A stretch of DNA of 64,000 bases, from positions 2,976,001 through 3,040,000 of the forward strand of contig NZ_CP069421.1 in NCBI RefSeq assembly GCF_018118585.1, written 5' to 3'. Position 1 is the stretch's first letter; every line of letters starts with the position of its first letter. The translations under genes and the position numbers were made by a program. The notes beneath the pieces are model-generated. The model ran no database searches and had not been told where the DNA came from. It saw nothing but the letters and a program-made list of their open reading frames with translations. This document shows, one piece after another, positions 1-64,000 of the stretch. This stretch comes from Aristaeella lactis (lineage in GTDB: Bacteria; Bacillota; Clostridia; Christensenellales; Aristaeellaceae).

Positions 1-2
1 AG

Positions 3-1163
3 AACACCTATGGCGTGACCTATGAGTTCCAGAACCTGACCTATGCCGGCGTGCAGGATTCCGTGAACAACTCCATCCTGGCCGGTGAACCGGACTGTGA
101 CGTGTACATGGTGGAGCTGGGCTGGGGCGTTCCCGCCGTCATGAACGGCTATGCCATGGACCTGCGGGAAGTCCTGGATCCCGATGATCCGCTGCTCACC
201 CATAACGACACCGTCATGAATTATGTGGCGCTGGAAAGCGGCGCTGTCTCCCTGCTCACCGTCAACGGCGCAGAGGACCAGGTGGCCGCCACCTATCCCC
301 TGGCTTTCAACCTGCAGATGATCGAGGAAGCCAACCTGGAGGATCCCCGGGACCTGGCTGCCCGCGGCGAGTGGACCTGGGACAAGTTCCGGGAGTACTG
401 CATTGCCCTGACCAAGGACAACGACGGCGACGGCGTCACGGATGTTTACGGCTACGGCGCCTGGATCACGGACTGCCTGCCTTACTGGTATATGTCCAAC
501 GGCACAACGCTGGCCTCCTCTCCCAAGGAGAACCTCTCCTCTGTGGAGATGGGTGAAACCCTGAAGTTCCTGCAGGATCTGTGGCTCACGGACAAGGCGG
601 CCTATCCGCTGCCCGAGGAGAACGGCTGGGATGTCTGCCGCTGGCTGTACCGTGACAAGAAGGTGGCCTTCACCACCACCGCTGCCTGGATCATGGCCAA
701 CTATGACGACTATAACTGGGACGGCAAGGCCGAAACCACCCTGGACTTCGACATGGTCTTTGTGGATTACCCCATCGGACCTCACGGCAACGCGGAAACG
801 AACGCCACAAAGATCGCGGCCGGCAGCTTCTACTTCATCCCCGTCGGCATCGAGAATCCGAAGCTGGTCTATGATGTTTTCCGCGCCTACCAGAACTGGT
901 ATCATGACGACACTGCCCTCCGGGATGATCCGGAAGAGCTGGAGTGGTGGTACACCACCACGTCCGACAAGCTGGACCTCCAGGAGTGGAACTTTGAAAT
1001 CATGAAGAAGATGGGCGAAAAGACGGTGGTCGACTTTGCCGGCACCGTGCTGGGAGAGATGCCGCTGGTGGAATTCATCAACGGCGACCTGACCCCCGCC
1101 CAGCTGCAGGAGGAATACAAGCAGGTGGTTCAGGATACCCTGGACCAGATTTTCGGAGCCTGA
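3..1163 (+). CDS. Extracellular solute-binding protein of a sugar-type ABC importer (5' end outside window)
   Basis: The frame is already open at base 3, so the start codon and signal peptide lie before the window; 386 C-terminal residues are visible. Composition and motifs fit family 1 solute-binding proteins, which capture oligosaccharides or similar solutes at the outer membrane face and deliver them to two permease subunits. A DNDGDGVTDVYGYG loop near visible residue 135, many aromatic residues (WTWDKF, LPYWYM, WYHDD) and a C-terminal amphipathic helix are typical of the family. The permease genes, expected in the same operon, must lie upstream because a terminator follows directly. The substrate cannot be told from the sequence. 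Confidence 0.85.
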   Translation, partial: NTYGVTYEFQNLTYAGVQDSVNNSILAGEPDCDVYMVELGWGVPAVMNGYAMDLREVLDPDDPLLTHNDTVMNYVALESGAVSLLTVNGAEDQVAATYPLAFNLQMIEEANLEDPRDLAARGEWTWDKFREYCIALTKDNDGDGVTDVYGYGAWITDCLPYWYMSNGTTLASSPKENLSSVEMGETLKFLQDLWLTDKAAYPLPEENGWDVCRWLYRDKKVAFTTTAAWIMANYDDYNWDGKAETTLDFDMVFVDYPIGPHGNAETNATKIAAGSFYFIPVGIENPKLVYDVFRAYQNWYHDDTALRDDPEELEWWYTTTSDKLDLQEWNFEIMKKMGEKTVVDFAGTVLGEMPLVEFINGDLTPAQLQEEYKQVVQDTLDQIFGA

Positions 1164-1189
1164 TCCGGAAACCTGTTTCCAAAAGGAAA

Positions 1190-1223
1190 GGGAGAGTCAC
1201 AATTCTGTGGCTCTCCCTCTTTT
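1190..1223 (+). terminator. Rho-independent terminator after the solute-binding protein gene
   Basis: A 12-bp stem (GGGAGAGTCACA pairing with TGTGGCTCTCCC, one G-U) with loop ATTC is followed by TCTTTT. It separates the + strand binding-protein gene from the convergent phosphatase gene. Confidence 0.8.
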
Positions 1224-1234
1224 GGTTTGTTGAG

Positions 1235-1834
1235 TTACAGTGCTTTGCGGATCTGCGCAAGCAGCTCGTCATAGGTTTCGCAGGCAGGCAGCTCCGGATA
1301 ATCCTTTTTGATCTGCTCAGTGGAGCGGAACAGGATTCCGGCCTTGCTGGCCTGGATCATGCCCAGGTCATTGTAGCTGTCGCCGGCGGCGATTGTTTCA
1401 AAGCCGATGCTCTGCAGAGCTTTGACGGTGGTCAGCTTGCTCTTTTCCACGCGGATGCGGTAACCGGTGATCATGCCGTCTTCCCCCACCTCCAGCTCGT
1501 TGCAGAAGATGGTGGGCCAGCCCAGCTTCTTCATCAGGGGAGAAGCAAACTGGGTAAAGGTGTCGGACAGGATGATCGCCTGGGTTTCACTCCGCAGGGT
1601 GTCCAGGAATTCCTTCGCACCGGGCATGGGATCGATGGTGGCGATGGTGTCCTGGATGTCTTTCAGGCCCAGGCCGTGTTCCCGCAGGATGCCAAGCCGC
1701 CATTTCATCAGCTTGTCATAGTCCGGCTCGTCCCGGGTGGTGCGTTTCAGTTCGGGGATACCGCTGGCCTGGGAAAAGGCGATCCAGATCTCAGGAACGA
1801 GTACCCCCTCAAGGTCCAAACATACGATATTCAT
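1235..1834 (-). CDS. thrH: ThrH-like HAD phosphatase (phosphoserine phosphatase / homoserine phosphotransferase type)
   Basis: A 199-residue HAD-superfamily enzyme. The nucleophile motif is DLEGVL at residues 7-12; the second acid is Glu, not Asp, as in ThrH and related phosphoserine phosphatases. LSDTF supplies motif II and GDSYNDLGM motif IV. Characterised ThrH hydrolyses phosphoserine and can transfer its phosphate to homoserine; which applies here is unknown. I chose the ATG at 1834, because an upstream in-frame TTG at 1843 would add only LLF and lies in the intergenic gap. It follows the rubredoxin gene by 15 bases on the same strand, so the two are probably cotranscribed. Confidence 0.82.
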   Translation of the reverse strand: MNIVCLDLEGVLVPEIWIAFSQASGIPELKRTTRDEPDYDKLMKWRLGILREHGLGLKDIQDTIATIDPMPGAKEFLDTLRSETQAIILSDTFTQFASPLMKKLGWPTIFCNELEVGEDGMITGYRIRVEKSKLTTVKALQSIGFETIAAGDSYNDLGMIQASKAGILFRSTEQIKKDYPELPACETYDELLAQIRKAL

Positions 1835-1849
1835 AAACAACAATCAGCC

Positions 1850-2002
1850 TCAGACGGGAGTAAAGGCATCCTTTCCGAGACCGCAGACGGGGCAGACCCA
1901 ATCCTCCGGGATGTCTTCCCACGCAGTGCCGGCAGCAATACCGCCTTCGGGGTCGCCGACTTCAGGATCGTAAATGTAGCCGCAGGGACATTCGTACTTC
2001 AT
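1850..2002 (-). CDS. Rubredoxin, 50 aa, with a shortened first metal knuckle
   Basis: A small one-iron electron carrier of the cytoplasm. The frame from ATG at 2002 encodes [20 protein letters not shown] at the start and ends with [17 protein letters not shown], the classical rubredoxin pattern. Length (50) is normal. The oddity is the first iron-binding knuckle, which reads C-P-C-G (Cys5, Cys7) where rubredoxins normally have C-x-x-C-G; the second knuckle (Cys37, Cys40) is canonical. The ribosome binding site AAAGGATGAAAACCG lies just upstream and a good promoter is 60 bases away. Rubredoxin usually feeds electrons to rubrerythrin, which is encoded 3 kb downstream. Confidence 0.9.
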
Positions 2003-2065
2003 CGGTTTTCATCCTTTCTTTTCTCTGAACGGAAACGGCGTCATGCCATTTCTCTTACTGGCTTA

Positions 2066-2094
2066 ATCATATGTTAAGGCGTGATGGAAGTCAA
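2066..2094 (-). promoter_or_regulatory. Sigma-A-type promoter of the rubredoxin-thrH unit
   Basis: Read on the minus strand: TTGACT (2094-2089), 17-base spacer, TATGAT (2071-2066). It points at the rubredoxin start at 2002. Confidence 0.7.
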
Positions 2095-2107
2095 GCAGGG
2101 TAAAGCA

Positions 2108-2137
2108 TTAATTCACAATTCATAATTCACAATTAAT
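2108..2137. repeat. AT-rich octamer-like intergenic repeat (AATTCACAATTCAT type)
   Basis: Tandem units of the kind AATTCACA/AATTCATA fill this stretch. Similar strings recur at several other intergenic sites in the window (about 10466, 13485, 14391, 40259, 49655), always outside or at the very edge of genes. Confidence 0.5.
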
Positions 2138-2225
2138 ACAGACGCCGCGGACGGAAGGATATTTACGGGCTTCAGTCGAAAAGGAGAAAGGTCAATAAAG
2201 AAGATAACAGGAAGGGGGAACAGCT

Positions 2226-4850
2226 GTGGCGGAGAAACTGACGGTTGGCCTGGCGGCGCATGTGGACGCGGGCAAGACAACCCTGTCCGAAGCCATGCTG
2301 TTCCTTAGCGGAGCCGTGCGCCGGCAGGGCCGGGTAGACCACGGGGACGCGTTCCTGGATACGGAAACAATGGAGAAGGAACGCGGAATCACGATCTTCT
2401 CCAAGGAAGCCAGGCTGACCTGGCGTAAAACCGACCTGACGTTGGTGGATACCCCCGGGCATACGGATTTTGCCGGGGAGGCGGAGCGGGCCATCAGCGT
2501 GATGGACGCGGCGGTGCTGGTGATCAGTGCGACTGAAGGGATCCAGTCCCATACGCGGACCCTGTGGAAGCTGCTGGAAAGCAGCGGGGTTCCGGTGGTT
2601 TTCTTTATCAATAAAATGGACCGGTTTGCCGGGACCCGCGAGGAACTGATGACAGCCCTCGGAGCACTTTCGGACCGGGTCGCGGACTTTACCGGAGATC
2701 CATCGGAAGCGATCGCCCTGTGCGATGATACCTGCCTGGACCTGTTCCTGCGGGAAGGTTCGATCCCGGAATACCGGATCAGGGCGCTGGTCCGTGACCG
2801 GAAACTGTTTCCCTGCTTTTTCGGCGCGGCCCTGAAAAACGAAGGCGTTGAACCGCTGCTGGACTTCCTTGCCGCTTTTGCGGAGGAAAAGACATACCCG
2901 AAGGAGTTCGGCGCGCGGGTGTACAAGATCGCCCGGGATCCCCAGGGAAACCGGCTGACTTTCCTGAAGGTGACCGGCGGCGAGCTGAAGGCCCGGGACC
3001 AGCTGGCCGGAGGTTCCGGTGAAACTGCCTGGACGGAGAAAATCCAGGAGATCCGGCTGTATTCCGGAGCCCGGTATGCGGCAGTGCCGCAGGCAGCAGC
3101 GGGAGAACTGTGCTGCGTCACGGGACTGACCAAAGCCATGCCCGGGGACGGCCTGGGAACGGAAAATAAAGGCGGGGAGCAGACCCAGCGTCCCTGCTAT
3201 GCCTGCCGGGTAATCCCGGGGCCCGGGGAAGACCTGCATAAGGTGCTGGACTGCCTGGAAACGCTGACGGAAGAGGAGCCGCTGCTGCAGGCGGAGTTTA
3301 TGGAAGCCCGCCGGGAGATCCGCGTGCATTCCATGGGCGATGTGTACCTGGAAGTACTCCAAAGGCAGATGAAAGACCGGTTCGGGATTGAAATCTCCTT
3401 CGGGGAGACCAGCGTGCTGTACCGGGAAACCATTGCGGAAGCGGTGGAAGGTGTGGGGCACTATGAGCCGCTGCGGCATTACGCGGAGGTCCACCTGTGG
3501 CTGGAACCGCTGGAGCCCGGAAGCGGCCTGGTGTTTGACACCGATGTTTCCACGGACGATCTGGCCCTGAACTGGCAGCGGCTGATCCTGACCCACCTGA
3601 AAGAAAAGATCCACCGGGGCGTGCTGACCGGCGCGCCGGTGACGGATATGAAAATCACGCTGATCAACGGCAAAGCCCACCTGAAACACACGGAGGGCGG
3701 GGATTTCCGCCAGGCGACCTACCGGGCGGTGCGCCAGGGCCTGATGAAGGCCCGGAGCATCCTGCTGGAACCTTACCTGACACTGGAGATTACCGCGCCG
3801 CAGGAAAGCCTCGGGCGGATCATGAATGACCTGTCCATGATGGGCGGAAAACCGGAAGGGCCCGAGGACGCGGAGAAAGGGTTCCGGATCATCCGGGCGG
3901 TGGTTCCCGCTTCCGCCTGCCGGAATTATGCCCGGGACCTGAATGCCCAGACCCGGGGGTTGGGACGGATGACCTCCTCCTTTGCCGCTTACCTGCCCTG
4001 CGCGGACGCGGAGAGGATCATTGCGGAGAAAGGGTATGACCCGCTGCGGGATGTGGTGAACCCGCCGGATTCTGTTTTCTGTTCCCATGGCGCCGGGGTG
4101 GTTGTTCCCTGGGATGAGGTGGAGCAGTATATGCACCTGCCGCTGCGGGAAGCGGGGAAAAAGACGGATGCCGGGATCGCTGTCCGGACAGCCGGAAGCA
4201 CTTTTGCCCGGAGTTCGGCGGAGGAAGAAGAAGCTTTGCGGATCATCTTTGAAAAGACGTACGGTCCGGCAAAGACCCGCCAGCTGCTGAGACCGGTGCC
4301 CAAGGAAGAACCCGCGGCACAGCCGGAGGAAAAGCGGGAACCGGCTCCGGAAGGAGAGATCCTGCTGGTGGACGGCTACAACGTGCTGTTTGCCTGGGAT
4401 GAGTGGAAGGACAGCGTCCAGGAGAATTTTGACGCTGCCCGGATGCAGCTGACGGAGCTGATGTGCGATTACGCAGGCATGACCGGAAAGGAAGTCATCC
4501 TGGTCTTTGACGCCTATAAAGTCAAAGGCGGCATGGGCAGCGCGGAAAGATACAAGAATATCTATGTGGTCTATACCCGGGAAGCCCAGACGGCGGATGC
4601 TTATATTGAAAAGACGACCCTGCTGGCCAGGAACCGGGCGAGGGTGCGGGTGGTGACATCCGACAGACCGGAACAGCTGATCGCCCTGGGCAATGAAGCA
4701 TTGCGCACTTCCGCGCGGGAATTCCGGCGGGAGGTGATCGGCGTGCAGGGCAGCATAGCGGATTTCATCGCGAAAAACAACCGCCCCGGAACGGAACGAT
4801 CCCTGGAGCGGCTGTACAAGGAAGCCTGGAAAAAGAATAAAACAGAATAA
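2226..4850 (+). CDS. TetM/EF-G-like translational GTPase fused to a C-terminal Rae1/YacP-like NYN ribonuclease domain
   Basis: An 874-residue cytoplasmic protein. Residues 1 to about 650 match the ribosomal-protection (TetM/TetO/EF-G) family: P-loop AHVDAGKT at 11-18, RGITI at 53-57, DTPGH at 75-79, NKMD at 129-132, followed by EF-G-type domains II-V. A charged linker rich in Pro and Glu (about 685-708) leads to a NYN domain at about 711-850. That domain resembles Bacillus Rae1 (YacP), a ribosome-associated A-site mRNA endonuclease: ILLVDGYNV, VILVFDAYKVKG, TADAYIE, VTSD and ALRTSAREFRREV all align, keeping the acidic residues. GTG start with GGAAGGGGG 7 bases upstream. Tetracycline resistance should not be assumed. 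My inference is a GTPase that remodels the A site coupled to mRNA cleavage. Confidence 0.85.
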   Translation: MAEKLTVGLAAHVDAGKTTLSEAMLFLSGAVRRQGRVDHGDAFLDTETMEKERGITIFSKEARLTWRKTDLTLVDTPGHTDFAGEAERAISVMDAAVLVISATEGIQSHTRTLWKLLESSGVPVVFFINKMDRFAGTREELMTALGALSDRVADFTGDPSEAIALCDDTCLDLFLREGSIPEYRIRALVRDRKLFPCFFGAALKNEGVEPLLDFLAAFAEEKTYPKEFGARVYKIARDPQGNRLTFLKVTGGELKARDQLAGGSGETAWTEKIQEIRLYSGARYAAVPQAAAGELCCVTGLTKAMPGDGLGTENKGGEQTQRPCYACRVIPGPGEDLHKVLDCLETLTEEEPLLQAEFMEARREIRVHSMGDVYLEVLQRQMKDRFGIEISFGETSVLYRETIAEAVEGVGHYEPLRHYAEVHLWLEPLEPGSGLVFDTDVSTDDLALNWQRLILTHLKEKIHRGVLTGAPVTDMKITLINGKAHLKHTEGGDFRQATYRAVRQGLMKARSILLEPYLTLEITAPQESLGRIMNDLSMMGGKPEGPEDAEKGFRIIRAVVPASACRNYARDLNAQTRGLGRMTSSFAAYLPCADAERIIAEKGYDPLRDVVNPPDSVFCSHGAGVVVPWDEVEQYMHLPLREAGKKTDAGIAVRTAGSTFARSSAEEEEALRIIFEKTYGPAKTRQLLRPVPKEEPAAQPEEKREPAPEGEILLVDGYNVLFAWDEWKDSVQENFDAARMQLTELMCDYAGMTGKEVILVFDAYKVKGGMGSAERYKNIYVVYTREAQTADAYIEKTTLLARNRARVRVVTSDRPEQLIALGNEALRTSAREFRREVIGVQGSIADFIAKNNRPGTERSLERLYKEAWKKNKTE

Positions 4851-4859
4851 TTAAGGAAA

Positions 4860-4890
4860 GGGGAGTCCATACGGACTCCCCGATGTTTTT
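4860..4890 (+). terminator. Terminator after the GTPase-NYN gene
   Basis: GGGGAGTCC, loop ATAC, GGACTCCCC, then GATGTTTTT. It lies between convergent genes. Confidence 0.8.
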
Positions 4891-4902
4891 ACAAACAGGA
4901 TC

Positions 4903-5094
4903 TTACTTGCCGTCCTCACCCTGATACCGCGCGCGGTTCAGGGTATCGCCCCAGTCAGAGACGTTCTCCAGTACTTTGTCCGGGCTTTTTTCAGTATAGG
5001 TTCCCTTTTTCTGCGCTCTTTTCTTCATCCAGAAACCGATAGCTGCCAGTACGATGAGAACGGCAAAAAAGATGATCATGAACTGTCCGACCAT
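4903..5094 (-). CDS. Small single-pass membrane protein, 63 aa
   Basis: One N-terminal transmembrane helix (about residues 4-23, MIIFFAVLIVLAAIGFWM) is followed by a basic stop-transfer stretch (KKRAQKK) and a short polar tail. It starts at ATG 5094 with GGGAGG upstream. It lies 58 bases downstream of rubrerythrin on the same strand and is probably cotranscribed with it. I do not recognise the family; no function is claimed. Confidence 0.65.
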   Translation of the reverse strand: MVGQFMIIFFAVLIVLAAIGFWMKKRAQKKGTYTEKSPDKVLENVSDWGDTLNRARYQGEDGK

Positions 5095-5152
5095 GATGAC
5101 TTATACCTCCCGGATCAGGCTGTGTGCCTGGGATTCCGCACCGCAGTTTAAC

Positions 5153-5695
5153 TTATTTACCGAAGTACCTCTCCAGCAGGCCCTTGAAGGCTTTGCCATG
5201 GCGGGCTTCGTCGCGGGCCATTTCATGCACGGTGTCATGGATGGCGTCGAGGCCCAGCTCCTTGGCCTTCTTGGCCAGGTCGGTCTTGCCCTGGGTGGCG
5301 CCGTTTTCGGCTTCCACGCGGACGCGGAGGTTTTCCTTGGTGCTGGGGGAGACTACTTCACCCAGCAGCTCGGCGAACTTGGCGGCGTGTTCCGCTTCTT
5401 CAAACGCGGCGGTCTTCCAGTATTCGGCGATCTCCGGATAGCCTTCCCGGGCAGCTGCGCGGCCCATGGCCAGGTACATGCCGACTTCGGTGCATTCGCC
5501 CTCGAAGTTGGCGCGCAGGCCGGCCTTGATCTCTTCCGGAACGTCCTTAGCGACGCCGATCACATGCTCGGACGCCCAGGTCATTTCGCCTTCCTGCTTG
5601 ATGAACTTGGAACCGGGAACCTTACAAACAGGACACTTTTCGGGCGGTTCGGGCCCTTCATGTACGTATCCGCATACGGGACATACCCACTTCAT
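5153..5695 (-). CDS. Reverse rubrerythrin (N-terminal rubredoxin domain, C-terminal di-iron domain)
   Basis: A 180-residue peroxide/oxygen-scavenging enzyme of anaerobes. The rubredoxin-type domain comes first ([14 protein letters not shown] ... CPVC, residues 1-35), followed by a ferritin-like four-helix domain with ligand motifs in [16 protein letters not shown] and [11 protein letters not shown]. This order is the reverse of classical rubrerythrin, as in the clostridial revRbr proteins, which reduce hydrogen peroxide and oxygen using NADH-derived electrons. I use ATG 5695, preceded by GGAGG at 8 bases; the upstream in-frame ATG at 5710 overlaps that site. Confidence 0.92.
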
Positions 5696-5745
5696 AATGT
5701 TTACCTCCATATTTTTTTGTCAAATCCGGCATTTTGCCTGAACAG

Positions 5746-5774
5746 ATTATACCATTTACGATGGATGAAAGTAA
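5746..5774 (-). promoter_or_regulatory. Promoter of the rubrerythrin unit
   Basis: Minus strand: TTACTT (5774-5769), 17-base spacer, TATAAT (5751-5746). It is divergent from the rpsB promoter about 60 bases away. Confidence 0.65.
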
Positions 5775-5809
5775 AGGAAGAAAAAACTGTTGTATATCAA
5801 CGAAAAAAC

Positions 5810-5838
5810 TTGCTTTTGGTTGAAATATATGCTAAAAT
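5810..5838 (+). promoter_or_regulatory. Promoter of rpsB-tsf
   Basis: TTGCTT (5810-5815), exactly 17 bases, TAAAAT (5833-5838) with an extended -10 TG at 5830-5831. It starts a leader of about 95 bases before rpsB. Confidence 0.75.
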
Positions 5839-5853
5839 CCATCCGATTACGCA

Positions 5854-5912
5854 CCTTTTCCCTGTGATCGCTTGTGCCGCGAACGCGGTGGCCGGTCGCA
5901 AAAGGGAAAGGG
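5854..5912 (+). promoter_or_regulatory. Structured rpsB leader RNA, candidate S2 autoregulatory element
   Basis: Three nested helices can be drawn by eye. C5854-C5862 pairs with G5904-G5912 (9 bp, one G-U). GATCG 5866-5870 pairs with CGGTC 5893-5897. CCGC 5877-5880 pairs with GCGG 5885-5888 around loop GAAC. The structure ends 11 bases before the AAGGAGGG ribosome binding site. Ribosomal protein leaders that bind their own product are known in Firmicutes; assignment to S2 is inference. Confidence 0.5.
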
Positions 5913-5940
5913 GTGGAAAATAACAAGGAGGGAACCCCTA

Positions 5941-6699
5941 ATGGCAGTCATTTCCATGAAACAGCTCCTGGAAGCCGGCGTACACTTCGGTCATCAGACC
6001 CGCCGGTGGAACCCGAAGATGGCGCAGTACATCTTCACCGAACGTAACGGCATCTACATCATCGACCTGCAGAAAACCGTCCGCAAGGTTGATGAAGCTT
6101 ACGCTTTCGTCCGCGACATCGCGATGGAAGGCAAGAGCATCCTGTTCGTCGGCACCAAAAAGCAGGCTCAGGAATCCATTGAATCCGAAGCCAAGCGCTG
6201 CAACATGTTCTACGTCAACAACCGCTGGCTGGGCGGCATGCTGACCAACTTCAAGACCATCCGCACCCGGATCGAGCGTCTGAACCAGATCGACAAGATG
6301 GAACAGAACGGCCAGTTCGATGTGCTGCCCAAGAAGGAAGTTATCAAGCTGATCCACGAGCGGGAAAAGCTGGAAACCAACCTGGGCGGTATCCGCGACA
6401 TGAAGAAGCTGCCCGGCGCCCTGTTCGTTGTGGACCCCCGCAAAGAGCACATCGCCGTGACCGAAGACCGCATCCTGGGCATCCCGATCGTGGGTATTGT
6501 TGATACCAACTGCGATCCCGACGAGATCGACTACGTCATCCCCGGCAACGACGACGCTATCCGCGCTGTCAAGCTGATCGCCGGCAAGCTGGCTGATGCT
6601 GTGCTGGAAGGCAAGCAGGGCGAGCAGAATGAAGCGGAAGCTGAAGAAGTTCCCGCCGAAGCCGAAGAAAAGGCCGCTGAGGAAGCTACCGAAGCTTAA
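5941..6699 (+). CDS. rpsB: 30S ribosomal protein S2
   Basis: Component of the small ribosomal subunit, 252 residues. The start ATG at 5941 follows AAGGAGGG at 8 bases and gives the canonical beginning ([20 protein letters not shown]). RRWNPKM, the [12 protein letters not shown] stretch and [11 protein letters not shown] are S2 signatures. The tail from about residue 225 is a run of Glu and Ala, longer than needed for the fold but common in this group. It is followed at 41 bases by tsf, the usual bacterial order. Confidence 0.98.
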
Positions 6700-6740
6700 T
6701 CCAAACAATAGAATAAGTATATTAGAGAGGATTGATCAAA

Positions 6741-7667
6741 ATGGCAGCAATTACTTCCGCTATGGTTAAAGAGCTGCGCGAGCGCACCAGCGCCGGCATG
6801 ATGGATTGCAAAAAGGCTCTGGTCGAGAGCGACGGAGATATGGACAAGGCCATTGAATGGCTGCGTGAAAAGGGACTGAGCCAGGCTGCCAAGAAGGCCA
6901 GCCGTATCGCCGCTGAAGGCGTGGTTGCCCAGTACACCAACGAAGACAGCTCCATCGGCGCGATCGTCGAAGTGAACTGCGAGACCGACTTCGTTGCCAA
7001 GACCGATAACTTCATCGGTTTCGCCAACAAGGTTGCCAAGCAGGTTGCCCTGGCCAACCCCGCTGATGTTGACGCCCTGATGGCTCAGGCCTTCGTGGAC
7101 GACAGCAGCAAGACTATTTCCGACCTGGTCAGCGACGCGACTGTCGCGATCGGTGAGAAGATCTCTGTTCGCCGCTTCAGCCGCTACGAGACCACCGGTG
7201 TGGTTTCCACCTACATTCACCTGGGCGGCAAAGTCGGCGTTATGGTCGAAGTTGCTGCTGATGCTGCCGGCCGCGCCAGCGAAGACGTGAAGACCTTCGC
7301 TCATGACCTGGCCCTGCAGATCGCCGCTGCCAAGCCCGAAGCTGTCCGCCGTGAAGAAGTGGACGTTGAGAAGCTGGAGAAGGAAAAGGAAATCCTTCGC
7401 GCCCAGGCTCTGAACGAGGGTAAGCCCGAGAAGATCGTCGACCGCATGGTCGAAGGCCGTATCGAGAAGTACTACAAGGAAGTGTGCCTGCTCGAGCAGC
7501 CCTTCGTCAAGGATCCCGATAAGAATATCAAGGGTCTGATGGGCGAGATCGCCAAGGCTGCCGGCGCTGAACTGGATGTTGTGAAGTTCAGCCGCTTCGA
7601 GCGCGGTGAAGGCATCGAAAAGCGGAAGGATGACCTGGCCGCTGAGATCGCCGCAATGCAGAAGTAA
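6741..7667 (+). CDS. tsf: Elongation factor Ts
   Basis: Guanine nucleotide exchange factor for EF-Tu, 308 residues. The N-terminal UBA-like part ([19 protein letters not shown]) and the [12 protein letters not shown] motif that contacts EF-Tu are intact, and the C-terminal dimerisation region ends with [11 protein letters not shown]. Start ATG 6741 follows AGAGAGG; the in-frame TTG three codons upstream is less likely. Cotranscribed with rpsB and closed by a strong terminator. Confidence 0.98.
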
Positions 7668-7680
7668 GATTTGCATTATA

Positions 7681-7710
7681 AAAGGACTGTCTGCGGACAG
7701 TCCTTTTTTT
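7681..7710 (+). terminator. Terminator of rpsB-tsf
   Basis: AAAGGACTGTC, loop TGCG, GACAGTCCTTT, then a run of seven T (7704-7710). Confidence 0.92.
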
Positions 7711-7739
7711 CAAAACGAAAACCGGAGGGGAAAACAGCA

Positions 7740-8417
7740 ATGAAGATTGGATTATTGATCGCCGTTACCCGTGAACTGGAAGCCTTCCTGCAGAGCGGGG
7801 AAGACCTGACGGAAGAGGTTGTGGCCGGACGGACTATCTACAAAACCCGCATGGAAGGCCATGAGATCTTTGCGGTATGCTCCGGCTGCGGGGAGATCGA
7901 TGCCTCGTCCGCGACCATGCTGCTGATCGTGAAGTACGGCTGTGAACTGATCCTGAACTTCGGCGTCACCGGCGCGCTGCTGGAGGACCTGAAGGTGGAG
8001 GACCTGTTCGTGGCGGAAAAAGCCTGGCACTATGATTTTGACATCACCGCCTTCGGCGGCACCGCAAAGGTGGGTCAGTATTCCGAATATCCCGATGAAT
8101 TCATCCCCCTGGATGCCGGCCTGGTGAACCTGGTGGAGGAGAAATTCCCCGGGATCCGGAAGATCGCTGTGGCCAGCGCGGACAAGTTTGTGGAAGACCG
8201 GAACGAGAAGATTCGCCTGCGGGCGTCCGGCTGCGGGATCTGCGAGATGGAACTGGCGGGCATTGCCCGGGTATGTGAACGCAGCGGCGTGAAGTGCCTG
8301 TCCATCAAGTGCATCAGCGACGCCTTTGACGGTACCGGCGCGGACTTCGACAAAAACGTGCGGAACAGCGCCGCGAAAGCGTTTAAGGCACTGAAAGAAA
8401 TCATGAAAGCAATCTGA
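7740..8417 (+). CDS. Phosphorylase-superfamily nucleosidase, MTA/SAH-nucleosidase-like
   Basis: A 225-residue purine nucleoside phosphorylase fold enzyme. The family splits 5'-methylthioadenosine and S-adenosylhomocysteine. Visible: IGLLIAVTRELEAF at the start, LNFGVTGALLEDLKVEDLFVAE (nucleoside phosphorylase core), CEMELAGIARVC with the ribose-binding Glu, and IKCISDAF with the catalytic Asp. Start ATG 7740 follows GGAGGGG at 9 bases. Similarity to classic MTA/SAH nucleosidase is moderate, so another nucleoside (for instance futalosine) is possible. It stands alone between two terminators. Confidence 0.8.
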   Translation: MKIGLLIAVTRELEAFLQSGEDLTEEVVAGRTIYKTRMEGHEIFAVCSGCGEIDASSATMLLIVKYGCELILNFGVTGALLEDLKVEDLFVAEKAWHYDFDITAFGGTAKVGQYSEYPDEFIPLDAGLVNLVEEKFPGIRKIAVASADKFVEDRNEKIRLRASGCGICEMELAGIARVCERSGVKCLSIKCISDAFDGTGADFDKNVRNSAAKAFKALKEIMKAI

Positions 8418-8455
8418 TCTTGAATCAGATCGTCTAATGAACAATGAAAAAGTAC

Positions 8456-8490
8456 CGGCCTGGAGAAGGGTTCTCCGGGCCGATTTCTTA
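8456..8490 (+). terminator. Probable terminator after the nucleosidase gene
   Basis: CGGCCTGGAGAA, loop GGG, TTCTCCGGGCCG (one G-U) followed by ATTTCTTA. The stem is strong and the T tract weak. Confidence 0.6.
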
Positions 8491-8593
8491 TGATGATCAC
8501 AAAAGAGTCAATTCTGAACATCAGGAATACAGGCTAAAACGCTGAAAGCCTTGAAATAATTATAAATATTGAATCCTGAATTGTGATTTACAG

Positions 8594-8623
8594 TTGAATA
8601 GCAAGGGCTGTCTGTGATATACT
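8594..8623 (+). promoter_or_regulatory. Promoter of the NifU-like/GGGtGRT pair
   Basis: TTGAAT (8594-8599), 18-base spacer, TATACT (8618-8623), 55 bases before the start codon. Confidence 0.6.
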
Positions 8624-8677
8624 TAATTGGTTACTAACACAATAATCAACAACCTGAGACAGGAGGAACCGATTCAC

Positions 8678-9379
8678 ATGCAATACACCAAAGAAGTGGA
8701 AGAAATGGTCTGTGTTGCGAAGGGTCCGAATCATGGCCCCGCGCCGATTCCCGAAGAGGGAAAATGGATTCAGGCCAAGGAGATCAAAGATATCTCCGGT
8801 TATACGCACGGCATTGGCTGGTGCGCTCCCCAGCAGGGCACCTGCAAACTGAGCCTGAACGTGAAGAACGGCGTCATCGAGGAAGCGCTGGTGGAGACCA
8901 TCGGCTGCTCCGGCATGACCCATTCCGCCGCTATGGCCAGTGAGATCCTGCCCGGCAAAACCATCCTGGAAGCCCTGAACACCGACCTGGTCTGCGACGC
9001 TATCAACACCGCCATGCGGGAACTGTTCCTGCAGATCGTGTACGGCCGCACCCAGAGCGCCTTCTCCGATGACGGTCTGCGCATCGGCGCCGGCCTGGAA
9101 GACCTGGGCAAGGGCCTGCGTTCCATGGTTGGTACCATGTACGGCACCCGTGAAAAGGGCACCCGTTACCTGGAAATGACCGAAGGCTATGTGGTCAAGA
9201 TGGCACTGGACAAGGACGATCAGGTCTGCGGCTACCAGTTCCTGAGCCTGGGCAAGATGATGGACGCTATCAAGAAGGGCATGTCCCCCAACGAAGCGTA
9301 CGAGAAGAACCTGGGCACCTATGGCCGGTTCAAGGCTGAAGACGGCGCGGTCAAGTGGATTGACCCGCGTAAGGAATAA
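8678..9379 (+). CDS. NifU-like iron-sulfur scaffold-type protein, partner of GGGtGRT protein
   Basis: A 233-residue cytoplasmic protein. The stretch VETIGCSGMTHSAAMASEILPGKTI resembles the cysteine-containing core of NifU/IscU scaffolds (GCSGM, then an Ala-rich helix). WCAPQQGTCKLSLNVKNG precedes it with two more Cys. Start ATG 8678 follows AGGAGGA. The gene is always expected next to a GGGtGRT protein gene, as here with 16 bases between them. The family name is known but its biochemical role is, to my knowledge, not established; iron-sulfur transfer is inference from the scaffold-like core. Confidence 0.78.
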   Translation: MQYTKEVEEMVCVAKGPNHGPAPIPEEGKWIQAKEIKDISGYTHGIGWCAPQQGTCKLSLNVKNGVIEEALVETIGCSGMTHSAAMASEILPGKTILEALNTDLVCDAINTAMRELFLQIVYGRTQSAFSDDGLRIGAGLEDLGKGLRSMVGTMYGTREKGTRYLEMTEGYVVKMALDKDDQVCGYQFLSLGKMMDAIKKGMSPNEAYEKNLGTYGRFKAEDGAVKWIDPRKE

Positions 9380-9395
9380 GGGGAGGGTGAGACAA

Positions 9396-10415
9396 ATGGC
9401 TTTATTCGAGAACTATGAAGGCCGCATGCCTCAGCTGCAGCCTGTCCTGGACAAATACGGATTCAAAAACTTTGACGAAGTAAAGGCTTTCACCAACGGT
9501 AAGGGTGTGGATGCCTACTCTATCGTGGAAAGCACCCAGCCCATCTGCTTCGAGAACGTGAAGTGGGCTTATGAACTGGGCGCTGCCATCGCCATCAAGG
9601 AAGGCGCCAAGAACGCCGCGGAAGCCGCCAAGTGGATCGGCACCGCGCTGCAGGCCTTCTGCATTCCCGGTTCTGTTGCGGACCAGCGCCAGGTCGGTAT
9701 CGGCCACGGCAACCTGGGCGCGATGCTGCTGGACGAGGAAACCGAATGCTTCGCTTTCCTGGCCGGCCACGAATCCTTCGCTGCCGCTGAGGGTGCCATC
9801 AAAATCGCCCTGAACGCCAACAAGGTTCGTAAAAAGCCCCTCCGGGTTATCCTGAACGGCCTGGGCAAGGACGCCGCCATGATCATTTCCCGGATCAACG
9901 GCTTCACCTATGTGCAGACCAAGTATGACTATCTGTCTGCTGACGTGAAGGAAGATCACGCGCTGACCGTTGTCAAGAAGACCGCTTACTCCACCGGCGA
10001 CCGCGCCAAGGTTAACTGCTACGGCGCGGACGATGTTCGTGAAGGCGTTGCCATCATGTGGCATGAAGGCGCTGACATCTCCATCACCGGTAACTCCACC
10101 AACCCCACCCGTTTCCAGCATCCCGTTGCGGGCACCTACAAGAAGGAACGCTGGGAAGCCGGCAAGAAGTACTTCTCTGTGGCTTCCGGCGGCGGCACCG
10201 GCCGTACCCTGCATCCCGACAACATGGCTGCCGGCCCTGCCTCCTACGGCATGACCGATACCATGGGCCGTATGCACTCTGACGCTCAGTTCGCCGGTTC
10301 CTCCTCCGTTCCCGCTCACGTGGAAATGATGGGATTCCTGGGCGCCGGCAACAACCCCATGGTCGGTATGACCGTTGCTGTGGCCGTTGCTGTGCAGGAA
10401 GCGATGAACAAGTAA
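9396..10415 (+). CDS. GGGtGRT family protein
   Basis: A 339-residue protein named after its own signature, here ASGGGTGRTLHPDN at about residues 263-276, followed by the highly conserved end SSSVPAHVEMMGFLGAGNNP. ATG at 9396 follows GGGGAGGG. The first half contains GIGHGNLGAMLL and an AGHESFAAAEGAIKIA helix. It forms a two-gene unit with the NifU-like protein and ends at a strong terminator. Function is not established; the Gly-rich signature and the scaffold partner suggest cofactor binding, which is inference. Confidence 0.85.
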   Translation: MALFENYEGRMPQLQPVLDKYGFKNFDEVKAFTNGKGVDAYSIVESTQPICFENVKWAYELGAAIAIKEGAKNAAEAAKWIGTALQAFCIPGSVADQRQVGIGHGNLGAMLLDEETECFAFLAGHESFAAAEGAIKIALNANKVRKKPLRVILNGLGKDAAMIISRINGFTYVQTKYDYLSADVKEDHALTVVKKTAYSTGDRAKVNCYGADDVREGVAIMWHEGADISITGNSTNPTRFQHPVAGTYKKERWEAGKKYFSVASGGGTGRTLHPDNMAAGPASYGMTDTMGRMHSDAQFAGSSSVPAHVEMMGFLGAGNNPMVGMTVAVAVAVQEAMNK

Positions 10416-10427
10416 TGCCAAACAAGA

Positions 10428-10456
10428 GAAAGCTCCCGACCGGGAGCTTTCTTTTT
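10428..10456 (+). terminator. Terminator after the GGGtGRT gene
   Basis: GAAAGCTCCC, loop GACC, GGGAGCTTTC, then TTTTTG. The flanks (GCCAAACAA and TTTGTTTGGC) extend the symmetry. Confidence 0.9.
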
Positions 10457-10465
10457 GTTTGGCAA

Positions 10466-10497
10466 ATGAACAATTAACAATGAATAATGAACAATGA
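10466..10497. repeat. TGAACAAT-type intergenic repeat
   Basis: Four imperfect 8-base units of the form TGAACAAT, TAACAATG, AATAATGA, ACAATGAT lie directly after a terminator. Same family as the copies at 13485 and, inverted, at 14391. Confidence 0.55.
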
Positions 10498-10525
10498 TAT
10501 ACTCCGGGCTGCTCTGCGGGCCTAC

Positions 10526-10554
10526 TTGCGAAAAGGAAACGGGTATATTAAAAT
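10526..10554 (+). promoter_or_regulatory. Promoter of the SDR operon
   Basis: TTGCGA (10526-10531), 17-base spacer, TAAAAT (10549-10554), 54 bases before the GTG start. Confidence 0.55.
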
Positions 10555-10607
10555 AATCAGGATGTTGATTTTTATTGACTGAACGGGAAGAGCGGAGGTT
10601 GGAAGGC

Positions 10608-11426
10608 GTGAGCACACAGAAAACGGTCTGGGTAACCGGCGCTTCCAGCGGACTGGGACTGCATACCGCTGCGCAGCTGCAGAAGGACGGCTGGCGTGTG
10701 ATCGCCGGAGCCCGGAGCTTTGAGGACGGGGAAACGGAAGGGATCTACCGGTTGAAGCTGGATGTGACCGATGAGGAAAGCATCCGGAACTTCTGCGAAA
10801 AGGCAAAAGCGATCGCCATGCCGGATGCCCTGGTACAGTGCGCCGGAATGCTGGTGCTGGGCTCCTGCGAGGAGACTGGCACGGAAGAATTCCGCCGGGT
10901 GATCGACACCAACTATCTGGGAATGGTCCGGGTGAACCGGGCGGTGCTGCCCCTGATGCGGGAGCAGGGCCACGGCAAGATCGTGCTGTTCTCCTCCATC
11001 AACGGACTGCTGGGCATTCCTTTCCAGAGTGCCTATACCGCCAGCAAGCACGCCATCGAAGGATACGCGGAATGCCTTTCCATGGAAGTGAAGCCCTTCG
11101 GCATTCAGGTGATGCTGGTGGAGCCGGGTGACCACCGGAGCGGAAGCGATAAATACCGTCCCCATGCTGCTGCCATGTCCGCGGATTCACCGTACGCCGA
11201 GGCGTATGAAAGCTCGGTGGCAGTGATCGCCCATGACGAGCACAACGGCTCTGATCCGGACGCACTGGGCCGCAAGATTGCCCGGACGCTGGACAGGAAA
11301 CGGATTCCCTTCCGGAAACGGATCGCGAGTCCTGATCAGCACCTGGCTGTGTATGTGCATAAACTGCTGCCCGCGAAGCTGAACGCGGCCATCCTGAGAA
11401 AGTACTATATCCGAAAGAAGAAATAA
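10608..11426 (+). CDS. Short-chain dehydrogenase/reductase
   Basis: A 272-residue classical SDR. TGASSGLG (Rossmann NAD(P) loop) near residue 10, DVTDEESI, a Cys-Ala-Gly form of the NAG motif (QCAGML), catalytic Ser in LFSSINGLL and Tyr/Lys in SAYTASKHAIEG are present. I chose GTG 10608, 9 bases after GCGGAGG, since it puts the nucleotide loop at the usual distance; the frame is open further upstream. The substrate is unknown. The stop codon overlaps the next start by one base (TAATG), so it is translationally coupled to a secreted glycosidase-like protein. Confidence 0.88.
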   Translation: MSTQKTVWVTGASSGLGLHTAAQLQKDGWRVIAGARSFEDGETEGIYRLKLDVTDEESIRNFCEKAKAIAMPDALVQCAGMLVLGSCEETGTEEFRRVIDTNYLGMVRVNRAVLPLMREQGHGKIVLFSSINGLLGIPFQSAYTASKHAIEGYAECLSMEVKPFGIQVMLVEPGDHRSGSDKYRPHAAAMSADSPYAEAYESSVAVIAHDEHNGSDPDALGRKIARTLDRKRIPFRKRIASPDQHLAVYVHKLLPAKLNAAILRKYYIRKKK

Positions 11427-12493
11427 TGATGATGAAGATAGTCAAACGACTGACTGCCCTGCTGCTGATCATGGTGCTCCTGCTGCCCGGATTTACCCTG
11501 GCGGAGGACGATGTGGAAGTGGAGGAAGTCGTTGAGGAAGAAGCTGTTCTTTCTGAAAACGAAGACAGCGAAAATGAGGCCGTGACTGAAAAGGACGGCT
11601 GGCATTTTAACGCGAAAGGCTTCCTGGTCGGGGAGAATCCCGGGGATGAATATCTGCTGGAGGACGAGGAAAAAGGCGTCTGGCAGTATGCTTCGAAGGA
11701 TCTGTCCGTGAAGGTGACCCGTTACCGGGAACAGACAAAGAAGAAAAAGAAACAGGAATACTGCGTGGCGGAGATCTGGGCCTCCCCGGAATCCCCGCTG
11801 GGGGCTATCCAGTCTGATCCCAAGGAAAGCCTGAAGCTCAAGGGCGTGGCTTATCCGGGCACGGAACAGCGCTATGTGCAGGACCTGATCGATAAGCATC
11901 CTTCTGTGCTGGCGGTCTCGGATGACATGTACGGCCTGCGGATCATTCCGGTGGGCAAGGGCAAAACGAAGTATGACTATCACGGTGTTGTGATACGCAA
12001 CGGCCAGGTGATCGCGACAAAGACCCGGAACAGCCAGAAAAAAAGAAGCTGGCCCAACCTGGATACCATGGCGGTATATCAGGACGGCAGTATGAAGACC
12101 TTTGACTGCGACGCGCAGACTGCCGAGGAATACCTGGAGCAGGGTGCTGTGCATGTGTTTGCCTTCGGCCCGTGGCTCCTGTCCGGGGGAGAAGTACACC
12201 CGAACCTGGAAAAGATCAACAACTATTCTGAACCCCGGGTGGCGTTGGGTATGGTGGAACCTTATCACTATATCCTGATCGTGACCGCGGGACGGCCCAC
12301 CAGCAAATACCAGGGATACAAGCTCACCTGGCTGGCTGAGAAGATGAAGGAATACGGCTGCACCGAAGCCCTGAACCTGGACGGCGGCGATACGGTGGCC
12401 CTGGCGTTCAACAACAAGGTGATCCTCCATGGCAACATGGAAGCGAAAAAGCTCCGCAACCTGGGAAGTATGATTGCGTTCGGACTGAAATGA
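11426..12493 (+). CDS. Secreted phosphodiester-glycosidase (NAGPA-domain) protein 1
   Basis: A 355-residue exported protein. A signal peptide (KRLTALLLIMVLLLPGFTLA) is followed by an acidic linker (EDDVEVEEVVEEEA) and the NAGPA domain, the fold of phosphodiester alpha-N-acetylglucosaminidase. MVEPYHYILIV and the ALNLDGGDT motif near the C-terminus mark the domain. The start may be any of three successive ATGs (11426, 11429, 11432). A close paralogue follows at 12504 and a third lies at 45467. In bacteria such proteins are thought to act on cell-surface polysaccharide linkages; the substrate here is unknown. Confidence 0.82.
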   Translation: MMMKIVKRLTALLLIMVLLLPGFTLAEDDVEVEEVVEEEAVLSENEDSENEAVTEKDGWHFNAKGFLVGENPGDEYLLEDEEKGVWQYASKDLSVKVTRYREQTKKKKKQEYCVAEIWASPESPLGAIQSDPKESLKLKGVAYPGTEQRYVQDLIDKHPSVLAVSDDMYGLRIIPVGKGKTKYDYHGVVIRNGQVIATKTRNSQKKRSWPNLDTMAVYQDGSMKTFDCDAQTAEEYLEQGAVHVFAFGPWLLSGGEVHPNLEKINNYSEPRVALGMVEPYHYILIVTAGRPTSKYQGYKLTWLAEKMKEYGCTEALNLDGGDTVALAFNNKVILHGNMEAKKLRNLGSMIAFGLK

Positions 12494-12503
12494 CGCGAAT
12501 GGA

Positions 12504-13496
12504 ATGAGCATGATGAAACGGTTAACCGCTTTTCTCCTGGCACTGCTGATCCTTCTGCCGGGTTTGTCCTTTGCGGAGGAAACTGACGGAGAATGGCATT
12601 TTGACGAGAAGGGTTTCCTGACCGGGGACAATCCGGGGGAAGAATATATCCTGGAGGATCCGGAAAACGGGATCTGGCAGTACGCGTCCAAAGACCTGTC
12701 GGTGAAGATCACCCGGGTGCGGGAACAATATAATAAGAAGAAGATGCGGGAATACTGCGTGGCGGAGATCTGGGCATCGGAGGCTTCTCCCATGCAGGCA
12801 ATCCTGTCCGCACCCAAGGGCAGGCTGCCCGAGGGCGTCAATCAGGTCAGTCCGAAGCTCCTGGTGGAAAAGCATCCCTGTGTTTTTGCCATGTCTGATG
12901 ATTTCTACGGTTCCCGGCAGAAGGGGATCATGGAGAAGACCGGATCCCGCCTGCCCGGTGTTATCATCCGGAACGGAGAAATCCGCTGGGAAAAGACAAA
13001 GGCCCCTGAAAGCCGGTACGGCCGTCACCGCCCGTGTCTGGATGTCCTGGCTGTTTACGGGGACGGCAGCATGAAGACCTATGTCTCCAATGCCATGACC
13101 GCCCAGGAATACCTGGATAAAGGCGCCATCCATACCTTCGCTTTCGGTCCCTGGCTGATCAGCGAGGGAAAGATCAACGAGAAAGAAGCCGTGGAAGGCT
13201 GCGGCTACTATGAGCAGATGGAGCCCCTGACCGGATTGGGCATGGTGGAACCTTACCATTATATTGCTATCGTGGTGCACGGCCGGCCGAAGGAGAAATA
13301 TGCCGGTGTGCGCCTGAGCTGGCTGGCGGACAAACTGCTGGAATACGGCTGTGTGGAAGCACTGAACCTGGACGGCGGCGGAACGGCCTGCATGTTCTTT
13401 AACGGGCAACCGGTCATCCAGGGCCAGCCGGATCTCCGCTCCATGGGCGGGATGATCGGTTTCGGACTCAGAGAGTCCGAAAGTAATGAACAATGA
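12504..13496 (+). CDS. Secreted phosphodiester-glycosidase (NAGPA-domain) protein 2
   Basis: A 330-residue tandem paralogue of the preceding protein, clearly alike over the whole mature region (DEKGFLTGDNPGEEYILED, YASKDLSVKITR, YCVAEIWASEASP, ALNLDGGGTACMFFNGQ). The signal peptide is MMKRLTAFLLALLILLPGLSFA. It lacks the acidic insert of copy 1. ATG 12504 or 12510 could start it; the ribosome binding site is weak, so coupling to copy 1 is likely. The last four residues (SNEQ) and the stop codon are encoded by an intergenic TGAACAAT-type repeat that abuts the gene. Confidence 0.82.
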   Translation: MSMMKRLTAFLLALLILLPGLSFAEETDGEWHFDEKGFLTGDNPGEEYILEDPENGIWQYASKDLSVKITRVREQYNKKKMREYCVAEIWASEASPMQAILSAPKGRLPEGVNQVSPKLLVEKHPCVFAMSDDFYGSRQKGIMEKTGSRLPGVIIRNGEIRWEKTKAPESRYGRHRPCLDVLAVYGDGSMKTYVSNAMTAQEYLDKGAIHTFAFGPWLISEGKINEKEAVEGCGYYEQMEPLTGLGMVEPYHYIAIVVHGRPKEKYAGVRLSWLADKLLEYGCVEALNLDGGGTACMFFNGQPVIQGQPDLRSMGGMIGFGLRESESNEQ

Positions 13497-13512
13497 ACAA
13501 TGAACAATTAAT
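13485..13512. repeat. TGAACAAT tandem repeat overlapping a gene end
   Basis: Three exact TGAACAA units plus a degenerate one. The first unit supplies the stop codon of the upstream gene. Confidence 0.6.
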
Positions 13513-13516
13513 AGTT

Positions 13517-13545
13517 GGCCTGAGGATGATTCCTCAGGCCTGCTT
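13517..13545 (+). terminator. Hairpin terminator after the NAGPA pair
   Basis: GGCCTGAGGA, loop TGAT, TCCTCAGGCC, then TGCTTCT. The stem is perfect and the T tract weak. Confidence 0.65.
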
Positions 13546-13552
13546 CTATCCC

Positions 13553-13581
13553 TTGATTTCTAAACCATCATGCGGTATAAT
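13553..13581 (+). promoter_or_regulatory. Promoter of queT
   Basis: TTGATT (13553-13558), 17-base spacer, TATAAT (13576-13581), just ahead of the riboswitch. Confidence 0.8.
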
Positions 13582-13600
13582 GCGCAGGCGCGTTACGCGC

Positions 13601-13643
13601 GGTGAGTTCGAGACCTTCCTCACCTAAAACAAAACTAAAGGAT
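13601..13643 (+). promoter_or_regulatory. preQ1-I riboswitch controlling queT translation
   Basis: Stem GGTGAG (13601-13606) pairs with CTCACC; the loop TTCGAGACCTTC carries ACCTT. The A-rich tail TAAAACAAAACTAAAGG then brings AAGG to pair with CCTT, giving the H-type pseudoknot of preQ1-I riboswitches. The pseudoknot partner is part of the AAAGGATGG ribosome binding site, so ligand binding would shut off translation. The downstream gene is a QueT family transporter, which fits. Confidence 0.85.
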
Positions 13644-13654
13644 GGTAAACTGAA

Positions 13655-14143
13655 ATGAATAACATCAAAACAAAGCAGCTGGTAACCGGCGGTATGATTG
13701 CCGCCATCTATGTGGTGCTGACGGTGCTTGCAGCCCAGTTCAACCTGGCAAGCGGAGCAATCCAGGTCCGCTTTTCCGAAGCACTGACGATCCTGCCGGT
13801 ATTCACCGTTGCGGCGGTGCCCGGCCTGACAATCGGCTGCCTGCTGGCGAACCTGCTGACCGGCCTGGCCGTGTGGGACGTGGTATTCGGCAGCGTGGCC
13901 ACGCTGATCGGCGCGGTCGGAACCCGCCTGCTGAAGAATAAGCCCCTGCTGGCCTGGATTCCCCCGGTACTCAGCAACATGGCGATCGTTCCGATCATCC
14001 TGATCAAGGTGTATGCTGTGCCGGACGCCTGGTGGTTCCTGGTGCTGACTGTCGGCGCCGGAGAAGTGCTCTCCTGCGGATTGCTGGGTCTGCTCCTGTG
14101 GAGATCCCTGAAGAACATTCCGGCGATCAAAGAAATGAAATAA
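13655..14143 (+). CDS. queT: QueT-family queuosine-precursor transporter (ECF substrate-binding subunit)
   Basis: A 162-residue integral membrane protein with about five hydrophobic helices and no ATPase domain, as expected for an S component of an energy-coupling-factor transporter. Typical QueT features are the N-terminal TKQLVTGGMIAAIYVVLT helix, IQVRFSEALTILP and the GLTIGCLLANL helix. It is thought to import queuine or its precursor preQ1/preQ0 for tRNA modification. ATG 13655 lies 12 bases after AGGATGG. A preQ1 riboswitch upstream supports the assignment. Confidence 0.92.
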   Translation: MNNIKTKQLVTGGMIAAIYVVLTVLAAQFNLASGAIQVRFSEALTILPVFTVAAVPGLTIGCLLANLLTGLAVWDVVFGSVATLIGAVGTRLLKNKPLLAWIPPVLSNMAIVPIILIKVYAVPDAWWFLVLTVGAGEVLSCGLLGLLLWRSLKNIPAIKEMK

Positions 14144-14155
14144 GTTTACCGGAAC

Positions 14156-14216
14156 AAAACCCCTCGCTTTTCCCTCAGGTCTCGGGAAAGGCGGGGGTTT
14201 TCTTTTGCTGCTGAGG
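14156..14216 (+). terminator. Terminator of queT
   Basis: AAAACCCC(T)CGC and TTTTCCC pair with GGGAAA and GGCGGGGGTTTT, followed by TCTTTTG. Confidence 0.8.
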
Positions 14217-14290
14217 CAGCGGAGAGCGGGAATGTGACAGCAGGCAGGGCGGAGCGTTTGGCTTTTTAGGGAGTTGAGGTGTTGGAAACG

Positions 14291-14358
14291 GGAAGATGAC
14301 AGAGGGACGGGGTTAAGGTCAAACTTCGCATGACATTAACCCCGTCCCTCGTGTCAAC
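14291..14358. repeat. Long inverted repeat (hairpin element) between queT and the DUF1846 gene
   Basis: Arms GAGGGACGGGGTTAA (14302-14316) and TTAACCCCGTCCCTC (14336-14350) are perfect complements. The flanks GGAAGATGACA and TGTCAACTTCC extend the pairing to about 26 bp with one bulge and one mismatch. The 19-base centre holds GTCA/TGAC. No T tract follows, so it does not look like a plain terminator. The rest of 14217-14437 holds only this and the repeat at 14391. Confidence 0.65.
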
Positions 14359-14390
14359 TTCCGCATTGAGCGATGGGGAAGACACTATAT

Positions 14391-14423
14391 CATTGTTCAT
14401 TATTCATTGTTAATTGTTCATTG
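14391..14423. repeat. Inverted copy of the TGAACAAT-type repeat
   Basis: CATTGTTCATTATTCATTG and TTAATTGTTCATTG read as the reverse complement of the repeat at 10466. It lies 15 bases beyond the stop codon of the DUF1846 gene. Confidence 0.55.
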
Positions 14424-14437
14424 CTGTATCACAAATA

Positions 14438-15922
14438 TTACTTGTGATACAGCTTATGGCTCTGATACCCTGGATCACAGGTCAGCGTGACGCCCAGGCG
14501 GCGGAAGGTGTTGTCGTCCACCGCGGGGAGGATGACTGTGGAATGGGCTTCACAGTTCTTCAGCTTCGGAAGCTTGCTCAGGGCCCGGGCTGCGTTGTAG
14601 TTGGTGGCGGCGGAAACGGACAGGGCAACGAGCACCTCATCGGAGTGCAGGCGCGGGTTGTGGTTGCCCAGGTATTTGCACTTCAGATCCTGTACGGGCT
14701 CAATAACCTCGGGAGAGATCAGGTGGGCCTTCTTCGGGATCCGGGCAAGCTTTTTCAGCGCGTTCAGGATGACCGCGGCGGAAGGCCCGAGCAGATCCGT
14801 GGTCTTGCCGGTGACGATCTCGCCGTTGGGCAGCTCAATCGCCAGGGCCGGATGACCGGTGGCTTCCGCCTTGGCACGGGCGGCGGCCATCACGGGACGG
14901 AGTTCCGCTTCGTTCAGGTTCAGCTGCTTCATGAGCAGCAGGATCTTTTCGGCTTCCTCCTTGGCGGCGTGGCCCTGCAGGAAGGAGCAGCGGGCGGTGT
15001 AGTACCGGCGGATGATTTCCTTCTCGGCAGCCTCACGGCAGGCATCGTCATCGGTGATGCAGTAGCCCACCATGTTCACGCCCATGTCGGTCGGGCTCTT
15101 GTAGGGGGACTTGCCCCACACATGCTCGAACAGCGCGTTCAGCACCGGGAAGATTTCGATGTCCCGGTTATAGTTGACGGTCGTCTGACCGTAGGCTTCC
15201 AGGTGGAAGGGGTCAATCATGTTCACGTCGCTCAGGTCTGCGGTGGCGGCTTCATAGGCTACGTTCACCGGATGCTTGAGCGGCAGGTTCCAGATGGGGA
15301 AGGTTTCAAACTTGGCATAGCCGGCTTTGATGCCGCGGCGGTTTTCCTGGTACAGCTGGCTGAGGCAGGTGGCCATTTTGCCGCTTCCGGGACCGGGCGC
15401 GGTGACCAGCACCAGGGGGCGGGTGGTCTCAACATAGTCGTTCCGGCCGAAACCGTCATCGCTGACGATGTGCTCAATATTGGTGGGATATCCTTCAATG
15501 GGGTAGTGACGGTAGGTTTTGATGCCCTGGGCGTTCAGCCGCTGTTCAAAGGCGACGGCGGCGGGCTGCCCGGCCCAGCGGGTCAGCACCACGGAGCCAA
15601 CATACAGGCCGATGCTCCGGAAGGCGTCAATCAGCCGCAGGGTGTCCAGGTCGTAGGTGATGCCCAGGTCCCCGCGGATTTTGCTGGTTTCGATATCGTT
15701 GGCGTTGACCGCGATCAGGATTTCTTCCTTGTCCTTCATCTTCAGCAGCATCTGGACCTTGCTGTCCGGCTTGAAACCGGGAAGGACACGGCTGGCGTGG
15801 AAGTCGTCAAACAGCTTGCCGCCAAGCTCCAGATAGAGCTTTCCGCCGAACTCGTCGATGCGCTGCATAATGCGCTCTGACTGCATCCTGGTATATTTGT
15901 CATGGTCAAAACCGAGCTTCAT
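14438..15922 (-). CDS. DUF1846 family protein
   Basis: A 494-residue cytoplasmic protein of the widespread DUF1846 family, whose biochemical role is not established. The N-terminal MKLGFDHDKYTRMQSERI is preceded by a GGGGGAAAG binding site, fixing the start at 15922. A GPGSGK loop at about residue 182 resembles a phosphate-binding P-loop within VLVTAPGPGSGKMATC. GTDLLG-like (KTTDLLGPSAA) and the C-terminal EVLVALSVSAATNYNAA stretch are family features. It is a single-gene unit with its own promoter. Confidence 0.88.
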   Translation of the reverse strand: MKLGFDHDKYTRMQSERIMQRIDEFGGKLYLELGGKLFDDFHASRVLPGFKPDSKVQMLLKMKDKEEILIAVNANDIETSKIRGDLGITYDLDTLRLIDAFRSIGLYVGSVVLTRWAGQPAAVAFEQRLNAQGIKTYRHYPIEGYPTNIEHIVSDDGFGRNDYVETTRPLVLVTAPGPGSGKMATCLSQLYQENRRGIKAGYAKFETFPIWNLPLKHPVNVAYEAATADLSDVNMIDPFHLEAYGQTTVNYNRDIEIFPVLNALFEHVWGKSPYKSPTDMGVNMVGYCITDDDACREAAEKEIIRRYYTARCSFLQGHAAKEEAEKILLLMKQLNLNEAELRPVMAAARAKAEATGHPALAIELPNGEIVTGKTTDLLGPSAAVILNALKKLARIPKKAHLISPEVIEPVQDLKCKYLGNHNPRLHSDEVLVALSVSAATNYNAARALSKLPKLKNCEAHSTVILPAVDDNTFRRLGVTLTCDPGYQSHKLYHK

Positions 15923-15967
15923 TTTCCGTCTTTCCCCCTTGTACGAAAAGATCAACACAATAAAATT

Positions 15968-15997
15968 ATTTTACGCTTCCGGGCCGTTCCCGGTCAA
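15968..15997 (-). promoter_or_regulatory. Promoter of the DUF1846 gene
   Basis: Minus strand: TTGACC (15997-15992), 18-base spacer, TAAAAT (15973-15968). Confidence 0.65.
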
Positions 15998-16086
15998 GGA
16001 AAAATCCGGCCGGTGAGTAAAAAAATACAATCCGATCAGTACAGGACAGGAGAGAAAAAAGAGCATGGGGAAAAAGCCCCGGGCTC

Positions 16087-16115
16087 TTGCTTTTCATGGA
16101 AGAAAACGGTATACT
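16087..16115 (+). promoter_or_regulatory. Promoter of the SRP RNA gene
   Basis: TTGCTT (16087-16092), 17-base spacer, TATACT (16110-16115). It partly overlaps a GC-rich hairpin at 16059-16090 of unclear use. Confidence 0.7.
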
Positions 16116-16122
16116 ATCCATT

Positions 16123-16250
16123 GCCGTTTGCGCGATGAGGATTGGGTCCTGTGCGATCCTCCGGTGTGAACCCTGTCAGGTCCTGACGGAAGCAGCAGTA
16201 AGCGCTTGCGAGGATGTGCTGCGGGGCTGCCCGGTCTGAGCGCAGGCGGT
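16123..16250 (+). ncRNA. ffs: Signal recognition particle RNA, small bacterial type
   Basis: The conserved apical part is unmistakable: GTGAACC, then GTCAGGTCCTGACGGAAGCA and GCAGTAAGC, the site bound by Ffh. Lower helices pair GCGATCCTC with GAGGATGTGC. The outermost stem pairs CCGTTTGCGC (16124-16133) with GCGCAGGCGG (16240-16249), using G-U pairs, and runs into eight T (16250-16257), so the closing stem also terminates transcription. The 5' end is inferred from the promoter. The RNA guides signal-peptide-bearing ribosomes to the membrane together with Ffh. Confidence 0.92.
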
Positions 16251-16269
16251 TTTTTTTCTGTTCCGGGCC

Positions 16270-16297
16270 TTGAGAGTGTATGGAAATATGCTATACT
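16270..16297 (+). promoter_or_regulatory. Promoter of glyA
   Basis: TTGAGA (16270-16275), 16-base spacer, TATACT (16292-16297), 36 bases before the ATG. Confidence 0.6.
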
Positions 16298-16333
16298 GGC
16301 TTGGTGCAATTCGAGAGGGAAGGGTGATTTGCA

Positions 16334-17569
16334 ATGGAACTGGAACTGATCCGTCAGGCTGATCCTGAGGTGGCCGAAGCTATTGGACTTGAACTGGAAC
16401 GTCAGCGGACCCATGTGGAGCTGATCGCAAGCGAGAACTTTGTTTCTCCCGCGGTTATGGCGGCTATGGGCACCTGCCTGACAAACAAATACGCTGAAGG
16501 TTATCCGGGTAAACGCTATTACGGCGGATGCGAGTGCGTGGACATTATTGAGGACCTGGCACGGACCAGGGCCTGCAAGCTCTTTGGCGCGGAACACGCC
16601 AACGTCCAGCCCCACAGCGGTGCCCAGGCCAACATGGCGGTTTACTTTGCCATGCTGAAGCCCGGTGATACTGTAATGGGCATGGGACTTTCCAACGGCG
16701 GTCACCTGACCCACGGAAGCCCTGTGAATATGTCCGGTTCCTATTTTAACTTTGTTCCTTACGGTGTTTCCTCCGAGACGGAAATGATCGACTATGATGA
16801 GGTCCGCCGCATTGCCCTGGAATGCAAGCCGAAGATGATCGTTGCCGGTGCTTCCGCCTATCCCCGGGTGATTGACTTCCCGAAGCTGCGTGAGATCGCG
16901 GACGAAGTCGGTGCCCTGCTGATGGTGGACATGGCCCACATCGCCGGTCTGGTGGCTGCCGGTGAGCATCCCAGCCCCGTCCCCTTTGCTGATTTTGTGA
17001 CGACCACCACCCATAAGACCCTTCGCGGTCCCCGCGGCGGTATGATCCTGTGCCGGGAACAGTATGCCAAGGCAATCGACAAGGCCATCTTCCCCGGAAC
17101 CCAGGGCGGCCCGCTGGAACACGTGATCGCCGGTAAGGCTGTGTGCTTCGGCGAAGCCCTGAAGGATGACTTCCGCACCTACCAGCATCAGATCATCCTG
17201 AACGCCAAGGCCATGGAAAAGACTTTCCGCGAGGAAGGCGTCCGCATGGTATCCGGCGGAACGGACAATCACCTGCTCCTGCTGGACTTCACCGGAACGG
17301 AAATGACCGGCAAGCAGATGGAAAACCTGCTGGAAGCGGCCAACATTACCGTGAACAAGAACACCGTTCCCAATGAAACCCGCAGCCCCTTCGTGACCAG
17401 CGGTATCCGCGTGGGTACGCCGGCTGCCACCTCCAGGGGACTGAAGGAAGCGGAATTCGCGAAGGTCGCCAGCTGGATTGCCAAAGTGCTGCGTGAGGGC
17501 GAAGCTGCCGTTCCGGAAATCAAGAAGCAGGTCGAGGCCATGATGGCCAACTATCCCCTGTACGCCTAA
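16334..17569 (+). CDS. glyA: Serine hydroxymethyltransferase
   Basis: PLP enzyme of 411 residues that interconverts serine and glycine with tetrahydrofolate, feeding one-carbon units to metF and metH further along the window. The PLP lysine is Lys228 in [32 protein letters not shown] and the [14 protein letters not shown] stretch are hallmark segments. Length and start (ATG after GGGAAGGGTGA) are normal. Transcribed alone, between its own promoter and terminator. Confidence 0.98.
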
Positions 17570-17584
17570 TCAAAGACTTTGATA

Positions 17585-17614
17585 CGGGCTGTCCGAAAGG
17601 ACAGCCCGTTTTTT
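17585..17614 (+). terminator. Terminator of glyA
   Basis: CGGGCTGTCC, loop GAAA, GGACAGCCCG, then six T. Confidence 0.92.
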
Positions 17615-17902
17615 GTTTGTATTTTTATAACTTGTTCGTACAGATTGTGAATGAAAGCTCCTTGTACGAAAAATGACACGAAGCCGGAAATGTCGGTATT
17701 GACTGGTTTTTTGCCGTTAAGGACAGGGGCTTTGTGCCCTGAAAACTTTGTGTGGCAAGGGGTAGCGCTTTTTGAAAATATGTGTTATAATACTGCAAAG
17801 TGCGAGCTTCATACAGCGAACCATGAAGGCACAGGGATACGTTTATGCCCATCGTGTTTTCTGAAATTATTGAATATTTGTACGTACGAAAGGAGGTTCA
17901 CT
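17615..17902 (+). promoter_or_regulatory. Upstream region of the RNase J gene
   Basis: No gene is seen here. A TATAAT box lies at 17786-17791 with an upstream TGTG but no good -35. The motif TTGTACGAA or its complement occurs at about 17635, 17662 and, as a near-palindrome TTTGTACGTACGAAA, at 17877-17891 directly before the AAAGGAGG binding site. Between them CTTCAT and ATGAAG could pair in the leader. A regulatory role for the motif is only a guess. Confidence 0.4.
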
Positions 17903-19579
17903 GTGAGCGCGAAGAGTAAGGAGAAGGAAGCCAGCCGGCTTCGGATCGTCTCTCTCGGCGGTGTGGATGAAATCGGCAAAAACATGTACGTTTTTGAATA
18001 TGAAGATGACATCATCGTCGTGGACTGCGGCAGTGTGTTCCCGAAGGAGGACATGCTGGGAGTGGACCTTGTGATTCCGGATATCACCTACCTGATGGGG
18101 AAACGGGATCATATCCGCGGTTACCTGTTTACCCATGGCCATGAAGACCATATCGGTGCCACGCCTTATATTTTAAAGCAGGCGCCTTCGCATATCTACG
18201 GTACCAAGCTGACACTGGCGCTGGTGGACCTGAAGCTGAAGGAATACCGGGTTGAAGGCATTCCGATGCATGTGGTGCAGCCCAGGGATGTGGTCCAGCT
18301 GGGCCAGTTCACCTGCCAGTTTATCCACGTGAGCCACTCCATCGCCGGCGCGTGCGCCATCGCGATCACCTGTCCTGCGGGCACGGTAATCTGCAGCGGT
18401 GACTTCAAGGTGGACTACACCCCCATTGACGGACAGATCACAGACCTGCAGACCTTTGCGAAATACGGCGAGCAGGGTGTGCTGGCCTTCCTGTGCGAAT
18501 CCACCAACGTGGAACGCCCCGGCTACACCATGAGTGAGCTGAAGGTCGGCGAAACCTTTGACAATCTGTTTGCCCAGGCGGGCGGCCGCGTGATCGTGGC
18601 CATGTTCGCCAGCAACATCCACCGTATGCAGATGATCATTGACAACGCGATCCGCTACGGACGCCGCGTCTGCTTCATCGGCCGCAGTATGGTGAACGTC
18701 AGCCGCGTGGCCATGAGCATCGGGGAACTGAGGATCCCTGAAGGCTGGCTGATCGATATGGACGTGCTGGATGATTATCCGGACAACGAAGTGCTGGTGA
18801 TGACCACAGGCAGCCAGGGCGAACCCATGGCGGGCCTGACCCGTATGGCTTACGCGGAGCACAGGAAACTGCAGATCCGCCAGAGCGACATGGTTATCAT
18901 TTCTTCCACCCCGATCCCCGGCAACGAGAAATTCATCTCCCGCGTGATCAACCAGCTGTACCGGCTGGGCGCGCAGGTGATCTACAGCAGGATGGCCGAG
19001 GTTCATGTTTCCGGCCACGCCTGCCAGGAAGAGATCAAGCTGCTGCACGCGCTGATCCGGCCGAAGTACTTCATCCCGGTTCACGGTGAATACCGCATGA
19101 TGTGGCAGCATGCCGTACTGGCGGAAGCCATGGGCGTGCCGAGCCAGAACATCGTCATTCCGGAACTAGGCCAGGTGATCGAGATGAATCAGGACGTGCT
19201 TGCCCTGGGCGAGCAGGTGCCGGTGGGCGGCGTGCTGGTGGACGGCCTGGGCGTCGGCGACGTCGGAAACGTTGTGCTGCGTGACCGGAAACACCTGAGC
19301 CAGGACGGCCTGCTGATCGTTGTGCTGGCCATCGACCGGGACGAGCAGAAGCTGGTTTCCGGTCCGGATATCGTTTCCCGCGGCTTTATCTACGTCAAGG
19401 AAAACGAAGATATTATCGATAACACCCAGGAGCTGGTCCGGGAGATCCTTTCGAAGAACAGCCTGGACGGCGACAACTGGCCTGAACTGAAGAATACCAT
19501 CAAGGATGAGGTGCACCGCTTCATCTTCGACAAGATCAAGCGGAACCCGATGATCCTGCCGATCATCCTGGACGTGTAA
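17903..19579 (+). CDS. rnj: Ribonuclease J
   Basis: A 558-residue metallo-beta-lactamase/beta-CASP ribonuclease with 5'-3' exonuclease and endonuclease activity in mRNA decay and rRNA processing. The metal site HGHEDHIGA and the beta-CASP segments (SGDFKVDYTP, LCESTNVERPGYT, TTGSQGEPMAG) are intact, followed by the C-terminal VPVGGVLVDGLGVGDVG region. I use the GTG at 17903, preceded by AAAGGAGG; the frame is open upstream but without a binding site and with non-coding-like sequence. Whether it is J1 or J2 type cannot be decided by eye. Confidence 0.95.
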   Translation: MSAKSKEKEASRLRIVSLGGVDEIGKNMYVFEYEDDIIVVDCGSVFPKEDMLGVDLVIPDITYLMGKRDHIRGYLFTHGHEDHIGATPYILKQAPSHIYGTKLTLALVDLKLKEYRVEGIPMHVVQPRDVVQLGQFTCQFIHVSHSIAGACAIAITCPAGTVICSGDFKVDYTPIDGQITDLQTFAKYGEQGVLAFLCESTNVERPGYTMSELKVGETFDNLFAQAGGRVIVAMFASNIHRMQMIIDNAIRYGRRVCFIGRSMVNVSRVAMSIGELRIPEGWLIDMDVLDDYPDNEVLVMTTGSQGEPMAGLTRMAYAEHRKLQIRQSDMVIISSTPIPGNEKFISRVINQLYRLGAQVIYSRMAEVHVSGHACQEEIKLLHALIRPKYFIPVHGEYRMMWQHAVLAEAMGVPSQNIVIPELGQVIEMNQDVLALGEQVPVGGVLVDGLGVGDVGNVVLRDRKHLSQDGLLIVVLAIDRDEQKLVSGPDIVSRGFIYVKENEDIIDNTQELVREILSKNSLDGDNWPELKNTIKDEVHRFIFDKIKRNPMILPIILDV

Positions 19580-19602
19580 ACCGCCCGGAACGGTTGATTT
19601 GT

Positions 19603-19631
19603 TTGCGTATTCGGCAGAAAATGGATATAAT
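19603..19631 (+). promoter_or_regulatory. Promoter of the ylbF-mltG-U32 operon
   Basis: TTGCGT (19603-19608), 17-base spacer, TATAAT (19626-19631). Confidence 0.6.
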
Positions 19632-19668
19632 AACGGTCAGAAGGAAGCATGACGGCCTTCTGACCGTT
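19632..19668 (+). terminator. Hairpin at the RNase J / YlbF boundary
   Basis: AACGGTCAGAAGG pairs perfectly with CCTTCTGACCGTT (13 bp) around an 11-base loop; only TAATTA follows. It starts at the downstream edge of the -10 box. Transcripts reading through from RNase J would form the full hairpin, while transcripts from the local promoter would lack most of its 5' arm. Confidence 0.5.
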
Positions 19669-19689
19669 TAATTATACAGGAGGAAGAGA

Positions 19690-20040
19690 ATGGATTATTC
19701 ATCGACCTACCGGCTGGCGCAGGATATCCGCGACAGCGAAGAATATAAGACCTATCACGAACTGAAGGAGTCCGTGATGGCCGAGGAAACGACCGCCGCG
19801 CTGATCCGGGAATACCGGAAACTGCAGATGACCATCCAGATGTCCGCCATGAGCGGAAACGCGGCCGGTGAAGAGGATGTGCAGCGTTTTTCCGGTATCT
19901 CAAACCTGCTCTTCTCCAAACCGGAAGTCAGCAGCTTCCTGCTTTCTGAGATGCGGCTGCAACAGATGCTGGCGGATATTTTCAGGATCGTCACCGAGGC
20001 GGCGAACCTGGAGATCAATTTTCCCGGGATTGAGGGCTGA
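19690..20040 (+). CDS. YlbF/YmcA family protein
   Basis: A 116-residue all-helical cytoplasmic protein. YSSTYRLAQDIRDSEEYKTY and the L-x-x-S/M-pattern of YlbF-family helices are visible. In Bacillus, YlbF, YmcA and YaaT form the Y-complex that acts with the RNA-decay endonuclease RNase Y; the gene's position just after RNase J is consistent with a link to RNA turnover. ATG 19690 follows AGGAGG. It is 3 bases from mltG. Confidence 0.85.
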   Translation: MDYSSTYRLAQDIRDSEEYKTYHELKESVMAEETTAALIREYRKLQMTIQMSAMSGNAAGEEDVQRFSGISNLLFSKPEVSSFLLSEMRLQQMLADIFRIVTEAANLEINFPGIEG

Positions 20041-20043
20041 GCA

Positions 20044-21225
20044 TTGAGAAACGAAGAGGATTATTCTTACCGCGAAGAGCGGAACGAGCGTGAATACGGC
20101 CTATACTGGTACAGCGGACTGTGGCACATTCTCCGCCCTATCCTGGTAGGCCTGACGGTGCTCGTGCTGGTGATCGGGATTGGAATGACCGTATGGAATA
20201 AAGTATACGGCAGTTTTCTTGCGCCTGTGGATCTGGAGGATACGCAGGAATACTCCTTTGATATCAACAGCGGGGACAGCCTGAACAAGGTTGCGACCAA
20301 CCTGGAAAACGCGGGACTGATCCGGAGCAAGAGCGTATTCAAATACTACTGCGATTTCGCCGGCATGAGCCAGAAGATCCAGGTCGGATCCTATTCGCTG
20401 AAAAAAGATATGACCATGACGGAGATCGCGGACCTGCTGACGACCGGCGACGGCAATCCGATCGTCCGGAATATCACGCTGATCCCCGGCGAAACCGTGG
20501 AAGAATTTGCAGCGAAACTGGTACGCAACGGCGTGCTGGAAAGTTCGGATGCCTTCCTTGCTGCCTGTAAGGACGGGAAGGCGTTCAAGGATTACTATTA
20601 TATCGAAGATGTGCTGACTTCCGGACAGCCCGAAAAGCGCAAGTATGTGCTGGAAGGTTATCTGTCCCCGAACACCTATGAAGTCTATGTGACGGCGACA
20701 GAAGAAGAGATCATCAAAAAGCTGCTGAGCCAGACGGAAGCCGTGTTTACGGAGGAAAACCAGGCACGGGCCGAAGAACTCGGCATGTCCATGGACCAGG
20801 TGCTGACCCTGGCCAGCATGATCGAGAAGGAAGCCAAGGAAAGCGATTTCGCAAAGGTCAGCGCCGTGTTCCACAACCGCCTGAAGGCAGGTATGAAGCT
20901 GGAAAGCGACGTTACGATCCACTATATCACCGGGGTGCGGAAGATGGCCCTGGCGGACAGCGACCTGACTGTGAACAGCCCCTACAACACCTATCAGGTG
21001 ACCGGGCTGCCCCTGGGACCGGTCTGCAACCCGTCCGCGGCGGCGGTCCGCGCGGCGCTGTATCCGGATGAAAGCATGGTGAATGAAAAGTACCTGTTCT
21101 TCTGCGCCAAGGAGCCGGAGAGCGGCGAACTGTATTTCTCCAAGACGCTGGACCAGCACAAGCGGGCAGTGGAAAGCTACGCACCGTACTGGAAGAAGTA
21201 TGATGAAGACAGGGGGATCCACTGA
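20044..21225 (+). CDS. mltG: Endolytic murein transglycosylase MltG
   Basis: A 393-residue inner-membrane enzyme that cuts nascent glycan strands and so sets peptidoglycan chain length. A cytoplasmic charged N-terminus is followed by one transmembrane helix (about residues 29-50). The LysM-like part (FDINSGDSLNKVATNLENAG) precedes the YceG catalytic domain with the active-site Glu in ASMIEKEA and the LPLGPVCNPS signature. The start is TTG at 20044, 3 bases after ylbF. Its stop overlaps the next start (TGATG). Confidence 0.94.
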   Translation: MRNEEDYSYREERNEREYGLYWYSGLWHILRPILVGLTVLVLVIGIGMTVWNKVYGSFLAPVDLEDTQEYSFDINSGDSLNKVATNLENAGLIRSKSVFKYYCDFAGMSQKIQVGSYSLKKDMTMTEIADLLTTGDGNPIVRNITLIPGETVEEFAAKLVRNGVLESSDAFLAACKDGKAFKDYYYIEDVLTSGQPEKRKYVLEGYLSPNTYEVYVTATEEEIIKKLLSQTEAVFTEENQARAEELGMSMDQVLTLASMIEKEAKESDFAKVSAVFHNRLKAGMKLESDVTIHYITGVRKMALADSDLTVNSPYNTYQVTGLPLGPVCNPSAAAVRAALYPDESMVNEKYLFFCAKEPESGELYFSKTLDQHKRAVESYAPYWKKYDEDRGIH

Positions 21226-22478
21226 TGAGGATCCCTGAACTGCTTGCCCCGGCGGGCAGCATGGATTCCCTTCGCGCGGCACTGCATTTCGGCGCGGATG
21301 CTGTTTACGGGGGAATGAAGAAATACGGCCTGCGGGCTTTTGCGGGAAACTATGATCCGGATGAGCTGAAGGAAGCGGTAACGCTTGTCCACAGTGCCGG
21401 AAAAAAGTTTTACGTGACCATGAACAGTTATCCGTTCGACGATGAGCTGGACGGATTTGCGGAGGCGGCCGGCCTTGCCGCGAAGATTGGTGTGGATGCA
21501 GCCATCGTGGCGGATCCCGGCGCAATCGTCACGCTGCGTAAAAAGGTACCGCAGCTTCCGGTTCATGTCAGCACACAGGCGAATACAGTGAATGTACCGG
21601 CTGTGGAGCTGTACAGGGATCTGGGCTGTGAGCGGGTGATCCTGGCGCGGGAAATGAGCCTGGACCGGATCCGCGGCCTGCATGAAGCCATTGGGGACAG
21701 CATTCAGATTGAAACCTTTGTGCATGGAGCCAGCTGCATGGCCTACTCGGGCCGGTGCATGCTTTCAGCCTACCTGACAGGACGCAGCGGAAACCGGGGC
21801 GAATGTGCCCAACCCTGCCGCTGGCAGTACGCGGTGATGGAAGAAAAACGACCGGGAGAATACCTGCCGGTGGCGGAGGATGAACGGGGAACCTACCTGT
21901 TTTCCGCCCGGGATCTTTGCCTGATGCCGCTGCTGCCGGATCTTTGCGAAGCGGGTGTTTCCAGCCTGAAGATCGAAGGCCGGATGAAAACGGAATACTA
22001 TGTGGCCGTGGTGACGGGCGCTTACCGGCAGGCCCTGGACCTGCTGGCACAGGGTCGGGAATGCTTCACGGAAAAGCTTCCCGCACTGATGGAAGAACTG
22101 CGCTGCGCCAGCCACCGGTTGAGCGATACAGGCTTCCTGCTGGGTAATCCGGAAACGCCCGGGGAAGCCGAGGGGTTCTGGCAGGACCGGGAATATATCG
22201 CCCGGGTTGTGGAAGACGCGGGAGAGGACGGAACCGCCCGCCTGATGCTGAAGAACCGGTTTTTCGCCGGGGATGAGCTGGAGCTGATGACTGCTTCCGG
22301 AGTCCGGAAGATCCAGGCAAAGCCCTTTGTGCGGGAAAAGACCGGGGAAACCCTGGAGACGCTGGGTGTCGCCGGCGAAACCATCCGGATGGAACTGCCG
22401 GACAGCCGCTGCGGGGATATGCTGCGGGGGCCGGTCCGTAACCACCGGACAGAAAACAATAACGGAAACAAGAACTGA
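21225..22478 (+). CDS. U32 family peptidase-like protein (TrhP/RlhA type)
   Basis: A 417-residue member of family U32. PELLAPAGSMDSLRAALHFG begins the TIM-barrel-like part. The Cys cluster (SCMAYSGRCMLS, then GECAQPCRW) probably binds an iron-sulfur cluster. In Escherichia coli and Bacillus several U32 proteins hydroxylate RNA using prephenate (TrhP for tRNA U34, RlhA for 23S rRNA), so RNA modification is more likely than proteolysis. Position next to mltG is common in Clostridia. A reading frame overlap of one base with mltG suggests coupling. Confidence 0.85.
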   Translation: MRIPELLAPAGSMDSLRAALHFGADAVYGGMKKYGLRAFAGNYDPDELKEAVTLVHSAGKKFYVTMNSYPFDDELDGFAEAAGLAAKIGVDAAIVADPGAIVTLRKKVPQLPVHVSTQANTVNVPAVELYRDLGCERVILAREMSLDRIRGLHEAIGDSIQIETFVHGASCMAYSGRCMLSAYLTGRSGNRGECAQPCRWQYAVMEEKRPGEYLPVAEDERGTYLFSARDLCLMPLLPDLCEAGVSSLKIEGRMKTEYYVAVVTGAYRQALDLLAQGRECFTEKLPALMEELRCASHRLSDTGFLLGNPETPGEAEGFWQDREYIARVVEDAGEDGTARLMLKNRFFAGDELELMTASGVRKIQAKPFVREKTGETLETLGVAGETIRMELPDSRCGDMLRGPVRNHRTENNNGNKN

Positions 22479-22502
22479 CACGGATTAACAGGACTGAGAA
22501 AA

Positions 22503-24263
22503 ATGGCGAAACTGAAACGGTATGACCTGTATGAGGGGGATGACGACCTGATCTCACCCTCCCTGCCGGGAAAACAGCCACTGGGAAGGGACAAAGGTCT
22601 CAGGGCCCGGGACGAGTATGACCGCCAGGTCGAGGAGGAAGCCAGGAAACGGCGTTATTTTGCCTCCAACGAAAAGGATGACGGGCTGGGTGCGCCTTCA
22701 TCCCTTTTTGACGATTTTGACCGTTTTGAATCTCCGGCTCCGATACGTACTTCCAGGCCGAAATACAAACGGAAAGATCAAAACCGCGGCGCATGGGCGG
22801 CGGTGATCGTAACCTGTCTGCTCCTGCTGGCGTTCATCGGGATCACGGTGATCCCGCAGCTGACCGGTATCCGCTATCACTTCCTTCCGAATATCGCTTT
22901 TGTAAACGGGAACCTGATCAGCCTGGATACCCAGCGGCAGGAGAATTTCGACAAATGCCGCAAGGAGCTTTATACCGGCCGGATCTACCCCGGCATCTAT
23001 ATCGATGACCAGCATGTGGGCGGAATGACCTGCGAGGAAGCCGCGGCAGCTATTGCGCGTCTGAACGGGGAAGACTCCAGGGCTTTCGATATCACCGTTT
23101 CGGTCGGCAATGAGAGCTGGCATGTCAACACGGAAAGGGTGCCTGTTTCCCGGAACACGGAAGAGATGGTGCAGCGCGCCTGGGCAACGGGCAGGACCAA
23201 TACCGCCGGTCTTGCGGGTGGAGCGGTGACGCCTTTCCAGGAGAGGATCGACCAGGTTTCGAACCTGCGGTCTTACCCGGTGACCTTTGTGACCAAGCAG
23301 GATTATGACCATGAGGCGCTGCGGGCCCTGACGGACGGAATTGTGAACTATGTCAACCGGGAACCGGTTAACAGCATGGTGCAGTCTTTCAATTTCGAAA
23401 CAAAAGCCTTTACGTTTACCGATGACAGACCGGGTGCCAAAATTGATCCGGATGACCTGTACAGGCAGCTGACAGAGGTCCTGGACAGCGGCGAAACCCG
23501 GAAAGAAGTACGGGTTGTTCCTGAAAAGATCACGGCGGACATCACCAAGGCGGAGCTGATGAACAGCTTCGGTCTGATCTCGGCCTACACGACCCAGACA
23601 ACAAAGGATAACAACCGGAACACCAATATCAAGCTGAGCGCGGAGGCGATCAGCGGGATCACCGTGCAGCCGGGAGAGACTTTCTCCTTTAACGGCGCGA
23701 CGGGAGAGCGGACCGCGGCCAAGGGATACAAGGAAGCACCGGCAATCTCCGGTGGACAGAGCAAGGATGAGGTGGGCGGAGGTGTCTGCCAGACCAGTTC
23801 CACTCTGTTCAACGCAGTGGCCCGGGCGGACCTGGAAATTGTTGAGCGGCATGCCCATGCCTGGCCTTCGCATTATATTGAGAAAGGCTTTGACGCTACG
23901 GTTAACTGGCCTGGTCTGGACTTCAAGTTCAAAAACAATACCAACCAGCCGATCTTCATTGTGGCTGGATACAGCAACCGCAAGATCACGGTCAACATCT
24001 ACGGCATGAGCCTCGGGCCTGGAGTCAAGATCGACCTGGAAAGCGACCTGATCCGGACAATTCCCCAGCCGGAAGGCACCAATTATGTGGTCAATACCAG
24101 CCTGGCACCGGGTGAGAGCAAAAAGACAATAACCGGCCGGCAGGGTTATGAGGTGACCACCTGGAAAGTCTGGTACCAGGGAGACCGGGAGCTGAGGCGG
24201 GAAGTCCTGTTCAACACCACCTACAAGGCATACCAGGAGACGGTTGAGTACAACCCGCGCTGA
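22503..24263 (+). CDS. VanW family membrane-anchored protein
   Basis: A 586-residue protein. The first 95 residues are charged and cytoplasmic; one transmembrane helix follows (about 98-118, WAAVIVTCLLLLAFIGITVI). The extracellular part holds a peptidoglycan-binding-4-like region (about 160-340) and the VanW domain (about 360-500) with VQPGETFSFNGATGERTAAK and the GGGVCQTSSTLFNAV signature. VanW proteins are found with cell-wall genes and vancomycin clusters but the biochemical role is not known. The gene closes the ylbF-mltG-U32 group (24-base gap); the binding site is weak. Confidence 0.9.
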   Translation: MAKLKRYDLYEGDDDLISPSLPGKQPLGRDKGLRARDEYDRQVEEEARKRRYFASNEKDDGLGAPSSLFDDFDRFESPAPIRTSRPKYKRKDQNRGAWAAVIVTCLLLLAFIGITVIPQLTGIRYHFLPNIAFVNGNLISLDTQRQENFDKCRKELYTGRIYPGIYIDDQHVGGMTCEEAAAAIARLNGEDSRAFDITVSVGNESWHVNTERVPVSRNTEEMVQRAWATGRTNTAGLAGGAVTPFQERIDQVSNLRSYPVTFVTKQDYDHEALRALTDGIVNYVNREPVNSMVQSFNFETKAFTFTDDRPGAKIDPDDLYRQLTEVLDSGETRKEVRVVPEKITADITKAELMNSFGLISAYTTQTTKDNNRNTNIKLSAEAISGITVQPGETFSFNGATGERTAAKGYKEAPAISGGQSKDEVGGGVCQTSSTLFNAVARADLEIVERHAHAWPSHYIEKGFDATVNWPGLDFKFKNNTNQPIFIVAGYSNRKITVNIYGMSLGPGVKIDLESDLIRTIPQPEGTNYVVNTSLAPGESKKTITGRQGYEVTTWKVWYQGDRELRREVLFNTTYKAYQETVEYNPR

Positions 24264-24277
24264 GCCATACCTTTTCA

Positions 24278-24306
24278 TTGCATCGCCTTAGGGATTATGC
24301 TATAAT
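24278..24306 (+). promoter_or_regulatory. Promoter of tRNA-Leu
   Basis: TTGCAT (24278-24283), 17-base spacer, TATAAT (24301-24306). Confidence 0.8.
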
Positions 24307-24315
24307 CCCTTCGAT

Positions 24316-24398
24316 GCCGAAGTGGCGGAATGGCAGACGCCGCGGATTCAAAATCCGTTGCCCTCAAAAGCGTGCGGGTTCAAGTCCCGCCTTCGGCA
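24316..24398 (+). tRNA. tRNA-Leu, anticodon CAA
   Basis: The 7-bp acceptor GCCGAAG/CTTCGGC has discriminator A. The anticodon stem GCGGA/TCCGT encloses loop TTCAAAA (anticodon CAA), a long class II variable arm follows, and the T arm is GCGGG-TTCAAGT-CCCGC. CCA is not encoded. A terminator-like hairpin (CCTGTAG/CTGCAGG, then TTTTCTTTTTT) follows at 24408-24440. The 3' end of this gene is the left boundary of the AT-rich island. Confidence 0.97.
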
Positions 24399-24399
24399 C
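24379..24399 (+). repeat. Attachment-site-like core A (3' end of tRNA-Leu)
   Basis: TTCAAGTCCCGCCTTCGGCAC, here part of the intact tRNA, recurs as TTTAAGTCCCACCTTTGGCAC at 27365 and as TTCAAGTCCCGCCTTTGGCAC at 33106. All three are in the same orientation and bound AT-rich DNA, as expected for att sites of elements that insert into tRNA 3' ends. Confidence 0.8.
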
Positions 24400-24471
24400 T
24401 AAAAATCCTGTAGAAGAACCTGCAGGGTTTTCTTTTTTCAAAAAGAATCAAATACGACAACTACAGCGAAA

Positions 24472-26169
24472 TTAGATTCCAATAAGTGAATCGACAATAC
24501 CAACAAACGTATTATCTTTTACTACTTGCCCGTTGCCACCAAGCTCTTTGTATTTTGTATAGATAAGATCTCTCATCTCATCGATTTCTTCTGTTGATAA
24601 AGTATTAATATCAAATGATTTAATATCTTCAAAGGTGATGCTTTTTTTTCCTAATCTTTTAGCCACAACAGAATATATCAAATAAAATAATATATCGTTT
24701 TTTTCTGGGGAAGTGAGATCTGCACACAGCCTTAGATTACTTCTGACCATCTGTCCTATTTTTGCAGCTTTATAAAACACTTCTAGATCATGATTGTCTT
24801 CATATAACATCTTATAAGTGTCTTCATCTGTTAATAATGTGGATGGCCTTGCTCTTGCAAAATCAGGCTTCCTAAGGATAAGGCTTATAAGACATTGAGC
24901 TAGGAAAGAAACGCCTATTATATCATTTGCTTTTTTCTTTTGATTTTTATAATAATTTTTTCGTCTGTCATAATATAGTCCACGACTCTTAAAATACATC
25001 TCAATTTGCAGATGAATAGGATCTGTGACACGTAGGGAAGACTTGGGAATATTGGTTTGGTTATTTGTCGCAAAAATGATATTATCGCGAGATTCCTCAC
25101 TTTCTGGCATAATAATTCGCACCAGAAGATGGCGTTTTTCTTCTTCTAATTTGGCGGGATTATCATAGAAATAATTATATATTTCCCTTGATGTTTGTAA
25201 TCCATTAACAATTTCAGGATTGACTAATTGGAGTGATGTTGTTGTCATAAGCGTTATTTCTGAAGCCAAAATGGTGACACCATTATTAAACCACCAAAAA
25301 TCTTCTGTGATACAATGTTCTAAAGTATCAGCTATAGAACTATTTACACTATTCTTTCCCTGATAATCCCTGACGTTAGCTTCAAAAAAGCTTTTCCTTA
25401 AATTATTAGAATTATCCGTAATAAATTTATAATATGTTCCTAGATTTACAAGCACAACGTATTCTTTTTTACTTAATGAAATCGGTTGATAAGCAAGTTC
25501 TAACTCAGTTCGTATTTCGGTATCTGTTGTGTACATATCCATTAATGCATCTGCGCCAATAAATGAAACATCTACGATTGCTGAAGGATAACAACGCTTA
25601 GCAATTGCTTTTAATTCATCAGCTTGTTGTACTACATTTGGATGAACATCAGTGCCCAAAGTGACATAATAATATTGGATTCGTAGTTTTATCGGGTTTC
25701 TTATTAGCTTAGTAATAACATCTCTGAACATTTTAAAAGAATCGATTATTTGCTCATTGTAACGCTTTGAGAAATCAGTTAATGACGATGACATATTCAT
25801 TAGATTCTCAGAGATTGTTTTCCATTTCATTATGGCATCTTCTTTGAAGCGATATTCATTTTTAGTTTGGGCAATGCATAACGTAAGTGTAGAGCCTCTT
25901 GGAGCTGACAAATTTTCAATTTGATCCGGTAAAATTAATTCTTCATTGAGGAATAGATAAAAGCCATCACAACCGCCATCGCCCCCGCCACCAACGATAC
26001 CTCCATCGACTTCATCATCTGTCAATCCGTAATTTTTCAGCAATTCGGAAATAGCAAAATGTTCAAAAAATAAATCAATACTGGCAAATCCTGAAGACTC
26101 TTTGAATTCTTGTTCAATGCATTCTGTAAGAAGGAGTTGATTGTTTGAGAGTGAGCCTTTCTTTGCCAT
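24472..26169 (-). CDS. AIPR-family abortive-infection protein with putative N-terminal nuclease
   Basis: A 565-residue protein of the AIPR (abortive infection phage resistance) family. Its core motifs are NVRDYQGKNSVNSSIADTLE, FWWFNNGVTILA and LVNPEIVNGLQTSREI. In the N-terminal 110 residues, GGDGGCDGFYLF (Asp64, Asp68) followed by CIAQTKNEY (Gln101, Lys103) forms a D...QxK pattern typical of PD-(D/E)xK nucleases. ATG 26169 follows AAAAAGGAG. Codon use and base composition are AT-rich, unlike the tRNA-proximal flank. It is the last gene of the first island segment and shares the strand with the putative nuclease upstream. Function in phage defence is inferred from the family. Confidence 0.82.
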   Translation of the reverse strand: MAKKGSLSNNQLLLTECIEQEFKESSGFASIDLFFEHFAISELLKNYGLTDDEVDGGIVGGGGDGGCDGFYLFLNEELILPDQIENLSAPRGSTLTLCIAQTKNEYRFKEDAIMKWKTISENLMNMSSSLTDFSKRYNEQIIDSFKMFRDVITKLIRNPIKLRIQYYYVTLGTDVHPNVVQQADELKAIAKRCYPSAIVDVSFIGADALMDMYTTDTEIRTELELAYQPISLSKKEYVVLVNLGTYYKFITDNSNNLRKSFFEANVRDYQGKNSVNSSIADTLEHCITEDFWWFNNGVTILASEITLMTTTSLQLVNPEIVNGLQTSREIYNYFYDNPAKLEEEKRHLLVRIIMPESEESRDNIIFATNNQTNIPKSSLRVTDPIHLQIEMYFKSRGLYYDRRKNYYKNQKKKANDIIGVSFLAQCLISLILRKPDFARARPSTLLTDEDTYKMLYEDNHDLEVFYKAAKIGQMVRSNLRLCADLTSPEKNDILFYLIYSVVAKRLGKKSITFEDIKSFDINTLSTEEIDEMRDLIYTKYKELGGNGQVVKDNTFVGIVDSLIGI

Positions 26170-26287
26170 GTTATTGTTTCTCCTTTTTAAAAAAATAGTA
26201 TTCTTAGATCGGATTAATGACATATATTTACTTCACTATTCTTATGTCAAGGTGTCTGCCATTATTATACATTCTTTTCTGTTTGAG

Positions 26288-27136
26288 TCATATATCCATG
26301 CTAATCAGACAATCTCTTATCTGTTTCATTGTTGTATTTTTTTCTTTTAATCTTTGGAGAAAAAAGTCATATTTTTTATCCCAATTATGGCAATAGGTTG
26401 AAGCAAGATGCATAAAAGTTTTTGATTTTTCCACGGGAATTGATTCTATGAATAATAAATGATCTTTATCCCATTTACATAGAACAAATGTATAATCATA
26501 GAAAAAGGAGAAGAATGTATCTAGTGACTCATATTGTTTTGATCTATATTGAAGTGATTCAGAGAAATTATTATTCAATAATTTCACAATAGTAAGAATA
26601 TCATTTTTAGAATTACCAGGCGTTTCAAATCTAAACCTAAAAGGGAAAAGCAATAGAAGATTTTTGTTTGTATTAAGTGTATCCAAATATTCACTTATGT
26701 CGTTTTCTAATCCTTGAACACGTGTTTTTTTGTTTTGTATCATCATTAATTCTTCAATAGATAGTCCTCTAATTGCTTGTGCTAAACGTGTATAAGTCAT
26801 AGGGCCTGTGTTTTTAGACGCGCAATGTGCATACAGTCCTTTTGTCATAATGACAATTTGCTCTGAACGTGTACTTATTGCTTGTAAATGGGTTTTACTC
26901 GCAATTAGTTTGAAGTCTAGTCCATAATCCGCAGAATAAGCATCACATTGCCCGTTATTTTCATTATCTGGTGGTATAAATGGTGCTTTGAAATGCTGAT
27001 GAAACCAAACTGAATGATTTATCATTTCAAGTAAATATTTTTCGTAATTGCAATCAATATCGCCTTTGACGTAATTCTTTATGATGAGAGGTGCTTCTAG
27101 TGAGGGACAATGAAGATCGCTTTTGTTTTCTATCAT
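26288..27136 (-). CDS. Uncharacterised protein with a PD-(D/E)xK-like motif, 282 aa
   Basis: I do not recognise a named family. The motif CDAYSADYGLDFKLIASKT (Asp65, then Asp74-Phe-Lys76) looks like a PD-(D/E)xK active site. The region EQIVIMTKGLYAH and a helical, Leu-rich middle follow; the C-terminus is basic and rich in aromatic residues (FFSFFYDYTFVLCKWDKDHL). There is no signal peptide or membrane helix. It lies 118 bases upstream of the AIPR gene on the same strand, so the two may work together. AT-rich composition agrees with horizontal transfer. Confidence 0.6.
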   Translation of the reverse strand: MIENKSDLHCPSLEAPLIIKNYVKGDIDCNYEKYLLEMINHSVWFHQHFKAPFIPPDNENNGQCDAYSADYGLDFKLIASKTHLQAISTRSEQIVIMTKGLYAHCASKNTGPMTYTRLAQAIRGLSIEELMMIQNKKTRVQGLENDISEYLDTLNTNKNLLLLFPFRFRFETPGNSKNDILTIVKLLNNNFSESLQYRSKQYESLDTFFSFFYDYTFVLCKWDKDHLLFIESIPVEKSKTFMHLASTYCHNWDKKYDFFLQRLKEKNTTMKQIRDCLISMDI

Positions 27137-27530
27137 TTTTCATGCCCAACCCTTTTATATTTTCATGATAATATTATCATAAAAAGTTTAAGCCTGAAAG
27201 GGAAAAGGAATACCGAGAATAAAGGGATGAATGGTGAATAGATTATCGTTTAATATACTCTTTAAAGATCTGGCAACCGTATTTGATCTTTTGTATTTGA
27301 TCCTCATGTATAATGAACGCGACTCAAACACAACGGAATACGCCTATTAAAAAGCCACCTATAATTTAAGTCCCACCTTTGGCACGATATAAAAACCTTG
27401 TAAATGATTACTTACAGGGATTTTTGATTTTGTAGTTGTTGCTGTTTTTCAGATGCTTATGATATGCTATTCTTATACACATGCTATAATTACTTACACA
27501 TGAGGATATATATAAAAAGAGGTGATATCC
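27137..27530. other. Non-coding junction between the two island segments
   Basis: No gene is seen. The stretch 27265-27388 is about 70 percent alike, by eye, to 33005-33129 and ends in the tRNA-3'-end core B. After it, CCTTGTAA and TTACTTACAGGG followed by ATTTTT resemble a decayed tRNA terminator. A possible -10 (TATAAT, 27484-27489) serves the gene at 27531. Confidence 0.55.
27365..27385 (+). repeat. Attachment-site-like core B
   Basis: TTTAAGTCCCACCTTTGGCAC differs from tRNA core A at three positions and from core C at two. It divides the island into two segments. Confidence 0.75.
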
Positions 27531-29654
27531 ATGCAAGAGGGAATGTGTGATGAAAAGAGCTTGCAATCGGTATATCCTTCTTTAGCAGCACAATGGCATC
27601 CAACAAAAAATGGGGATTTGACTCCCGATAAAATAAGTGCTGGATCGGGTAAAAAAGTCTGGTGGTGTGATAGCTTTGGTCATGAATGGAGCAGTTCTGT
27701 TAATAATAGAGCTAAAGGAAGCGGATGCCCTTATTGTAATGGGAAATTACCTGTCAAAGGTCAAACAGATTTGGGGACTACCAATCCACTCTTGGCCTCT
27801 GAATGGCACCCGACGAGAAACGCTCCACTAAAACCTGAAGACATAAAAGAGTACTCAAACAGGAAGGTATGGTGGATCTGTTCGCAAGGGCATGAGTGGC
27901 AGGAACAGGTTTCTAATCGAAGCAGTGGTAATGGTTGCCCAATTTGTGCTGGAAAGAAAGTGCTTCCTGGATATAATGATCTTCAAACAACACATCCTGA
28001 TTTAGCTGCGGAATGGCATCCTACAAAAAACGGGGAGGATACTCCCGATGTGATAAGCTATGGATCCAAGAAAAAGGTATGGTGGAGAGATCAATTTGGC
28101 CATGAGTGGTGCTGTGCAGTTTATAGCAGATCTTCTGGCAACGGGTGCCCATATTGTAGCGGTAAGCTACCGATTAAAGGGCAAACGGATCTTGCGACAA
28201 CAAATCCCTCGTTGGCTCTCGAATGGCATCCAACGAAAAACTTGCCATTAATGCCTTATGATATAAAAGAGCATTCAGATAAAAAAGTATGGTGGATCTG
28301 TTCGCAAGGGCATGAATGGCAGGAACAAGTTGGCAATCGAAGCAATGGTAATGGCTGCCCATTCTGTGCCGGAAAGAAAGTGCTTCCTGGCTATAATGAT
28401 CTTCAAACAACACATCCTGATTTGGCAGCTGAATGGCATCCGGTAAAAAACGGATTTCTGACACCAAATATGGTTAGTGCCGGTGCCGAAAAAAGGGTAT
28501 GGTGGCTAGGGAAATGTGGCCATGAATGGGAAAGCTTGCTCTATAGTCGCAAAGCAGGTAGAGGATGCCCTATTTGTCGTGGATTGATGGTGTTGAAAGG
28601 CTTTAATGATCTTGATTCACAAAGCCCAGATATAGCGGCTGAATGGCATCCGACAAAGAACAAAGATTTGACACCAGACGCAGTTACCACTATGTCCGAA
28701 AAAAAGATATGGTGGCAATGCGTGTATGGCCATGAATGGAAAGCATCTGTTTCGACTAGAAGCCAAGGTCATGACTGTCCAGTCTGTGCAAGAAGATATC
28801 ATACATCTCTGCCGGAACAAGTTGTATTCTTCTATCTGAAGAGAGTGTTTCCTGATGCAATAAATGGATATCGGGATATTTTTATTGGGCCCATGGAAAT
28901 TGATATCTTTTTGCCGTCCATTTCAACAGGAATTGAATATGATGGTATAGCGTGGCATAAGGGTAATGATAAGTCCGCAAGCGACAAACGAAAATATAAC
29001 ATTTGCCACGAAAAAGGAATACGACTGATTCGTATCCGTGAATTTGAACAGGAAAATACTGTAAAAGTTTGTGATGCTTTGATACAGATAAATCCTGATC
29101 CAACATATGCTGAGCTTGATGCAATGCTCCATACACTTTTCCAGATACTGGCGATTTTTGAACCGGACATTTCTACAGAAAGAGATATTAATGATATACG
29201 CAGCAGTTATATGCAGGTTATACAGAGCAATTCATTAGCTCAGAAATATCCGGCAATAGCTAAGCAATGGCATCCAGCCAGGAATGGGAAGCTTCTTCCT
29301 GAAATGTTTGCGGCTAGATCAAATGTTCGTGTATGGTGGATATGCGAAAAAGGACATGAATGGCAGTCTTCACCAAACGATCGTGTAGGGGGATATGGGT
29401 GCCCTTATTGTACAAATCAAAAAGTACTTCCCGGTTATAATGATCTGGCGACAACAAATCCGGAACTAGCAAAAGAATGGCATCCAACCAAGAACGGAGA
29501 CTTGACTCCTCAGATGATTCCTGCCGGCACAGAAAAGAAGGTATGGTGGAAGTGCGATAAAGGGCATGAATGGCAGGCTATTGTCTATTCCCGAAACAAG
29601 GGTAAGGGTTGCCCGATTTGTGCACAACAAAAAAGGGGCAGAGAAAAACACTGA
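27531..29654 (+). CDS. Eight-repeat zinc-ribbon protein with an embedded Vsr-like endonuclease domain
   Basis: A 707-residue protein. Eight units of about 66 residues share the pattern L-A-x-E-W-H-P-T-x-N, then K-V-W-W, G-H-E-W and G-C-P-x-C. This is the zinc-ribbon/treble-clef repeat seen in many uncharacterised bacterial proteins. Six units fill residues 15-420. Then comes a distinct domain (about 424-510) with EQVVFFYLKRVFPDA, PMEIDIFLPS, GIEYDGIAWH and KGIRLIRIREFEQ, the layout of Vsr-type and related PD-(D/E)xK nucleases. Two more repeats close the protein. ATG 27531 follows AGAGGTGAT. The repeats probably bind nucleic acid. First gene of the second island segment. Confidence 0.8.
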   Translation: MQEGMCDEKSLQSVYPSLAAQWHPTKNGDLTPDKISAGSGKKVWWCDSFGHEWSSSVNNRAKGSGCPYCNGKLPVKGQTDLGTTNPLLASEWHPTRNAPLKPEDIKEYSNRKVWWICSQGHEWQEQVSNRSSGNGCPICAGKKVLPGYNDLQTTHPDLAAEWHPTKNGEDTPDVISYGSKKKVWWRDQFGHEWCCAVYSRSSGNGCPYCSGKLPIKGQTDLATTNPSLALEWHPTKNLPLMPYDIKEHSDKKVWWICSQGHEWQEQVGNRSNGNGCPFCAGKKVLPGYNDLQTTHPDLAAEWHPVKNGFLTPNMVSAGAEKRVWWLGKCGHEWESLLYSRKAGRGCPICRGLMVLKGFNDLDSQSPDIAAEWHPTKNKDLTPDAVTTMSEKKIWWQCVYGHEWKASVSTRSQGHDCPVCARRYHTSLPEQVVFFYLKRVFPDAINGYRDIFIGPMEIDIFLPSISTGIEYDGIAWHKGNDKSASDKRKYNICHEKGIRLIRIREFEQENTVKVCDALIQINPDPTYAELDAMLHTLFQILAIFEPDISTERDINDIRSSYMQVIQSNSLAQKYPAIAKQWHPARNGKLLPEMFAARSNVRVWWICEKGHEWQSSPNDRVGGYGCPYCTNQKVLPGYNDLATTNPELAKEWHPTKNGDLTPQMIPAGTEKKVWWKCDKGHEWQAIVYSRNKGKGCPICAQQKRGREKH

Positions 29655-29762
29655 TAGCGAGATCAAGACATGAAAAAAGTATGCTATCCGTTATGAGCTC
29701 TTTATCTGCTGTATTGGTGTTCTGAAAAAACAGTAAAAGTATATTGCTATCGTATGCAACCT

Positions 29763-29791
29763 TTGATACACAATATAAAATATGGTATTAT
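29763..29791 (+). promoter_or_regulatory. Promoter of the island operon 29892-32963
   Basis: TTGATA (29763-29768), 17-base spacer, TATTAT (29786-29791). The rest of 29655-29891 shows nothing else. Confidence 0.65.
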
Positions 29792-29891
29792 GACATAAAT
29801 CATAAAATATATGTTTTCTATCTCTGTGCTTTAGAGCCCTATATTATGGGTATACGTGAAAATATTGAATATGGTCTAGGGAGGTTTGTTT

Positions 29892-30383
29892 ATGGAACAG
29901 TTATCCATGTTTGAAGGTGGACCTTCTTTTCCAATGTCATATGATGATATTGATTCATTGTATAAACAGTATATCTTTGAAGGAGAAACGGATAACGATG
30001 TTTTTACTTCATCGGAAGTTAAAAATGGTCGCAGTTATTTTTTCTATGGACAAAAGGTGTTTGAGTTTATTCCGGGTGATAACGATCAAGCGCGGTTGAA
30101 AATAATGGGAGAAGATAAGAAACCCATTACATTAAAACCGAATAACACAGCTGCAAACGAATTGGAGAAGTGTCTTCAAGCATTAAAGACAAAGAAGCAG
30201 CGCATCTTCCGTAATCTTATATCGGACACCTTTGGATGCTGCAACGATTTTAATAGGTGTTCAGATGCAAAGGAATGCATACACAAGGATGACCGATTTT
30301 ATAATGGCTGTATGTACCGCACAAATCTTGAAGCTGGCCGTATCTTCTATGGAAAAAACAAGAATGCGGGGGCTGATATATGA
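29892..30383 (+). CDS. Uncharacterised Cys-rich protein, 163 aa
   Basis: Not recognised as a named family. The N-terminal 90 residues are acidic and mixed. The C-terminal part carries a compact cysteine motif, FGCCNDFNRCSDAKECIH (Cys116, 117, 123, 129), followed by GCMYRTNLEAGRIFYGKN with Cys140; this could bind zinc or an iron-sulfur cluster. ATG 29892 follows AGGGAGG at 7 bases. Its stop overlaps the start of the exonuclease gene (ATGA), so the two are translationally coupled and likely act together. Confidence 0.7.
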   Translation: MEQLSMFEGGPSFPMSYDDIDSLYKQYIFEGETDNDVFTSSEVKNGRSYFFYGQKVFEFIPGDNDQARLKIMGEDKKPITLKPNNTAANELEKCLQALKTKKQRIFRNLISDTFGCCNDFNRCSDAKECIHKDDRFYNGCMYRTNLEAGRIFYGKNKNAGADI

Positions 30384-31285
30384 AGATACTGCTTTATGAT
30401 GTTGAAACGGCTCAGGCGAAAAATGTTGGTTCTATATGTGCTGTAGGCTGGCAGTTGCTTGATAATGATGTGCTGGTTAACAAGGGATATTCCTTGATAA
30501 ATCCTCATTGTGCCTTCAGCAAAACAAATGTAGCCATACATGGTATAACAGCAGCTGATGTGGAAGATGCCCCTTGTTTTGCTGAGTATTGGGAGTCAAC
30601 ATTAAAAGATATGATGGCTTCTTCTCTTGTGATTGCGCATAATGCCGGATTTGACCTATCTGCAACAGAGCAGGCACTTTATCTGGCAGGAGTGGAAGAT
30701 CCAGGGATTTTTTATCTGGATAGTCTCGCTTTGATTAAAAACATAGTAAAGGCTCCTTCATATAAATTATGTGATCTTGCTGCAATGATTGGTTATGAAT
30801 ATCAGGTACATAACGCAGCTGCAGATGTAGATGCGCTGGCACATGTTTTGTTTCATATAAGAGACCATTTTGAAATGGAAGATCTTGCAGCGCTTATTGC
30901 TCGCATCCCTGTCCGGGCGGAACATACAAAGACAAACACATTTATACCACATGATATTGTCCCGGAAACAACCTTTCCGGTGCATTCGCATTGCCGGGAA
31001 GATGTCGAGGTACAGGATGGGAAAATAGCAGGCTTAAAAATCTGTATCACTGGAGATATAAAGGGCTATGAGCGAGCTGATTTGGAAAAGCTAATAATGA
31101 TTCATGGCGGCAGAGCCATGACATCTGTATCAGGGAAAACAGACTACCTTGTTGTAGGCGTTTATCCTGATTATGGACCTGGTTTTATCTCCGGCAAACA
31201 GAAAAAGGCCATGGAGATAATTGAACAGGGAGGGAAAATACGGATTTTATCGCCAGAAGAGTTTTTTCTGTTAATTGGTAATTGA
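30380..31285 (+). CDS. DnaQ-like 3'-5' exonuclease fused to a BRCT domain
   Basis: A 301-residue protein. The DEDDh active site is complete: Asp7 and Glu9 (YDVETA), Asp92 (AHNAGFD), His144 and Asp149 (HNAAADVDAL). A linker leads to a C-terminal BRCT domain (about 215-300; LKICITGDIKGYERADL, then TSVSGKTDYLVVG). This order also occurs in some stand-alone DnaQ-family nucleases with unknown roles. BRCT domains often bind DNA ends or nicks. The start overlaps the Cys-rich gene and the RX5H protein follows 34 bases downstream. Confidence 0.85.
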   Translation: MKILLYDVETAQAKNVGSICAVGWQLLDNDVLVNKGYSLINPHCAFSKTNVAIHGITAADVEDAPCFAEYWESTLKDMMASSLVIAHNAGFDLSATEQALYLAGVEDPGIFYLDSLALIKNIVKAPSYKLCDLAAMIGYEYQVHNAAADVDALAHVLFHIRDHFEMEDLAALIARIPVRAEHTKTNTFIPHDIVPETTFPVHSHCREDVEVQDGKIAGLKICITGDIKGYERADLEKLIMIHGGRAMTSVSGKTDYLVVGVYPDYGPGFISGKQKKAMEIIEQGGKIRILSPEEFFLLIGN

Positions 31286-31319
31286 TATATATTATGTGAA
31301 AGAATTGGAGAATCTTTTT

Positions 31320-32963
31320 ATGACAGCAAAAGAGTATTATTATCAGGAAGATAATGTTGAGTATATAAAAAATACACTAGGAACGGAACAATGGATACAA
31401 ATAGCAGGTAGGAGAACAATAAACAATTCTGATGCTGCATTTTGGTGCGGATTGGTTGATGCAGAGCAGGTTTTAGCAATTAAAGAAGGGGCATCTTGGG
31501 ACATTGGCCGCGGAACAAGTGCGTATCCAGGTTTCGAACAAGCTGAGGGAAAAACAGTATATAAAAAGTGTTTGTTAGACGATGGGTATGAACCTATCAT
31601 TTTTGATCGTGAGTTTTATGGCGTTCGACCGGACTATATAGAGATATCACAGGAATTCATCTTGCTAAACAATTTATATTGGGACTTAAAAAAGAATGGT
31701 TTTTATGCAATTCATAATAATGGGGAATGTGAACCAGTTATCAAATATGAAGATGAAGATAGTATATATATAAGATCTACATACCTATATAAATATGCAG
31801 CTGCTAAACAAAAATACATAGTTCTGTTTTATGATATACGCACTGAATTGCCTGGCTCATTAAGTGAAAATGGTCTTGAACCCTTTGATAAAGACTATAC
31901 GGATGAATTCATCAGGTATGGTCTTTGGGGGAATGAATTATCATCATTACCAAGGAACAAGAGTTATAGCGTTCTTATGGGAAAGAAACTCTTCCCGCCT
32001 ATGAATATTGAGAAGTGTGGTTACTGGCCTTTTGAACCAGAAAAGGAATACGAGGACTTTATTATAGGTGAAGCTCCAACGGGTGAAAAGATAACTCATT
32101 CCTGTGATCCTAATACGCTGAATAATTTCTTTAATTCAAATCCTGATGAGCCTTTATATTTCACACCTGTTTTTTTCCGTAGGGAAGTGCTACAAAAATA
32201 TATATCAAAATCGGAACTGTATAAGATAACAGACGGGCGAATAACTTGCGGATCATTTTGGAGTATGGAAATAGACAATCATCATACGGATTCTGATATT
32301 ATTTCTGCTTTTCTGGGGGATTTGGGTACCTATCTGCCTGAAGAAGAACAAAAAGTATGGAAGATTTATAATATCATCAGCGATGAAGGAATCAGTGAAG
32401 TGACATATAAAAGAGATTTTCTATGCACATTTGTTGATTCAAATATGGAAGATCATCGATTTATTGCAAATTATATAGAATTAAATGAAAAATGGGAACA
32501 ACAATTTGGCTGGCCACTATTCCTTTCATTGTCTGTTTCAGATGATTATAATTTTAATGGCATCCGGATTCCAGTGGTAAACAGTCAACAAGAGTTTGAT
32601 AATCTTGTGTTATCGCTTGTAAAGGTATTAATTGATTCTTTGAACGAAAAGGTCATAATTAGGGAAGCTAATGTACCAGATGATGAAAAAAATTCGCTTA
32701 AGGGCATCGGAAAGCTTGAAGCTTGGATATATGCCAAAGGTGCCAAAGGGTTTGAAGATCATATAAAATTTCTTCGGGATTTACAGGAACTTCGATCTAC
32801 AGGAACTGGTCACCGAAAAGGGAAAGGATATGAAAAAATCTCTGAGGTTTTTCAACTGAATGAAAAAACTTATGCCGATGTGTTTACAGATATACTTAGG
32901 AAAGCGAATCAATTCTTGGTTTGCATGAAGGAAACTTTTTTGGAGAATGTTGATTTGTCATAA
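31320..32963 (+). CDS. Large uncharacterised protein with a C-terminal RX5H (HEPN-like) motif, 547 aa
   Basis: A soluble 547-residue protein whose family I cannot name. The N-terminal two thirds hold recurring aromatic motifs, including LYFTPVFFRREVLQKY and ITCGSFWSMEIDNHHTD, then LGDLGTYLPEEEQKVWK, a combination I believe occurs in other unassigned bacterial proteins. Near the C-terminus LQELRSTGTGHRKGKGYEK has Arg492 and His498 spaced as in the RX4-6H site of HEPN ribonucleases, within a helical region. ATG 31320 follows GGAGA; an upstream in-frame GTG-like start would overlap the exonuclease gene. An RNase toxin role is inference from one motif. Confidence 0.62.
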   Translation: MTAKEYYYQEDNVEYIKNTLGTEQWIQIAGRRTINNSDAAFWCGLVDAEQVLAIKEGASWDIGRGTSAYPGFEQAEGKTVYKKCLLDDGYEPIIFDREFYGVRPDYIEISQEFILLNNLYWDLKKNGFYAIHNNGECEPVIKYEDEDSIYIRSTYLYKYAAAKQKYIVLFYDIRTELPGSLSENGLEPFDKDYTDEFIRYGLWGNELSSLPRNKSYSVLMGKKLFPPMNIEKCGYWPFEPEKEYEDFIIGEAPTGEKITHSCDPNTLNNFFNSNPDEPLYFTPVFFRREVLQKYISKSELYKITDGRITCGSFWSMEIDNHHTDSDIISAFLGDLGTYLPEEEQKVWKIYNIISDEGISEVTYKRDFLCTFVDSNMEDHRFIANYIELNEKWEQQFGWPLFLSLSVSDDYNFNGIRIPVVNSQQEFDNLVLSLVKVLIDSLNEKVIIREANVPDDEKNSLKGIGKLEAWIYAKGAKGFEDHIKFLRDLQELRSTGTGHRKGKGYEKISEVFQLNEKTYADVFTDILRKANQFLVCMKETFLENVDLS

Positions 32964-33105
32964 AGAAGCAGATAATGATTTATACCCTTAAGTTTACCCT
33001 TTACAGATCCGAAGATCCCATTTGACCTTTTATATATTTGACTATAATGTATGGGATAAAAGGCTCAGATACAAGGAAATATGCCTATTTACAGGCCCCC
33101 TATAA

Positions 33106-33126
33106 TTCAAGTCCCGCCTTTGGCAC
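33106..33126 (+). repeat. Attachment-site-like core C (right end of the island)
   Basis: TTCAAGTCCCGCCTTTGGCAC differs from the tRNA-Leu 3' end at one position only. The preceding 100 bases match the segment before core B, not the tRNA. Confidence 0.8.
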
Positions 33127-33133
33127 GATATAA

Positions 33134-33166
33134 AGCCCTGTGAACTCAAGTTCACAGGGCTGTTCT
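33134..33166. terminator. Hairpin after core C
   Basis: AGCCCTGTGAACT and AGTTCACAGGGCT are perfect complements separated by CA, followed by GTTCTT. It can serve the MerR gene in reverse; its place after the tRNA-like core parallels the hairpin after the intact tRNA. Confidence 0.6.
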
Positions 33167-33197
33167 TATGTGCTGTTATAGACGGATTTTCTGGGTT

Positions 33198-34034
33198 TCA
33201 CTCTTTTTCCTTTTTTTCAACCAGCACCCAGAAGTGATTCTTTCCGTCTTCAGACTTTGTCACATTGCAGCCAAAGTTAGGATTGGCCTTGCGGGTTTCC
33301 ATCCGCTTTGTCGCATTCCGCGCGAGTATTACGGCGAGGACTGTGGCCAATGACATCTGGTTCTCTTTCTCTTCAGAGAAGGCAAAGAGCAGCATGTATT
33401 CTTTCCCGTCATCAGGGACAGTAAACCGGTCCATGACCTCCCGTACATGCTCCCATCCGTGCTGTTCACAGAGCACTTCATAGTCCGGGCTGTTCAGGAT
33501 ATCCAGGTATTCCGGCTCTTCTTCAGGCTGTACTCCATCGGAAGGCAGATCATAATCAAAATGAATTTCCGACAATTTACGGTTTTCCAGATACCCGGTC
33601 AGGGAGTCCAGAATCTCCTTATATTCTTCTGCGGAGATTCCGAATTCCTCCATCGGATCGTAGTCTTCCGTGAGATTCAGTACTCCTTTGCGGAATTGAC
33701 TTACCTTTTCCTTCATACGATTGACTTCGTCCAGATATGACTGCTGGATTTCCCTGGTTTTCCGGAGACGGTCTTCCTGATCTTTGATCTTTTCCGAGAA
33801 CGCGTTGAACACCGTATCGTTATCGGCATCGAGAAGGCCTTTGATCTCCTCAATGGAGAATCCAGCGATTTGCAGATTTTTGATTTTCACGTACTGCAGG
33901 GCCTGATCCTCATCATAGTACCGGTAGCCGGTAGTGGAATCCACCTTAACCGGTTTCAGCAGATCCACGTGGTCATAGTACCGGATGGTCTTGGGATTAC
34001 AGCCGCACAAACGTGAGAATTCTTTGATTGTCAT
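33198..34034 (-). CDS. MerR family transcriptional regulator
   Basis: A 278-residue regulator. The N-terminal winged helix-turn-helix is typical (TIKEFSRLCGCNPKTIRYYD, then GYRYYDEDQALQYVKI), followed by a long coiled coil (about residues 75-125) and an acidic C-terminal sensor part that ends in a basic tail. No cysteine pattern for a metal sensor is visible, so a small molecule or drug is more likely. The start is ATG 34034 after AAAGGAGGAG. Its own promoter has a 19-base spacer typical of MerR control. The likely target may be itself or the divergently placed gene at 34452. Confidence 0.88.
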   Translation of the reverse strand: MTIKEFSRLCGCNPKTIRYYDHVDLLKPVKVDSTTGYRYYDEDQALQYVKIKNLQIAGFSIEEIKGLLDADNDTVFNAFSEKIKDQEDRLRKTREIQQSYLDEVNRMKEKVSQFRKGVLNLTEDYDPMEEFGISAEEYKEILDSLTGYLENRKLSEIHFDYDLPSDGVQPEEEPEYLDILNSPDYEVLCEQHGWEHVREVMDRFTVPDDGKEYMLLFAFSEEKENQMSLATVLAVILARNATKRMETRKANPNFGCNVTKSEDGKNHFWVLVEKKEKE

Positions 34035-34057
34035 ATCCGGCTCCTCCTTTCAACCAC

Positions 34058-34088
34058 GTTGTATCATTACAGTTCAGGGGAAGGTCAA
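34058..34088 (-). promoter_or_regulatory. MerR-type promoter with 19-bp spacer
   Basis: Minus strand: TTGACC (34088-34083), 19-base spacer, TACAAC (34063-34058). Over-long spacers of 19-20 bp are the mark of promoters that MerR proteins activate by DNA distortion. Confidence 0.6.
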
Positions 34089-34451
34089 CAGCTTTTTCAA
34101 AAAAGTTTTCAGCAGTTTTTGATCGTTACTCATTATAAATGATGAGTGATGAATTGTGAATTGGCGAAGCTTTCTTTGAAGCTGTAAAACATGTAAAGTT
34201 TAAGTAACGTTTTGCCCTGAGGTATGGCGTCTGCCATTCCTGTTGCTTATAATAGCAGTAACCTGTTTGCAAGGGCACTGAACCGTAAGCCGCGGAACGA
34301 AAAATACAGCCTTGTAATTTGCGGATTGCATCCTGTATTATAAAACCTGACGCGTGTATGATAAAACCATAGACCGGGGCAGGTGAAAGCGAGGAAGAAA
34401 AGAACGACGCGGACACCTGCCCCGGTTGATTGATACAGGAGGGGAGAAGCG
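34089..34451. other. Intergenic region between MerR and the zinc-ribbon membrane protein
   Basis: No gene is seen. It holds an AT-rich repeat of the AATTGTGAATT kind at about 34140-34162 and a perfect 13-bp inverted repeat, ACCGGGGCAGGTG (34373-34385) and CACCTGCCCCGGT (34414-34426), whose 28-base loop lies directly before the AGGAGGGGAG binding site of the next gene. The latter could fold in the mRNA leader. Confidence 0.45.
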
Positions 34452-34877
34452 ATGAAAAAGAATAAAATTCTGACAGAGATCATCATTGGCGGCTTTGCGG
34501 TGCTTATTGCCGGGATTGTCATCCCTGTAAAAACAAGCGCAGACAGATGGTATTCGTACTCCTCATTCTCCTCCCAAAACGATGCAGGAAGTGCTCTTAT
34601 CGTTGTGCTTGTCCTGGTCGCTCTGGCGGTTATTGGAGCCGGCATTGTCCGCGTGGCGGGTCAAAGCAAGGACTATGAGGACTATGGGGCCGAACCTGTG
34701 GAGGACTTTACGGAAAGGCTTGCGCATGAGGAAAAGCCGGCCCCGGCGCCTGCGCCTGTGGTGGTAAGGGTGGAAAAGCCCAGGGAAAAGAAAATGGTAT
34801 TCTGCCCGTACTGCGGAACAGCACAGGATGAAGATTATAAAACCTGCGAAAGCTGCGGCGCCGGCAGGCGGAAGTAA
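34452..34877 (+). CDS. Two-helix membrane protein with C-terminal zinc ribbon, 141 aa
   Basis: Two hydrophobic helices (about residues 8-27 and 48-69) are followed by an acidic segment, a Pro-Ala linker (PAPAPAPVVV) and a zinc ribbon with four Cys (FCPYCGTAQDEDYKTCESCG). Proteins with this layout are common in Firmicutes but have no assigned function. ATG 34452 follows AGGAGGGGAG. A bidirectional terminator follows. Confidence 0.75.
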   Translation: MKKNKILTEIIIGGFAVLIAGIVIPVKTSADRWYSYSSFSSQNDAGSALIVVLVLVALAVIGAGIVRVAGQSKDYEDYGAEPVEDFTERLAHEEKPAPAPAPVVVRVEKPREKKMVFCPYCGTAQDEDYKTCESCGAGRRK

Positions 34878-34895
34878 ATGATATATGATAATACA

Positions 34896-34925
34896 AAGCC
34901 CTGCAGATTTGATTCTGCAGGGCTT
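34896..34925. terminator. Bidirectional terminator
   Basis: AAGCCCTGCAGA, loop TTTGAT, TCTGCAGGGCTT, between two convergent genes; CTATT follows on the plus strand. Confidence 0.75.
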
Positions 34926-34944
34926 CTATTATTCAGGACCAGGA

Positions 34945-35610
34945 TTATTTGTTTACAGATTCCAGTTTATATGCATCCGAGGAAAAGGAACCACTCCATT
35001 TTACGCTTTTGATCGTCAGATCATCATAGTTGCTCTGGTCGGCGCATTCCTGAATAGTATCAGAGGATTCATTCAGTTCGATGTTATATCTGAAGAAACC
35101 CTTTTCGAGCATGAAAAAAGCGATACCAGGTTCTTCGCTATAGTGGAAAGGGAGCAGAGTATATCCTTCTTCTTTAACTTCCCTCACAGTTTTACCTGTC
35201 AGTATATCCAGCTCTGCCTGTTCAGTCGGATCACCGGTAAATTCACTGTCATACCGCACCGGAAGAGTGGAACTATAGTTATGATATGCTCTGAAGGCCT
35301 CATTCATTTTATCAGTGTCACCAGTGCTGAGGTAATAGATATAATCTTCCCAAAGCGTTTTTGCGTTTTCATCGAAATCCGCTATCATACGATAATATGT
35401 ATTATCCTTTGCGACAATGATTATATAGTAATCTGATTCAAGCATACCACCATTACCGTGCTGATTCGCGTCTTCCAGATTTGTGAATACGGGATGACCG
35501 GATTCATCTGTATCGAACGGTGCATCAGCAGGGAGATAAGTGTCTGCGGCAAATGCTACAGAAGAGAATAAAAGGATCAACGCGGTAAGAAGTGCAATCA
35601 GCTTTTTCAT
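34945..35610 (-). CDS. Secreted protein of unknown function, 221 aa
   Basis: The signal peptide is MKKLIALLTALILLFSSVAFA, with cleavage expected before ADTYL. The mature part is acidic and rich in Tyr, Asp and Glu, with no cysteine-based or enzymatic motif I recognise except one Cys near the end. I use ATG 35610 (AGGAGTTGATT upstream) because the frame further upstream is not signal-like. No function is claimed. Confidence 0.75.
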   Translation of the reverse strand: MKKLIALLTALILLFSSVAFAADTYLPADAPFDTDESGHPVFTNLEDANQHGNGGMLESDYYIIIVAKDNTYYRMIADFDENAKTLWEDYIYYLSTGDTDKMNEAFRAYHNYSSTLPVRYDSEFTGDPTEQAELDILTGKTVREVKEEGYTLLPFHYSEEPGIAFFMLEKGFFRYNIELNESSDTIQECADQSNYDDLTIKSVKWSGSFSSDAYKLESVNK

Positions 35611-35995
35611 AATCAACTCCTCCTTTGTTTTACAGGATACTGTAAATAGAACGGCGAAGCCGGTATTTTCATTCCTGCGGCAACTTGCCGCAATCTGCCG
35701 CAAAATGCCGCTATATACCAATCCATATAGAATCCGAAGGAGAATAGAATACGAATCCAACTGCTTCGAAGTAAATCTTTGTTGATCTGAACATCTTTCT
35801 GATTGTTCATTGACAGAAGGGCTAATGGCGGAGCAGTTTCCTGACAGCAGCAAATTGGCAGTAAGCAGGCAGTAAATATACAGCGAAAAGAAAGTAATTG
35901 ACAGTTACTGTACACTTGAAATACAGCAGATGCCGGGTTTAGTATTAAAATGGAGTAAAAGAATTCTTTATAAAACCGAATAAGGAGGCTCAAAA
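35611..35995. other. Intergenic region with 10-bp phased TGCCGCA repeats
   Basis: No gene is seen in 385 bases. TGCGGCA at 35676 and TGCCGCA at 35686 and 35696, then TGCCGCT at 35706, are spaced exactly 10 bases apart. An AATACGAATCC and several short A/T tracts follow. The region lies between the secreted protein and a phage-type replication gene. Confidence 0.45.
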
Positions 35996-36769
35996 ATGCC
36001 AAACAGAATTCTGAAGGAATCGATCCTGACAGATAAGAAATTCAATATGCTTTCTTTGTTGGAGGAATCGATATATCATCGCCTGCTTGTAAGCGTGGAT
36101 GATTACGGAGTTTTATATGCGGACCCGACGCTGTTGTCTCATATCCTGTTTCCAAGAAAAACAGATATAGACGGAGAAACAATTCGGAAGAGCCTGAAAC
36201 ATATGGAGAAGCTTGGTCTGCTCTGCATATATATGGCAAATGAAGAGGAATACCTGAAAATCTGTTCCTGGGAGAACGACCAACGGCTGCGGAATACCCG
36301 GCATAAGTATCCGACTCCGGAACAGGCGGACAATACAAAACTGGATGAGTCTGTGAAAGTTCAGCCTGCGGAGGAACCGGAGAAACCTGCTGAAAAGACA
36401 GTTGTTATTGCTGAAAAGCGATCGAAACCTGAAGTGAAGGAACTGCCGGTGGCAGAAATACCGTTGAATGATAATTCTGTCTACGGTGTTACCCGGGAAG
36501 AAGTCGAAGAATATACCACACTGTATCCCGCAGTTGATATACTCCAGGAACTGCGGAACATGCGGGGATGGAGTCTGTCCAATCCCCAGAAGCGAAAAAC
36601 CAGAAGCGGGGTGAAAAAGTTTATCAACAGCTGGCTGGCACGAGCACAGAATGAGGACGGAAGCAATCCGCGTTCCGTTCCCAAGTCCATTCCAATCAAT
36701 CCGTTCCTGAGCATCCTGAAGGAAGAGGCAAATGAAGACAGGCAAGCTGAGCCGGCCTTTTCTTTATGA
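35996..36769 (+). CDS. Phage-type replisome organizer (DnaD-like) protein, remnant prophage
   Basis: A 257-residue protein. The first 110 residues (RILKESILTDKKFNMLSLLE, DDYGVLYADPTLLSHILFP, LKICSWENDQRLRNTRHKYP) follow the N-terminal winged-helix domain of Firmicute phage replication-organizer proteins. A charged linker (120-165) leads to a small C-terminal domain (EEVEEYTTLYP ... KKFINSWLARAQN) common to phage replication proteins. ATG follows AAGGAGG. With the next gene it looks like a leftover phage replication module; no other phage gene is near. Confidence 0.72.
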   Translation: MPNRILKESILTDKKFNMLSLLEESIYHRLLVSVDDYGVLYADPTLLSHILFPRKTDIDGETIRKSLKHMEKLGLLCIYMANEEEYLKICSWENDQRLRNTRHKYPTPEQADNTKLDESVKVQPAEEPEKPAEKTVVIAEKRSKPEVKELPVAEIPLNDNSVYGVTREEVEEYTTLYPAVDILQELRNMRGWSLSNPQKRKTRSGVKKFINSWLARAQNEDGSNPRSVPKSIPINPFLSILKEEANEDRQAEPAFSL

Positions 36770-36791
36770 GCGGAAAGGGGAAATATACGCG

Positions 36792-37313
36792 ATGAACATG
36801 GAAGAAACTAATCAGATCCTTGCGTCCATTACGGCGATCTATCCTGTTTTTGTCCGGGACAGGGATGCCAGAACCCTGGCAAAAGTCTGGCAGCAGGTTT
36901 TTAACGCTACACCCTATCAGCTGGTGAACCAGGCGCTTATGGCTTATATTGCCACGGACACAAAGGGCTTTCCACCTACTCCCGGTGCATTGAATATGTG
37001 GATCGCAAAGACACAGCAGATGAACGGACCTACGGAGAATGAGGCGTGGGCCATGGTATACCGGGCCATTTCACGAGGTTTATATAACAGCAGGGAAGAG
37101 TATGAAAAGCTTCCTCCCGATATCCGTGAAATTGTCGGCAACTCCCGCATGCTCCATGAATGGGCACAGATGGACAGCAGCGAGGTTAACACCATCATTG
37201 CCGCCGGATTCAAACGCTCCTGGCGCGCACGCCAGGAACTGAAACAGGAGCTGATGCCTCTGGCAGGAATCCCGCAGATGCATCTGGGGGAGCAAGAGAA
37301 GAGAGAGTTCTAA
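36792..37313 (+). CDS. Phage helicase-loader/inhibitor-like protein
   Basis: A 173-residue protein. The segment EETNQILASITAIYPVFVRD, then LAKVWQQVFNATPYQLVNQA and GFPPTPGALNMWI matches the G39P-like replicative helicase loader/inhibitor proteins of Gram-positive phages. I use ATG 36792 after GGAAAGGGG; an ATG at 36732 lies inside the preceding gene without a binding site. It follows the replication organizer by 22 bases, the usual phage order. Confidence 0.68.
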   Translation: MNMEETNQILASITAIYPVFVRDRDARTLAKVWQQVFNATPYQLVNQALMAYIATDTKGFPPTPGALNMWIAKTQQMNGPTENEAWAMVYRAISRGLYNSREEYEKLPPDIREIVGNSRMLHEWAQMDSSEVNTIIAAGFKRSWRARQELKQELMPLAGIPQMHLGEQEKREF

Positions 37314-37348
37314 GAGCAATAGAAAACACATTATCATCTTTAGGTTAA

Positions 37349-37379
37349 AAACACCTTCCGGTTGATTCGGAAGGTGTTT
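37349..37379 (-). terminator. Terminator of cysK
   Basis: AAACACCTTCCG, loop, CGGAAGGTGTTT; on the minus strand it is followed by TTTTTAACC. Confidence 0.8.
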
Positions 37380-37384
37380 GATAA

Positions 37385-38314
37385 TCATACTCCGAAAAGC
37401 GGGGTGGAATAATACCGCTCGGCGGTGTCGGGAAGAACTGTGACCACGGTTTTCCCCGGCCCGAGCTTTTTGGCCAGCTTCAGGGCGGCGGCAACGTTGG
37501 TGCCGCTGGAGATGCCGCAGACCAGGCCCTCTTCTTTGGCGAGGCGGCGGGCGGTTTCCAGGGCTTCCGCGTCTGTGACCACGTAGATGTCATCATAGAT
37601 TTCCCGGTTCAGGATATCCGGAATGATGCCGTCGCCGATGCCCATCTGGATATGGGTGCCGATGGTGCCTCCGGCCAGGATGGCAGCGTTTTCCGGTTCC
37701 ACGGCCCAGATCTCCAGGTCCGGATACTGGGCTTTGAGCACTTCGCCGATGCCGGTGAGGGTGCCGCCGGTGCCGATGCCGCTGCAGTAGCCGTGGATCG
37801 GTCCGGCCACCTGGGCCATGATCTCCAGGGCGGTATGCTTTTTATGGGCCAGGGTGTTGTTCGGGTTTTCAAACTGCTGGGGAACGAAGACCTTCGGGTT
37901 TTTCGCCTTCATTTCCATGGCGCAGTTCAGGCACTCCTCCATGCACTTTCCGATATCTCCGGCGTCATGGATGAGCTTGACTTCCGCTCCGTAATGACGG
38001 ATCAGTTTCCGCCGCTCCTCACTGACGGAGTCCGGCATGATGATGATTGTCCGGTAGCCTTTGACCGCACCGACCAGCGCCAGACCGATACCCTGGTTGC
38101 CGCTGGTGGGCTCTACGATGATGCTGTCCGGGGAAAGGAGACCTTCCTTTTCCGCCTGTTCGATCATATTCAGCGCGGTACGGGTTTTGATGGAGCCGCC
38201 GACGTTCAGCGCTTCCACCTTGACCAGGATTTCGGCACTGCCTTCCTCCGGCATCCGGTTCAGCCGGACCATGGGTGTATTGCCCACCGCGTCAAGGATT
38301 GTGTTATATACCAT
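37385..38314 (-). CDS. cysK: Cysteine synthase (O-acetylserine sulfhydrylase)
   Basis: A 309-residue PLP enzyme that makes cysteine from O-acetylserine and sulfide. The PLP lysine is Lys43 in NVGGSIKTRTAL; PTSGNQGIGLA is the substrate loop and GIGTGGTLTG the phosphate-binding Gly loop. The usual order PTSGNTG has Gln for Thr, a variant I have seen in clostridial homologues. ERYYSTPLF is the typical C-terminal signature. ATG 38314 follows GGAGGTG. Single gene with its own promoter. Confidence 0.95.
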   Translation of the reverse strand: MVYNTILDAVGNTPMVRLNRMPEEGSAEILVKVEALNVGGSIKTRTALNMIEQAEKEGLLSPDSIIVEPTSGNQGIGLALVGAVKGYRTIIIMPDSVSEERRKLIRHYGAEVKLIHDAGDIGKCMEECLNCAMEMKAKNPKVFVPQQFENPNNTLAHKKHTALEIMAQVAGPIHGYCSGIGTGGTLTGIGEVLKAQYPDLEIWAVEPENAAILAGGTIGTHIQMGIGDGIIPDILNREIYDDIYVVTDAEALETARRLAKEEGLVCGISSGTNVAAALKLAKKLGPGKTVVTVLPDTAERYYSTPLFGV

Positions 38315-38356
38315 AACCGATACACCTCCGGGAATTACCCTATAACATGTAGGACT

Positions 38357-38385
38357 ATTATACAGAAGGAAGGGATTGTATACAA
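38357..38385 (-). promoter_or_regulatory. Promoter of cysK
   Basis: Minus strand: TTGTAT (38385-38380), 17-base spacer, TATAAT (38362-38357). Confidence 0.75.
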
Positions 38386-38491
38386 GTGAAAAAACAAACA
38401 GGAAGCAGCAGTTTTTATGTATTAAGGATACGGCCCGGGAGATCTGAAACCACCCGATGAATCCGCCGGAGGATCAGAACGGAGCCATATC

Positions 38492-38520
38492 AAAAAGGCA
38501 CCGCCCGTTTGGGCGATGCC
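38492..38520 (-). terminator. Terminator of the Ala/Gly-rich secreted protein gene
   Basis: Minus strand: GGCATCGCCC, loop AAAC, GGGCGGTGCC, TTTTTG. Confidence 0.9.
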
Positions 38521-38534
38521 GGGGACATCCGGAC

Positions 38535-39095
38535 TCAGATGCCGCTGGTGTCCTGGTCAGCAGGAGCTGCCGGAGCCTGCTGCTGTGCCGGGACAGTGGT
38601 GCCGAAGCGGCCCTGTCTTCCGCCGAAGCCATTCCGGCCGTTCAGACCGCTGCCGGAAAAGGAGTCGTCCATCCGGTCTTTTCCGAAACCTTTCCCGCCG
38701 TGTCCGCCTCTGCCGTCCCGGCCGAAACCGGTACCGTTCTGCTGCATGAGGGTCAGCTGTTCGGCATAGTATTTCAGGATCAGGTCAGCCTGCTCCTGCG
38801 TCAGGGCTCCGTCAGCCACGTAGCCATCAAGTTCTTCTTTCAGGCTGGTCAGGACTTCGAGCTTCCTGCTTTCGGCTTTCGCCTTGCTGTATGCCTCCAG
38901 GGCTTCGGTCAGAGCAGTGGATTCAGCCTGCGCGGCATCAGCCGCGGCCTGGGCATCCTCGGCGGCTGCCTTAGCCGCATCAGCGGCCGCGGTATCAGCG
39001 GCGATTTCAGCCGGTTCTTCGGCCAGCGCGGCAACGCTCAGACAGGCCGCGATCATCAGTGCCAGTACGATCAGAATGGATTTTTTGCTTTTCAT
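38535..39095 (-). CDS. Secreted Ala-rich coiled-coil protein with Gly-rich tail, 186 aa
   Basis: The signal peptide (KKSILIVLALMIAACLSVAALA) is followed by an Ala/Glu/Asp-rich helix (about 25-75) likely to form a coiled coil, a short segment DGALTQEQADLILKYYAEQ as in DUF2680-like secreted proteins, and a low-complexity tail rich in Gly, Arg and Phe (GFGRDGRGGHGGKGFGKD). ATG 39095 follows AAAGGAGAAC. Function unknown; composition suggests a surface-structure or matrix role, which is speculation. Confidence 0.75.
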   Translation of the reverse strand: MKSKKSILIVLALMIAACLSVAALAEEPAEIAADTAAADAAKAAAEDAQAAADAAQAESTALTEALEAYSKAKAESRKLEVLTSLKEELDGYVADGALTQEQADLILKYYAEQLTLMQQNGTGFGRDGRGGHGGKGFGKDRMDDSFSGSGLNGRNGFGGRQGRFGTTVPAQQQAPAAPADQDTSGI

Positions 39096-39333
39096 GATTT
39101 TTGTTCTCCTTTCGGATTATTCTGTTCCCATCGGGAACAACTGTATTATCCGGGAGGAACCTTTAAATAACCTTGAACAGCTGCATTTTTTCTGAAACGT
39201 TCATTACCGCCCTGTCTCCGGATAAGAGAACGGCCGGCTTTTCTATAAAAAACCGGATGGCCGGCCTGCCGCTGCCCGCTGTTTGTGGTATACTGGGCGG
39301 CAGGAAAGAAAAACGGTCGGGAGGCATTCCGGA

Positions 39334-40257
39334 ATGGCGGTACAGATGGCAGGACGATACGGGAAACGGATCAGAGCCGCGGCGATGCTGCTGGCGGTGA
39401 TGCTGCTGGTTTCCCTTATTGGAACGGCGGGAGCGGAAAAGAAAAACACGGACCTGCTGGAAGCCGCCTTTGAACTGCTGGAGGAGGGGAATCCCTTTGT
39501 AAGGCGGTATGAGGAAATGACCGGGAAAGACATTGAACCGCTGTTTCCTTACGGGGTTCCTTATTTCTTCGGCGGACTGAGCGGATCAAAGGGAAACGGC
39601 TGGTTTTACATGGCCTACCCGGATTACTTTGTGAAACTCTGCGAGAAAGGTTCCGGATATTTTCAGCCCGGGAAAAGATACTTCTACGGCCTGGACTGCA
39701 CAGGATTTACCCGGCATGTGTACAAGGCCTGCGGCAGGGAGGCGCATCCCACCCTGTCCGATATGATGACCCTGTGGGAGCTGCGCCGGTATCATGTGTA
39801 TGATTCCCGGGAAGGAAATGAGATGCCGCCCTATGAACAGCTGAAGGATACGCTGCAGATCGGCGACCTGCTGGTAATCAAGCACGAGGCAACACGGTCC
39901 AGGCATATCATGATGTACATCGGGACGCTGCGGGATTTCGGCTATACCGCTGAGGAGGAACCCGCCCTGGCAGCCTGGCTGGATTATCCGCTGGTGATCC
40001 ACTGCGGGCTGAGCCCCTTCTACGGCGAAAGGTTCCAGAAGCTGATTGACGGGTGCCCGGAGAAATACGGCAGGTGTACAACAACAGACGGCGGTGTGGC
40101 TGTGTCCATCCTGGGACCGGCACCGGAGGACGCCCCGGTACACGAACACGTACAGAAAACAGATTATAACTGGTTTGTGATGAATGACGGGGGATACATC
40201 CTGACAGCGGTGAATATGAGTGATGTGAAGTATTACTGCTGGTACAGACCAGAATAA
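39334..40257 (+). CDS. Secreted NlpC/P60-like (papain-fold) protein, 307 aa
   Basis: An exported protein with a signal helix (RIRAAAMLLAVMLLVSLIGTAGA). GLDCTGFTRHVYKACG places a Cys at the start of a helix, and RSRHIMMYIG supplies the His on the following strand, the layout of NlpC/P60 cell-wall peptidases (Cys in D-C-x-G-F, His in the strand after LQIGDLLVIKH). ATG 39334 lies 9 bases after GGGAGG; ATG 39346 is an alternative. Cell-wall peptide cleavage is the usual family role. Confidence 0.75.
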   Translation: MAVQMAGRYGKRIRAAAMLLAVMLLVSLIGTAGAEKKNTDLLEAAFELLEEGNPFVRRYEEMTGKDIEPLFPYGVPYFFGGLSGSKGNGWFYMAYPDYFVKLCEKGSGYFQPGKRYFYGLDCTGFTRHVYKACGREAHPTLSDMMTLWELRRYHVYDSREGNEMPPYEQLKDTLQIGDLLVIKHEATRSRHIMMYIGTLRDFGYTAEEEPALAAWLDYPLVIHCGLSPFYGERFQKLIDGCPEKYGRCTTTDGGVAVSILGPAPEDAPVHEHVQKTDYNWFVMNDGGYILTAVNMSDVKYYCWYRPE

Positions 40258-40577
40258 TGCAGAATGCAGAATTCAGAATTCAGAATTATTGCGTCTGCAA
40301 GCAGACGCTACTGAAAAATGTTGAAGAAACAGCACCTTGGGTGCTGTTTCTTTGATTATATGAGCCTGCGGCGTAGTAAGGGATTCCTCGACTCCACTGC
40401 GTGGCCCGGGGCTGCCGCCCGTTCTCCACTGAAATAGAGCCACTGGCTCTATTTCCGGGCGCTACGAACCCCGGAATGACATACCGGGAAGAGGAAGAGG
40501 TGATAAACACAGCGGACTGTTAAAAATGCCGGATTTGTGATAAAATAAAGCATACAACGTGAAAGGAAGGGACGCGT
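40258..40577. other. Intergenic region with repeats, a terminator and an inverted repeat
   Basis: No gene is seen. From left: CAGAATTCAGAATTCAGAATT tandem units (40259-40289); a short hairpin GCGTCTGC/GCAGACGC (40291-40308); a terminator for the preceding gene (GAAACAGCAC, loop, GTGCTGTTTC, 40326-40353); and a GC-rich stretch with a perfect 11-bp inverted repeat GAAATAGAGCC/GGCTCTATTTC (40431-40441, 40445-40455). The -10-like TAAAAT before the next gene is at 40541-40546. Confidence 0.5.
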
Positions 40578-40937
40578 ATGCCTGCGAAAAAAGAAGCCGT
40601 GAAAAAGGAAACTGAAAAGAAGACCGTGAAAAAGGCTGTGGCGAAGACCGTTGCCAGCGCCGTGGAGACCGGAGCGAAGGCCGCTGCCAAGACAGCCGCG
40701 AAAGCTGTAAAGGCGGCTCCCGCCAAGAAGACCGCTCCCGCCAAGAAAGCTGCTCCCACCAAAAAGGCCGCGAAAAAGCCTGAAGTGATCATTCAGTCTC
40801 CCATGGGCGGTATCATTACCCCCGAAGAGATCCTGAAGCGGGTCGGCAAGGTGGACAAAGTGTACGTCCGGGTGGACCAGAACAAGGCACACTGGGTACG
40901 CGGAGACGAAATCGGCAGCATCGATCTTTGGGACTGA
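40578..40937 (+). CDS. Histone H1-like Lys/Ala-rich protein with a small C-terminal domain, 119 aa
   Basis: Residues 1-67 are a low-complexity Lys/Ala/Pro tail (KKAVAKTVASAV, APAKKTAPAKKAAPTKKAAK) like eukaryotic H1 and bacterial H1-like nucleoid proteins. Residues 68-119 form a short folded part (IITPEEILKRVGKVDKVYVR, HWVRGDEIGSIDLWD) similar to the domain I know as DUF6465. DNA or RNA binding by the basic tail is likely; the job of the folded part is unknown. ATG follows GAAAGGAAGGG. Confidence 0.78.
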   Translation: MPAKKEAVKKETEKKTVKKAVAKTVASAVETGAKAAAKTAAKAVKAAPAKKTAPAKKAAPTKKAAKKPEVIIQSPMGGIITPEEILKRVGKVDKVYVRVDQNKAHWVRGDEIGSIDLWD

Positions 40938-40951
40938 CCGACAGAACAGAA

Positions 40952-40991
40952 ATACCGCCGGATTGTGATCACAGTCCGGCGGTATCTTTTT
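40952..40991 (+). terminator. Terminator of the H1-like gene
   Basis: ATACCGCCGGA pairs with TCCGGCGGTAT around a 12-base loop, then CTTTTTAC. Confidence 0.85.
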
Positions 40992-41008
40992 ACTTTTGGG
41001 ATGATGGT

Positions 41009-41310
41009 TCAGTCAAAATGCTCCAGCTTCCGGATGTGATCCGCCTGCTCAATGATCTTCTCTCCCCAGTTGTCATCCTGGGCATTCAGCTGGTAGGCCC
41101 GGAAGCCGAACTGGCCGGCGGAGGAACAAATGATCTCTTCATCATCGATGTGCAGGGAGATCTGGTAGCGATTGGGAAGCTTCTGGGGCAGGGTTTCCTT
41201 GTTGCTCCGCTGTACCTCCTTCAGGTGACGGGTGCCATTGACTTTACTGAGCTCTTCGTCCAGGAAAGACTGGAATTGTGTTTATGGGAAGCGGTATCAC
41301 CATTGCTCAT
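41009..41310 (-). pseudogene. Frameshifted small gene (about 100 codons)
   Basis: On the minus strand an ATG at 41310 has a good binding site (AAAGGATGG, 8 bases) and opens MSNGDTASHKHN, after which that frame continues into an unlikely Ser-rich sequence and stops. A second frame runs from 41281 to a stop at 41009 with normal codon use (FQSFLDEELSKVNGTRHLKE, then LPNRYQISLHIDDEEIICSS) but has no start codon. One extra base in the AAA run near 41284 would join them into a 100-residue protein. It is either a real frameshift mutation or a sequencing error. I do not recognise the product. Confidence 0.5.
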
Positions 41311-41471
41311 GTCCGGTACCATCCTTTGAACAGTTCTGGTCGGTCAGGAGAATATGATCATCTGTATCTATCATATCAAAACAGGCCGTGTACGTCAAAA
41401 AAGATACAAATGCTGTGGCGTGTCCGGGAAAGAAGGAACGAGAGAAAGACAGCCGGTTCTGCCGGGAGCAA

Positions 41472-41500
41472 TTGAATGTCGGTTTTCCATGCGTTATACT
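41472..41500 (+). promoter_or_regulatory. Promoter of the metF-metH operon
   Basis: TTGAAT (41472-41477), 17-base spacer, TATACT (41495-41500). The leader is only about 40 bases, leaving no room for a SAM or cobalamin riboswitch. Confidence 0.75.
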
Positions 41501-41546
41501 GATCATGGGATGGAATGCTGATTATACACAGAGAGGACAGGGTACC

Positions 41547-42428
41547 ATGACGATACTTGAAACAGTCCGGGACGAGCGGCTGACGCTCTCCTTCGAAGTC
41601 TTCCCGCCGAAAACCGATGCTGCCTTTGAGGAAGTGCTGCAGGCAACGGAAGAGATCGCCGCGCTGAAGCCGTCTTTCATCTCCGTAACCTACGGAGCCG
41701 GCGGCAAGGGCGGGAAATATACCATGGAGATCGCCCGCACACTGCAGAACGCGGACGGGGTGGAAACCCTGGCCCACCTGACCTGCGTAGGCGCGGGAAA
41801 GGAAGATATCAGCACATACCTTCAGGCCATGAAAAATGCCGGGATCCGGAACATTATGGCCCTGCGGGGAGACCTGCCGGAAGGCATGACGCCGGAGGAC
41901 ATGAAAAAGAGTCCCTATCCCCATGCATCCGACCTGATCCGGGAAATCCGCAGGTCAGGGGATTTTTGCATCGGCGCCGCCTGCTATCCGGAAGTCCATC
42001 CTGAAAGCACGGTCCAGGCAGAGGACCTGCACTATCTGAAGGAAAAGGTGGACGCGGGAGCGGATTTCCTGACCACCCAGATGTTCTTTGACAACAACCT
42101 TTTGTATAACTTCCTGTACAAGCTGCGGGAGACGGGCGTGACGGTGCCGGTGGTGCCGGGTATTATGCCCATTACGAAAGCCAACCAGGTGAAGCGCGCC
42201 CTGAAGCTGTCCGGCAGTTTTATGCCCCGCCGGTTTACCAGCCTGGTGGACAAATTCGGTTCCTCGCCGGACGCCATGAAACGGGCCGGGATCATCTATG
42301 CCTGTGATCAGATCATCGACCTGTACGCCAACGGGATCCGGCACGTGCATGTTTATACCATGAACAAGCCGGATGTGGCTGCGGCGATCCAGAACCACCT
42401 GTCCGGTATGCTGGGGAGGGCCTTCTGA
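41547..42428 (+). CDS. metF: 5,10-methylenetetrahydrofolate reductase
   Basis: A 293-residue flavin TIM-barrel enzyme that reduces methylene-THF to methyl-THF, the methyl donor for the MetH encoded two genes on. LSFEVFPPKTD, the ISVTYGAGG strand, ALRGD, ACYPEVHPES and DFLTTQMFFD are diagnostic. ATG 41547 follows GAGGACAGG. The stop overlaps the next start (TGATG), part of a tight three-gene operon. Confidence 0.96.
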   Translation: MTILETVRDERLTLSFEVFPPKTDAAFEEVLQATEEIAALKPSFISVTYGAGGKGGKYTMEIARTLQNADGVETLAHLTCVGAGKEDISTYLQAMKNAGIRNIMALRGDLPEGMTPEDMKKSPYPHASDLIREIRRSGDFCIGAACYPEVHPESTVQAEDLHYLKEKVDAGADFLTTQMFFDNNLLYNFLYKLRETGVTVPVVPGIMPITKANQVKRALKLSGSFMPRRFTSLVDKFGSSPDAMKRAGIIYACDQIIDLYANGIRHVHVYTMNKPDVAAAIQNHLSGMLGRAF

Positions 42429-43039
42429 TGAAGGAAGGACTGCGGCTTGCGGAGCTGGGCGTGATTCCGTTTGACGAGAAGGAGATCCTGCATTATGCCA
42501 TGCTGCCCTCCTTCGCGCCGCCGCCGGAAGAGCTGCCGCTGAAGGAAAGCCTGGAGGCGGCCAAAGGCGCGGCGCAGTGCCGGGCGGTCTGGTGCCGGTT
42601 TCCGCTGAAACGGAACGGGGACGAACTGGACCTGGGTTTCGCGAAGACAACTTCCAAAGGCCTCCGGAGGCACCTGGAAGGCTGTGAAGAGATTATCCTG
42701 TTTGCCTGCACGGCAGGCGCGGAAATGGACCGCCGGATCATCCGGGCGAAGCTGGGTTCACCGGCGAAAGGCCTGCTGATGCACGCCATCGGGGCGCAGC
42801 AGGTGGAAGGCGCCTGTGACCGGCTGTGCGCGCAGCTGGCGGAGATGTTTCCGGACAAACAGCTGACGGATCGGTTTTCCCCGGGATACGGGGACCTGCC
42901 GCTTTCGATGCAGCGGGACGTGATGGAAGCACTGGACTGCGGGCGGACCGTTGGCATAACGCTGACGGACAGCCTGCTGATGACACCGAGCAAAAGTGTA
43001 ACAGCCATTATCGGAATGAAAGAGAGAAAGCCTGAATGA
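42428..43039 (+). CDS. Stand-alone MetH reactivation-domain protein
   Basis: A 203-residue protein matching the SAM-binding activation domain of cobalamin-dependent methionine synthase: RFSPGYGDLPLSMQ, TVGITLTDSLLMTPSKSVTA. In E. coli this domain is the C-terminus of MetH and reductively remethylates oxidised cob(II)alamin. Here it is a separate gene between metF and a MetH that lacks the domain, so it very probably serves that enzyme in trans. Overlaps both neighbours by 1-4 bases. Confidence 0.92.
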   Translation: MKEGLRLAELGVIPFDEKEILHYAMLPSFAPPPEELPLKESLEAAKGAAQCRAVWCRFPLKRNGDELDLGFAKTTSKGLRRHLEGCEEIILFACTAGAEMDRRIIRAKLGSPAKGLLMHAIGAQQVEGACDRLCAQLAEMFPDKQLTDRFSPGYGDLPLSMQRDVMEALDCGRTVGITLTDSLLMTPSKSVTAIIGMKERKPE

Positions 43040-45447
43040 AACTGAAGGAACTGCTGAGGAAGGGACCGTTTTTCCTGGACGGCGGCATGGGTACGCTGCT
43101 GCAGGCAAGGGGCCTGAAACCGGGCGAGGCACCGGAACGGTGGGGCATGCTCCATCCGGACGTGATCACCGATATTCAGCGGACATACTATGAAGCGGGC
43201 AGCGATATGGTGCTGACCAACACCTTCGGGGTGCATCCGCTGCGCTATGACCTGGCTGAATGCGAAGAGATGATCCGGACGGCGGTCGCCTGCGCGGACA
43301 AGGCCCGGAAGGCTGTCGGTGACGGGAAAGAACGGTTTATCGCACTGGATATCGGTCCCTGCGGACAGCTGCTGAAGCCGCTGGGCAACCTGCCCTTTGA
43401 AGAAGCGGTGCAGGGCTTTGCGGAAGTGGTGCGCATCGGCAGTAAGTACGGGGTTGACTGTGTTTTTATTGAGACCATGAATGACGGCGCGGAAGCCCGG
43501 GCAGCCCTGCTGGCGGCGAAGGAAAACTGCGACCTGCCGGTGTTGGTTTCCTGCGCTTACGGGGCGGACGGAAAGCTGATGACCGGAGGTACGCCGGAGT
43601 CAGTGGTGGCCATGCTGGAAGGCCTGGGCGCGGACGCAGTGGGCGTGAACTGCTCCCTGGGGCCGGACGCCCTGGCACCGATCGTGGAACGCTACCTGGA
43701 GGCGGCTTCGGTGCCGGTGCTGATGAAGCCCAATGCCGGCCTGCCGCAGGAAAAGGACGGCAAAACGATCTATAACGTGGGGCCGGAGGAATTCTCCGCC
43801 CAGATTATTCCGCTGATCGAAAAAGGCCTGCGGATCATCGGCGGCTGCTGCGGAACAACGCCGGATTTCATCCGGGCAGTAAAGAGCGCCTCCGAAGGCA
43901 TGATCCCCGGGCCCATTGAACCGAAAGAACGTACCGTGATCGCTTCCCGGGGCCAGATCATTGAACTGGGGAAGAATCCGGTGATCATCGGCGAACGGAT
44001 CAACCCGACGGGCAAAAAGCGGCTCCGCAAAGCCCTGGAAGAAGGCGACATGGCCTATGTGCTGAATGAGGCCATTGTGCAGGAGGAACACGGAGCCGAG
44101 GTGCTGGACGTGAACGTCGGCACGCCGGGCGTGGATGAACCGGCACTGCTGGAGCAGGCGGTGCAGGAACTGCAGGCGGTGACAGATCTGCCGCTGCAGT
44201 TGGACACCTCTGATCCGGAAGCGATGAGGCGGGCTCTGCGGGTATACAACGGCAAGGCCCTGATCAACTCTGTGAACGGGAAGCAGGAGGTTATGGATGC
44301 CATCTTCCCGCTGGTGCAGAAATACGGCGGGGCGGTAGTGGCCCTGACGCTGGATGAAGGCGGCATTCCCGGCACGGCGGAAGGCCGGCTGGCAATCGCT
44401 GAGCGCATCCTGAAGGAAGCGGAAAAGTACGGGATCCGTCCGAAAGACATCCTGTTTGATACCCTGACCATGACGGTCAGCACGGACGGAAACGCGGCGA
44501 AGGTAACGCTGGACGCGCTGAAGATGATCCGGGAAAAGACCGGCTGCGGCACGGTGCTGGGCGTGAGCAACGTATCTTTCGGCCTGCCGGTGCGGGAAGT
44601 GCTGGGCAGTGTTTTCCTGACGCTGGCGCTGGAAAGAGGCCTGTCCGGAGCCATTATGAACCCGCTGAACGAGCGGATGATGGGCGCGATGATCAGCTTC
44701 CGTACCCTGACGGGCCGGGATGAGAACTGCGCTGCCTATATCAAATACGCCAATGACCTGCCCACCATGCAGGCGGTAGCCCCGACGGCCGGGACCGGCC
44801 CCGCGAAGGAAACTGAAGCAAAGGGACTGCGCCGGGCGGTGGTAAAGGGACTGTGCAAGGAAGCGGCAAACCTGACCCGGACAGCCCTGGAAGAAGGACG
44901 GGACAGCCTGGACCTGGTGAAGGAAGAGATTATTCCGGCACTGGACGAGGTGGGCCAGGGCTTTGAAGCCAAGAAGATTTTCCTGCCCCAGCTGATGATG
45001 AGTGCGGAAGCCGCGGAGGCGGCCGTGGCGGAAATTAAGAAAAAAGCGGGAAACCGGGACGCGCAGGAATCCAAGGGAACCGTGGTGCTGGCAACCGTGA
45101 AGGGTGATATCCACGATATCGGCAAGAACATTGTAAAGCTGTTGCTGGAAAACTACGGGTTTACGGTGGCAGACCTGGGCAAGGACGTTCCGCCGGAAAC
45201 AGTACTCGAGGCGGTGGAGCGCCTGCACGCACCGATCTGCGGCCTGAGCGCCCTGATGACCACCACAGTTCCGGCTATGGCGGAAACCGTGGCGCTGGTG
45301 CACGAGAAAGCCCCCTGGTGCCGGGTGATGGTGGGCGGCGCTGTGTTGACGGAAGAATATGCCCGGGATATCGGGGCGGACGGATACGGCAAGGACGCAA
45401 TGGCCTCCGTACGCCTTGCGGAACGCTTTATGCAGGAGCAAGCCTGA
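43036..45447 (+). CDS. metH: Cobalamin-dependent methionine synthase lacking the activation domain
   Basis: An 803-residue enzyme that transfers a methyl group from methyl-THF to homocysteine. Domains in order: homocysteine-binding barrel (about 1-295) with zinc ligands Cys206 (GVNCSLGP) and Cys271-Cys272 (GGCCGTTPDF); pterin-binding barrel (about 310-570; GERINPTGKKRL); helical cap (about 590-675); and B12-binding domain (about 680-803) with DIHDIG, whose His693 is the cobalt ligand. The usual fourth domain is missing and encoded separately upstream. ATGA overlap with that gene. Confidence 0.96.
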   Translation: MKLKELLRKGPFFLDGGMGTLLQARGLKPGEAPERWGMLHPDVITDIQRTYYEAGSDMVLTNTFGVHPLRYDLAECEEMIRTAVACADKARKAVGDGKERFIALDIGPCGQLLKPLGNLPFEEAVQGFAEVVRIGSKYGVDCVFIETMNDGAEARAALLAAKENCDLPVLVSCAYGADGKLMTGGTPESVVAMLEGLGADAVGVNCSLGPDALAPIVERYLEAASVPVLMKPNAGLPQEKDGKTIYNVGPEEFSAQIIPLIEKGLRIIGGCCGTTPDFIRAVKSASEGMIPGPIEPKERTVIASRGQIIELGKNPVIIGERINPTGKKRLRKALEEGDMAYVLNEAIVQEEHGAEVLDVNVGTPGVDEPALLEQAVQELQAVTDLPLQLDTSDPEAMRRALRVYNGKALINSVNGKQEVMDAIFPLVQKYGGAVVALTLDEGGIPGTAEGRLAIAERILKEAEKYGIRPKDILFDTLTMTVSTDGNAAKVTLDALKMIREKTGCGTVLGVSNVSFGLPVREVLGSVFLTLALERGLSGAIMNPLNERMMGAMISFRTLTGRDENCAAYIKYANDLPTMQAVAPTAGTGPAKETEAKGLRRAVVKGLCKEAANLTRTALEEGRDSLDLVKEEIIPALDEVGQGFEAKKIFLPQLMMSAEAAEAAVAEIKKKAGNRDAQESKGTVVLATVKGDIHDIGKNIVKLLLENYGFTVADLGKDVPPETVLEAVERLHAPICGLSALMTTTVPAMAETVALVHEKAPWCRVMVGGAVLTEEYARDIGADGYGKDAMASVRLAERFMQEQA

Positions 45448-45466
45448 CGGAAGGGAGGTGTTCCGG

Positions 45467-46345
45467 ATGAAGAAACGTCTTTTATGCCTGCTTTTGTGCC
45501 TGATGCTGTGTCCTGTGCTGGCAGCGGCAGAGGAGCCGGCGGATTTCTTTGACAATGCCGAGGCGGAAGCTGTCGGCAAGATCATCCGAACCTATGATTC
45601 ACCGACACTTAAGTATACGGTGGAGCAGTTCATCATGGAAAAGGAGCGGTGCTACCTGACCCGAATCTGGGTGCAGGATCCGACCCGACAGATCCGGAAA
45701 GCCACCGCGGCATGGAAAAAGAATATCAGCCGACCCGGGTTTATCGCGGAAAAGATCCCGGAGGCGGCCGTGATCATCAACGGCAGCGGGTATGTCAGCC
45801 CGCGGTATCCGGAAATCCCGGAAAACTATCCGGGCACAAGTGAGGATTATTATTACACGCCTCTGGGCTCCCTGACCGTGACGGACGGGGAAGTCTTTCG
45901 CAACCTGGAGGGCGTACCCTATTACGGCATCACGCTGGACGCGGAAGGCCTGCAGATGTATACCGGGGAAGACAACGAGGCGGTACTGGCAACGGAACCC
46001 AGCCAGACCTGGTCCTTCTATGTCGGCTGCCCGATGCTGCGGGACAACGAGGACCTGCTGCCGGCAGACTGGAAGTTTGCTGACCAGAAGGCTGCCCGGA
46101 CGATCATTGCCCGGCTGGATCAGAACAATTATGTGATCCTTACGGTTTCCACGGAGAAAAAGCGCGGCATCAGCCTGCGGCGCGCGGAGGAGTTCTTCCA
46201 GGAGAACTTCCAGGCCGAATGGGTGTATAACCTGGACGGCGGTTATTCCTCGGCACTGCTGTGCCGGACCCGGGACAAGAAAAAGCCCCGGATCATCACC
46301 GGGGGCAGCGCGAAAGTTGCTGATATCATGGCATTTACGGAATAA
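45467..46345 (+). CDS. Secreted phosphodiester-glycosidase (NAGPA-domain) protein 3
   Basis: A 292-residue exported protein with signal peptide KKRLLCLLLCLMLCPVLAAA and the NAGPA domain ending WVYNLDGGYSSALLCRTRD. It is a diverged third paralogue of the proteins at 11426 and 12504. ATG 45467 follows AAGGGAGGTG; it lies 19 bases after metH and could be cotranscribed, though no functional link to methionine synthesis is evident. Substrate unknown. Confidence 0.82.
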   Translation: MKKRLLCLLLCLMLCPVLAAAEEPADFFDNAEAEAVGKIIRTYDSPTLKYTVEQFIMEKERCYLTRIWVQDPTRQIRKATAAWKKNISRPGFIAEKIPEAAVIINGSGYVSPRYPEIPENYPGTSEDYYYTPLGSLTVTDGEVFRNLEGVPYYGITLDAEGLQMYTGEDNEAVLATEPSQTWSFYVGCPMLRDNEDLLPADWKFADQKAARTIIARLDQNNYVILTVSTEKKRGISLRRAEEFFQENFQAEWVYNLDGGYSSALLCRTRDKKKPRIITGGSAKVADIMAFTE

Positions 46346-46383
46346 GAGAAGCCAGGACAGTTGTCCTGGCTTCTCTTGTTCCT
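46345..46383 (+). terminator. Terminator after the metF-metH group
   Basis: AGAGAAGCCAGGAC, loop AGTT, GTCCTGGCTTCTCT, then TGTT. It begins in the stop codon of the NAGPA gene. Confidence 0.8.
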
Positions 46384-46385
46384 GA

Positions 46386-46479
46386 GTGAAATATTGGCCT
46401 TCGGCCAATGTGAAATACGGCTTCGCCGTGTGAAATATGCTTCGCATGTGAAATATTCGCCGCTGTGCGGCGAATGTGA
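46386..46479. repeat. Array of four hairpins spaced by TGTGAAATA
   Basis: The element reads (T)GTGAAATA, then TTGGCC-TTC-GGCCAA, TGTGAAATA, CGGC-TTC-GCCG, TGTGAAATA, TGC-TTC-GCA, TGTGAAATA, TTCGCCGC-TGT-GCGGCGAA, TGTGA. The spacer is exact in the three full copies (46409, 46429, 46447), while the palindromic arms differ in sequence and length. Confidence 0.8.
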
Positions 46480-46486
46480 CAGTTAC

Positions 46487-47860
46487 TTAACCGCGGCGTT
46501 TCTGGCGATTAACCCGGTGGACGGGACGGCCGGTGCCATGACCGGAGGGACGGGAATGAACCTGTCCGTCTCTGCCGATTGTCACTTTGCCGGAAGGACG
46601 GGTGCGGGCAGGGCGTGAAGGCACGGCAGCAGAAACAGCCGCCTGGCGGCGCTCCGCAAGGGCGTTGCCCTGCCTGTCCAGCCTGGAAGGCCGGGGTTCC
46701 CGAACCTTGGGCGGCGTGGGGGTGGTGACCTCCATGGGCCAGTCACTTTCCTTCAGGGGGAGGCGCTTGCCAATGAGCTTTTCCACCTGGTTCAGCTGCT
46801 TCACTTCATCAATGCAGCAGAAGGAAACGGCTTTGCCTGTCCGTCCGGCACGGCCGGTACGGCCGATGCGGTGGATATAAGATTCCGGCTCCATGGGCAT
46901 ATCATAGTTGAACACATGGCTGAGGCCGGCCACGTCGATGCCGCGGGCAGCGATGTCCGTGGCAACCAACACCCGACATTCTCCGGTGCGGAAACGATTG
47001 AGGGCGGTCTGGCGGGCATTCTGGCTCTTGTCGCCATGGATGCCGGCAGCTTCAATTCCCTTGCGCTTCAGGTCCCGGACAATCCGGTCTACACCATGCT
47101 TGGTGCGGGAGAAGACCAGGGCGCTTTCCACTTCTGGATCCTCCAGCAGCTGCGCCAGCAGGTGCTTTTTGTTTACCTTGTCCACATAGTATAGGCACTG
47201 GTCGATGGCGTCCACGGTGGAGGTGACGGGGTCAACCTTGACGTTTTCCGGCTCTTTGAGCAGGTCCATGGCCAGCTTTTCCACTTCCGGCGGCATGGTG
47301 GCGGAGAACAGCAGGGTCTGGCGCTCTTCCGGCAGGCAGCGGACGATCTTCCGTACGTCGTGGATAAAGCCCATGTCCAGCATGCGGTCCGCTTCATCCA
47401 GCACAAAGATGTCCACCCAGTCCAGACGGACAAGGCCCTGACCCATCAGGTCCAGCAGACGTCCGGGGCAGGCGATGACGATATCGGCACCGCGGTGCAG
47501 GGCTTCCACCTGGCTGCCCTGGCCGACACCGCCGAAGATGACAGCGCTGTCCAATCCTTCGCCCTTGCCGTAGAGCTGGAAATTCTCCCAGGTCTGCAGG
47601 GCCAGTTCCCGGGTAGGAGAAAGGATCAGGGAGCGGATCACCTTGGCGTTCCGCCGCGGGGGAATCACTTTCAGCCGCTGCAGGATGGGCAGGGCAAAGG
47701 CAGCGGTCTTGCCGGTGCCGGTCTGGGCGCAGCCCAGCACATCCTTTCCCTCCAGAACCAGCGGAATGGTGGCCTGCTGGATGGGGGTCGGGGTTTCATA
47801 ACCGGTATCGCGGATGTTTTTCAGAAGGGAAGGGGTTAAACCGAGATCTTTAAATTCCAT
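46487..47860 (-). CDS. DEAD-box RNA helicase (RhlE/CshA type)
   Basis: A 457-residue ATP-dependent RNA helicase. Q motif (GYETPTPIQ), Walker A AQTGTGKT, PTRELA, DEAD (VLDEADRMLDMG), SAT, and the helicase-C motifs VATDIAARGIDV and HRIGRTGRAG are present. A basic Arg/Pro tail (about 380-457) follows, as in RhlE-type enzymes, for RNA binding. Likely role in ribosome assembly or mRNA decay. ATG 47860 has a weak binding site. Confidence 0.95.
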   Translation of the reverse strand: MEFKDLGLTPSLLKNIRDTGYETPTPIQQATIPLVLEGKDVLGCAQTGTGKTAAFALPILQRLKVIPPRRNAKVIRSLILSPTRELALQTWENFQLYGKGEGLDSAVIFGGVGQGSQVEALHRGADIVIACPGRLLDLMGQGLVRLDWVDIFVLDEADRMLDMGFIHDVRKIVRCLPEERQTLLFSATMPPEVEKLAMDLLKEPENVKVDPVTSTVDAIDQCLYYVDKVNKKHLLAQLLEDPEVESALVFSRTKHGVDRIVRDLKRKGIEAAGIHGDKSQNARQTALNRFRTGECRVLVATDIAARGIDVAGLSHVFNYDMPMEPESYIHRIGRTGRAGRTGKAVSFCCIDEVKQLNQVEKLIGKRLPLKESDWPMEVTTPTPPKVREPRPSRLDRQGNALAERRQAAVSAAVPSRPARTRPSGKVTIGRDGQVHSRPSGHGTGRPVHRVNRQKRRG

Positions 47861-47863
47861 ATA

Positions 47864-48976
47864 TCAGATGAGTTCCTGCAATTCTGTAAATTCATAGCTG
47901 TGGGCAGCCGCCACGTTCCTGTTGGTCAGCTTTCCGGCATAGGTGTTGACGCCGGAGCGGATCACTTCGCTCTTCCGGCAGGCTTCTTCCAGACCGGCGG
48001 CAGCGATCTCCAGACCGTATTTCACGGTGGCGTTGGTCAGGGCGATGGTGCTGGTCCGCGGCACGGCGCCAGGCATGTTGCCGACGCAGTAGTGAACCAC
48101 GCCGTCCAGCTTGTAAACCGGATCGTCATGGGTGGTGACATGGGAGGATTCGCCGCAGCCGCCCTGGTCGATGGCCACATCGACGAAGACCGCGCCGTCT
48201 TTCATTTCCTTCAGGTATTTCTGCTTGAAAAGCTTCGGGGTGGAGCCGCCGGGGATCAGCACGGAGCCGATGACCAGATCCGCGTCCTTCAGCACGCGCT
48301 CCACGTTGCTGTCGTTGGAAACCAGGGTCTGGATATGGGCACCGAACATGTTGTCCAGCTCCTCCAGCCGCTTCAGGCTGATATCCAGGATGGTGACGTT
48401 GGCGCCCATGCCGACGGCGATCTTGCAGGCGTTCATACCCACGGTGCCGCCGCCGAGGATGACCACATTGGCCTTGGGGGTGCCGGGCACGCCGGCCAGC
48501 AGGATGCCTTCACCGCCGAACTTCTTTTCCAGGTACTTGGCGCCTTCCTGGATGGACAGGCGGCCGGCGATCTGGCTCATGGGAGCCAGCAGGGGCAGGG
48601 AACGGTCCTTCTCCTGCAGGGTTTCATACGCCACGGCGTTGACCTTGCCCTTCAGCAGGGCGTCGGTCTGCTGAAGATCGGCGGCCAGGTGCAGATAGGT
48701 GTAAAGGATCAGGCCTTCCCGGAAGAGGGGATATTCGCATTCCAGCGGTTCCTTGACCTTGACCATCATATCCACCAGGTGCCAGACATCCGCGGCGTTG
48801 TCGATCAGGGAAGCGCCTGCGTCCACATATTCATTGTCCGTGAATCCGGAGCCAAGGCCTGCGCCCTTCTCGATATACACATGATGTCCTGCGGCGATAT
48901 AGGCGCGGACGTTGTCAGGGGTCAGGCCGACCCGGTATTCATTGTTCTTGATCTCTTTGACACAGCCGATCTTCAT
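47864..48976 (-). CDS. ald: Alanine dehydrogenase
   Basis: A 370-residue NAD-dependent enzyme that interconverts alanine with pyruvate and ammonia. [20 protein letters not shown], the pyruvate-site Lys in [19 protein letters not shown] with the catalytic His and the [12 protein letters not shown] loop identify it. [14 protein letters not shown] is the family signature. The start is ATG 48976 (AAGGAAG upstream) instead of the TTG two codons earlier. The helicase gene begins only 3 bases downstream of its stop, so the two are probably cotranscribed. Confidence 0.97.
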
Positions 48977-49018
48977 TTGCAATCTTCCTTTCTACTGTTT
49001 CGCAAAAGTAAGTTGTTA

Positions 49019-49068
49019 TGCCAATAAAATAACAGAGCCGGAGAACAGGAACAAGTGACGGCTCTGTT
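49019..49068 (-). terminator. Terminator after the NUDIX gene
   Basis: AACAGAGCCG pairs with CGGCTCTGTT around an 18-base loop. On the minus strand ATTTTATTGG follows; on the plus strand a run of seven T, so it may work both ways. Confidence 0.65.
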
Positions 49069-49090
49069 TTTTTCCTGCACGGAAGATAAT

Positions 49091-49663
49091 TTACAGTCCC
49101 AGGATCCGGGCAGCCTTAAGGATGCAGACCTGGGTTTTGGCATCGGAGATCTTCCCGGCCATGACGTCTTCCACCAGTTCGGAAAGGGGAATGGTGTACA
49201 CGTCCAGGAATTCATCCTCATCCAGATCCTGCTTTCCCTTATGCAGTCCCCGGGCCATATACATGGTGATGTACTCGTCGCTGTAGGCGGGGGCGGGATG
49301 AAAATCGCCGATCTCCGTCCACTCGTCCGCGGTATAGCCGGTTTCCTCCCGCAGCTCCCGCTGAATAGCGGAAAGCCGGTTCTCGTCCGGGGCGTCCAGC
49401 TTGCCGGCGGGAATCTCCAGGATGACCTTATCCAGCGGATAACGGTACTGCCGCTCCATGATCACTTCGTTGTTTTCAGTGACCGGGATCACGCAGACCG
49501 CGCCGATGTGGCGGATCACTTCCCGGACGGCACTGCTGCCGTTGGAAAGGGTGACGGTGTCCCGCTTCACATGGAGGACAATGCCGTTGAAGATGTCCTC
49601 GGAAGAGGAGGGCTTTTCAACGAGACGAGCGCATTCGCTTTCGGGATCAAAGTGATAATTCAT
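49091..49663 (-). CDS. NUDIX hydrolase, ADP-ribose pyrophosphatase type
   Basis: A 190-residue enzyme of the family that hydrolyses ADP-ribose and similar nucleoside diphosphate sugars. The NUDIX box reads GKLDAPDENRLSAIQREL then REETGY; the first gap is 6 residues instead of 5, a minor variant. EIPAGKLD and YMARGLHKGKQDLDEDE are typical of ADP-ribose pyrophosphatases. I use ATG 49663. An AT-rich AATTCATAATTC-type repeat lies exactly at and before this start, and no ribosome binding site is visible, so the start is less certain. Confidence 0.88.
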   Translation of the reverse strand: MNYHFDPESECARLVEKPSSSEDIFNGIVLHVKRDTVTLSNGSSAVREVIRHIGAVCVIPVTENNEVIMERQYRYPLDKVILEIPAGKLDAPDENRLSAIQRELREETGYTADEWTEIGDFHPAPAYSDEYITMYMARGLHKGKQDLDEDEFLDVYTIPLSELVEDVMAGKISDAKTQVCILKAARILGL

Positions 49664-49673
49664 AATTCGTAAT
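49655..49673. repeat. AT-rich repeat at the NUDIX start codon
   Basis: TAATTCATAATTCGTAAT belongs to the same loose family as 2108-2137. It occupies the position where a ribosome binding site is expected. Confidence 0.4.
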
Positions 49674-49731
49674 AGGGTGCCTGCTGGCAGAGTTTTACTG
49701 AAAACGTAAAAATATGACTGAAAAATGAAGA

Positions 49732-49755
49732 ATGGCGGAGGGATGGCTCCGCCAT
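49732..49755 (-). terminator. Terminator of alaS
   Basis: ATGGCGGAG and CTCCGCCAT pair around a 6-base loop; on the minus strand TCTTCATTTTT follows. Confidence 0.7.
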
Positions 49756-49830
49756 CCTTTGAATCAAATTCGAAATGACACTTTGGTGATGTGCCTTCGG
49801 TCCGGCTGGCTGACAAACTATAATTCTGAA

Positions 49831-51666
49831 TTAAGCCTTCGGCGCGATGGTGGCCTTGATGCGGCGGACGCCGGCGGAGGAAGACTCTTCCTTGCGGATC
49901 TTGAAGGAACCCAGGTCGCCGGTGTTGGCAGCGTGGGGACCGCCGCAGATCTCGAAGGAGTATTCACCCATCTTGTAGGTTTTGACCTTCTCGCCGTACT
50001 TGCTCTCGAACAGGCCGATAGCGCCCTTTTCCTTGGCTTCCTGGACGGTCATCTCTTCCATGACCACCGGAACATGGGCATCGATCGCCACGTTTACCAG
50101 GCGTTCCACTTCAGCGATCTCTTCGGGAGTCATCTTGCGGCCGAAGGAGAAGTCGAAGCGCAGGCGCTCGGTGGTGATGTTGGAACCCTTCTGGGCAACT
50201 TCATCGCCCAGAACCTTGCGCAGGGCAGCCTGCAGCAGGTGGGTGGCGGTGTGCAGCTTGGCGGTTTCTTCGTTCCGTTCGGTCAGGCCGCCCTTGGCAG
50301 CGCCTTCCTGCTTGCTGATCGCCTGATGCTCCTTAAAGGCTTCCGCAAAGCCGTTGGTATCCACGGTCAGGCCTTCTTCAGCGGCCAGTTCTTCAGTCAG
50401 CTCCAGCGGGAAGCCGTAGGTATCATAGAGGCGGAAAGCCTGCTTGCCGCTGATCTCGGTTTCAGGCTTGTAGGACGGATCCTTCTGGGCCATGAACTCG
50501 TTCTTGCGGCGGATGCCGGTGATGCACTTGGTGAACTCCTTCATGCCGGTAACCAGCGTCGCTTCGAAGCGGGCGGCTTCCTTCATGATCTCGTCCAGAA
50601 TGTAGGCTTCCTTTTCCACCAGCAGCGGATAAGCTTCATCGTAGATCTGCTCGATGAAGATCTTGCTGACCTCGGCCAGCACGGAGGACTCGAGGCCAAG
50701 CTGGCGGGTGTAGCGGATAGCGCGGCGGAGCAGACGGCGCAGGATATAGCCGGCACCCACGTTGGAGGGCAGGATACCGTTCACATCGCCGATCAGCATG
50801 GTGGAGGTGCGGATGTGGTCCGCAACGATCCGCATGGCCTTCTGCGCTTCCGGATCATTGTCATAGCTCTTGCCGGATTTCTCTTCCAGGTGATTGATGA
50901 CCGGGATGAACAGGTCGGTCTTGTAGCCGTCGGTCACGCCGTTCAGGAAGGCCAGCATACGGTCCAGACCGAAGCCGGTATCCACGTTCTTGTTCGCCAG
51001 GGGAGCATAGCCGTCAGCGTTCTTGACGTACTGCATGTACACGTCGTTACCGATCTCAACATACCGTCCGCAGCCGCAGGCCGGTCCGCAGTTGGGGCCG
51101 CAGGGCTTGTTGTGACGGGGATAGAACCACTCGTTATCGGGACCGCAGGGAGTGCCGGTGGTGCCTTCCAGTTCCCACCAGTTATCGCTCTTGGGCAGGT
51201 AGAAGATGTGCTCCGGCAGGATGCCGACGGCCTTCAGCAGGTCGGCGGTTTCGTCATCACGGGGCGCGGCATCGTTGCCCTCGAACACGGTGGAGCAGAT
51301 CTCTTTGCTGTCCAGGCCGAACACCTTGGTCAGCAGGTCATAGCTCCACTGGGTCTTTTCCTTCTTGAAGTAATCTCCCAGGGACCAGTTGCCCATCATT
51401 TCAAAGAAGGTGAAATGGGTGGGGTCGCCAACGCTTTCGATGTCAACCGTACGGACGCAGCCCTGTACGTTGCACAGGCGCTTCTTTCCGCTGGGATGAT
51501 CCTTACCGAGCAGGTAGGGCATCAGCGGCTGCATGCCGGCGACGTTGAACATAACGCCGGTGGTTCCATCGCCGATCAGCGACACGGCACCGATGTTGAT
51601 GTGGCCCCGTTCCTCATAGAAACGGATCCAGGCGTTTCTCAGTTCCTTGGAAGAGATCTTGTTCAT
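49831..51666 (-). CDS. alaS: Alanyl-tRNA synthetase, short form without C-Ala domain
   Basis: A 611-residue enzyme charging tRNA-Ala. The catalytic part begins SSKELRNAWIRFYEERGH and contains FTFFEMMGNWSLGDYFK. An unusual Cys-rich loop, KPCGPNCGPACGCGRYVEIG, lies at about residues 188-207. The editing domain has its zinc site (LHTATHLL and ICGGPHA). The protein stops directly after the editing domain (SSSAGVRRIKA), whereas standard bacterial AlaRS continues for about 260 more residues with the DHHA1/C-Ala domain. ATG 51666 follows AGGAGTG. Short AlaRS forms exist in some Firmicutes and other groups; whether a second, long AlaRS is encoded elsewhere cannot be seen. Confidence 0.93.
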   Translation of the reverse strand: MNKISSKELRNAWIRFYEERGHINIGAVSLIGDGTTGVMFNVAGMQPLMPYLLGKDHPSGKKRLCNVQGCVRTVDIESVGDPTHFTFFEMMGNWSLGDYFKKEKTQWSYDLLTKVFGLDSKEICSTVFEGNDAAPRDDETADLLKAVGILPEHIFYLPKSDNWWELEGTTGTPCGPDNEWFYPRHNKPCGPNCGPACGCGRYVEIGNDVYMQYVKNADGYAPLANKNVDTGFGLDRMLAFLNGVTDGYKTDLFIPVINHLEEKSGKSYDNDPEAQKAMRIVADHIRTSTMLIGDVNGILPSNVGAGYILRRLLRRAIRYTRQLGLESSVLAEVSKIFIEQIYDEAYPLLVEKEAYILDEIMKEAARFEATLVTGMKEFTKCITGIRRKNEFMAQKDPSYKPETEISGKQAFRLYDTYGFPLELTEELAAEEGLTVDTNGFAEAFKEHQAISKQEGAAKGGLTERNEETAKLHTATHLLQAALRKVLGDEVAQKGSNITTERLRFDFSFGRKMTPEEIAEVERLVNVAIDAHVPVVMEEMTVQEAKEKGAIGLFESKYGEKVKTYKMGEYSFEICGGPHAANTGDLGSFKIRKEESSSAGVRRIKATIAPKA

Positions 51667-51766
51667 ATACTTACACTCCTTTTGGCGGTGAAGAATACAA
51701 CCGTTTTCCCACAGGGGCTGCAGCCATTTCGGGCATGCGGGCCGCGATGTGTGCGATAACTTCAAT

Positions 51767-51795
51767 ATTATATCAAACAGGGGTTTGGTTTGCAA
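51767..51795 (-). promoter_or_regulatory. Promoter of alaS
   Basis: Minus strand: TTGCAA (51795-51790), 17-base spacer, TATAAT (51772-51767). The leader is about 95 bases, too short for a T-box. Confidence 0.75.
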
Positions 51796-51830
51796 GGCTG
51801 CTTTTCCTGTGTTCTTTCGCTCCCAATCCG

Positions 51831-51858
51831 TTGACTTTCATCGCCTGTGGCAGATAAT
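51831..51858 (+). promoter_or_regulatory. Promoter of the aconitase gene
   Basis: TTGACT (51831-51836), 16-base spacer, GATAAT (51853-51858). Confidence 0.65.
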
Positions 51859-51875
51859 GGAATGGTACAACAGCA

Positions 51876-51923
51876 CGGTTTGGACAGAGAATGGTCTCAT
51901 GTGAAACCGCGACTGGTTTTTTT
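51876..51923 (+). promoter_or_regulatory. Possible attenuator in the aconitase leader
   Basis: AAACC (51904-51908) can pair with GGTTT (51915-51919) before a T run, a weak terminator. The same AAACCG can instead pair with the upstream CGGTTT (51876-51881). The two foldings exclude each other. The stems are short, so this is tentative. Confidence 0.3.
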
Positions 51924-51937
51924 ATCGGAGGAATGGT

Positions 51938-53866
51938 ATGAATTTAACACAGAAGATCCTGAACGCCCATCTGGTCAGCGGCAAGCCCGTGGCAGGGGAA
52001 GAGGTCTCCATCCGGATCGACCAGACCCTGACCCAGGACTCCACCGGCACGATGGCTTACCTGCAGTTCGAAGCCATGGGTATCGGCAGGGTCAGGACCA
52101 TGAAGAGCGTTGCTTATATTGACCATAACACGCTGCAGACCGGCTTTGAGAACGCGGATGACCACCAGTACATCCAGAGCGTGACGAAGAAGCACGGCAT
52201 CTTCTGTTCGAAGCCCGGCAACGGAATCTGCCACCAGGTTCACCTGGAGCGTTTCGGCGTACCCGGACTGACCCTGCTGGGCAGTGACAGCCATACCCCC
52301 ACCGGCGGCGGTATCGGCATGCTGGCCATCGGCGCGGGCGGCCTGGACGTGGCTGTGGCCATGGGCGGCGGCGCCTATTACCTGACCTACCCGAAGGTGG
52401 TTGGGATCCGCCTGAGCGGCAAACTGCCCTACGGTGTGGCCGCAAAGGATATCATCCTGGAAGTGCTGCGCCGGCTGACCGTCAAGGGCGGCGTGGGCAA
52501 GGTGATGGAATACATCGGCGAGGGCGTGAAGACCCTGACCGTGCCGGAGCGCGCGACGATCGCCAACATGGGCGCGGAGCTCGGCGCGACGACCTCTGTG
52601 TTCCCCAGCGATGAAGTGACCCGCGCCTTCCTGAAGGCCCAGGGTCGGGAAGCGGACTTCCGTGAACTGGCCGCTGACGCGGACGCGGAATACGATGAGA
52701 TCGTGGATATCAACCTGGACACCCTGGAGCCCCTGGTTGCCCAGCCCCATATGCCGGATAACGTGGATACCGTGAAGAACGTCGGCCCCATCAAGGTGGA
52801 CCAGGTGTTCATCGGCAGCTGCACCAACTCCAGCTACCAGGATATGATGCGTGTGGCCCGGATCCTGAAGGGCAAGACCGTGCATCCGGATGTGAGCCTG
52901 GTCATCGGCCCCGGATCCAAGCAGGTGCTGACGATGCTGGCCCGCAACGGCGCGCTGGCTGAAATGCTCGGCGCCGGAGCCCGAATCCTGGAAAGTGCCT
53001 GCGGCCCCTGCATCGGCATGGGACAGAGCCCGAAGACCAATGCGATCTCCGTGCGTACCAACAACCGGAACTTCTACGCCCGCAGCGGGACTGCCTCCGC
53101 TGGTATTTACCTGACCAGCTGCGAAACCGCCGCCATCACGGCGCTGACCGGTGTGCTTTCCGATCCCCGGACGCTGGACCTGGACCTGACGGTTGAACAG
53201 CCGAAGGAATTTGAAGTGAATGACAACCTGGTGATCCCGCCGGTGGCGGAAGGCCAGGAGGATACCGTGGACGTGGTCCGCGGCCCGAATATCAAGCCCT
53301 TCCCGCTGGGACACGACCTGGAGAACGCGGTAACCGGCAAGGTTCTGCTGAAGATGGAAGACAACATCACCACAGACCATATCATGCCCAGCAACGCGAA
53401 ACTGCTGCCCTTCCGCAGCAACATCCCGCATCTGGCTGATTTCTGCCTGACCCCCGTGGATGAGACATTCCCGGCACGGGCCAAGGAAGAAAAGGGCGGC
53501 ATCCTGGTAGCCGGCGCCAACTACGGCCAGGGCTCCAGCCGCGAACACGCGGCCCTGGTGCCGCTGTACCTGGGCATCCGGGCGGTGGCGGCCAAGAGCT
53601 TTGCCCGTATCCACCAGGCTAACCTGATCAACAACGGCATCCTGCCGCTGACCTTCGCGGATGAAAAGGACTACGACCGGATCGACCAGGGCGATACCCT
53701 GACCCTGCCGGGCATCCGTGAAAAGATTGAAGCCGGGGAAGAGATCCTCGAGCTGAAGAACGAGACGAAGAACGAGACCTACGCCGTGAAGATGCCGCTG
53801 ACCGAACGCCAGCGCGGCATGATCCTCTCCGGCGGACTGATCAACTACATCCGCTCTCACAGCTGA
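51938..53866 (+). CDS. Aconitate hydratase, short (about 640 aa) form
   Basis: A 642-residue aconitase/homoaconitase-family enzyme that isomerises citrate and isocitrate with a 4Fe-4S cluster. Cluster cysteines are in IGSCTNSS and ACGPCIGMG; LGSDSHTPTGGGIGMLAIG and the swivel domain signature GANYGQGSSREHAA are present. Its length fits the anaerobe-type aconitases, shorter than AcnA (about 890). Leu/isopropylmalate isomerase is less likely because both large and swivelling domains are fused. ATG follows CGGAGGAATGGT. No citrate synthase or isocitrate dehydrogenase gene is adjacent. Confidence 0.95.
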   Translation: MNLTQKILNAHLVSGKPVAGEEVSIRIDQTLTQDSTGTMAYLQFEAMGIGRVRTMKSVAYIDHNTLQTGFENADDHQYIQSVTKKHGIFCSKPGNGICHQVHLERFGVPGLTLLGSDSHTPTGGGIGMLAIGAGGLDVAVAMGGGAYYLTYPKVVGIRLSGKLPYGVAAKDIILEVLRRLTVKGGVGKVMEYIGEGVKTLTVPERATIANMGAELGATTSVFPSDEVTRAFLKAQGREADFRELAADADAEYDEIVDINLDTLEPLVAQPHMPDNVDTVKNVGPIKVDQVFIGSCTNSSYQDMMRVARILKGKTVHPDVSLVIGPGSKQVLTMLARNGALAEMLGAGARILESACGPCIGMGQSPKTNAISVRTNNRNFYARSGTASAGIYLTSCETAAITALTGVLSDPRTLDLDLTVEQPKEFEVNDNLVIPPVAEGQEDTVDVVRGPNIKPFPLGHDLENAVTGKVLLKMEDNITTDHIMPSNAKLLPFRSNIPHLADFCLTPVDETFPARAKEEKGGILVAGANYGQGSSREHAALVPLYLGIRAVAAKSFARIHQANLINNGILPLTFADEKDYDRIDQGDTLTLPGIREKIEAGEEILELKNETKNETYAVKMPLTERQRGMILSGGLINYIRSHS

Positions 53867-53879
53867 ACAGTATAAGAAA

Positions 53880-53915
53880 GAGGCACGGTCCGACAGGAAC
53901 CGTGCCTCATCTTAT
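53880..53915. terminator. Bidirectional terminator between aconitase and the histidine kinase
   Basis: GAGGCACGGT and ACCGTGCCTC pair; the intervening CC-GACA-GG extends the stem. ATCTTATATT follows on the plus strand and CTTTCTTATAC on the minus strand. Confidence 0.75.
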
Positions 53916-53925
53916 ATTCGTTTCT

Positions 53926-55227
53926 TTACTCCAGGACCAGCAGGACATTGCTGTGGAATTCCTTTTCGTTATGGGAGAATTCCGCTTTGCCGTGATACTT
54001 TTCCGCGGAAGCCCGGACGGAGTTGAGACCGATGCCGTTTCCGCTGTGACGGAGGGACAGATACACACCGTTCCGCTCCCGGACCTGACCGTTGAAGCTG
54101 TTGGTTGCCACGATATAGAGGCGGTGATTCTGCGTCAGGCCCGAAAGGGACAGCATTCTCTCTTCTTCCGGCAGGTCCATGCAGGCAGCGATGGCGTTTT
54201 CCAGGATGTTGCCGACGATGGTACACAGATCCACATCTGAAACGGAGATTTTCCGGGGAAGGTCGAAACGGAAGGAAGCGCGGATACTGCTTTCCTTTGC
54301 TTTTCCGGCGTAGAAGTTCAGCAGGGCGTTCAGCGCCCTGTTCGGACAGTACTGCTTTGTTTCCGGGCTGGGAAGGGAATCATAATACTCATCGATATAC
54401 TCGCCCAGGCGGGAATAGGACCCCTCATGATAGAGGTTCTTCATGGTCAGGATGTGCTGACGGAAATCATGACGGGCGCGGGAAAAAGACTCCATGTATT
54501 CCTGCTGGGACTCAAACTGGCTCTCCTGCATCTCCAGCATCCGGACCCGTTCCATTGTGCGGGACGCGTTCATAACGCCCATAACAATCTGGTAGTAGAT
54601 GACGCACAGCAGGTTCCACAGGATCAGGAAGGAAAAGATGGAGAACAGGAAAGACCGGAAGACATTGTTCACAAACAGGGTCTCATACTTCAGAGGCCGG
54701 ATGAACAGGTTGCAGATGATCAGCACAGCAGAGAAGGGAAGGGTCATAAACCAGATCTTCTGCAGGTTCAGAAGATCCATCAGCCTGCTGCCGTATTTCA
54801 GGAAGGGAAAAGCCAGGATCCCGGCGGCCAGGGCGTTGACGCCCAGCTGGAGCAGGGCGGAACGGACGCTGAGGGTGTCCGCACCGATAGAAGGATCCAT
54901 GGAGGCTTCGATGGCGCAGGTCAGGTTGCAGAGAATGGCCATCAGGGCGCAGACAGACAGGAAAGTGGACAGGGACTTGCTGACAGGGCATTTCAGGCAG
55001 AACTGATAGAACCCGAAAAAGACCAGCAGCAGGGGCAGCAGGACATAGTTGATGTCCAGCGAGAAATGCCAGGTGACAAAAGCGGCCAGCGGCAGGGAAA
55101 CCGTGTTCAGGGCAGTCATGATCAGGATGGTCCTTTTCCAGCCGCGCCGGAACTGGTGGCACATGGGCAGCAGGCACAGGGCCTGGGCGGGAATGACCAT
55201 CATAAATGAGAGCAGGGCGGGAATCAC
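53926..55227 (-). CDS. GHKL-type sensor histidine kinase (AgrC-like)
   Basis: A 433-residue membrane sensor. About six transmembrane helices fill residues 1-215, then a short coiled coil (MERVRMLEMQESQFESQQEY) leads to the phosphoacceptor segment ARHDFRQHI and the GHKL ATPase domain (N box NILENAIAAC, G box SGNGIGLNSVRA). AgrC-type kinases sense peptides at the membrane; the signal here is unknown and no propeptide gene is evident. The start is GTG 55227, which overlaps the response-regulator stop (GTGA). It forms a two-gene unit with that regulator. Confidence 0.9.
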   Translation of the reverse strand: MIPALLSFMMVIPAQALCLLPMCHQFRRGWKRTILIMTALNTVSLPLAAFVTWHFSLDINYVLLPLLLVFFGFYQFCLKCPVSKSLSTFLSVCALMAILCNLTCAIEASMDPSIGADTLSVRSALLQLGVNALAAGILAFPFLKYGSRLMDLLNLQKIWFMTLPFSAVLIICNLFIRPLKYETLFVNNVFRSFLFSIFSFLILWNLLCVIYYQIVMGVMNASRTMERVRMLEMQESQFESQQEYMESFSRARHDFRQHILTMKNLYHEGSYSRLGEYIDEYYDSLPSPETKQYCPNRALNALLNFYAGKAKESSIRASFRFDLPRKISVSDVDLCTIVGNILENAIAACMDLPEEERMLSLSGLTQNHRLYIVATNSFNGQVRERNGVYLSLRHSGNGIGLNSVRASAEKYHGKAEFSHNEKEFHSNVLLVLE

Positions 55228-55976
55228 GGGTTATTGCCTCCATCCGCCATGCTTTCACGGCGTATCTTTGAGAAAGTATAGTCTGTCCAGAGCTGCTCGA
55301 TTCTCCGGCGGTTCCGGACGCTGATCGGGAGACGAAGATCTCCCTGGAGACAGCAGGTGTTGCCGGAGATGTCGGTGATATAGTCCATGTTGACAATGAC
55401 GCCCCGGAGGACCTGCAGGAAACGGCCATCCTGCTCCAGCTGCGGCCAGATGGAGGAAAGCGTCATCCGCGGACGGTACTGCATCTTCTGGCGGCTGTGG
55501 ATGACCAGATAGTTCCGGTCGGCGGTCAGGCAGACCAGGTCATTATAAGGAAGGGAGATTTCCGTTTTGCCGGCGGAAAACTGCAGGGACGGACGTGTAT
55601 CGCGCAGGTGCCTGCGGAGAAGACGGTCCATGACCCGGTATACCGCTTCGGAACCTTCATCCTTGTTGATGTAGTCATAAACGTGCAGGTGAATGGCCTG
55701 GGCCTGGTGCTCGTTGCTGGTGGTCAGGAAGACCAGACAGACATCCTCATCGGTTTCCCGGATCTTCGCGGCGGTTTCAATACCGGACATGCCGTCCATG
55801 AAGACATCGAGGAATATGACGGAAAAGCGGGTGGAAACGCTGGCTTCCAGCAGCGCCTCCCCGCTTGGGAAAGCATGAATATCAAAATGAAGACCATTCC
55901 GGAAAGCAAAGTCACTCAATGCTTCGGAAAGCTTTTTCCGGGCGTCCGGACGATCATCGGCAAGTGCAATGTGCAT
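55224..55976 (-). CDS. LytTR-family response regulator
   Basis: A 250-residue two-component regulator. The receiver domain has Asp7-Asp8, phosphoacceptor Asp57 (VIFLDVFMDG) and Lys in INKDEG. The LytTR DNA-binding domain follows (about 138-240; YNDLVCLTADRNYLVIHS, LRGVIVNMDYITDI, LPISVRNRRRIEQLW). LytTR proteins bind paired 9-bp direct repeats about one or two helical turns apart. Such repeats lie directly before the divergent clostripain gene and 2 kb further on. ATG 55976 follows AGGAGG. Confidence 0.93.
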   Translation of the reverse strand: MHIALADDRPDARKKLSEALSDFAFRNGLHFDIHAFPSGEALLEASVSTRFSVIFLDVFMDGMSGIETAAKIRETDEDVCLVFLTTSNEHQAQAIHLHVYDYINKDEGSEAVYRVMDRLLRRHLRDTRPSLQFSAGKTEISLPYNDLVCLTADRNYLVIHSRQKMQYRPRMTLSSIWPQLEQDGRFLQVLRGVIVNMDYITDISGNTCCLQGDLRLPISVRNRRRIEQLWTDYTFSKIRRESMADGGNNP

Positions 55977-56015
55977 GCGCTGTTTCCTCCTTTACCTGTG
56001 CGGCGCACGGAACAC

Positions 56016-56044
56016 AGTATAACACTCGTCCCGGATTTTTGCCA
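56016..56044 (-). promoter_or_regulatory. Probable promoter of the response regulator gene, overlapping the LytTR boxes
   Basis: Minus strand: TGGCAA (56044-56039), 17-base spacer, TATACT (56021-56016). The -35 is poor, as for an activated or repressed promoter, and the first box lies inside the spacer. Confidence 0.45.
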
Positions 56045-56058
56045 CTCGTCCCAGTTTT
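56023..56058 (+). promoter_or_regulatory. Tandem LytTR-type boxes upstream of clostripain
   Basis: CACTCGTCCCGGATTTT (from 56023) and CACTCGTCCCAGTTTTC (from 56043) are direct repeats 20 bases apart. The second ends one base before the -35 box TTGTAC. The same arrangement recurs at 58114-58150. Confidence 0.7.
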
Positions 56059-56059
56059 C

Positions 56060-56088
56060 TTGTACGGAAAATACTGTCGGCATACAAT
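56060..56088 (+). promoter_or_regulatory. Promoter of the clostripain gene
   Basis: TTGTAC (56060-56065), 17-base spacer, TACAAT (56083-56088), 31 bases before the ATG. Confidence 0.7.
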
Positions 56089-56118
56089 ATCCGGCGGACA
56101 GAACGGAGGTATATAGAT

Positions 56119-58089
56119 ATGAAGAAAGCGTGTATTGGCTTTGCTGTGCTGCTGGCACTGCTTCTTGCCGTAGCAGCTGCCTGCGCCGAAACCACCACCC
56201 TGCTGGTTTACATGTGCGGAACAGACCTGCAGGAAGATGCCTGCCAGGACCTGGTGGAGATGGCGGAAGTGGAAGCCGGGGATTCCATCAATGTGGTGGT
56301 GCTGGCCGGCGGCGCGAAGGAATGGCTTCTGGATGACCTGAAGGCCAATTCCCGGACGCTGGCTGTGATCCGGGACGGATATTTTGAAGAACTGCAGGAC
56401 TGGGGCCGCGGCTCCATGGGCGACCCGGACAGCCTGGAGCAGTTCCTGAGCTTCGGCCTGAAAGAGTATCCGGCAGACCGGACGGTCGCGGTGCTGTGGG
56501 ACCATGGTGCCGGTTCGGAAGGCGGCGTCTGCTTTGACGAGACTGCCGGGGATGACGGCCTGACCATTGTGGAGATTAATGAGGCACTTGAAAATCTGGA
56601 AAAGAGCGTGCCGGATTTCCATATTGATATTTTCGGCTGCGATGCCTGTATGATGGGTACCTATGAGATGGCGGCCATGCTGGCCGGGCATCCGGTTGAC
56701 TTTTATGTGGCCAGTGAGGAACTGGAACCGGGAACCGGCTGGAATTATACCGGCTGGCTGGAGATGCTGAAGGATGATCCCGGTATTTCCAATGAAGACC
56801 TGTGCGGCGCGATCATTGATACTTTCATGGAAGCCGGACTGGCGAACGATCCGGACGATTACCTGACGCTGAGCGCGGTGCGGCTGTCCAAGGTCGGCGA
56901 GCTGGCGAAGAGCATGGAACAGTTTGCTTCCGTGATGACCGGGGAAATTGAGGGCGGCAACCTGTCCTTTATCCGCCGCGGACGCAGCCGGATGTATACC
57001 TTCGGCTCCTTTGATGACGGAAGCTGGGACATGGTGGACCTGGGCGCTGTGCTGGATGCCTACGCGCAGTTTGATACGGCAAAAGCCGCGGAGGCACGAA
57101 AGTGCCTGTCCGAAGCGGTGATCGCCAGCGCGCAGACGGACAACCTGGATACCTGCTGCGGCCTGTCCATCCTGATGCCCCAGGATACGGCTGAATCTTT
57201 TGATGAATATCGGGAAGGCTTCAACCTGACAGGAGTGATCCCCAACTGGGTGGAGTTTGTGAACGGATATGTGAGCGAACTGGTAGGCGGAAACTATCAT
57301 TTCTCCGCTTCCGGAACCTGCCAGGTCGGCGCGGATACCATTGATACGCAGAGCATGATGTCCTCCTATTCCTCCATTTACGGCGGGTTCCTCTGGGACG
57401 ACGAAGAGGAATGCTATGAGGAAGAAGAGGGATACAGCTGGTGGGATGATTTCAGCTATGACGATGATGACCAGGGCTTTACCGCGGAGCTGAGCCAGGA
57501 GGACCTGGCATATCTGGACTATGTGGAAGGTATGCTGCTGATGGACATGAGCGATGACGAGATGGAATGCTATGTGGACTTCGGCACGATGCAGAACAAC
57601 CTGGTGGACTGGAACACCGGTACAGTGGTCAGCCTGTTTGACGGTACCTGGCCGGTGTTCGGCGGGCAGCCGGTTCCACTGTACGACCAGACCAGCAATG
57701 ATCACAGCCGCCGGAGCCTGATTCCGGTGAAGCTGAACGGTGAGTATACCTACCTGGTGGTCGTGTTCCCGGCAAACGGCACAGAGGGCCGGATCATCGG
57801 CGCAAATGCCGGTTATGATGATAATGGCCTGCCGATCCGTACCACAACACGGCTGAAGAACGGGGATGAGATTATCCCGGTCTATACCATGTATTATGAG
57901 GAAGACGGCAAGGAAGACCTGCAGGAAACGGAGTTTGAGGGTGACCCGATCATCTGGCAGGACGGCATGACCGTTACCTATGAGGATATGGGCGATGAGG
58001 AAGAACCGACACCCATGCTCTTCTGCTTTGTTTTCAACGATATTTTCGGTGATTACACCATGAGCGATATGATCGCTTTTGAACTGTGA
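56119..58089 (+). CDS. Secreted clostripain-family (C11) cysteine peptidase
   Basis: A 656-residue exported protease. The signal peptide is KKACIGFAVLLALLLAVAAACA. The caspase-like C11 domain has TTLLVYMCGTDLQ, catalytic His129 in LWDHGAG and catalytic Cys177 in GCDACMMGTYE. The C-terminal half is acidic with runs of Glu, Asp and Tyr (about 430-455). Clostripains cleave after Arg and activate themselves; here only the family role is claimed. Divergent from the LytTR/GHKL pair and preceded by their likely binding boxes, so it is probably controlled by that system. Confidence 0.9.
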   Translation: MKKACIGFAVLLALLLAVAAACAETTTLLVYMCGTDLQEDACQDLVEMAEVEAGDSINVVVLAGGAKEWLLDDLKANSRTLAVIRDGYFEELQDWGRGSMGDPDSLEQFLSFGLKEYPADRTVAVLWDHGAGSEGGVCFDETAGDDGLTIVEINEALENLEKSVPDFHIDIFGCDACMMGTYEMAAMLAGHPVDFYVASEELEPGTGWNYTGWLEMLKDDPGISNEDLCGAIIDTFMEAGLANDPDDYLTLSAVRLSKVGELAKSMEQFASVMTGEIEGGNLSFIRRGRSRMYTFGSFDDGSWDMVDLGAVLDAYAQFDTAKAAEARKCLSEAVIASAQTDNLDTCCGLSILMPQDTAESFDEYREGFNLTGVIPNWVEFVNGYVSELVGGNYHFSASGTCQVGADTIDTQSMMSSYSSIYGGFLWDDEEECYEEEEGYSWWDDFSYDDDDQGFTAELSQEDLAYLDYVEGMLLMDMSDDEMECYVDFGTMQNNLVDWNTGTVVSLFDGTWPVFGGQPVPLYDQTSNDHSRRSLIPVKLNGEYTYLVVVFPANGTEGRIIGANAGYDDNGLPIRTTTRLKNGDEIIPVYTMYYEEDGKEDLQETEFEGDPIIWQDGMTVTYEDMGDEEEPTPMLFCFVFNDIFGDYTMSDMIAFEL

Positions 58090-58096
58090 TCTAAGG

Positions 58097-58129
58097 ACAG
58101 GGACGGGTTCTGCAACTCGTCCCTGTTTT
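58097..58129 (+). terminator. Terminator of the clostripain gene
   Basis: ACAGGGACGGGTT, loop CTGC, AACTCGTCCCTGT (one G-U), then TTTT. Its 3' arm is also the first LytTR-type box of the next gene. Confidence 0.75.
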
Positions 58130-58150
58130 ACGGACATTTGTCCCAGTTTT
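58114..58150 (+). promoter_or_regulatory. Tandem LytTR-type boxes upstream of the secreted paralogue pair
   Basis: AACTCGTCCCTGTTTT (58114-58129) and CATTTGTCCCAGTTTT (58135-58150) are direct repeats with 21-base spacing. The second ends one base before the -35 TTGATT, exactly as at the clostripain promoter. Confidence 0.68.
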
Positions 58151-58151
58151 G

Positions 58152-58180
58152 TTGATTCAGGAAAGGAAAAAACCTATTAT
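58152..58180 (+). promoter_or_regulatory. Promoter of the secreted paralogue pair
   Basis: TTGATT (58152-58157), 17-base spacer, TATTAT (58175-58180). A short hairpin CGGGAG/CTCCCG (58215-58231) lies in the leader. Confidence 0.7.
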
Positions 58181-58252
58181 ATACAACGTTGTGTGAGCCG
58201 AAAGGCCTAAAAAACGGGAGAATGACTCCCGAAAAGAAAGAAGAGGAACCCA

Positions 58253-58759
58253 ATGAAGAAACTGGTAGTACTGATCCTGGCCCTGTGCATGCTGTGCTCT
58301 GCTGCTTTTGCTGCTGACCTGAATTGGTCCGACGTTGAAGAAGCTGCTTCCCAGATCGCCGGCGAGTTCAAGACCTTTGACGAAATCAGCGTCAAGATCT
58401 GGATCCCCGACACTCTGCAGGCTGTTGAGCTGAGCGATGACGACCGTGAAAACGGCTACATTGGATATTTCGCTGACGAGAACTCTGCTGTTGCTGTTCA
58501 GTATGTCGATATGAACGGCATGAGCCTGGAAGAATACGAAGCTGCGCTGAAGGAAGACGCAGAAGTTTCCGAAATCGAAGCCGGCACCGTAAACGGCCTG
58601 CCTGCTCTGAGCTACATGCTCAAGGAAAAGGATGTTGCCTGCGTGGCTTTCACCACTGAAATGGGTTATATCCTGGAAGTCACTTGCGGCAAGCTGTCTG
58701 ATGAAAACCTTTCTTCTGTTGTTGCTTATATCGTCAGCTCCATCCAGTCCGCCAAATAA
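58253..58759 (+). CDS. Small secreted protein, paralogue 1 (168 aa)
   Basis: The signal peptide is KKLVVLILALCMLCSAAFAA. The mature part, acidic and without enzymatic motifs, begins LNWSDVEEAASQIAGEF. It shares its plan with the next protein: W-x-D-V-E-E, an I-W-I-P or M-Y-I-P motif, then VNGLPALSYML against LNGRNALSYDL. ATG 58253 follows GAGGAACC. Lies under the LytTR-type promoter. Function unknown. Confidence 0.8.
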   Translation: MKKLVVLILALCMLCSAAFAADLNWSDVEEAASQIAGEFKTFDEISVKIWIPDTLQAVELSDDDRENGYIGYFADENSAVAVQYVDMNGMSLEEYEAALKEDAEVSEIEAGTVNGLPALSYMLKEKDVACVAFTTEMGYILEVTCGKLSDENLSSVVAYIVSSIQSAK

Positions 58760-58796
58760 AAAACAAGATTCATAAAGGAAAGAAGAGGAAAAACCT

Positions 58797-59324
58797 ATGA
58801 AGAAGCTGTTTGCCCTGCTCCTGGCCCTGTGCCTGATGCTGTGCGCCTGCGCGTACGCCGAAGAAACCAATGAAATCAACTGGGCCGATGTTGAAGAAAA
58901 GGCCGCCCAGATCGAAGGTCAGTTTGCTCCGATCGCCGATCTCGGCGTCATGATGTACATCCCTTCCATCTTCGGAAGCGTGGAAGTTTCTGACGAGCAG
59001 AAGGCTGCCGGCGTGATCGCCCTGCTGAGCACCGCCGACGGTGCCGGCCGTATCTCCTTCACCTATCAGGACCTGGGCGAAATGGACGGCGATGCTTTTG
59101 TGGCTGAGCTGGAAAAAGCCGGTGCCACAGACATTGAAGTGGCTGTCCTGAACGGCCGTAATGCCCTGTCCTATGACCTGGTTGTGAACGGCGTGAAGTC
59201 CTCCAACGTGGTTATCGATGTGGACGAGACCAAGATCCTGACCATCAGCTTTGCTCCCATGGACGATGAAGGCTTTGCTGAACTGGCCGGCATCCTGACC
59301 GCTTCCATCCAGGACGCTCAGTAA
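58797..59324 (+). CDS. Small secreted protein, paralogue 2 (175 aa)
   Basis: Tandem duplicate of the previous gene. The signal peptide KKLFALLLALCLMLCACAYA ends with Cys residues but no clear lipobox; EINWADVEEKAAQIEGQF begins the shared domain. The middle differs (STADGAGRISFTYQDLGEM against the Tyr-rich segment of copy 1). AAAGAAGAGG precedes the ATG. The 37-base gap suggests cotranscription. Function unknown. Confidence 0.8.
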   Translation: MKKLFALLLALCLMLCACAYAEETNEINWADVEEKAAQIEGQFAPIADLGVMMYIPSIFGSVEVSDEQKAAGVIALLSTADGAGRISFTYQDLGEMDGDAFVAELEKAGATDIEVAVLNGRNALSYDLVVNGVKSSNVVIDVDETKILTISFAPMDDEGFAELAGILTASIQDAQ

Positions 59325-59341
59325 TTTACAGCTTATACAGC

Positions 59342-59376
59342 CAGGACGTACCGAAGACACGGTACGTCCTGTTTTA
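59342..59376 (+). terminator. Terminator of the secreted paralogue pair
   Basis: CAGGACGTACCG, loop AAGACA, CGGTACGTCCTG, then TTTTATT. Confidence 0.9.
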
Positions 59377-59438
59377 TTGCAATGAATGGCTAAAACCGGT
59401 ATAATACACGGGAAAAGATGGACAGGAGGAAAACCTGC

Positions 59439-60260
59439 ATGAAGATTTCCGCGGCACTGAAAGACGCGTTCCGGGTATATTTCGACCGCTTCGGGGCAAC
59501 CGTGAAATTCCTGGTTGTGGAGGCCTGCATTACGCTGGCTGCCGTTACCCCGCTGCTGTTCCTGACGGATGACAAGCTGAAGATGCTTGCGCTGCTGGCG
59601 GTTCCTTTCTGGATCCTGCTGGTTTTCTGGGCGCGGGTGAACGCGGCAGATGCCATGCGGGATGCTTTTGGTGAAGGCAGCCTGTTCAGCTACCGGCTGG
59701 TGGATCCTTCCTCCTATGGGAAGAAGCTGCTTTACGGGCTGAAGCGTGCCCTGATGCTGCTGTTCTGGGCAGCTCCGCTGATCGCCTGTGTGGTGATCGT
59801 CCGGATCCACATGGCAGGCACAACGGACGGCATTACCGTAATGCGTATGATCAAGAGTTTCGGCGGCGGGGAGCTGATGACAGGTATCCTGTACCTGATC
59901 CTGATCCTTGTGGCAGCGCTGCTCCTGCTGGCTTTCGGATGCGCCTTCCACAGCGGTGACCGGCACGCGTTTGTCCGGAATAATCCAAAACTGGTAAAGG
60001 GACATCATGGAAAGATCGTGCTTTGCTGGCTGAGTTCCCTGATTGCCCTGCTGCCGATCATTATCGCGATCGTTGCGGTGATCATCCGTTACCTGCCGGC
60101 ACTGAAGAACCTGAACGCCATTATCACAAATACAATGTCCCTGCCGTCCCTCAGGGGAACCCTGATCATTCTTGCGGTTGGCGCGATCCTGACGATCCCG
60201 CTGCTGCCGCTTCGTTCCCTGATCCCTGCTGCTTTTGTCAACGGCCTGGAGAAGGAGTAA
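59439..60260 (+). CDS. Integral membrane protein of unknown function, 273 aa
   Basis: About six hydrophobic helices (for example CITLAAVTPLLFLT, LLALLAVPFWILLVFWA, ILYLILILVAALLLLAFG, LSSLIALLPIIIAIVAVII) with short basic loops. No conserved polar motif identifies a transporter class. The ATG at 59439 lies 9 bases after AGGAGGA; the ATG at 59418 is upstream of that site. It precedes the rsuA-like gene by 10 bases, so it is probably in the same operon. Confidence 0.75.
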   Translation: MKISAALKDAFRVYFDRFGATVKFLVVEACITLAAVTPLLFLTDDKLKMLALLAVPFWILLVFWARVNAADAMRDAFGEGSLFSYRLVDPSSYGKKLLYGLKRALMLLFWAAPLIACVVIVRIHMAGTTDGITVMRMIKSFGGGELMTGILYLILILVAALLLLAFGCAFHSGDRHAFVRNNPKLVKGHHGKIVLCWLSSLIALLPIIIAIVAVIIRYLPALKNLNAIITNTMSLPSLRGTLIILAVGAILTIPLLPLRSLIPAAFVNGLEKE

Positions 60261-60270
60261 GAATACCGGT

Positions 60271-60993
60271 ATGAAGATGAGACTGGACCGCTGGCTGGCG
60301 ACGCTGTCTGTCGGCAGCCGGAGTGAAGTCAAACAATGGATCCGCGGCGGTCAGGCAGCGGTGAATGGGCGGGTCATCCGGGATCCCGCCCTTTCTTTTG
60401 AAACAGAGGAAGACAGCCTGGCGGTGAACGGAAAGCCCCTGGACGGACGGGTGGTCCGCCATGTGATGCTGCATAAGCCCGCCGGACTGCTGACTGCGGC
60501 CCGGGACGCGAAACAACCCACGGTGATGGACCTGCTGCCGCCGGTTTACCGGAGTATCGGCTGTATGCCTGTGGGCCGGCTGGATAAGGACACGACGGGA
60601 CTGCTGGTGCTGACCTGCGACGGGGAACTGAACCACCGGCTGCTGAGCCCCGGAAGGCATGTGGACAAGCGGTACCGGGCGCTGGTGGAAGGCGAACTGG
60701 AGCCGAAAGACATTGAAACCTTCGCGGCGGGTATGGACCTGGGAGACTTTACCGCACAGCCGGCGAAACTGACGATCCTGAAACCGTCCCTGGCAGAGGT
60801 GGTTATTTCTGAGGGAAAGTTCCACCAGGTAAAGCGGATGTTTTCCGCTGTGGGCCATGAGGTACTGGAGCTGCACCGCTGTGCTTTCGGTCCGCTGGAG
60901 CTGGATCCGGAACTGGCGGAAGGACAGTGGCGGGAACTGACAGACGAAGAGCTGAAAGCCCTGCGGGAGGCCGCAGGCATGGGGGACGCATGA
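60271..60993 (+). CDS. RsuA/RluB-family rRNA pseudouridine synthase
   Basis: A 240-residue enzyme that isomerises one uridine in 16S or 23S rRNA. The S4 RNA-binding domain comes first (MRLDRWLATLSVGSRSEVKQ), then the catalytic domain with the Asp in VGRLDKDTTGLLVLT and the HVDKRYRALVEG segment. It is short, as for RsuA (16S U516). ATG 60271 is preferred; 60277 is possible. Overlaps the methyltransferase gene by four bases (ATGA). Confidence 0.9.
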   Translation: MKMRLDRWLATLSVGSRSEVKQWIRGGQAAVNGRVIRDPALSFETEEDSLAVNGKPLDGRVVRHVMLHKPAGLLTAARDAKQPTVMDLLPPVYRSIGCMPVGRLDKDTTGLLVLTCDGELNHRLLSPGRHVDKRYRALVEGELEPKDIETFAAGMDLGDFTAQPAKLTILKPSLAEVVISEGKFHQVKRMFSAVGHEVLELHRCAFGPLELDPELAEGQWRELTDEELKALREAAGMGDA

Positions 60994-61592
60994 ACGATCA
61001 TTATTACACCCGGGTACCGCAGAGCGAATCAAAGCCTGTGGACTGCGCGTTTGCTTACCGGGGCCTGAACCTGACCTTCCGGACGGACGCGGGCGTGTTT
61101 TCCAAGGGAGAGGTGGATACCGGCACCCGGCTTTTGCTGGAAGCGCTGCCGGAGGATATGAAAGGCGATATCCTGGACCTGGGCTGCGGCTGGGGCGTGA
61201 TCGGGATCACCATTGCGCGGAAGTGGCCGGAAACCCGGGTCACCATGGCGGACGTGAACACCCGTGCGCTGGACCTGAGCCGGGACAACGCGAAACGGAA
61301 CAAGGCGGAAGTCACCTGCATCGAGAGCGACGGCATGGCTGCCGTGGAGGGAAAGACTTTTGACGCGGTGGTGACCAACCCGCCGATCCGGGCAGGGAAA
61401 CAGGTGATCTACAAGATGTTCGCGGATGCAGCAAAGAGCCTGAATCCCGGCGGGGCGCTGTATCTGGTGATCCGGAAACAGCAAGGCGCGGAAAGCTGCA
61501 TGAAGTACCTGAAGACTCTGTTTGACAGCGTTGAGAAGCTGGACAAATCAGGCGGATTCTGGATCCTGAAGGCTTCCGAACCAAAGGCATGA
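60990..61592 (+). CDS. RsmC-like class I rRNA/RNA methyltransferase
   Basis: A 200-residue SAM-dependent methyltransferase. SAM loop DILDLGCGWGVIGI, acidic strand end VTMADVN and the NPPI motif (VVTNPPIRAG) are typical of N2-guanine methyltransferases of the RsmC/YbxB group, in the one-domain Gram-positive form. The N-terminal half mentions TFRTDAGVFSKGEVDTGTRL, diagnostic for that group. Coupled to the pseudouridine synthase gene, both acting on rRNA. Confidence 0.88.
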   Translation: MNDHYYTRVPQSESKPVDCAFAYRGLNLTFRTDAGVFSKGEVDTGTRLLLEALPEDMKGDILDLGCGWGVIGITIARKWPETRVTMADVNTRALDLSRDNAKRNKAEVTCIESDGMAAVEGKTFDAVVTNPPIRAGKQVIYKMFADAAKSLNPGGALYLVIRKQQGAESCMKYLKTLFDSVEKLDKSGGFWILKASEPKA

Positions 61593-61601
61593 GATATCTG
61601 A

Positions 61602-61637
61602 ACGGACCCGGCTGATGAATACCGGATCCGTTTTTTT
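61602..61637 (+). terminator. Terminator of the rRNA-modification operon
   Basis: ACGGACCCGG pairs with CCGGATCCGT (one mismatch) around a 10-base loop, then seven T. Confidence 0.75.
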
Positions 61638-61729
61638 GTTCAAAGAACAGCAAGGCAGGAAATGATTCTGAACTGTGAACGGGTTATGATCTGTATGCGG
61701 CTGCAAAACCAGGGAAAGGAGGGATCAGC

Positions 61730-63022
61730 GTGTATAAGGAACAGATGCAGGAGATCATCGATTATATCGAAAACAATCTCCGCACGGAGATCACGGCGGC
61801 GGAGCTTGCGGATATCGCGGGATATTCCGTTTTTCATTTCTACCGGATCTTTCAGGGCGTAACGGGAATGCCGGTGATGCAGTATATCCTCAGGAGAAAA
61901 CTGCAGAACGCGATTTACGATATCGGCTCCGGGCGGAAAAAGACGGAGGCGGTCGCTGAATACGGCTTTGAAACGTATGCCGGATTCTACAAGGCCTTTG
62001 TGCGGGAACTGGGCTATACACCTGCTGATTACCTCCGTGAATTCAGGACGAAAAAACCATACAGAATCAACCTTTTACAGGAGGAGCATATCATGATGAG
62101 CCACCGGAAAATCCAGGAGATCCTGGCCTGCTGGGGCCTGGAGGATGAAACCGTCGCGGATGTGGTATATCCGGAAAGCGGAGCGATCAGCGATACCGCA
62201 AAGTATATCGGAACAGACTATGTGATCAAATATACAGGAAATCCTGGCAATGTGGCCAGGGCGATCCGCATCACCAAAGCACTGGAGAATGTCGGGCTGT
62301 ATGCGCCGGCCGTCGTGCCGACAAAGGACGGAAAAGAGTATGTGCAAAAAGGAGAACTGTATTTCTTCCTCACCCGGCGGGTGAAGGGAGAGCGCGTTCT
62401 TGCCAGCAAGGTTTACCTGGAAGATTTTGAGCAGAAAGGCCGGTTTATCGGCGAGATTATCGGCCAGCTGGATCTGGCGCTTCAGCAGATCGATGTGCCG
62501 GCGGATGAGGCGGATTCCTTTGCGGCAGTCCGGGACTGGGCACTTCCGGCATTGAAAGAAACGCTGTCCGCTGACAGCGCATTTACAGAGAATTATCTGC
62601 GGGCAATGGAGAGACTGTACGGTGCGCTGCCGCGGCAGATGATCCACAGGGATCCCAATCCGGGGAATATCATCGTCTCCGGAGATAAATGGGGGTTCAT
62701 TGACTTTGAGCTGAGCGAGCGAAATGTGAGAACATTTGATCCCTGCTATGCCGCAACGGCGATCCTGTCTGAAACCTTTGAGGAGGGGAATGAGACAAAA
62801 CTGGCCAGATGGACCGGGATCCTGAAAGAGATCCTGTACGGGTATGATTCCGTGGTGCGCCTGACCGCAGAGGAGAAAGAAGCTGTTCCGTACATGGTCC
62901 TGACCAACCAGCTGATCTCCACCGCCTGGTTTGCGGACAAGGACAGGTACCGGGACCAATATGAAACCAATCTCAAAATGACCCGGTGGATCATCCGGAA
63001 CTTTGATAAACTGAAGCTGTAA
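61730..63022 (+). CDS. AraC-type DNA-binding domain fused to an aminoglycoside-phosphotransferase-like kinase
   Basis: A 430-residue two-domain protein. Residues 1-108 form an AraC double helix-turn-helix at the N-terminus (ITAAELADIAGYSVFHFYRI, then VAEYGFETYAGFYKAFVREL, GYTPADYLR). Residues 125-430 form an APH/choline-kinase fold: Lys in YVIKYTG, Brenner motif IHRDPNPGNI (His306, Asp308) and metal Asp325 in FIDFE. All catalytic positions look intact. GTG 61730 follows GGAAAGGAGGG. The kinase may phosphorylate a small molecule, the DNA-binding part may respond to it; both are inference. Confidence 0.85.
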   Translation: MYKEQMQEIIDYIENNLRTEITAAELADIAGYSVFHFYRIFQGVTGMPVMQYILRRKLQNAIYDIGSGRKKTEAVAEYGFETYAGFYKAFVRELGYTPADYLREFRTKKPYRINLLQEEHIMMSHRKIQEILACWGLEDETVADVVYPESGAISDTAKYIGTDYVIKYTGNPGNVARAIRITKALENVGLYAPAVVPTKDGKEYVQKGELYFFLTRRVKGERVLASKVYLEDFEQKGRFIGEIIGQLDLALQQIDVPADEADSFAAVRDWALPALKETLSADSAFTENYLRAMERLYGALPRQMIHRDPNPGNIIVSGDKWGFIDFELSERNVRTFDPCYAATAILSETFEEGNETKLARWTGILKEILYGYDSVVRLTAEEKEAVPYMVLTNQLISTAWFADKDRYRDQYETNLKMTRWIIRNFDKLKL

Positions 63023-63040
63023 TTTCCGGGAGAAACAAGG

Positions 63041-63075
63041 AAACACCCCGTCTGTACGGACGGGGTGTTTCTTCC
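63041..63075 (+). terminator. Terminator after the AraC-kinase gene
   Basis: AAACACCCCGTC, loop TGTACG, GACGGGGTGTTT, then CTTCC. Confidence 0.8.
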
Positions 63076-63116
63076 GGATTAACGCGGAGGGACAGCCTGA
63101 AGGGCTCTTTCCCGTA

Positions 63117-63980
63117 TTATTCGTTTGCGCACAGCCCGGAATCGTAAAGAGTGGATTCAATAACACCGGTTTCCACGTTGACATCCACCACATAGATTCC
63201 GTCCTTTTCCACAAAATCCGGACGGGTGCCCGGAGTACTGCCGGTCTGCCCCTGACACAGGTTGAACCATACGGAAAAGACCGGTTTTTCGTCTTCAATA
63301 CCGTAATAGCATGTATCTTCATCAATGTTCCCGGTTTCCTGGAAGCATTTTAAGAGATTCATCTGATCATCGGTCAGGTTATATACAGAGGCTATGGCCT
63401 GACGGGCCAGTTCGATCATTTCCTTTTCTGTAAGCTTTGCTACGGAACGTGACTGATCAGCCTCTTCCTGCCGAAGCTTTGTGAGGGTATTGATTTCATC
63501 TTCTGAAGGCATTCCGTCACAGCGGTATTCCGCCTGATGCCTTTGGGCAATCTCCGCAGCAAGCGGATAATAATCGGGCTGATTGGGATCGCGATTATTC
63601 TTATCCCAGTCCAGCATTGCATTCAACTGCTCCACGCCCCAGGCATCCGCCTCAAATCCTCCGGCTGTGTCTTCACCGTCGCGACTCCAGATCGCAGTTG
63701 CTTTTCCGTCCTTTACGGTTACAGTGTACTCACCGAGAACATAGCGCAGGTTTTCAAGGCCTGCAAATGAGACAACGGTTTCCTGATCGGTCTGTTCAAC
63801 TTCTCTTACAAAATAGCTGCCCTGCATGGTGGATGTGATGCCATATGCTTTCTCAAGTTCCCGGCTTGCCAGAGTCATATCGTCCACTTTCCGGGAAAAG
63901 ATAAGACCTGCTGCCAGGGCGGTCACACTGACGCAGATGATTGCGGCGAGCAGAATAAACGTAGCAGATATTTTTTTCAC
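63117..63980 (-). CDS. Membrane-anchored or secreted protein of unknown function, 287 aa
   Basis: An N-terminal hydrophobic helix (ATFILLAAIICVSVTALAAGLIF) acts as anchor or signal. The rest is soluble, acidic and Gln/Asp-rich with a few Cys (RCDGMP, LKCFQETG, DTCYYG, LCANE). The segment FSVWFNL and IYVVDVNVETGVIEST at the end resemble PepSY-type strands, too weak to name a family. GTG 63980 follows AGGAGGAAAAG. It runs almost to the window edge; whatever precedes it is not visible. Confidence 0.68.
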   Translation of the reverse strand: MKKISATFILLAAIICVSVTALAAGLIFSRKVDDMTLASRELEKAYGITSTMQGSYFVREVEQTDQETVVSFAGLENLRYVLGEYTVTVKDGKATAIWSRDGEDTAGGFEADAWGVEQLNAMLDWDKNNRDPNQPDYYPLAAEIAQRHQAEYRCDGMPSEDEINTLTKLRQEEADQSRSVAKLTEKEMIELARQAIASVYNLTDDQMNLLKCFQETGNIDEDTCYYGIEDEKPVFSVWFNLCQGQTGSTPGTRPDFVEKDGIYVVDVNVETGVIESTLYDSGLCANE

Positions 63981-64000
63981 TGACTTTTCCTCCTTCTCAG

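Follow-up and report, generated by a model that had tools for sequence, protein, structure and literature searches.

Tet proteins and EF-G-like factors bind in the ribosomal A site, and the docking of the ribonuclease Rae1 (YacP) in the same site is itself a model backed by cleavage data. Two reports describe Rae1 as an A-site endoribonuclease that cuts mRNA (PMC6613710, PMC12320835). The closest described system to the locus studied here is given in Atkinson 2015 (PMC4342817), according to which the Tet proteins of ten Clostridiales have gained a YacP-like NYN domain, maybe as a new resistance mechanism. Our search of the full-text literature for YacP or Rae1 together with a GTPase found no other account of such a fusion; the original Rae1 papers may mention one. 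The fusion is thus already known from 2015, and the novelty that an earlier note on this DNA had attached to it does not hold.

We analyzed the fused gene of Aristaeella lactis within a window of 64,000 nucleotides, that is, the whole stretch of DNA under analysis (contig NZ_CP069421.1, positions 2,976,001 to 3,040,000). The coding sequence (2226..4850, plus strand) begins with GTG and encodes an 874-aa protein in which an EF-G/Tet-like GTPase is fused to a Rae1/YacP NYN RNase domain. It is preceded by a ribosome-binding site, GAAGGGGG (2211-2218, plus strand), whose GGGGG is located 7 nt 5΄ of the start codon, and a terminator-like hairpin, assigned by consensus match only, lies directly 3΄ of the stop codon (4860..4881, plus strand). 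Because the upstream genes (rubredoxin and HAD hydrolase) are divergent and the downstream gene is on the opposite strand, the fused gene is probably transcribed alone and appears to be monocistronic. Genes for rubredoxin (50 aa, 1853-2002, minus strand) and rubrerythrin (5153-5710, minus strand) flank it. Neither an attenuator nor an antibiotic-inducible leader was evident by eye in the 5΄ region of the fused gene, which also gave no Rfam match; elsewhere in the window, Rfam identified a large bacterial SRP RNA, a tRNA and a Gut-1 RNA at 16079-16272, 24316-24398 and 46384-46459 (plus strand).

Pfam placed all domains of the protein above the cut-off apart from domain II. The G domain (residues 5-218, 2238..2879, plus strand as for all features below; GTP_EFTU, 3.2e-50) contains intact AHVDAGKTT, DTPGH and NKMD motifs. 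It is followed by domain II (residues 228-308, 2907..3149; EF-G_D2, 9.4e-5, 22.9 bits, under the cut-off of 27), a region that is included in the structural match of the modelled GTPase part to EF-G, and by domain III (residues 323-393, 3192..3404; EFG_III, 9.1e-8), domain IV (residues 397-509, 3414..3752; EFG_IV, 3.1e-19) and domain V (residues 513-594, 3762..4007; EFG_C, 5.7e-17). Within domain IV, loop I (GHYEPLRHYAEVHL, residues 411-424, 3456..3497) contains neither the GGRGQ insert of EF-G nor the VPPNPFWAS of Tet proteins, and loop III (HLKHTEGGDFR, residues 485-495, 3678..3710) has K487 and H488 at the places of TetM P509 and V510. A C-terminal extension with CSHGAGVVVPWDEVEQYMHL (about residues 600-638, 4023..4139) corresponds to the end point of unfused relatives. 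The linker (residues 639-709, 4140..4352) is mostly of low confidence with one predicted helix at 665-679, and leads to the NYN_YacP (Rae1) RNase domain (residues 713-869, 4362..4832), which carries D716, N719, D762, E786, D791 and D813 and matches the Pfam model at 1.6e-42 (145.8 bits against a curated cut-off of 24.6).

The whole protein was modelled by AlphaFold2 on an alignment of 69 sequences (pLDDT 86, pTM 0.69). Residues 647-706 of the linker were mostly unstructured, with pLDDT values <50 at 647-664 and 683-706; with a pTM of 0.69 and a disordered linker, the model makes no prediction for the relative placement of the GTPase and NYN halves. In a motif-based count, the linker comprised 66-145 residues in 98 homologues and about 70 in the A. 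lactis protein. The NYN domain modelled alone (pLDDT 88) was aligned to Bacillus subtilis Rae1 with Z scores of 19.1 (5mq9; 1.8 Å, 134 residues) and 17.6 (5mq8), the next-best family in the structural search reaching a Z score of 8.3, and its sequence alignment to Rae1 (5mq8/5mq9) gave 2e-27. The model of the GTPase part matched EF-G and EF-2 (Z 36-41), and the alignment with archaeal EF-2 (6u43) extended to model residue 632. Among 69 fused homologues, mostly 43-50% and up to 85% identical to the A. lactis protein, D716, N719, D762, D791 and D813 of the NYN domain are invariant and E786 is kept in 66; K17, T56, K130 and D132 of the GTPase are likewise invariant, and H79 and N129 are kept in 68 and 67, respectively. 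The positions predicted to serve GTP hydrolysis, and likewise those of the presumed metal site of the NYN domain, are thus invariant or nearly so. The coordinates and domain reading of the earlier note, its intact G motifs and its Rae1-type NYN domain with an acidic site were all borne out; the NYN domain does lie at the C-terminus, with a length of about 157 residues instead of the 140 proposed.

In line with the domain-architecture search that had been suggested, we scanned 84,980 species genomes (GTDB contig collection) by pattern and found the same domain order in at least 590 loci; among the matches listed were Lachnospiraceae, Oscillospiraceae, Anaerovorax, Fusibacter and one Erysipelotrichaceae MAG. 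As one ORF whose domain order recurs in this way, the fusion is confirmed as real and is neither a chance occurrence nor an assembly join. In our sample of Clostridia, it is spread over about two dozen families. The prediction that annotation pipelines would label it as tetracycline resistance was realized for an Agathobacter homologue, named in RefSeq ‘TetM/TetW/TetO/TetS family tetracycline resistance’, and a Monoglobus homologue is named ‘translation factor GTPase family protein’. Among 971 neighboring ORFs at 124 loci, no conserved partner was found, only common transporters and regulators. For the fusion, we rejected an origin from phages or mobile elements, since none of 49 relatives in viral contigs reached the NYN domain, and also a defence system, for which there was only a weak LeoA match in the GTPase region. 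Three IMG/VR contigs (L247, L248 and L275) carry unfused relatives (41-45% identity) near their ends, which are perhaps host flanks of prophages.

We compared the GTPase half with profile models of known families. The A. lactis protein scored 382 bits against the NCBIfam Tet model NF012153 (cut-off 775; TetM control 877), 260 bits against the M/W/O/S model NF033148 (cut-off 1100; TetM control 1339) and 287.6 bits against the NCBIfam EF-G model (cut-off 659); the genome carries separate EF-G-type genes besides the fused gene. In a quick-search tree of a single marker, to which a long-branch warning applies, the fused and unfused forms together were the sister of Tet (SH-aLRT 100 for the Tet clade and 99 for this family). 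Loops I and III vary hardly at all among the fused and unfused proteins and are wholly different from those of Tet proteins. Loop III reads HxKHTEGGDFR where Tet has YYSPVSTPADFR, with Lys487 at the TetM Pro509 place in 68 of the 69 homologues and His488 at the Val510 place in all 69; the comparison with Tet covered TetM, W, O and 36, all of which keep the YYSPVSTPADFR loop. In addition, the protein lacks the helix sequence found at the C-terminus of Tet proteins, and its C-terminal extension is unlike that of Tet. Loop III of TetM domain IV puts Pro509 into the tetracycline site (PMC7456112). However, because TetM S508A/P509A/V510A was reported to be still active (PMC4750697), the loop sequence alone is no disproof of drug release. 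Judged by these sequence comparisons, the GTPase half belongs to a family that is sister to the Tet proteins and not to Tet proper; in other words, it is probably not the ‘ribosome-protection GTPase’ of the earlier note, and the Tet version of the domain IV loop to which that note had looked for tetracycline release is not kept. Clostridia genomes, Paenibacillus and L. salivarius also contain unfused homologues of about 640-690 aa, most of which stop at the position corresponding to the start of the linker in the fused form; the L. salivarius UCC118 copy on pMP118 (L171) is labelled tetracycline resistance, and the Paenibacillus one (L172) belongs to the same GTPase family.

We then surveyed 293 Clostridia-class genomes, of which 287 were classifiable and six were ambiguous because of contig ends. 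The fusion was present in 97 genomes and a free NYN only in 76; 13 carried an unfused GTPase plus a separate NYN, 7 a GTPase without NYN, and 94 neither. About one-third of the surveyed Clostridia have Rae1 only as a fused domain. The fusion and a bona fide free rae1 occurred together in a single genome (G284; 1/97 fused genomes), compared with about 30 genomes expected by independence (97 × 90 / 287), a figure based on per-genome counts that ignore phylogeny. Candidate second NYN domains in three fused genomes of family f26 were 21-bit sub-threshold matches and were left out of the count. In G284, an intact free rae1 in the ancestral locus accompanies the fusion (L243/L189 at G284:C2; L242 at G284:C1:259416), a possible transition state. 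Neither the GTPase nor the NYN was found in the 15 listed members of the order of A. lactis outside its family.

The locus from which the free gene is missing points in the same direction. Free rae1 adjoins rlmB in 20 of the 21 loci with rlmB in view, in a slot between rlmB and sigH; the order rlmB-rae1-sigH is also that of B. subtilis. For that species, a yacO-rae1 operon is described in PMC6613710. The A. lactis genome encodes NYN_YacP once, in the fusion, and in its mrnC-thyX-rlmB-sigH locus the rlmB-sigH gap is 25 bp and rae1 is absent. Across fused genomes, a NYN follows rlmB in 0/49 cases, and sigH is next in 30/49. Relics of rae1 were detected in the rlmB-sigH gaps of G022 (35.7 bits; interrupted by stops and by a change of frame, with a further piece in a different frame that extends as far as the Rae1 profile does), G075 (17.6 bits), G097 (17.4), G156 (10.0 and 9.5) and G071 (8.9), against a best score of 6.3 bits in 50 shuffles per locus (relic loci L232, at G022:C1:321800-324900, L302, L303, L304 and L308). 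The gaps of G116 and G136 contained C-terminal rae1 traces at background score only. The two states also alternate within genera: in g29, G051 has an intact rae1 without the fusion and G022 has the fusion and the relic, and in g24, G206 has the free form and G017 and G047 the fused one. These results indicate that the fused protein, as far as gene content can tell, substitutes for free Rae1, the old gene being lost or decaying in place.

In a single-marker tree, the fused NYN domains formed one clade (100/99 support), bar one long-branch exception, with a free NYN of G209 nested inside, the only candidate for a detachment in the NYN tree. The simplest reading of this topology would be one fusion, followed by spread and few detachments. 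The G209 domain (L030, G209:C1:394804-395292; L157), which keeps LEKxR and whose genome has an unfused GTPase, could be either a detachment or a relic of the donor. Two very divergent fused proteins of family f6 (L169 and L170) show altered loops, RHTEGGDF and KHTEPPDF, and the NYN of one falls outside the main clade on a long branch. A C-terminal helix motif, LEKxRR, was found in 22 of 25 free Rae1 proteins (25/25 in relaxed form, the other three being close variants) and in 4 of 101 fused proteins, all weak matches. The motif covers R166 of B. subtilis Rae1 in the 5mq8 alignment, and R166P is among the loss-of-function rae1 alleles recovered in PMC6613710. The loss of the motif in the fused form fits ribosome targeting having passed to the GTPase. 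However, a single proline substitution may merely unfold the helix, which weighs against this targeting argument.

We consider it somewhat probable that the fused protein is the Rae1 of its lineage: an mRNA endonuclease that is coupled to translation and anchored to a dedicated translational GTPase, which brings it to ribosomes. This view builds on the architecture, the intact active-site residues in both halves, the single clade of fused NYN domains, and the replacement and in-place decay of rae1. More tentatively, and with a little less than an even chance, the GTPase might deliver the RNase to unproductive A sites, a GTP-gated mRNA surveillance in which one polypeptide both recognizes the stalled ribosome and cuts its message, and which has displaced autonomous Rae1 across much of Clostridia. 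Ribosome binding, the order of events, the substrate and rescue are inferred as follows. The GTP-bound EF-G-like part would bind ribosomes with an unproductive A site and be freed from it by GTP hydrolysis; the NYN domain on its linker of about 70 residues could then move into the emptied A site, or into that of an adjacent queued ribosome, and cut the mRNA there, after which tmRNA, which is encoded in the A. lactis genome, would take over the truncated complex. The earlier note had proposed one machine in one A site; domain IV and Rae1 cannot occupy the same A site together, and the halves would compete for it. Because both are placed in that site, their action has to be sequential on one ribosome or divided between neighboring ones. 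Nor is the pairing obligatory, given the 13 genomes in which GTPase and NYN are separate. Since 7 genomes have the GTPase without NYN and 76 the NYN without GTPase, neither half needs the other, and the 94/293 genomes with neither gene indicate that the function is dispensable. The earlier interpretation is thus partly supported, and gains new support from the mutual replacement of the fused and free forms of Rae1.

A rival reading is a fusion of convenience: the NYN domain might perform ordinary Rae1 cleavage alone and the GTPase an unrelated EF-G-like task, with only co-production gained. The occurrence of each half alone in other genomes, the entire Rae1 catalytic body kept by the NYN domain and the long disordered linker are consistent with this. 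However, the fused form occurs in about two dozen families with very few detachments, and its NYN domain is without the LEKxRR kept by free Rae1, as if no longer self-targeting; the repeated decay of free rae1 beside the fusion also counts against convenience, although it shows replacement and not coupling. We therefore regard this explanation as unlikely. A resistance factor, as suggested in PMC4342817, is an improbable identity for the protein; it would then shield the ribosome from tetracycline or some other A-site drug, and the RNase would have an accessory part. Among named proteins its closest relatives are those of the Tet group, homologues carry Tet annotations, and the active TetM triple mutant (PMC4750697) makes the loop letters indecisive; on the other hand, the scores lie far from both Tet cut-offs (382 versus 775 bits; 260 versus 1100 for M/W/O/S), loops I and III are nearly fixed in a form wholly unlike Tet, the Tet C-terminal helix sequence is missing, the fused form was not found in viral contigs, and the gene is single-copy, in its own transcription unit and with neighbors that are not conserved.

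The RNase might also cut rRNA or tRNA on the ribosome rather than mRNA, in maturation, quality control or hibernation-linked turnover. An earlier proposal assigned NYN_YacP to the maturation of rRNA and tRNA (Anantharaman and Aravind, cited in PMC4342817), and free rae1 adjoins the rRNA methylase gene rlmB, with mrnC close. However, the close relative that has been characterised, B. subtilis Rae1, cuts mRNA in the A site according to published descriptions, and the fused gene no longer lies in the rRNA-processing locus, so that this substrate seems very improbable to us. Many gut Clostridia have their Rae1 concealed under a tetracycline-resistance label, and if the GTPase half targets the RNase, resistance surveys that count the fused gene as tet would need correcting. 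The within-genus swaps, with free Rae1 in one species and the fusion plus a relic in another, represent natural experiments.

Compared with known systems, the A. lactis protein resembles EF-G and archaeal EF-2 in domain order and fold (Z 36-41), and differs from EF-G in sequence (28-29% identity in the structural alignment) and in its loop I without GGRGQ. It shares with TetM, TetO, TetW and Tet36 the five-domain EF-G-like GTPase without the loop I GGRGQ insert, whereas the identity is 28-29%, the domain IV loops and C-terminal extension are different, and an RNase domain is added. The unfused ‘translation factor GTPase family’ proteins share with the fused form the loops HxKHTxGGDF and, in most cases, GHFEPLRHYAE and the end point after domain V; unlike it, they have no RNase domain, and several of their genomes contain a separate rae1. 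The Tet-YacP NYN fusions of Atkinson 2015 (PMC4342817) apparently have the same architecture, given in two sentences and Additional file 8; they are read there as Tet proteins that may have a new resistance mechanism, and the replacement of Rae1, the differing loops, the sister family without a fusion and the breadth of the fused form appear to be additions of the present analysis. Finally, unlike B. subtilis Rae1/YacP (5mq8, 5mq9), the fused form makes up the C-terminus of a GTPase protein of 874 aa, without LEKWRR and outside the rlmB-sigH locus, and yet the two share the NYN/PIN fold and, by alignment, the same acidic residues (D7, N10, D53, E76, D81 and D104 in Rae1).
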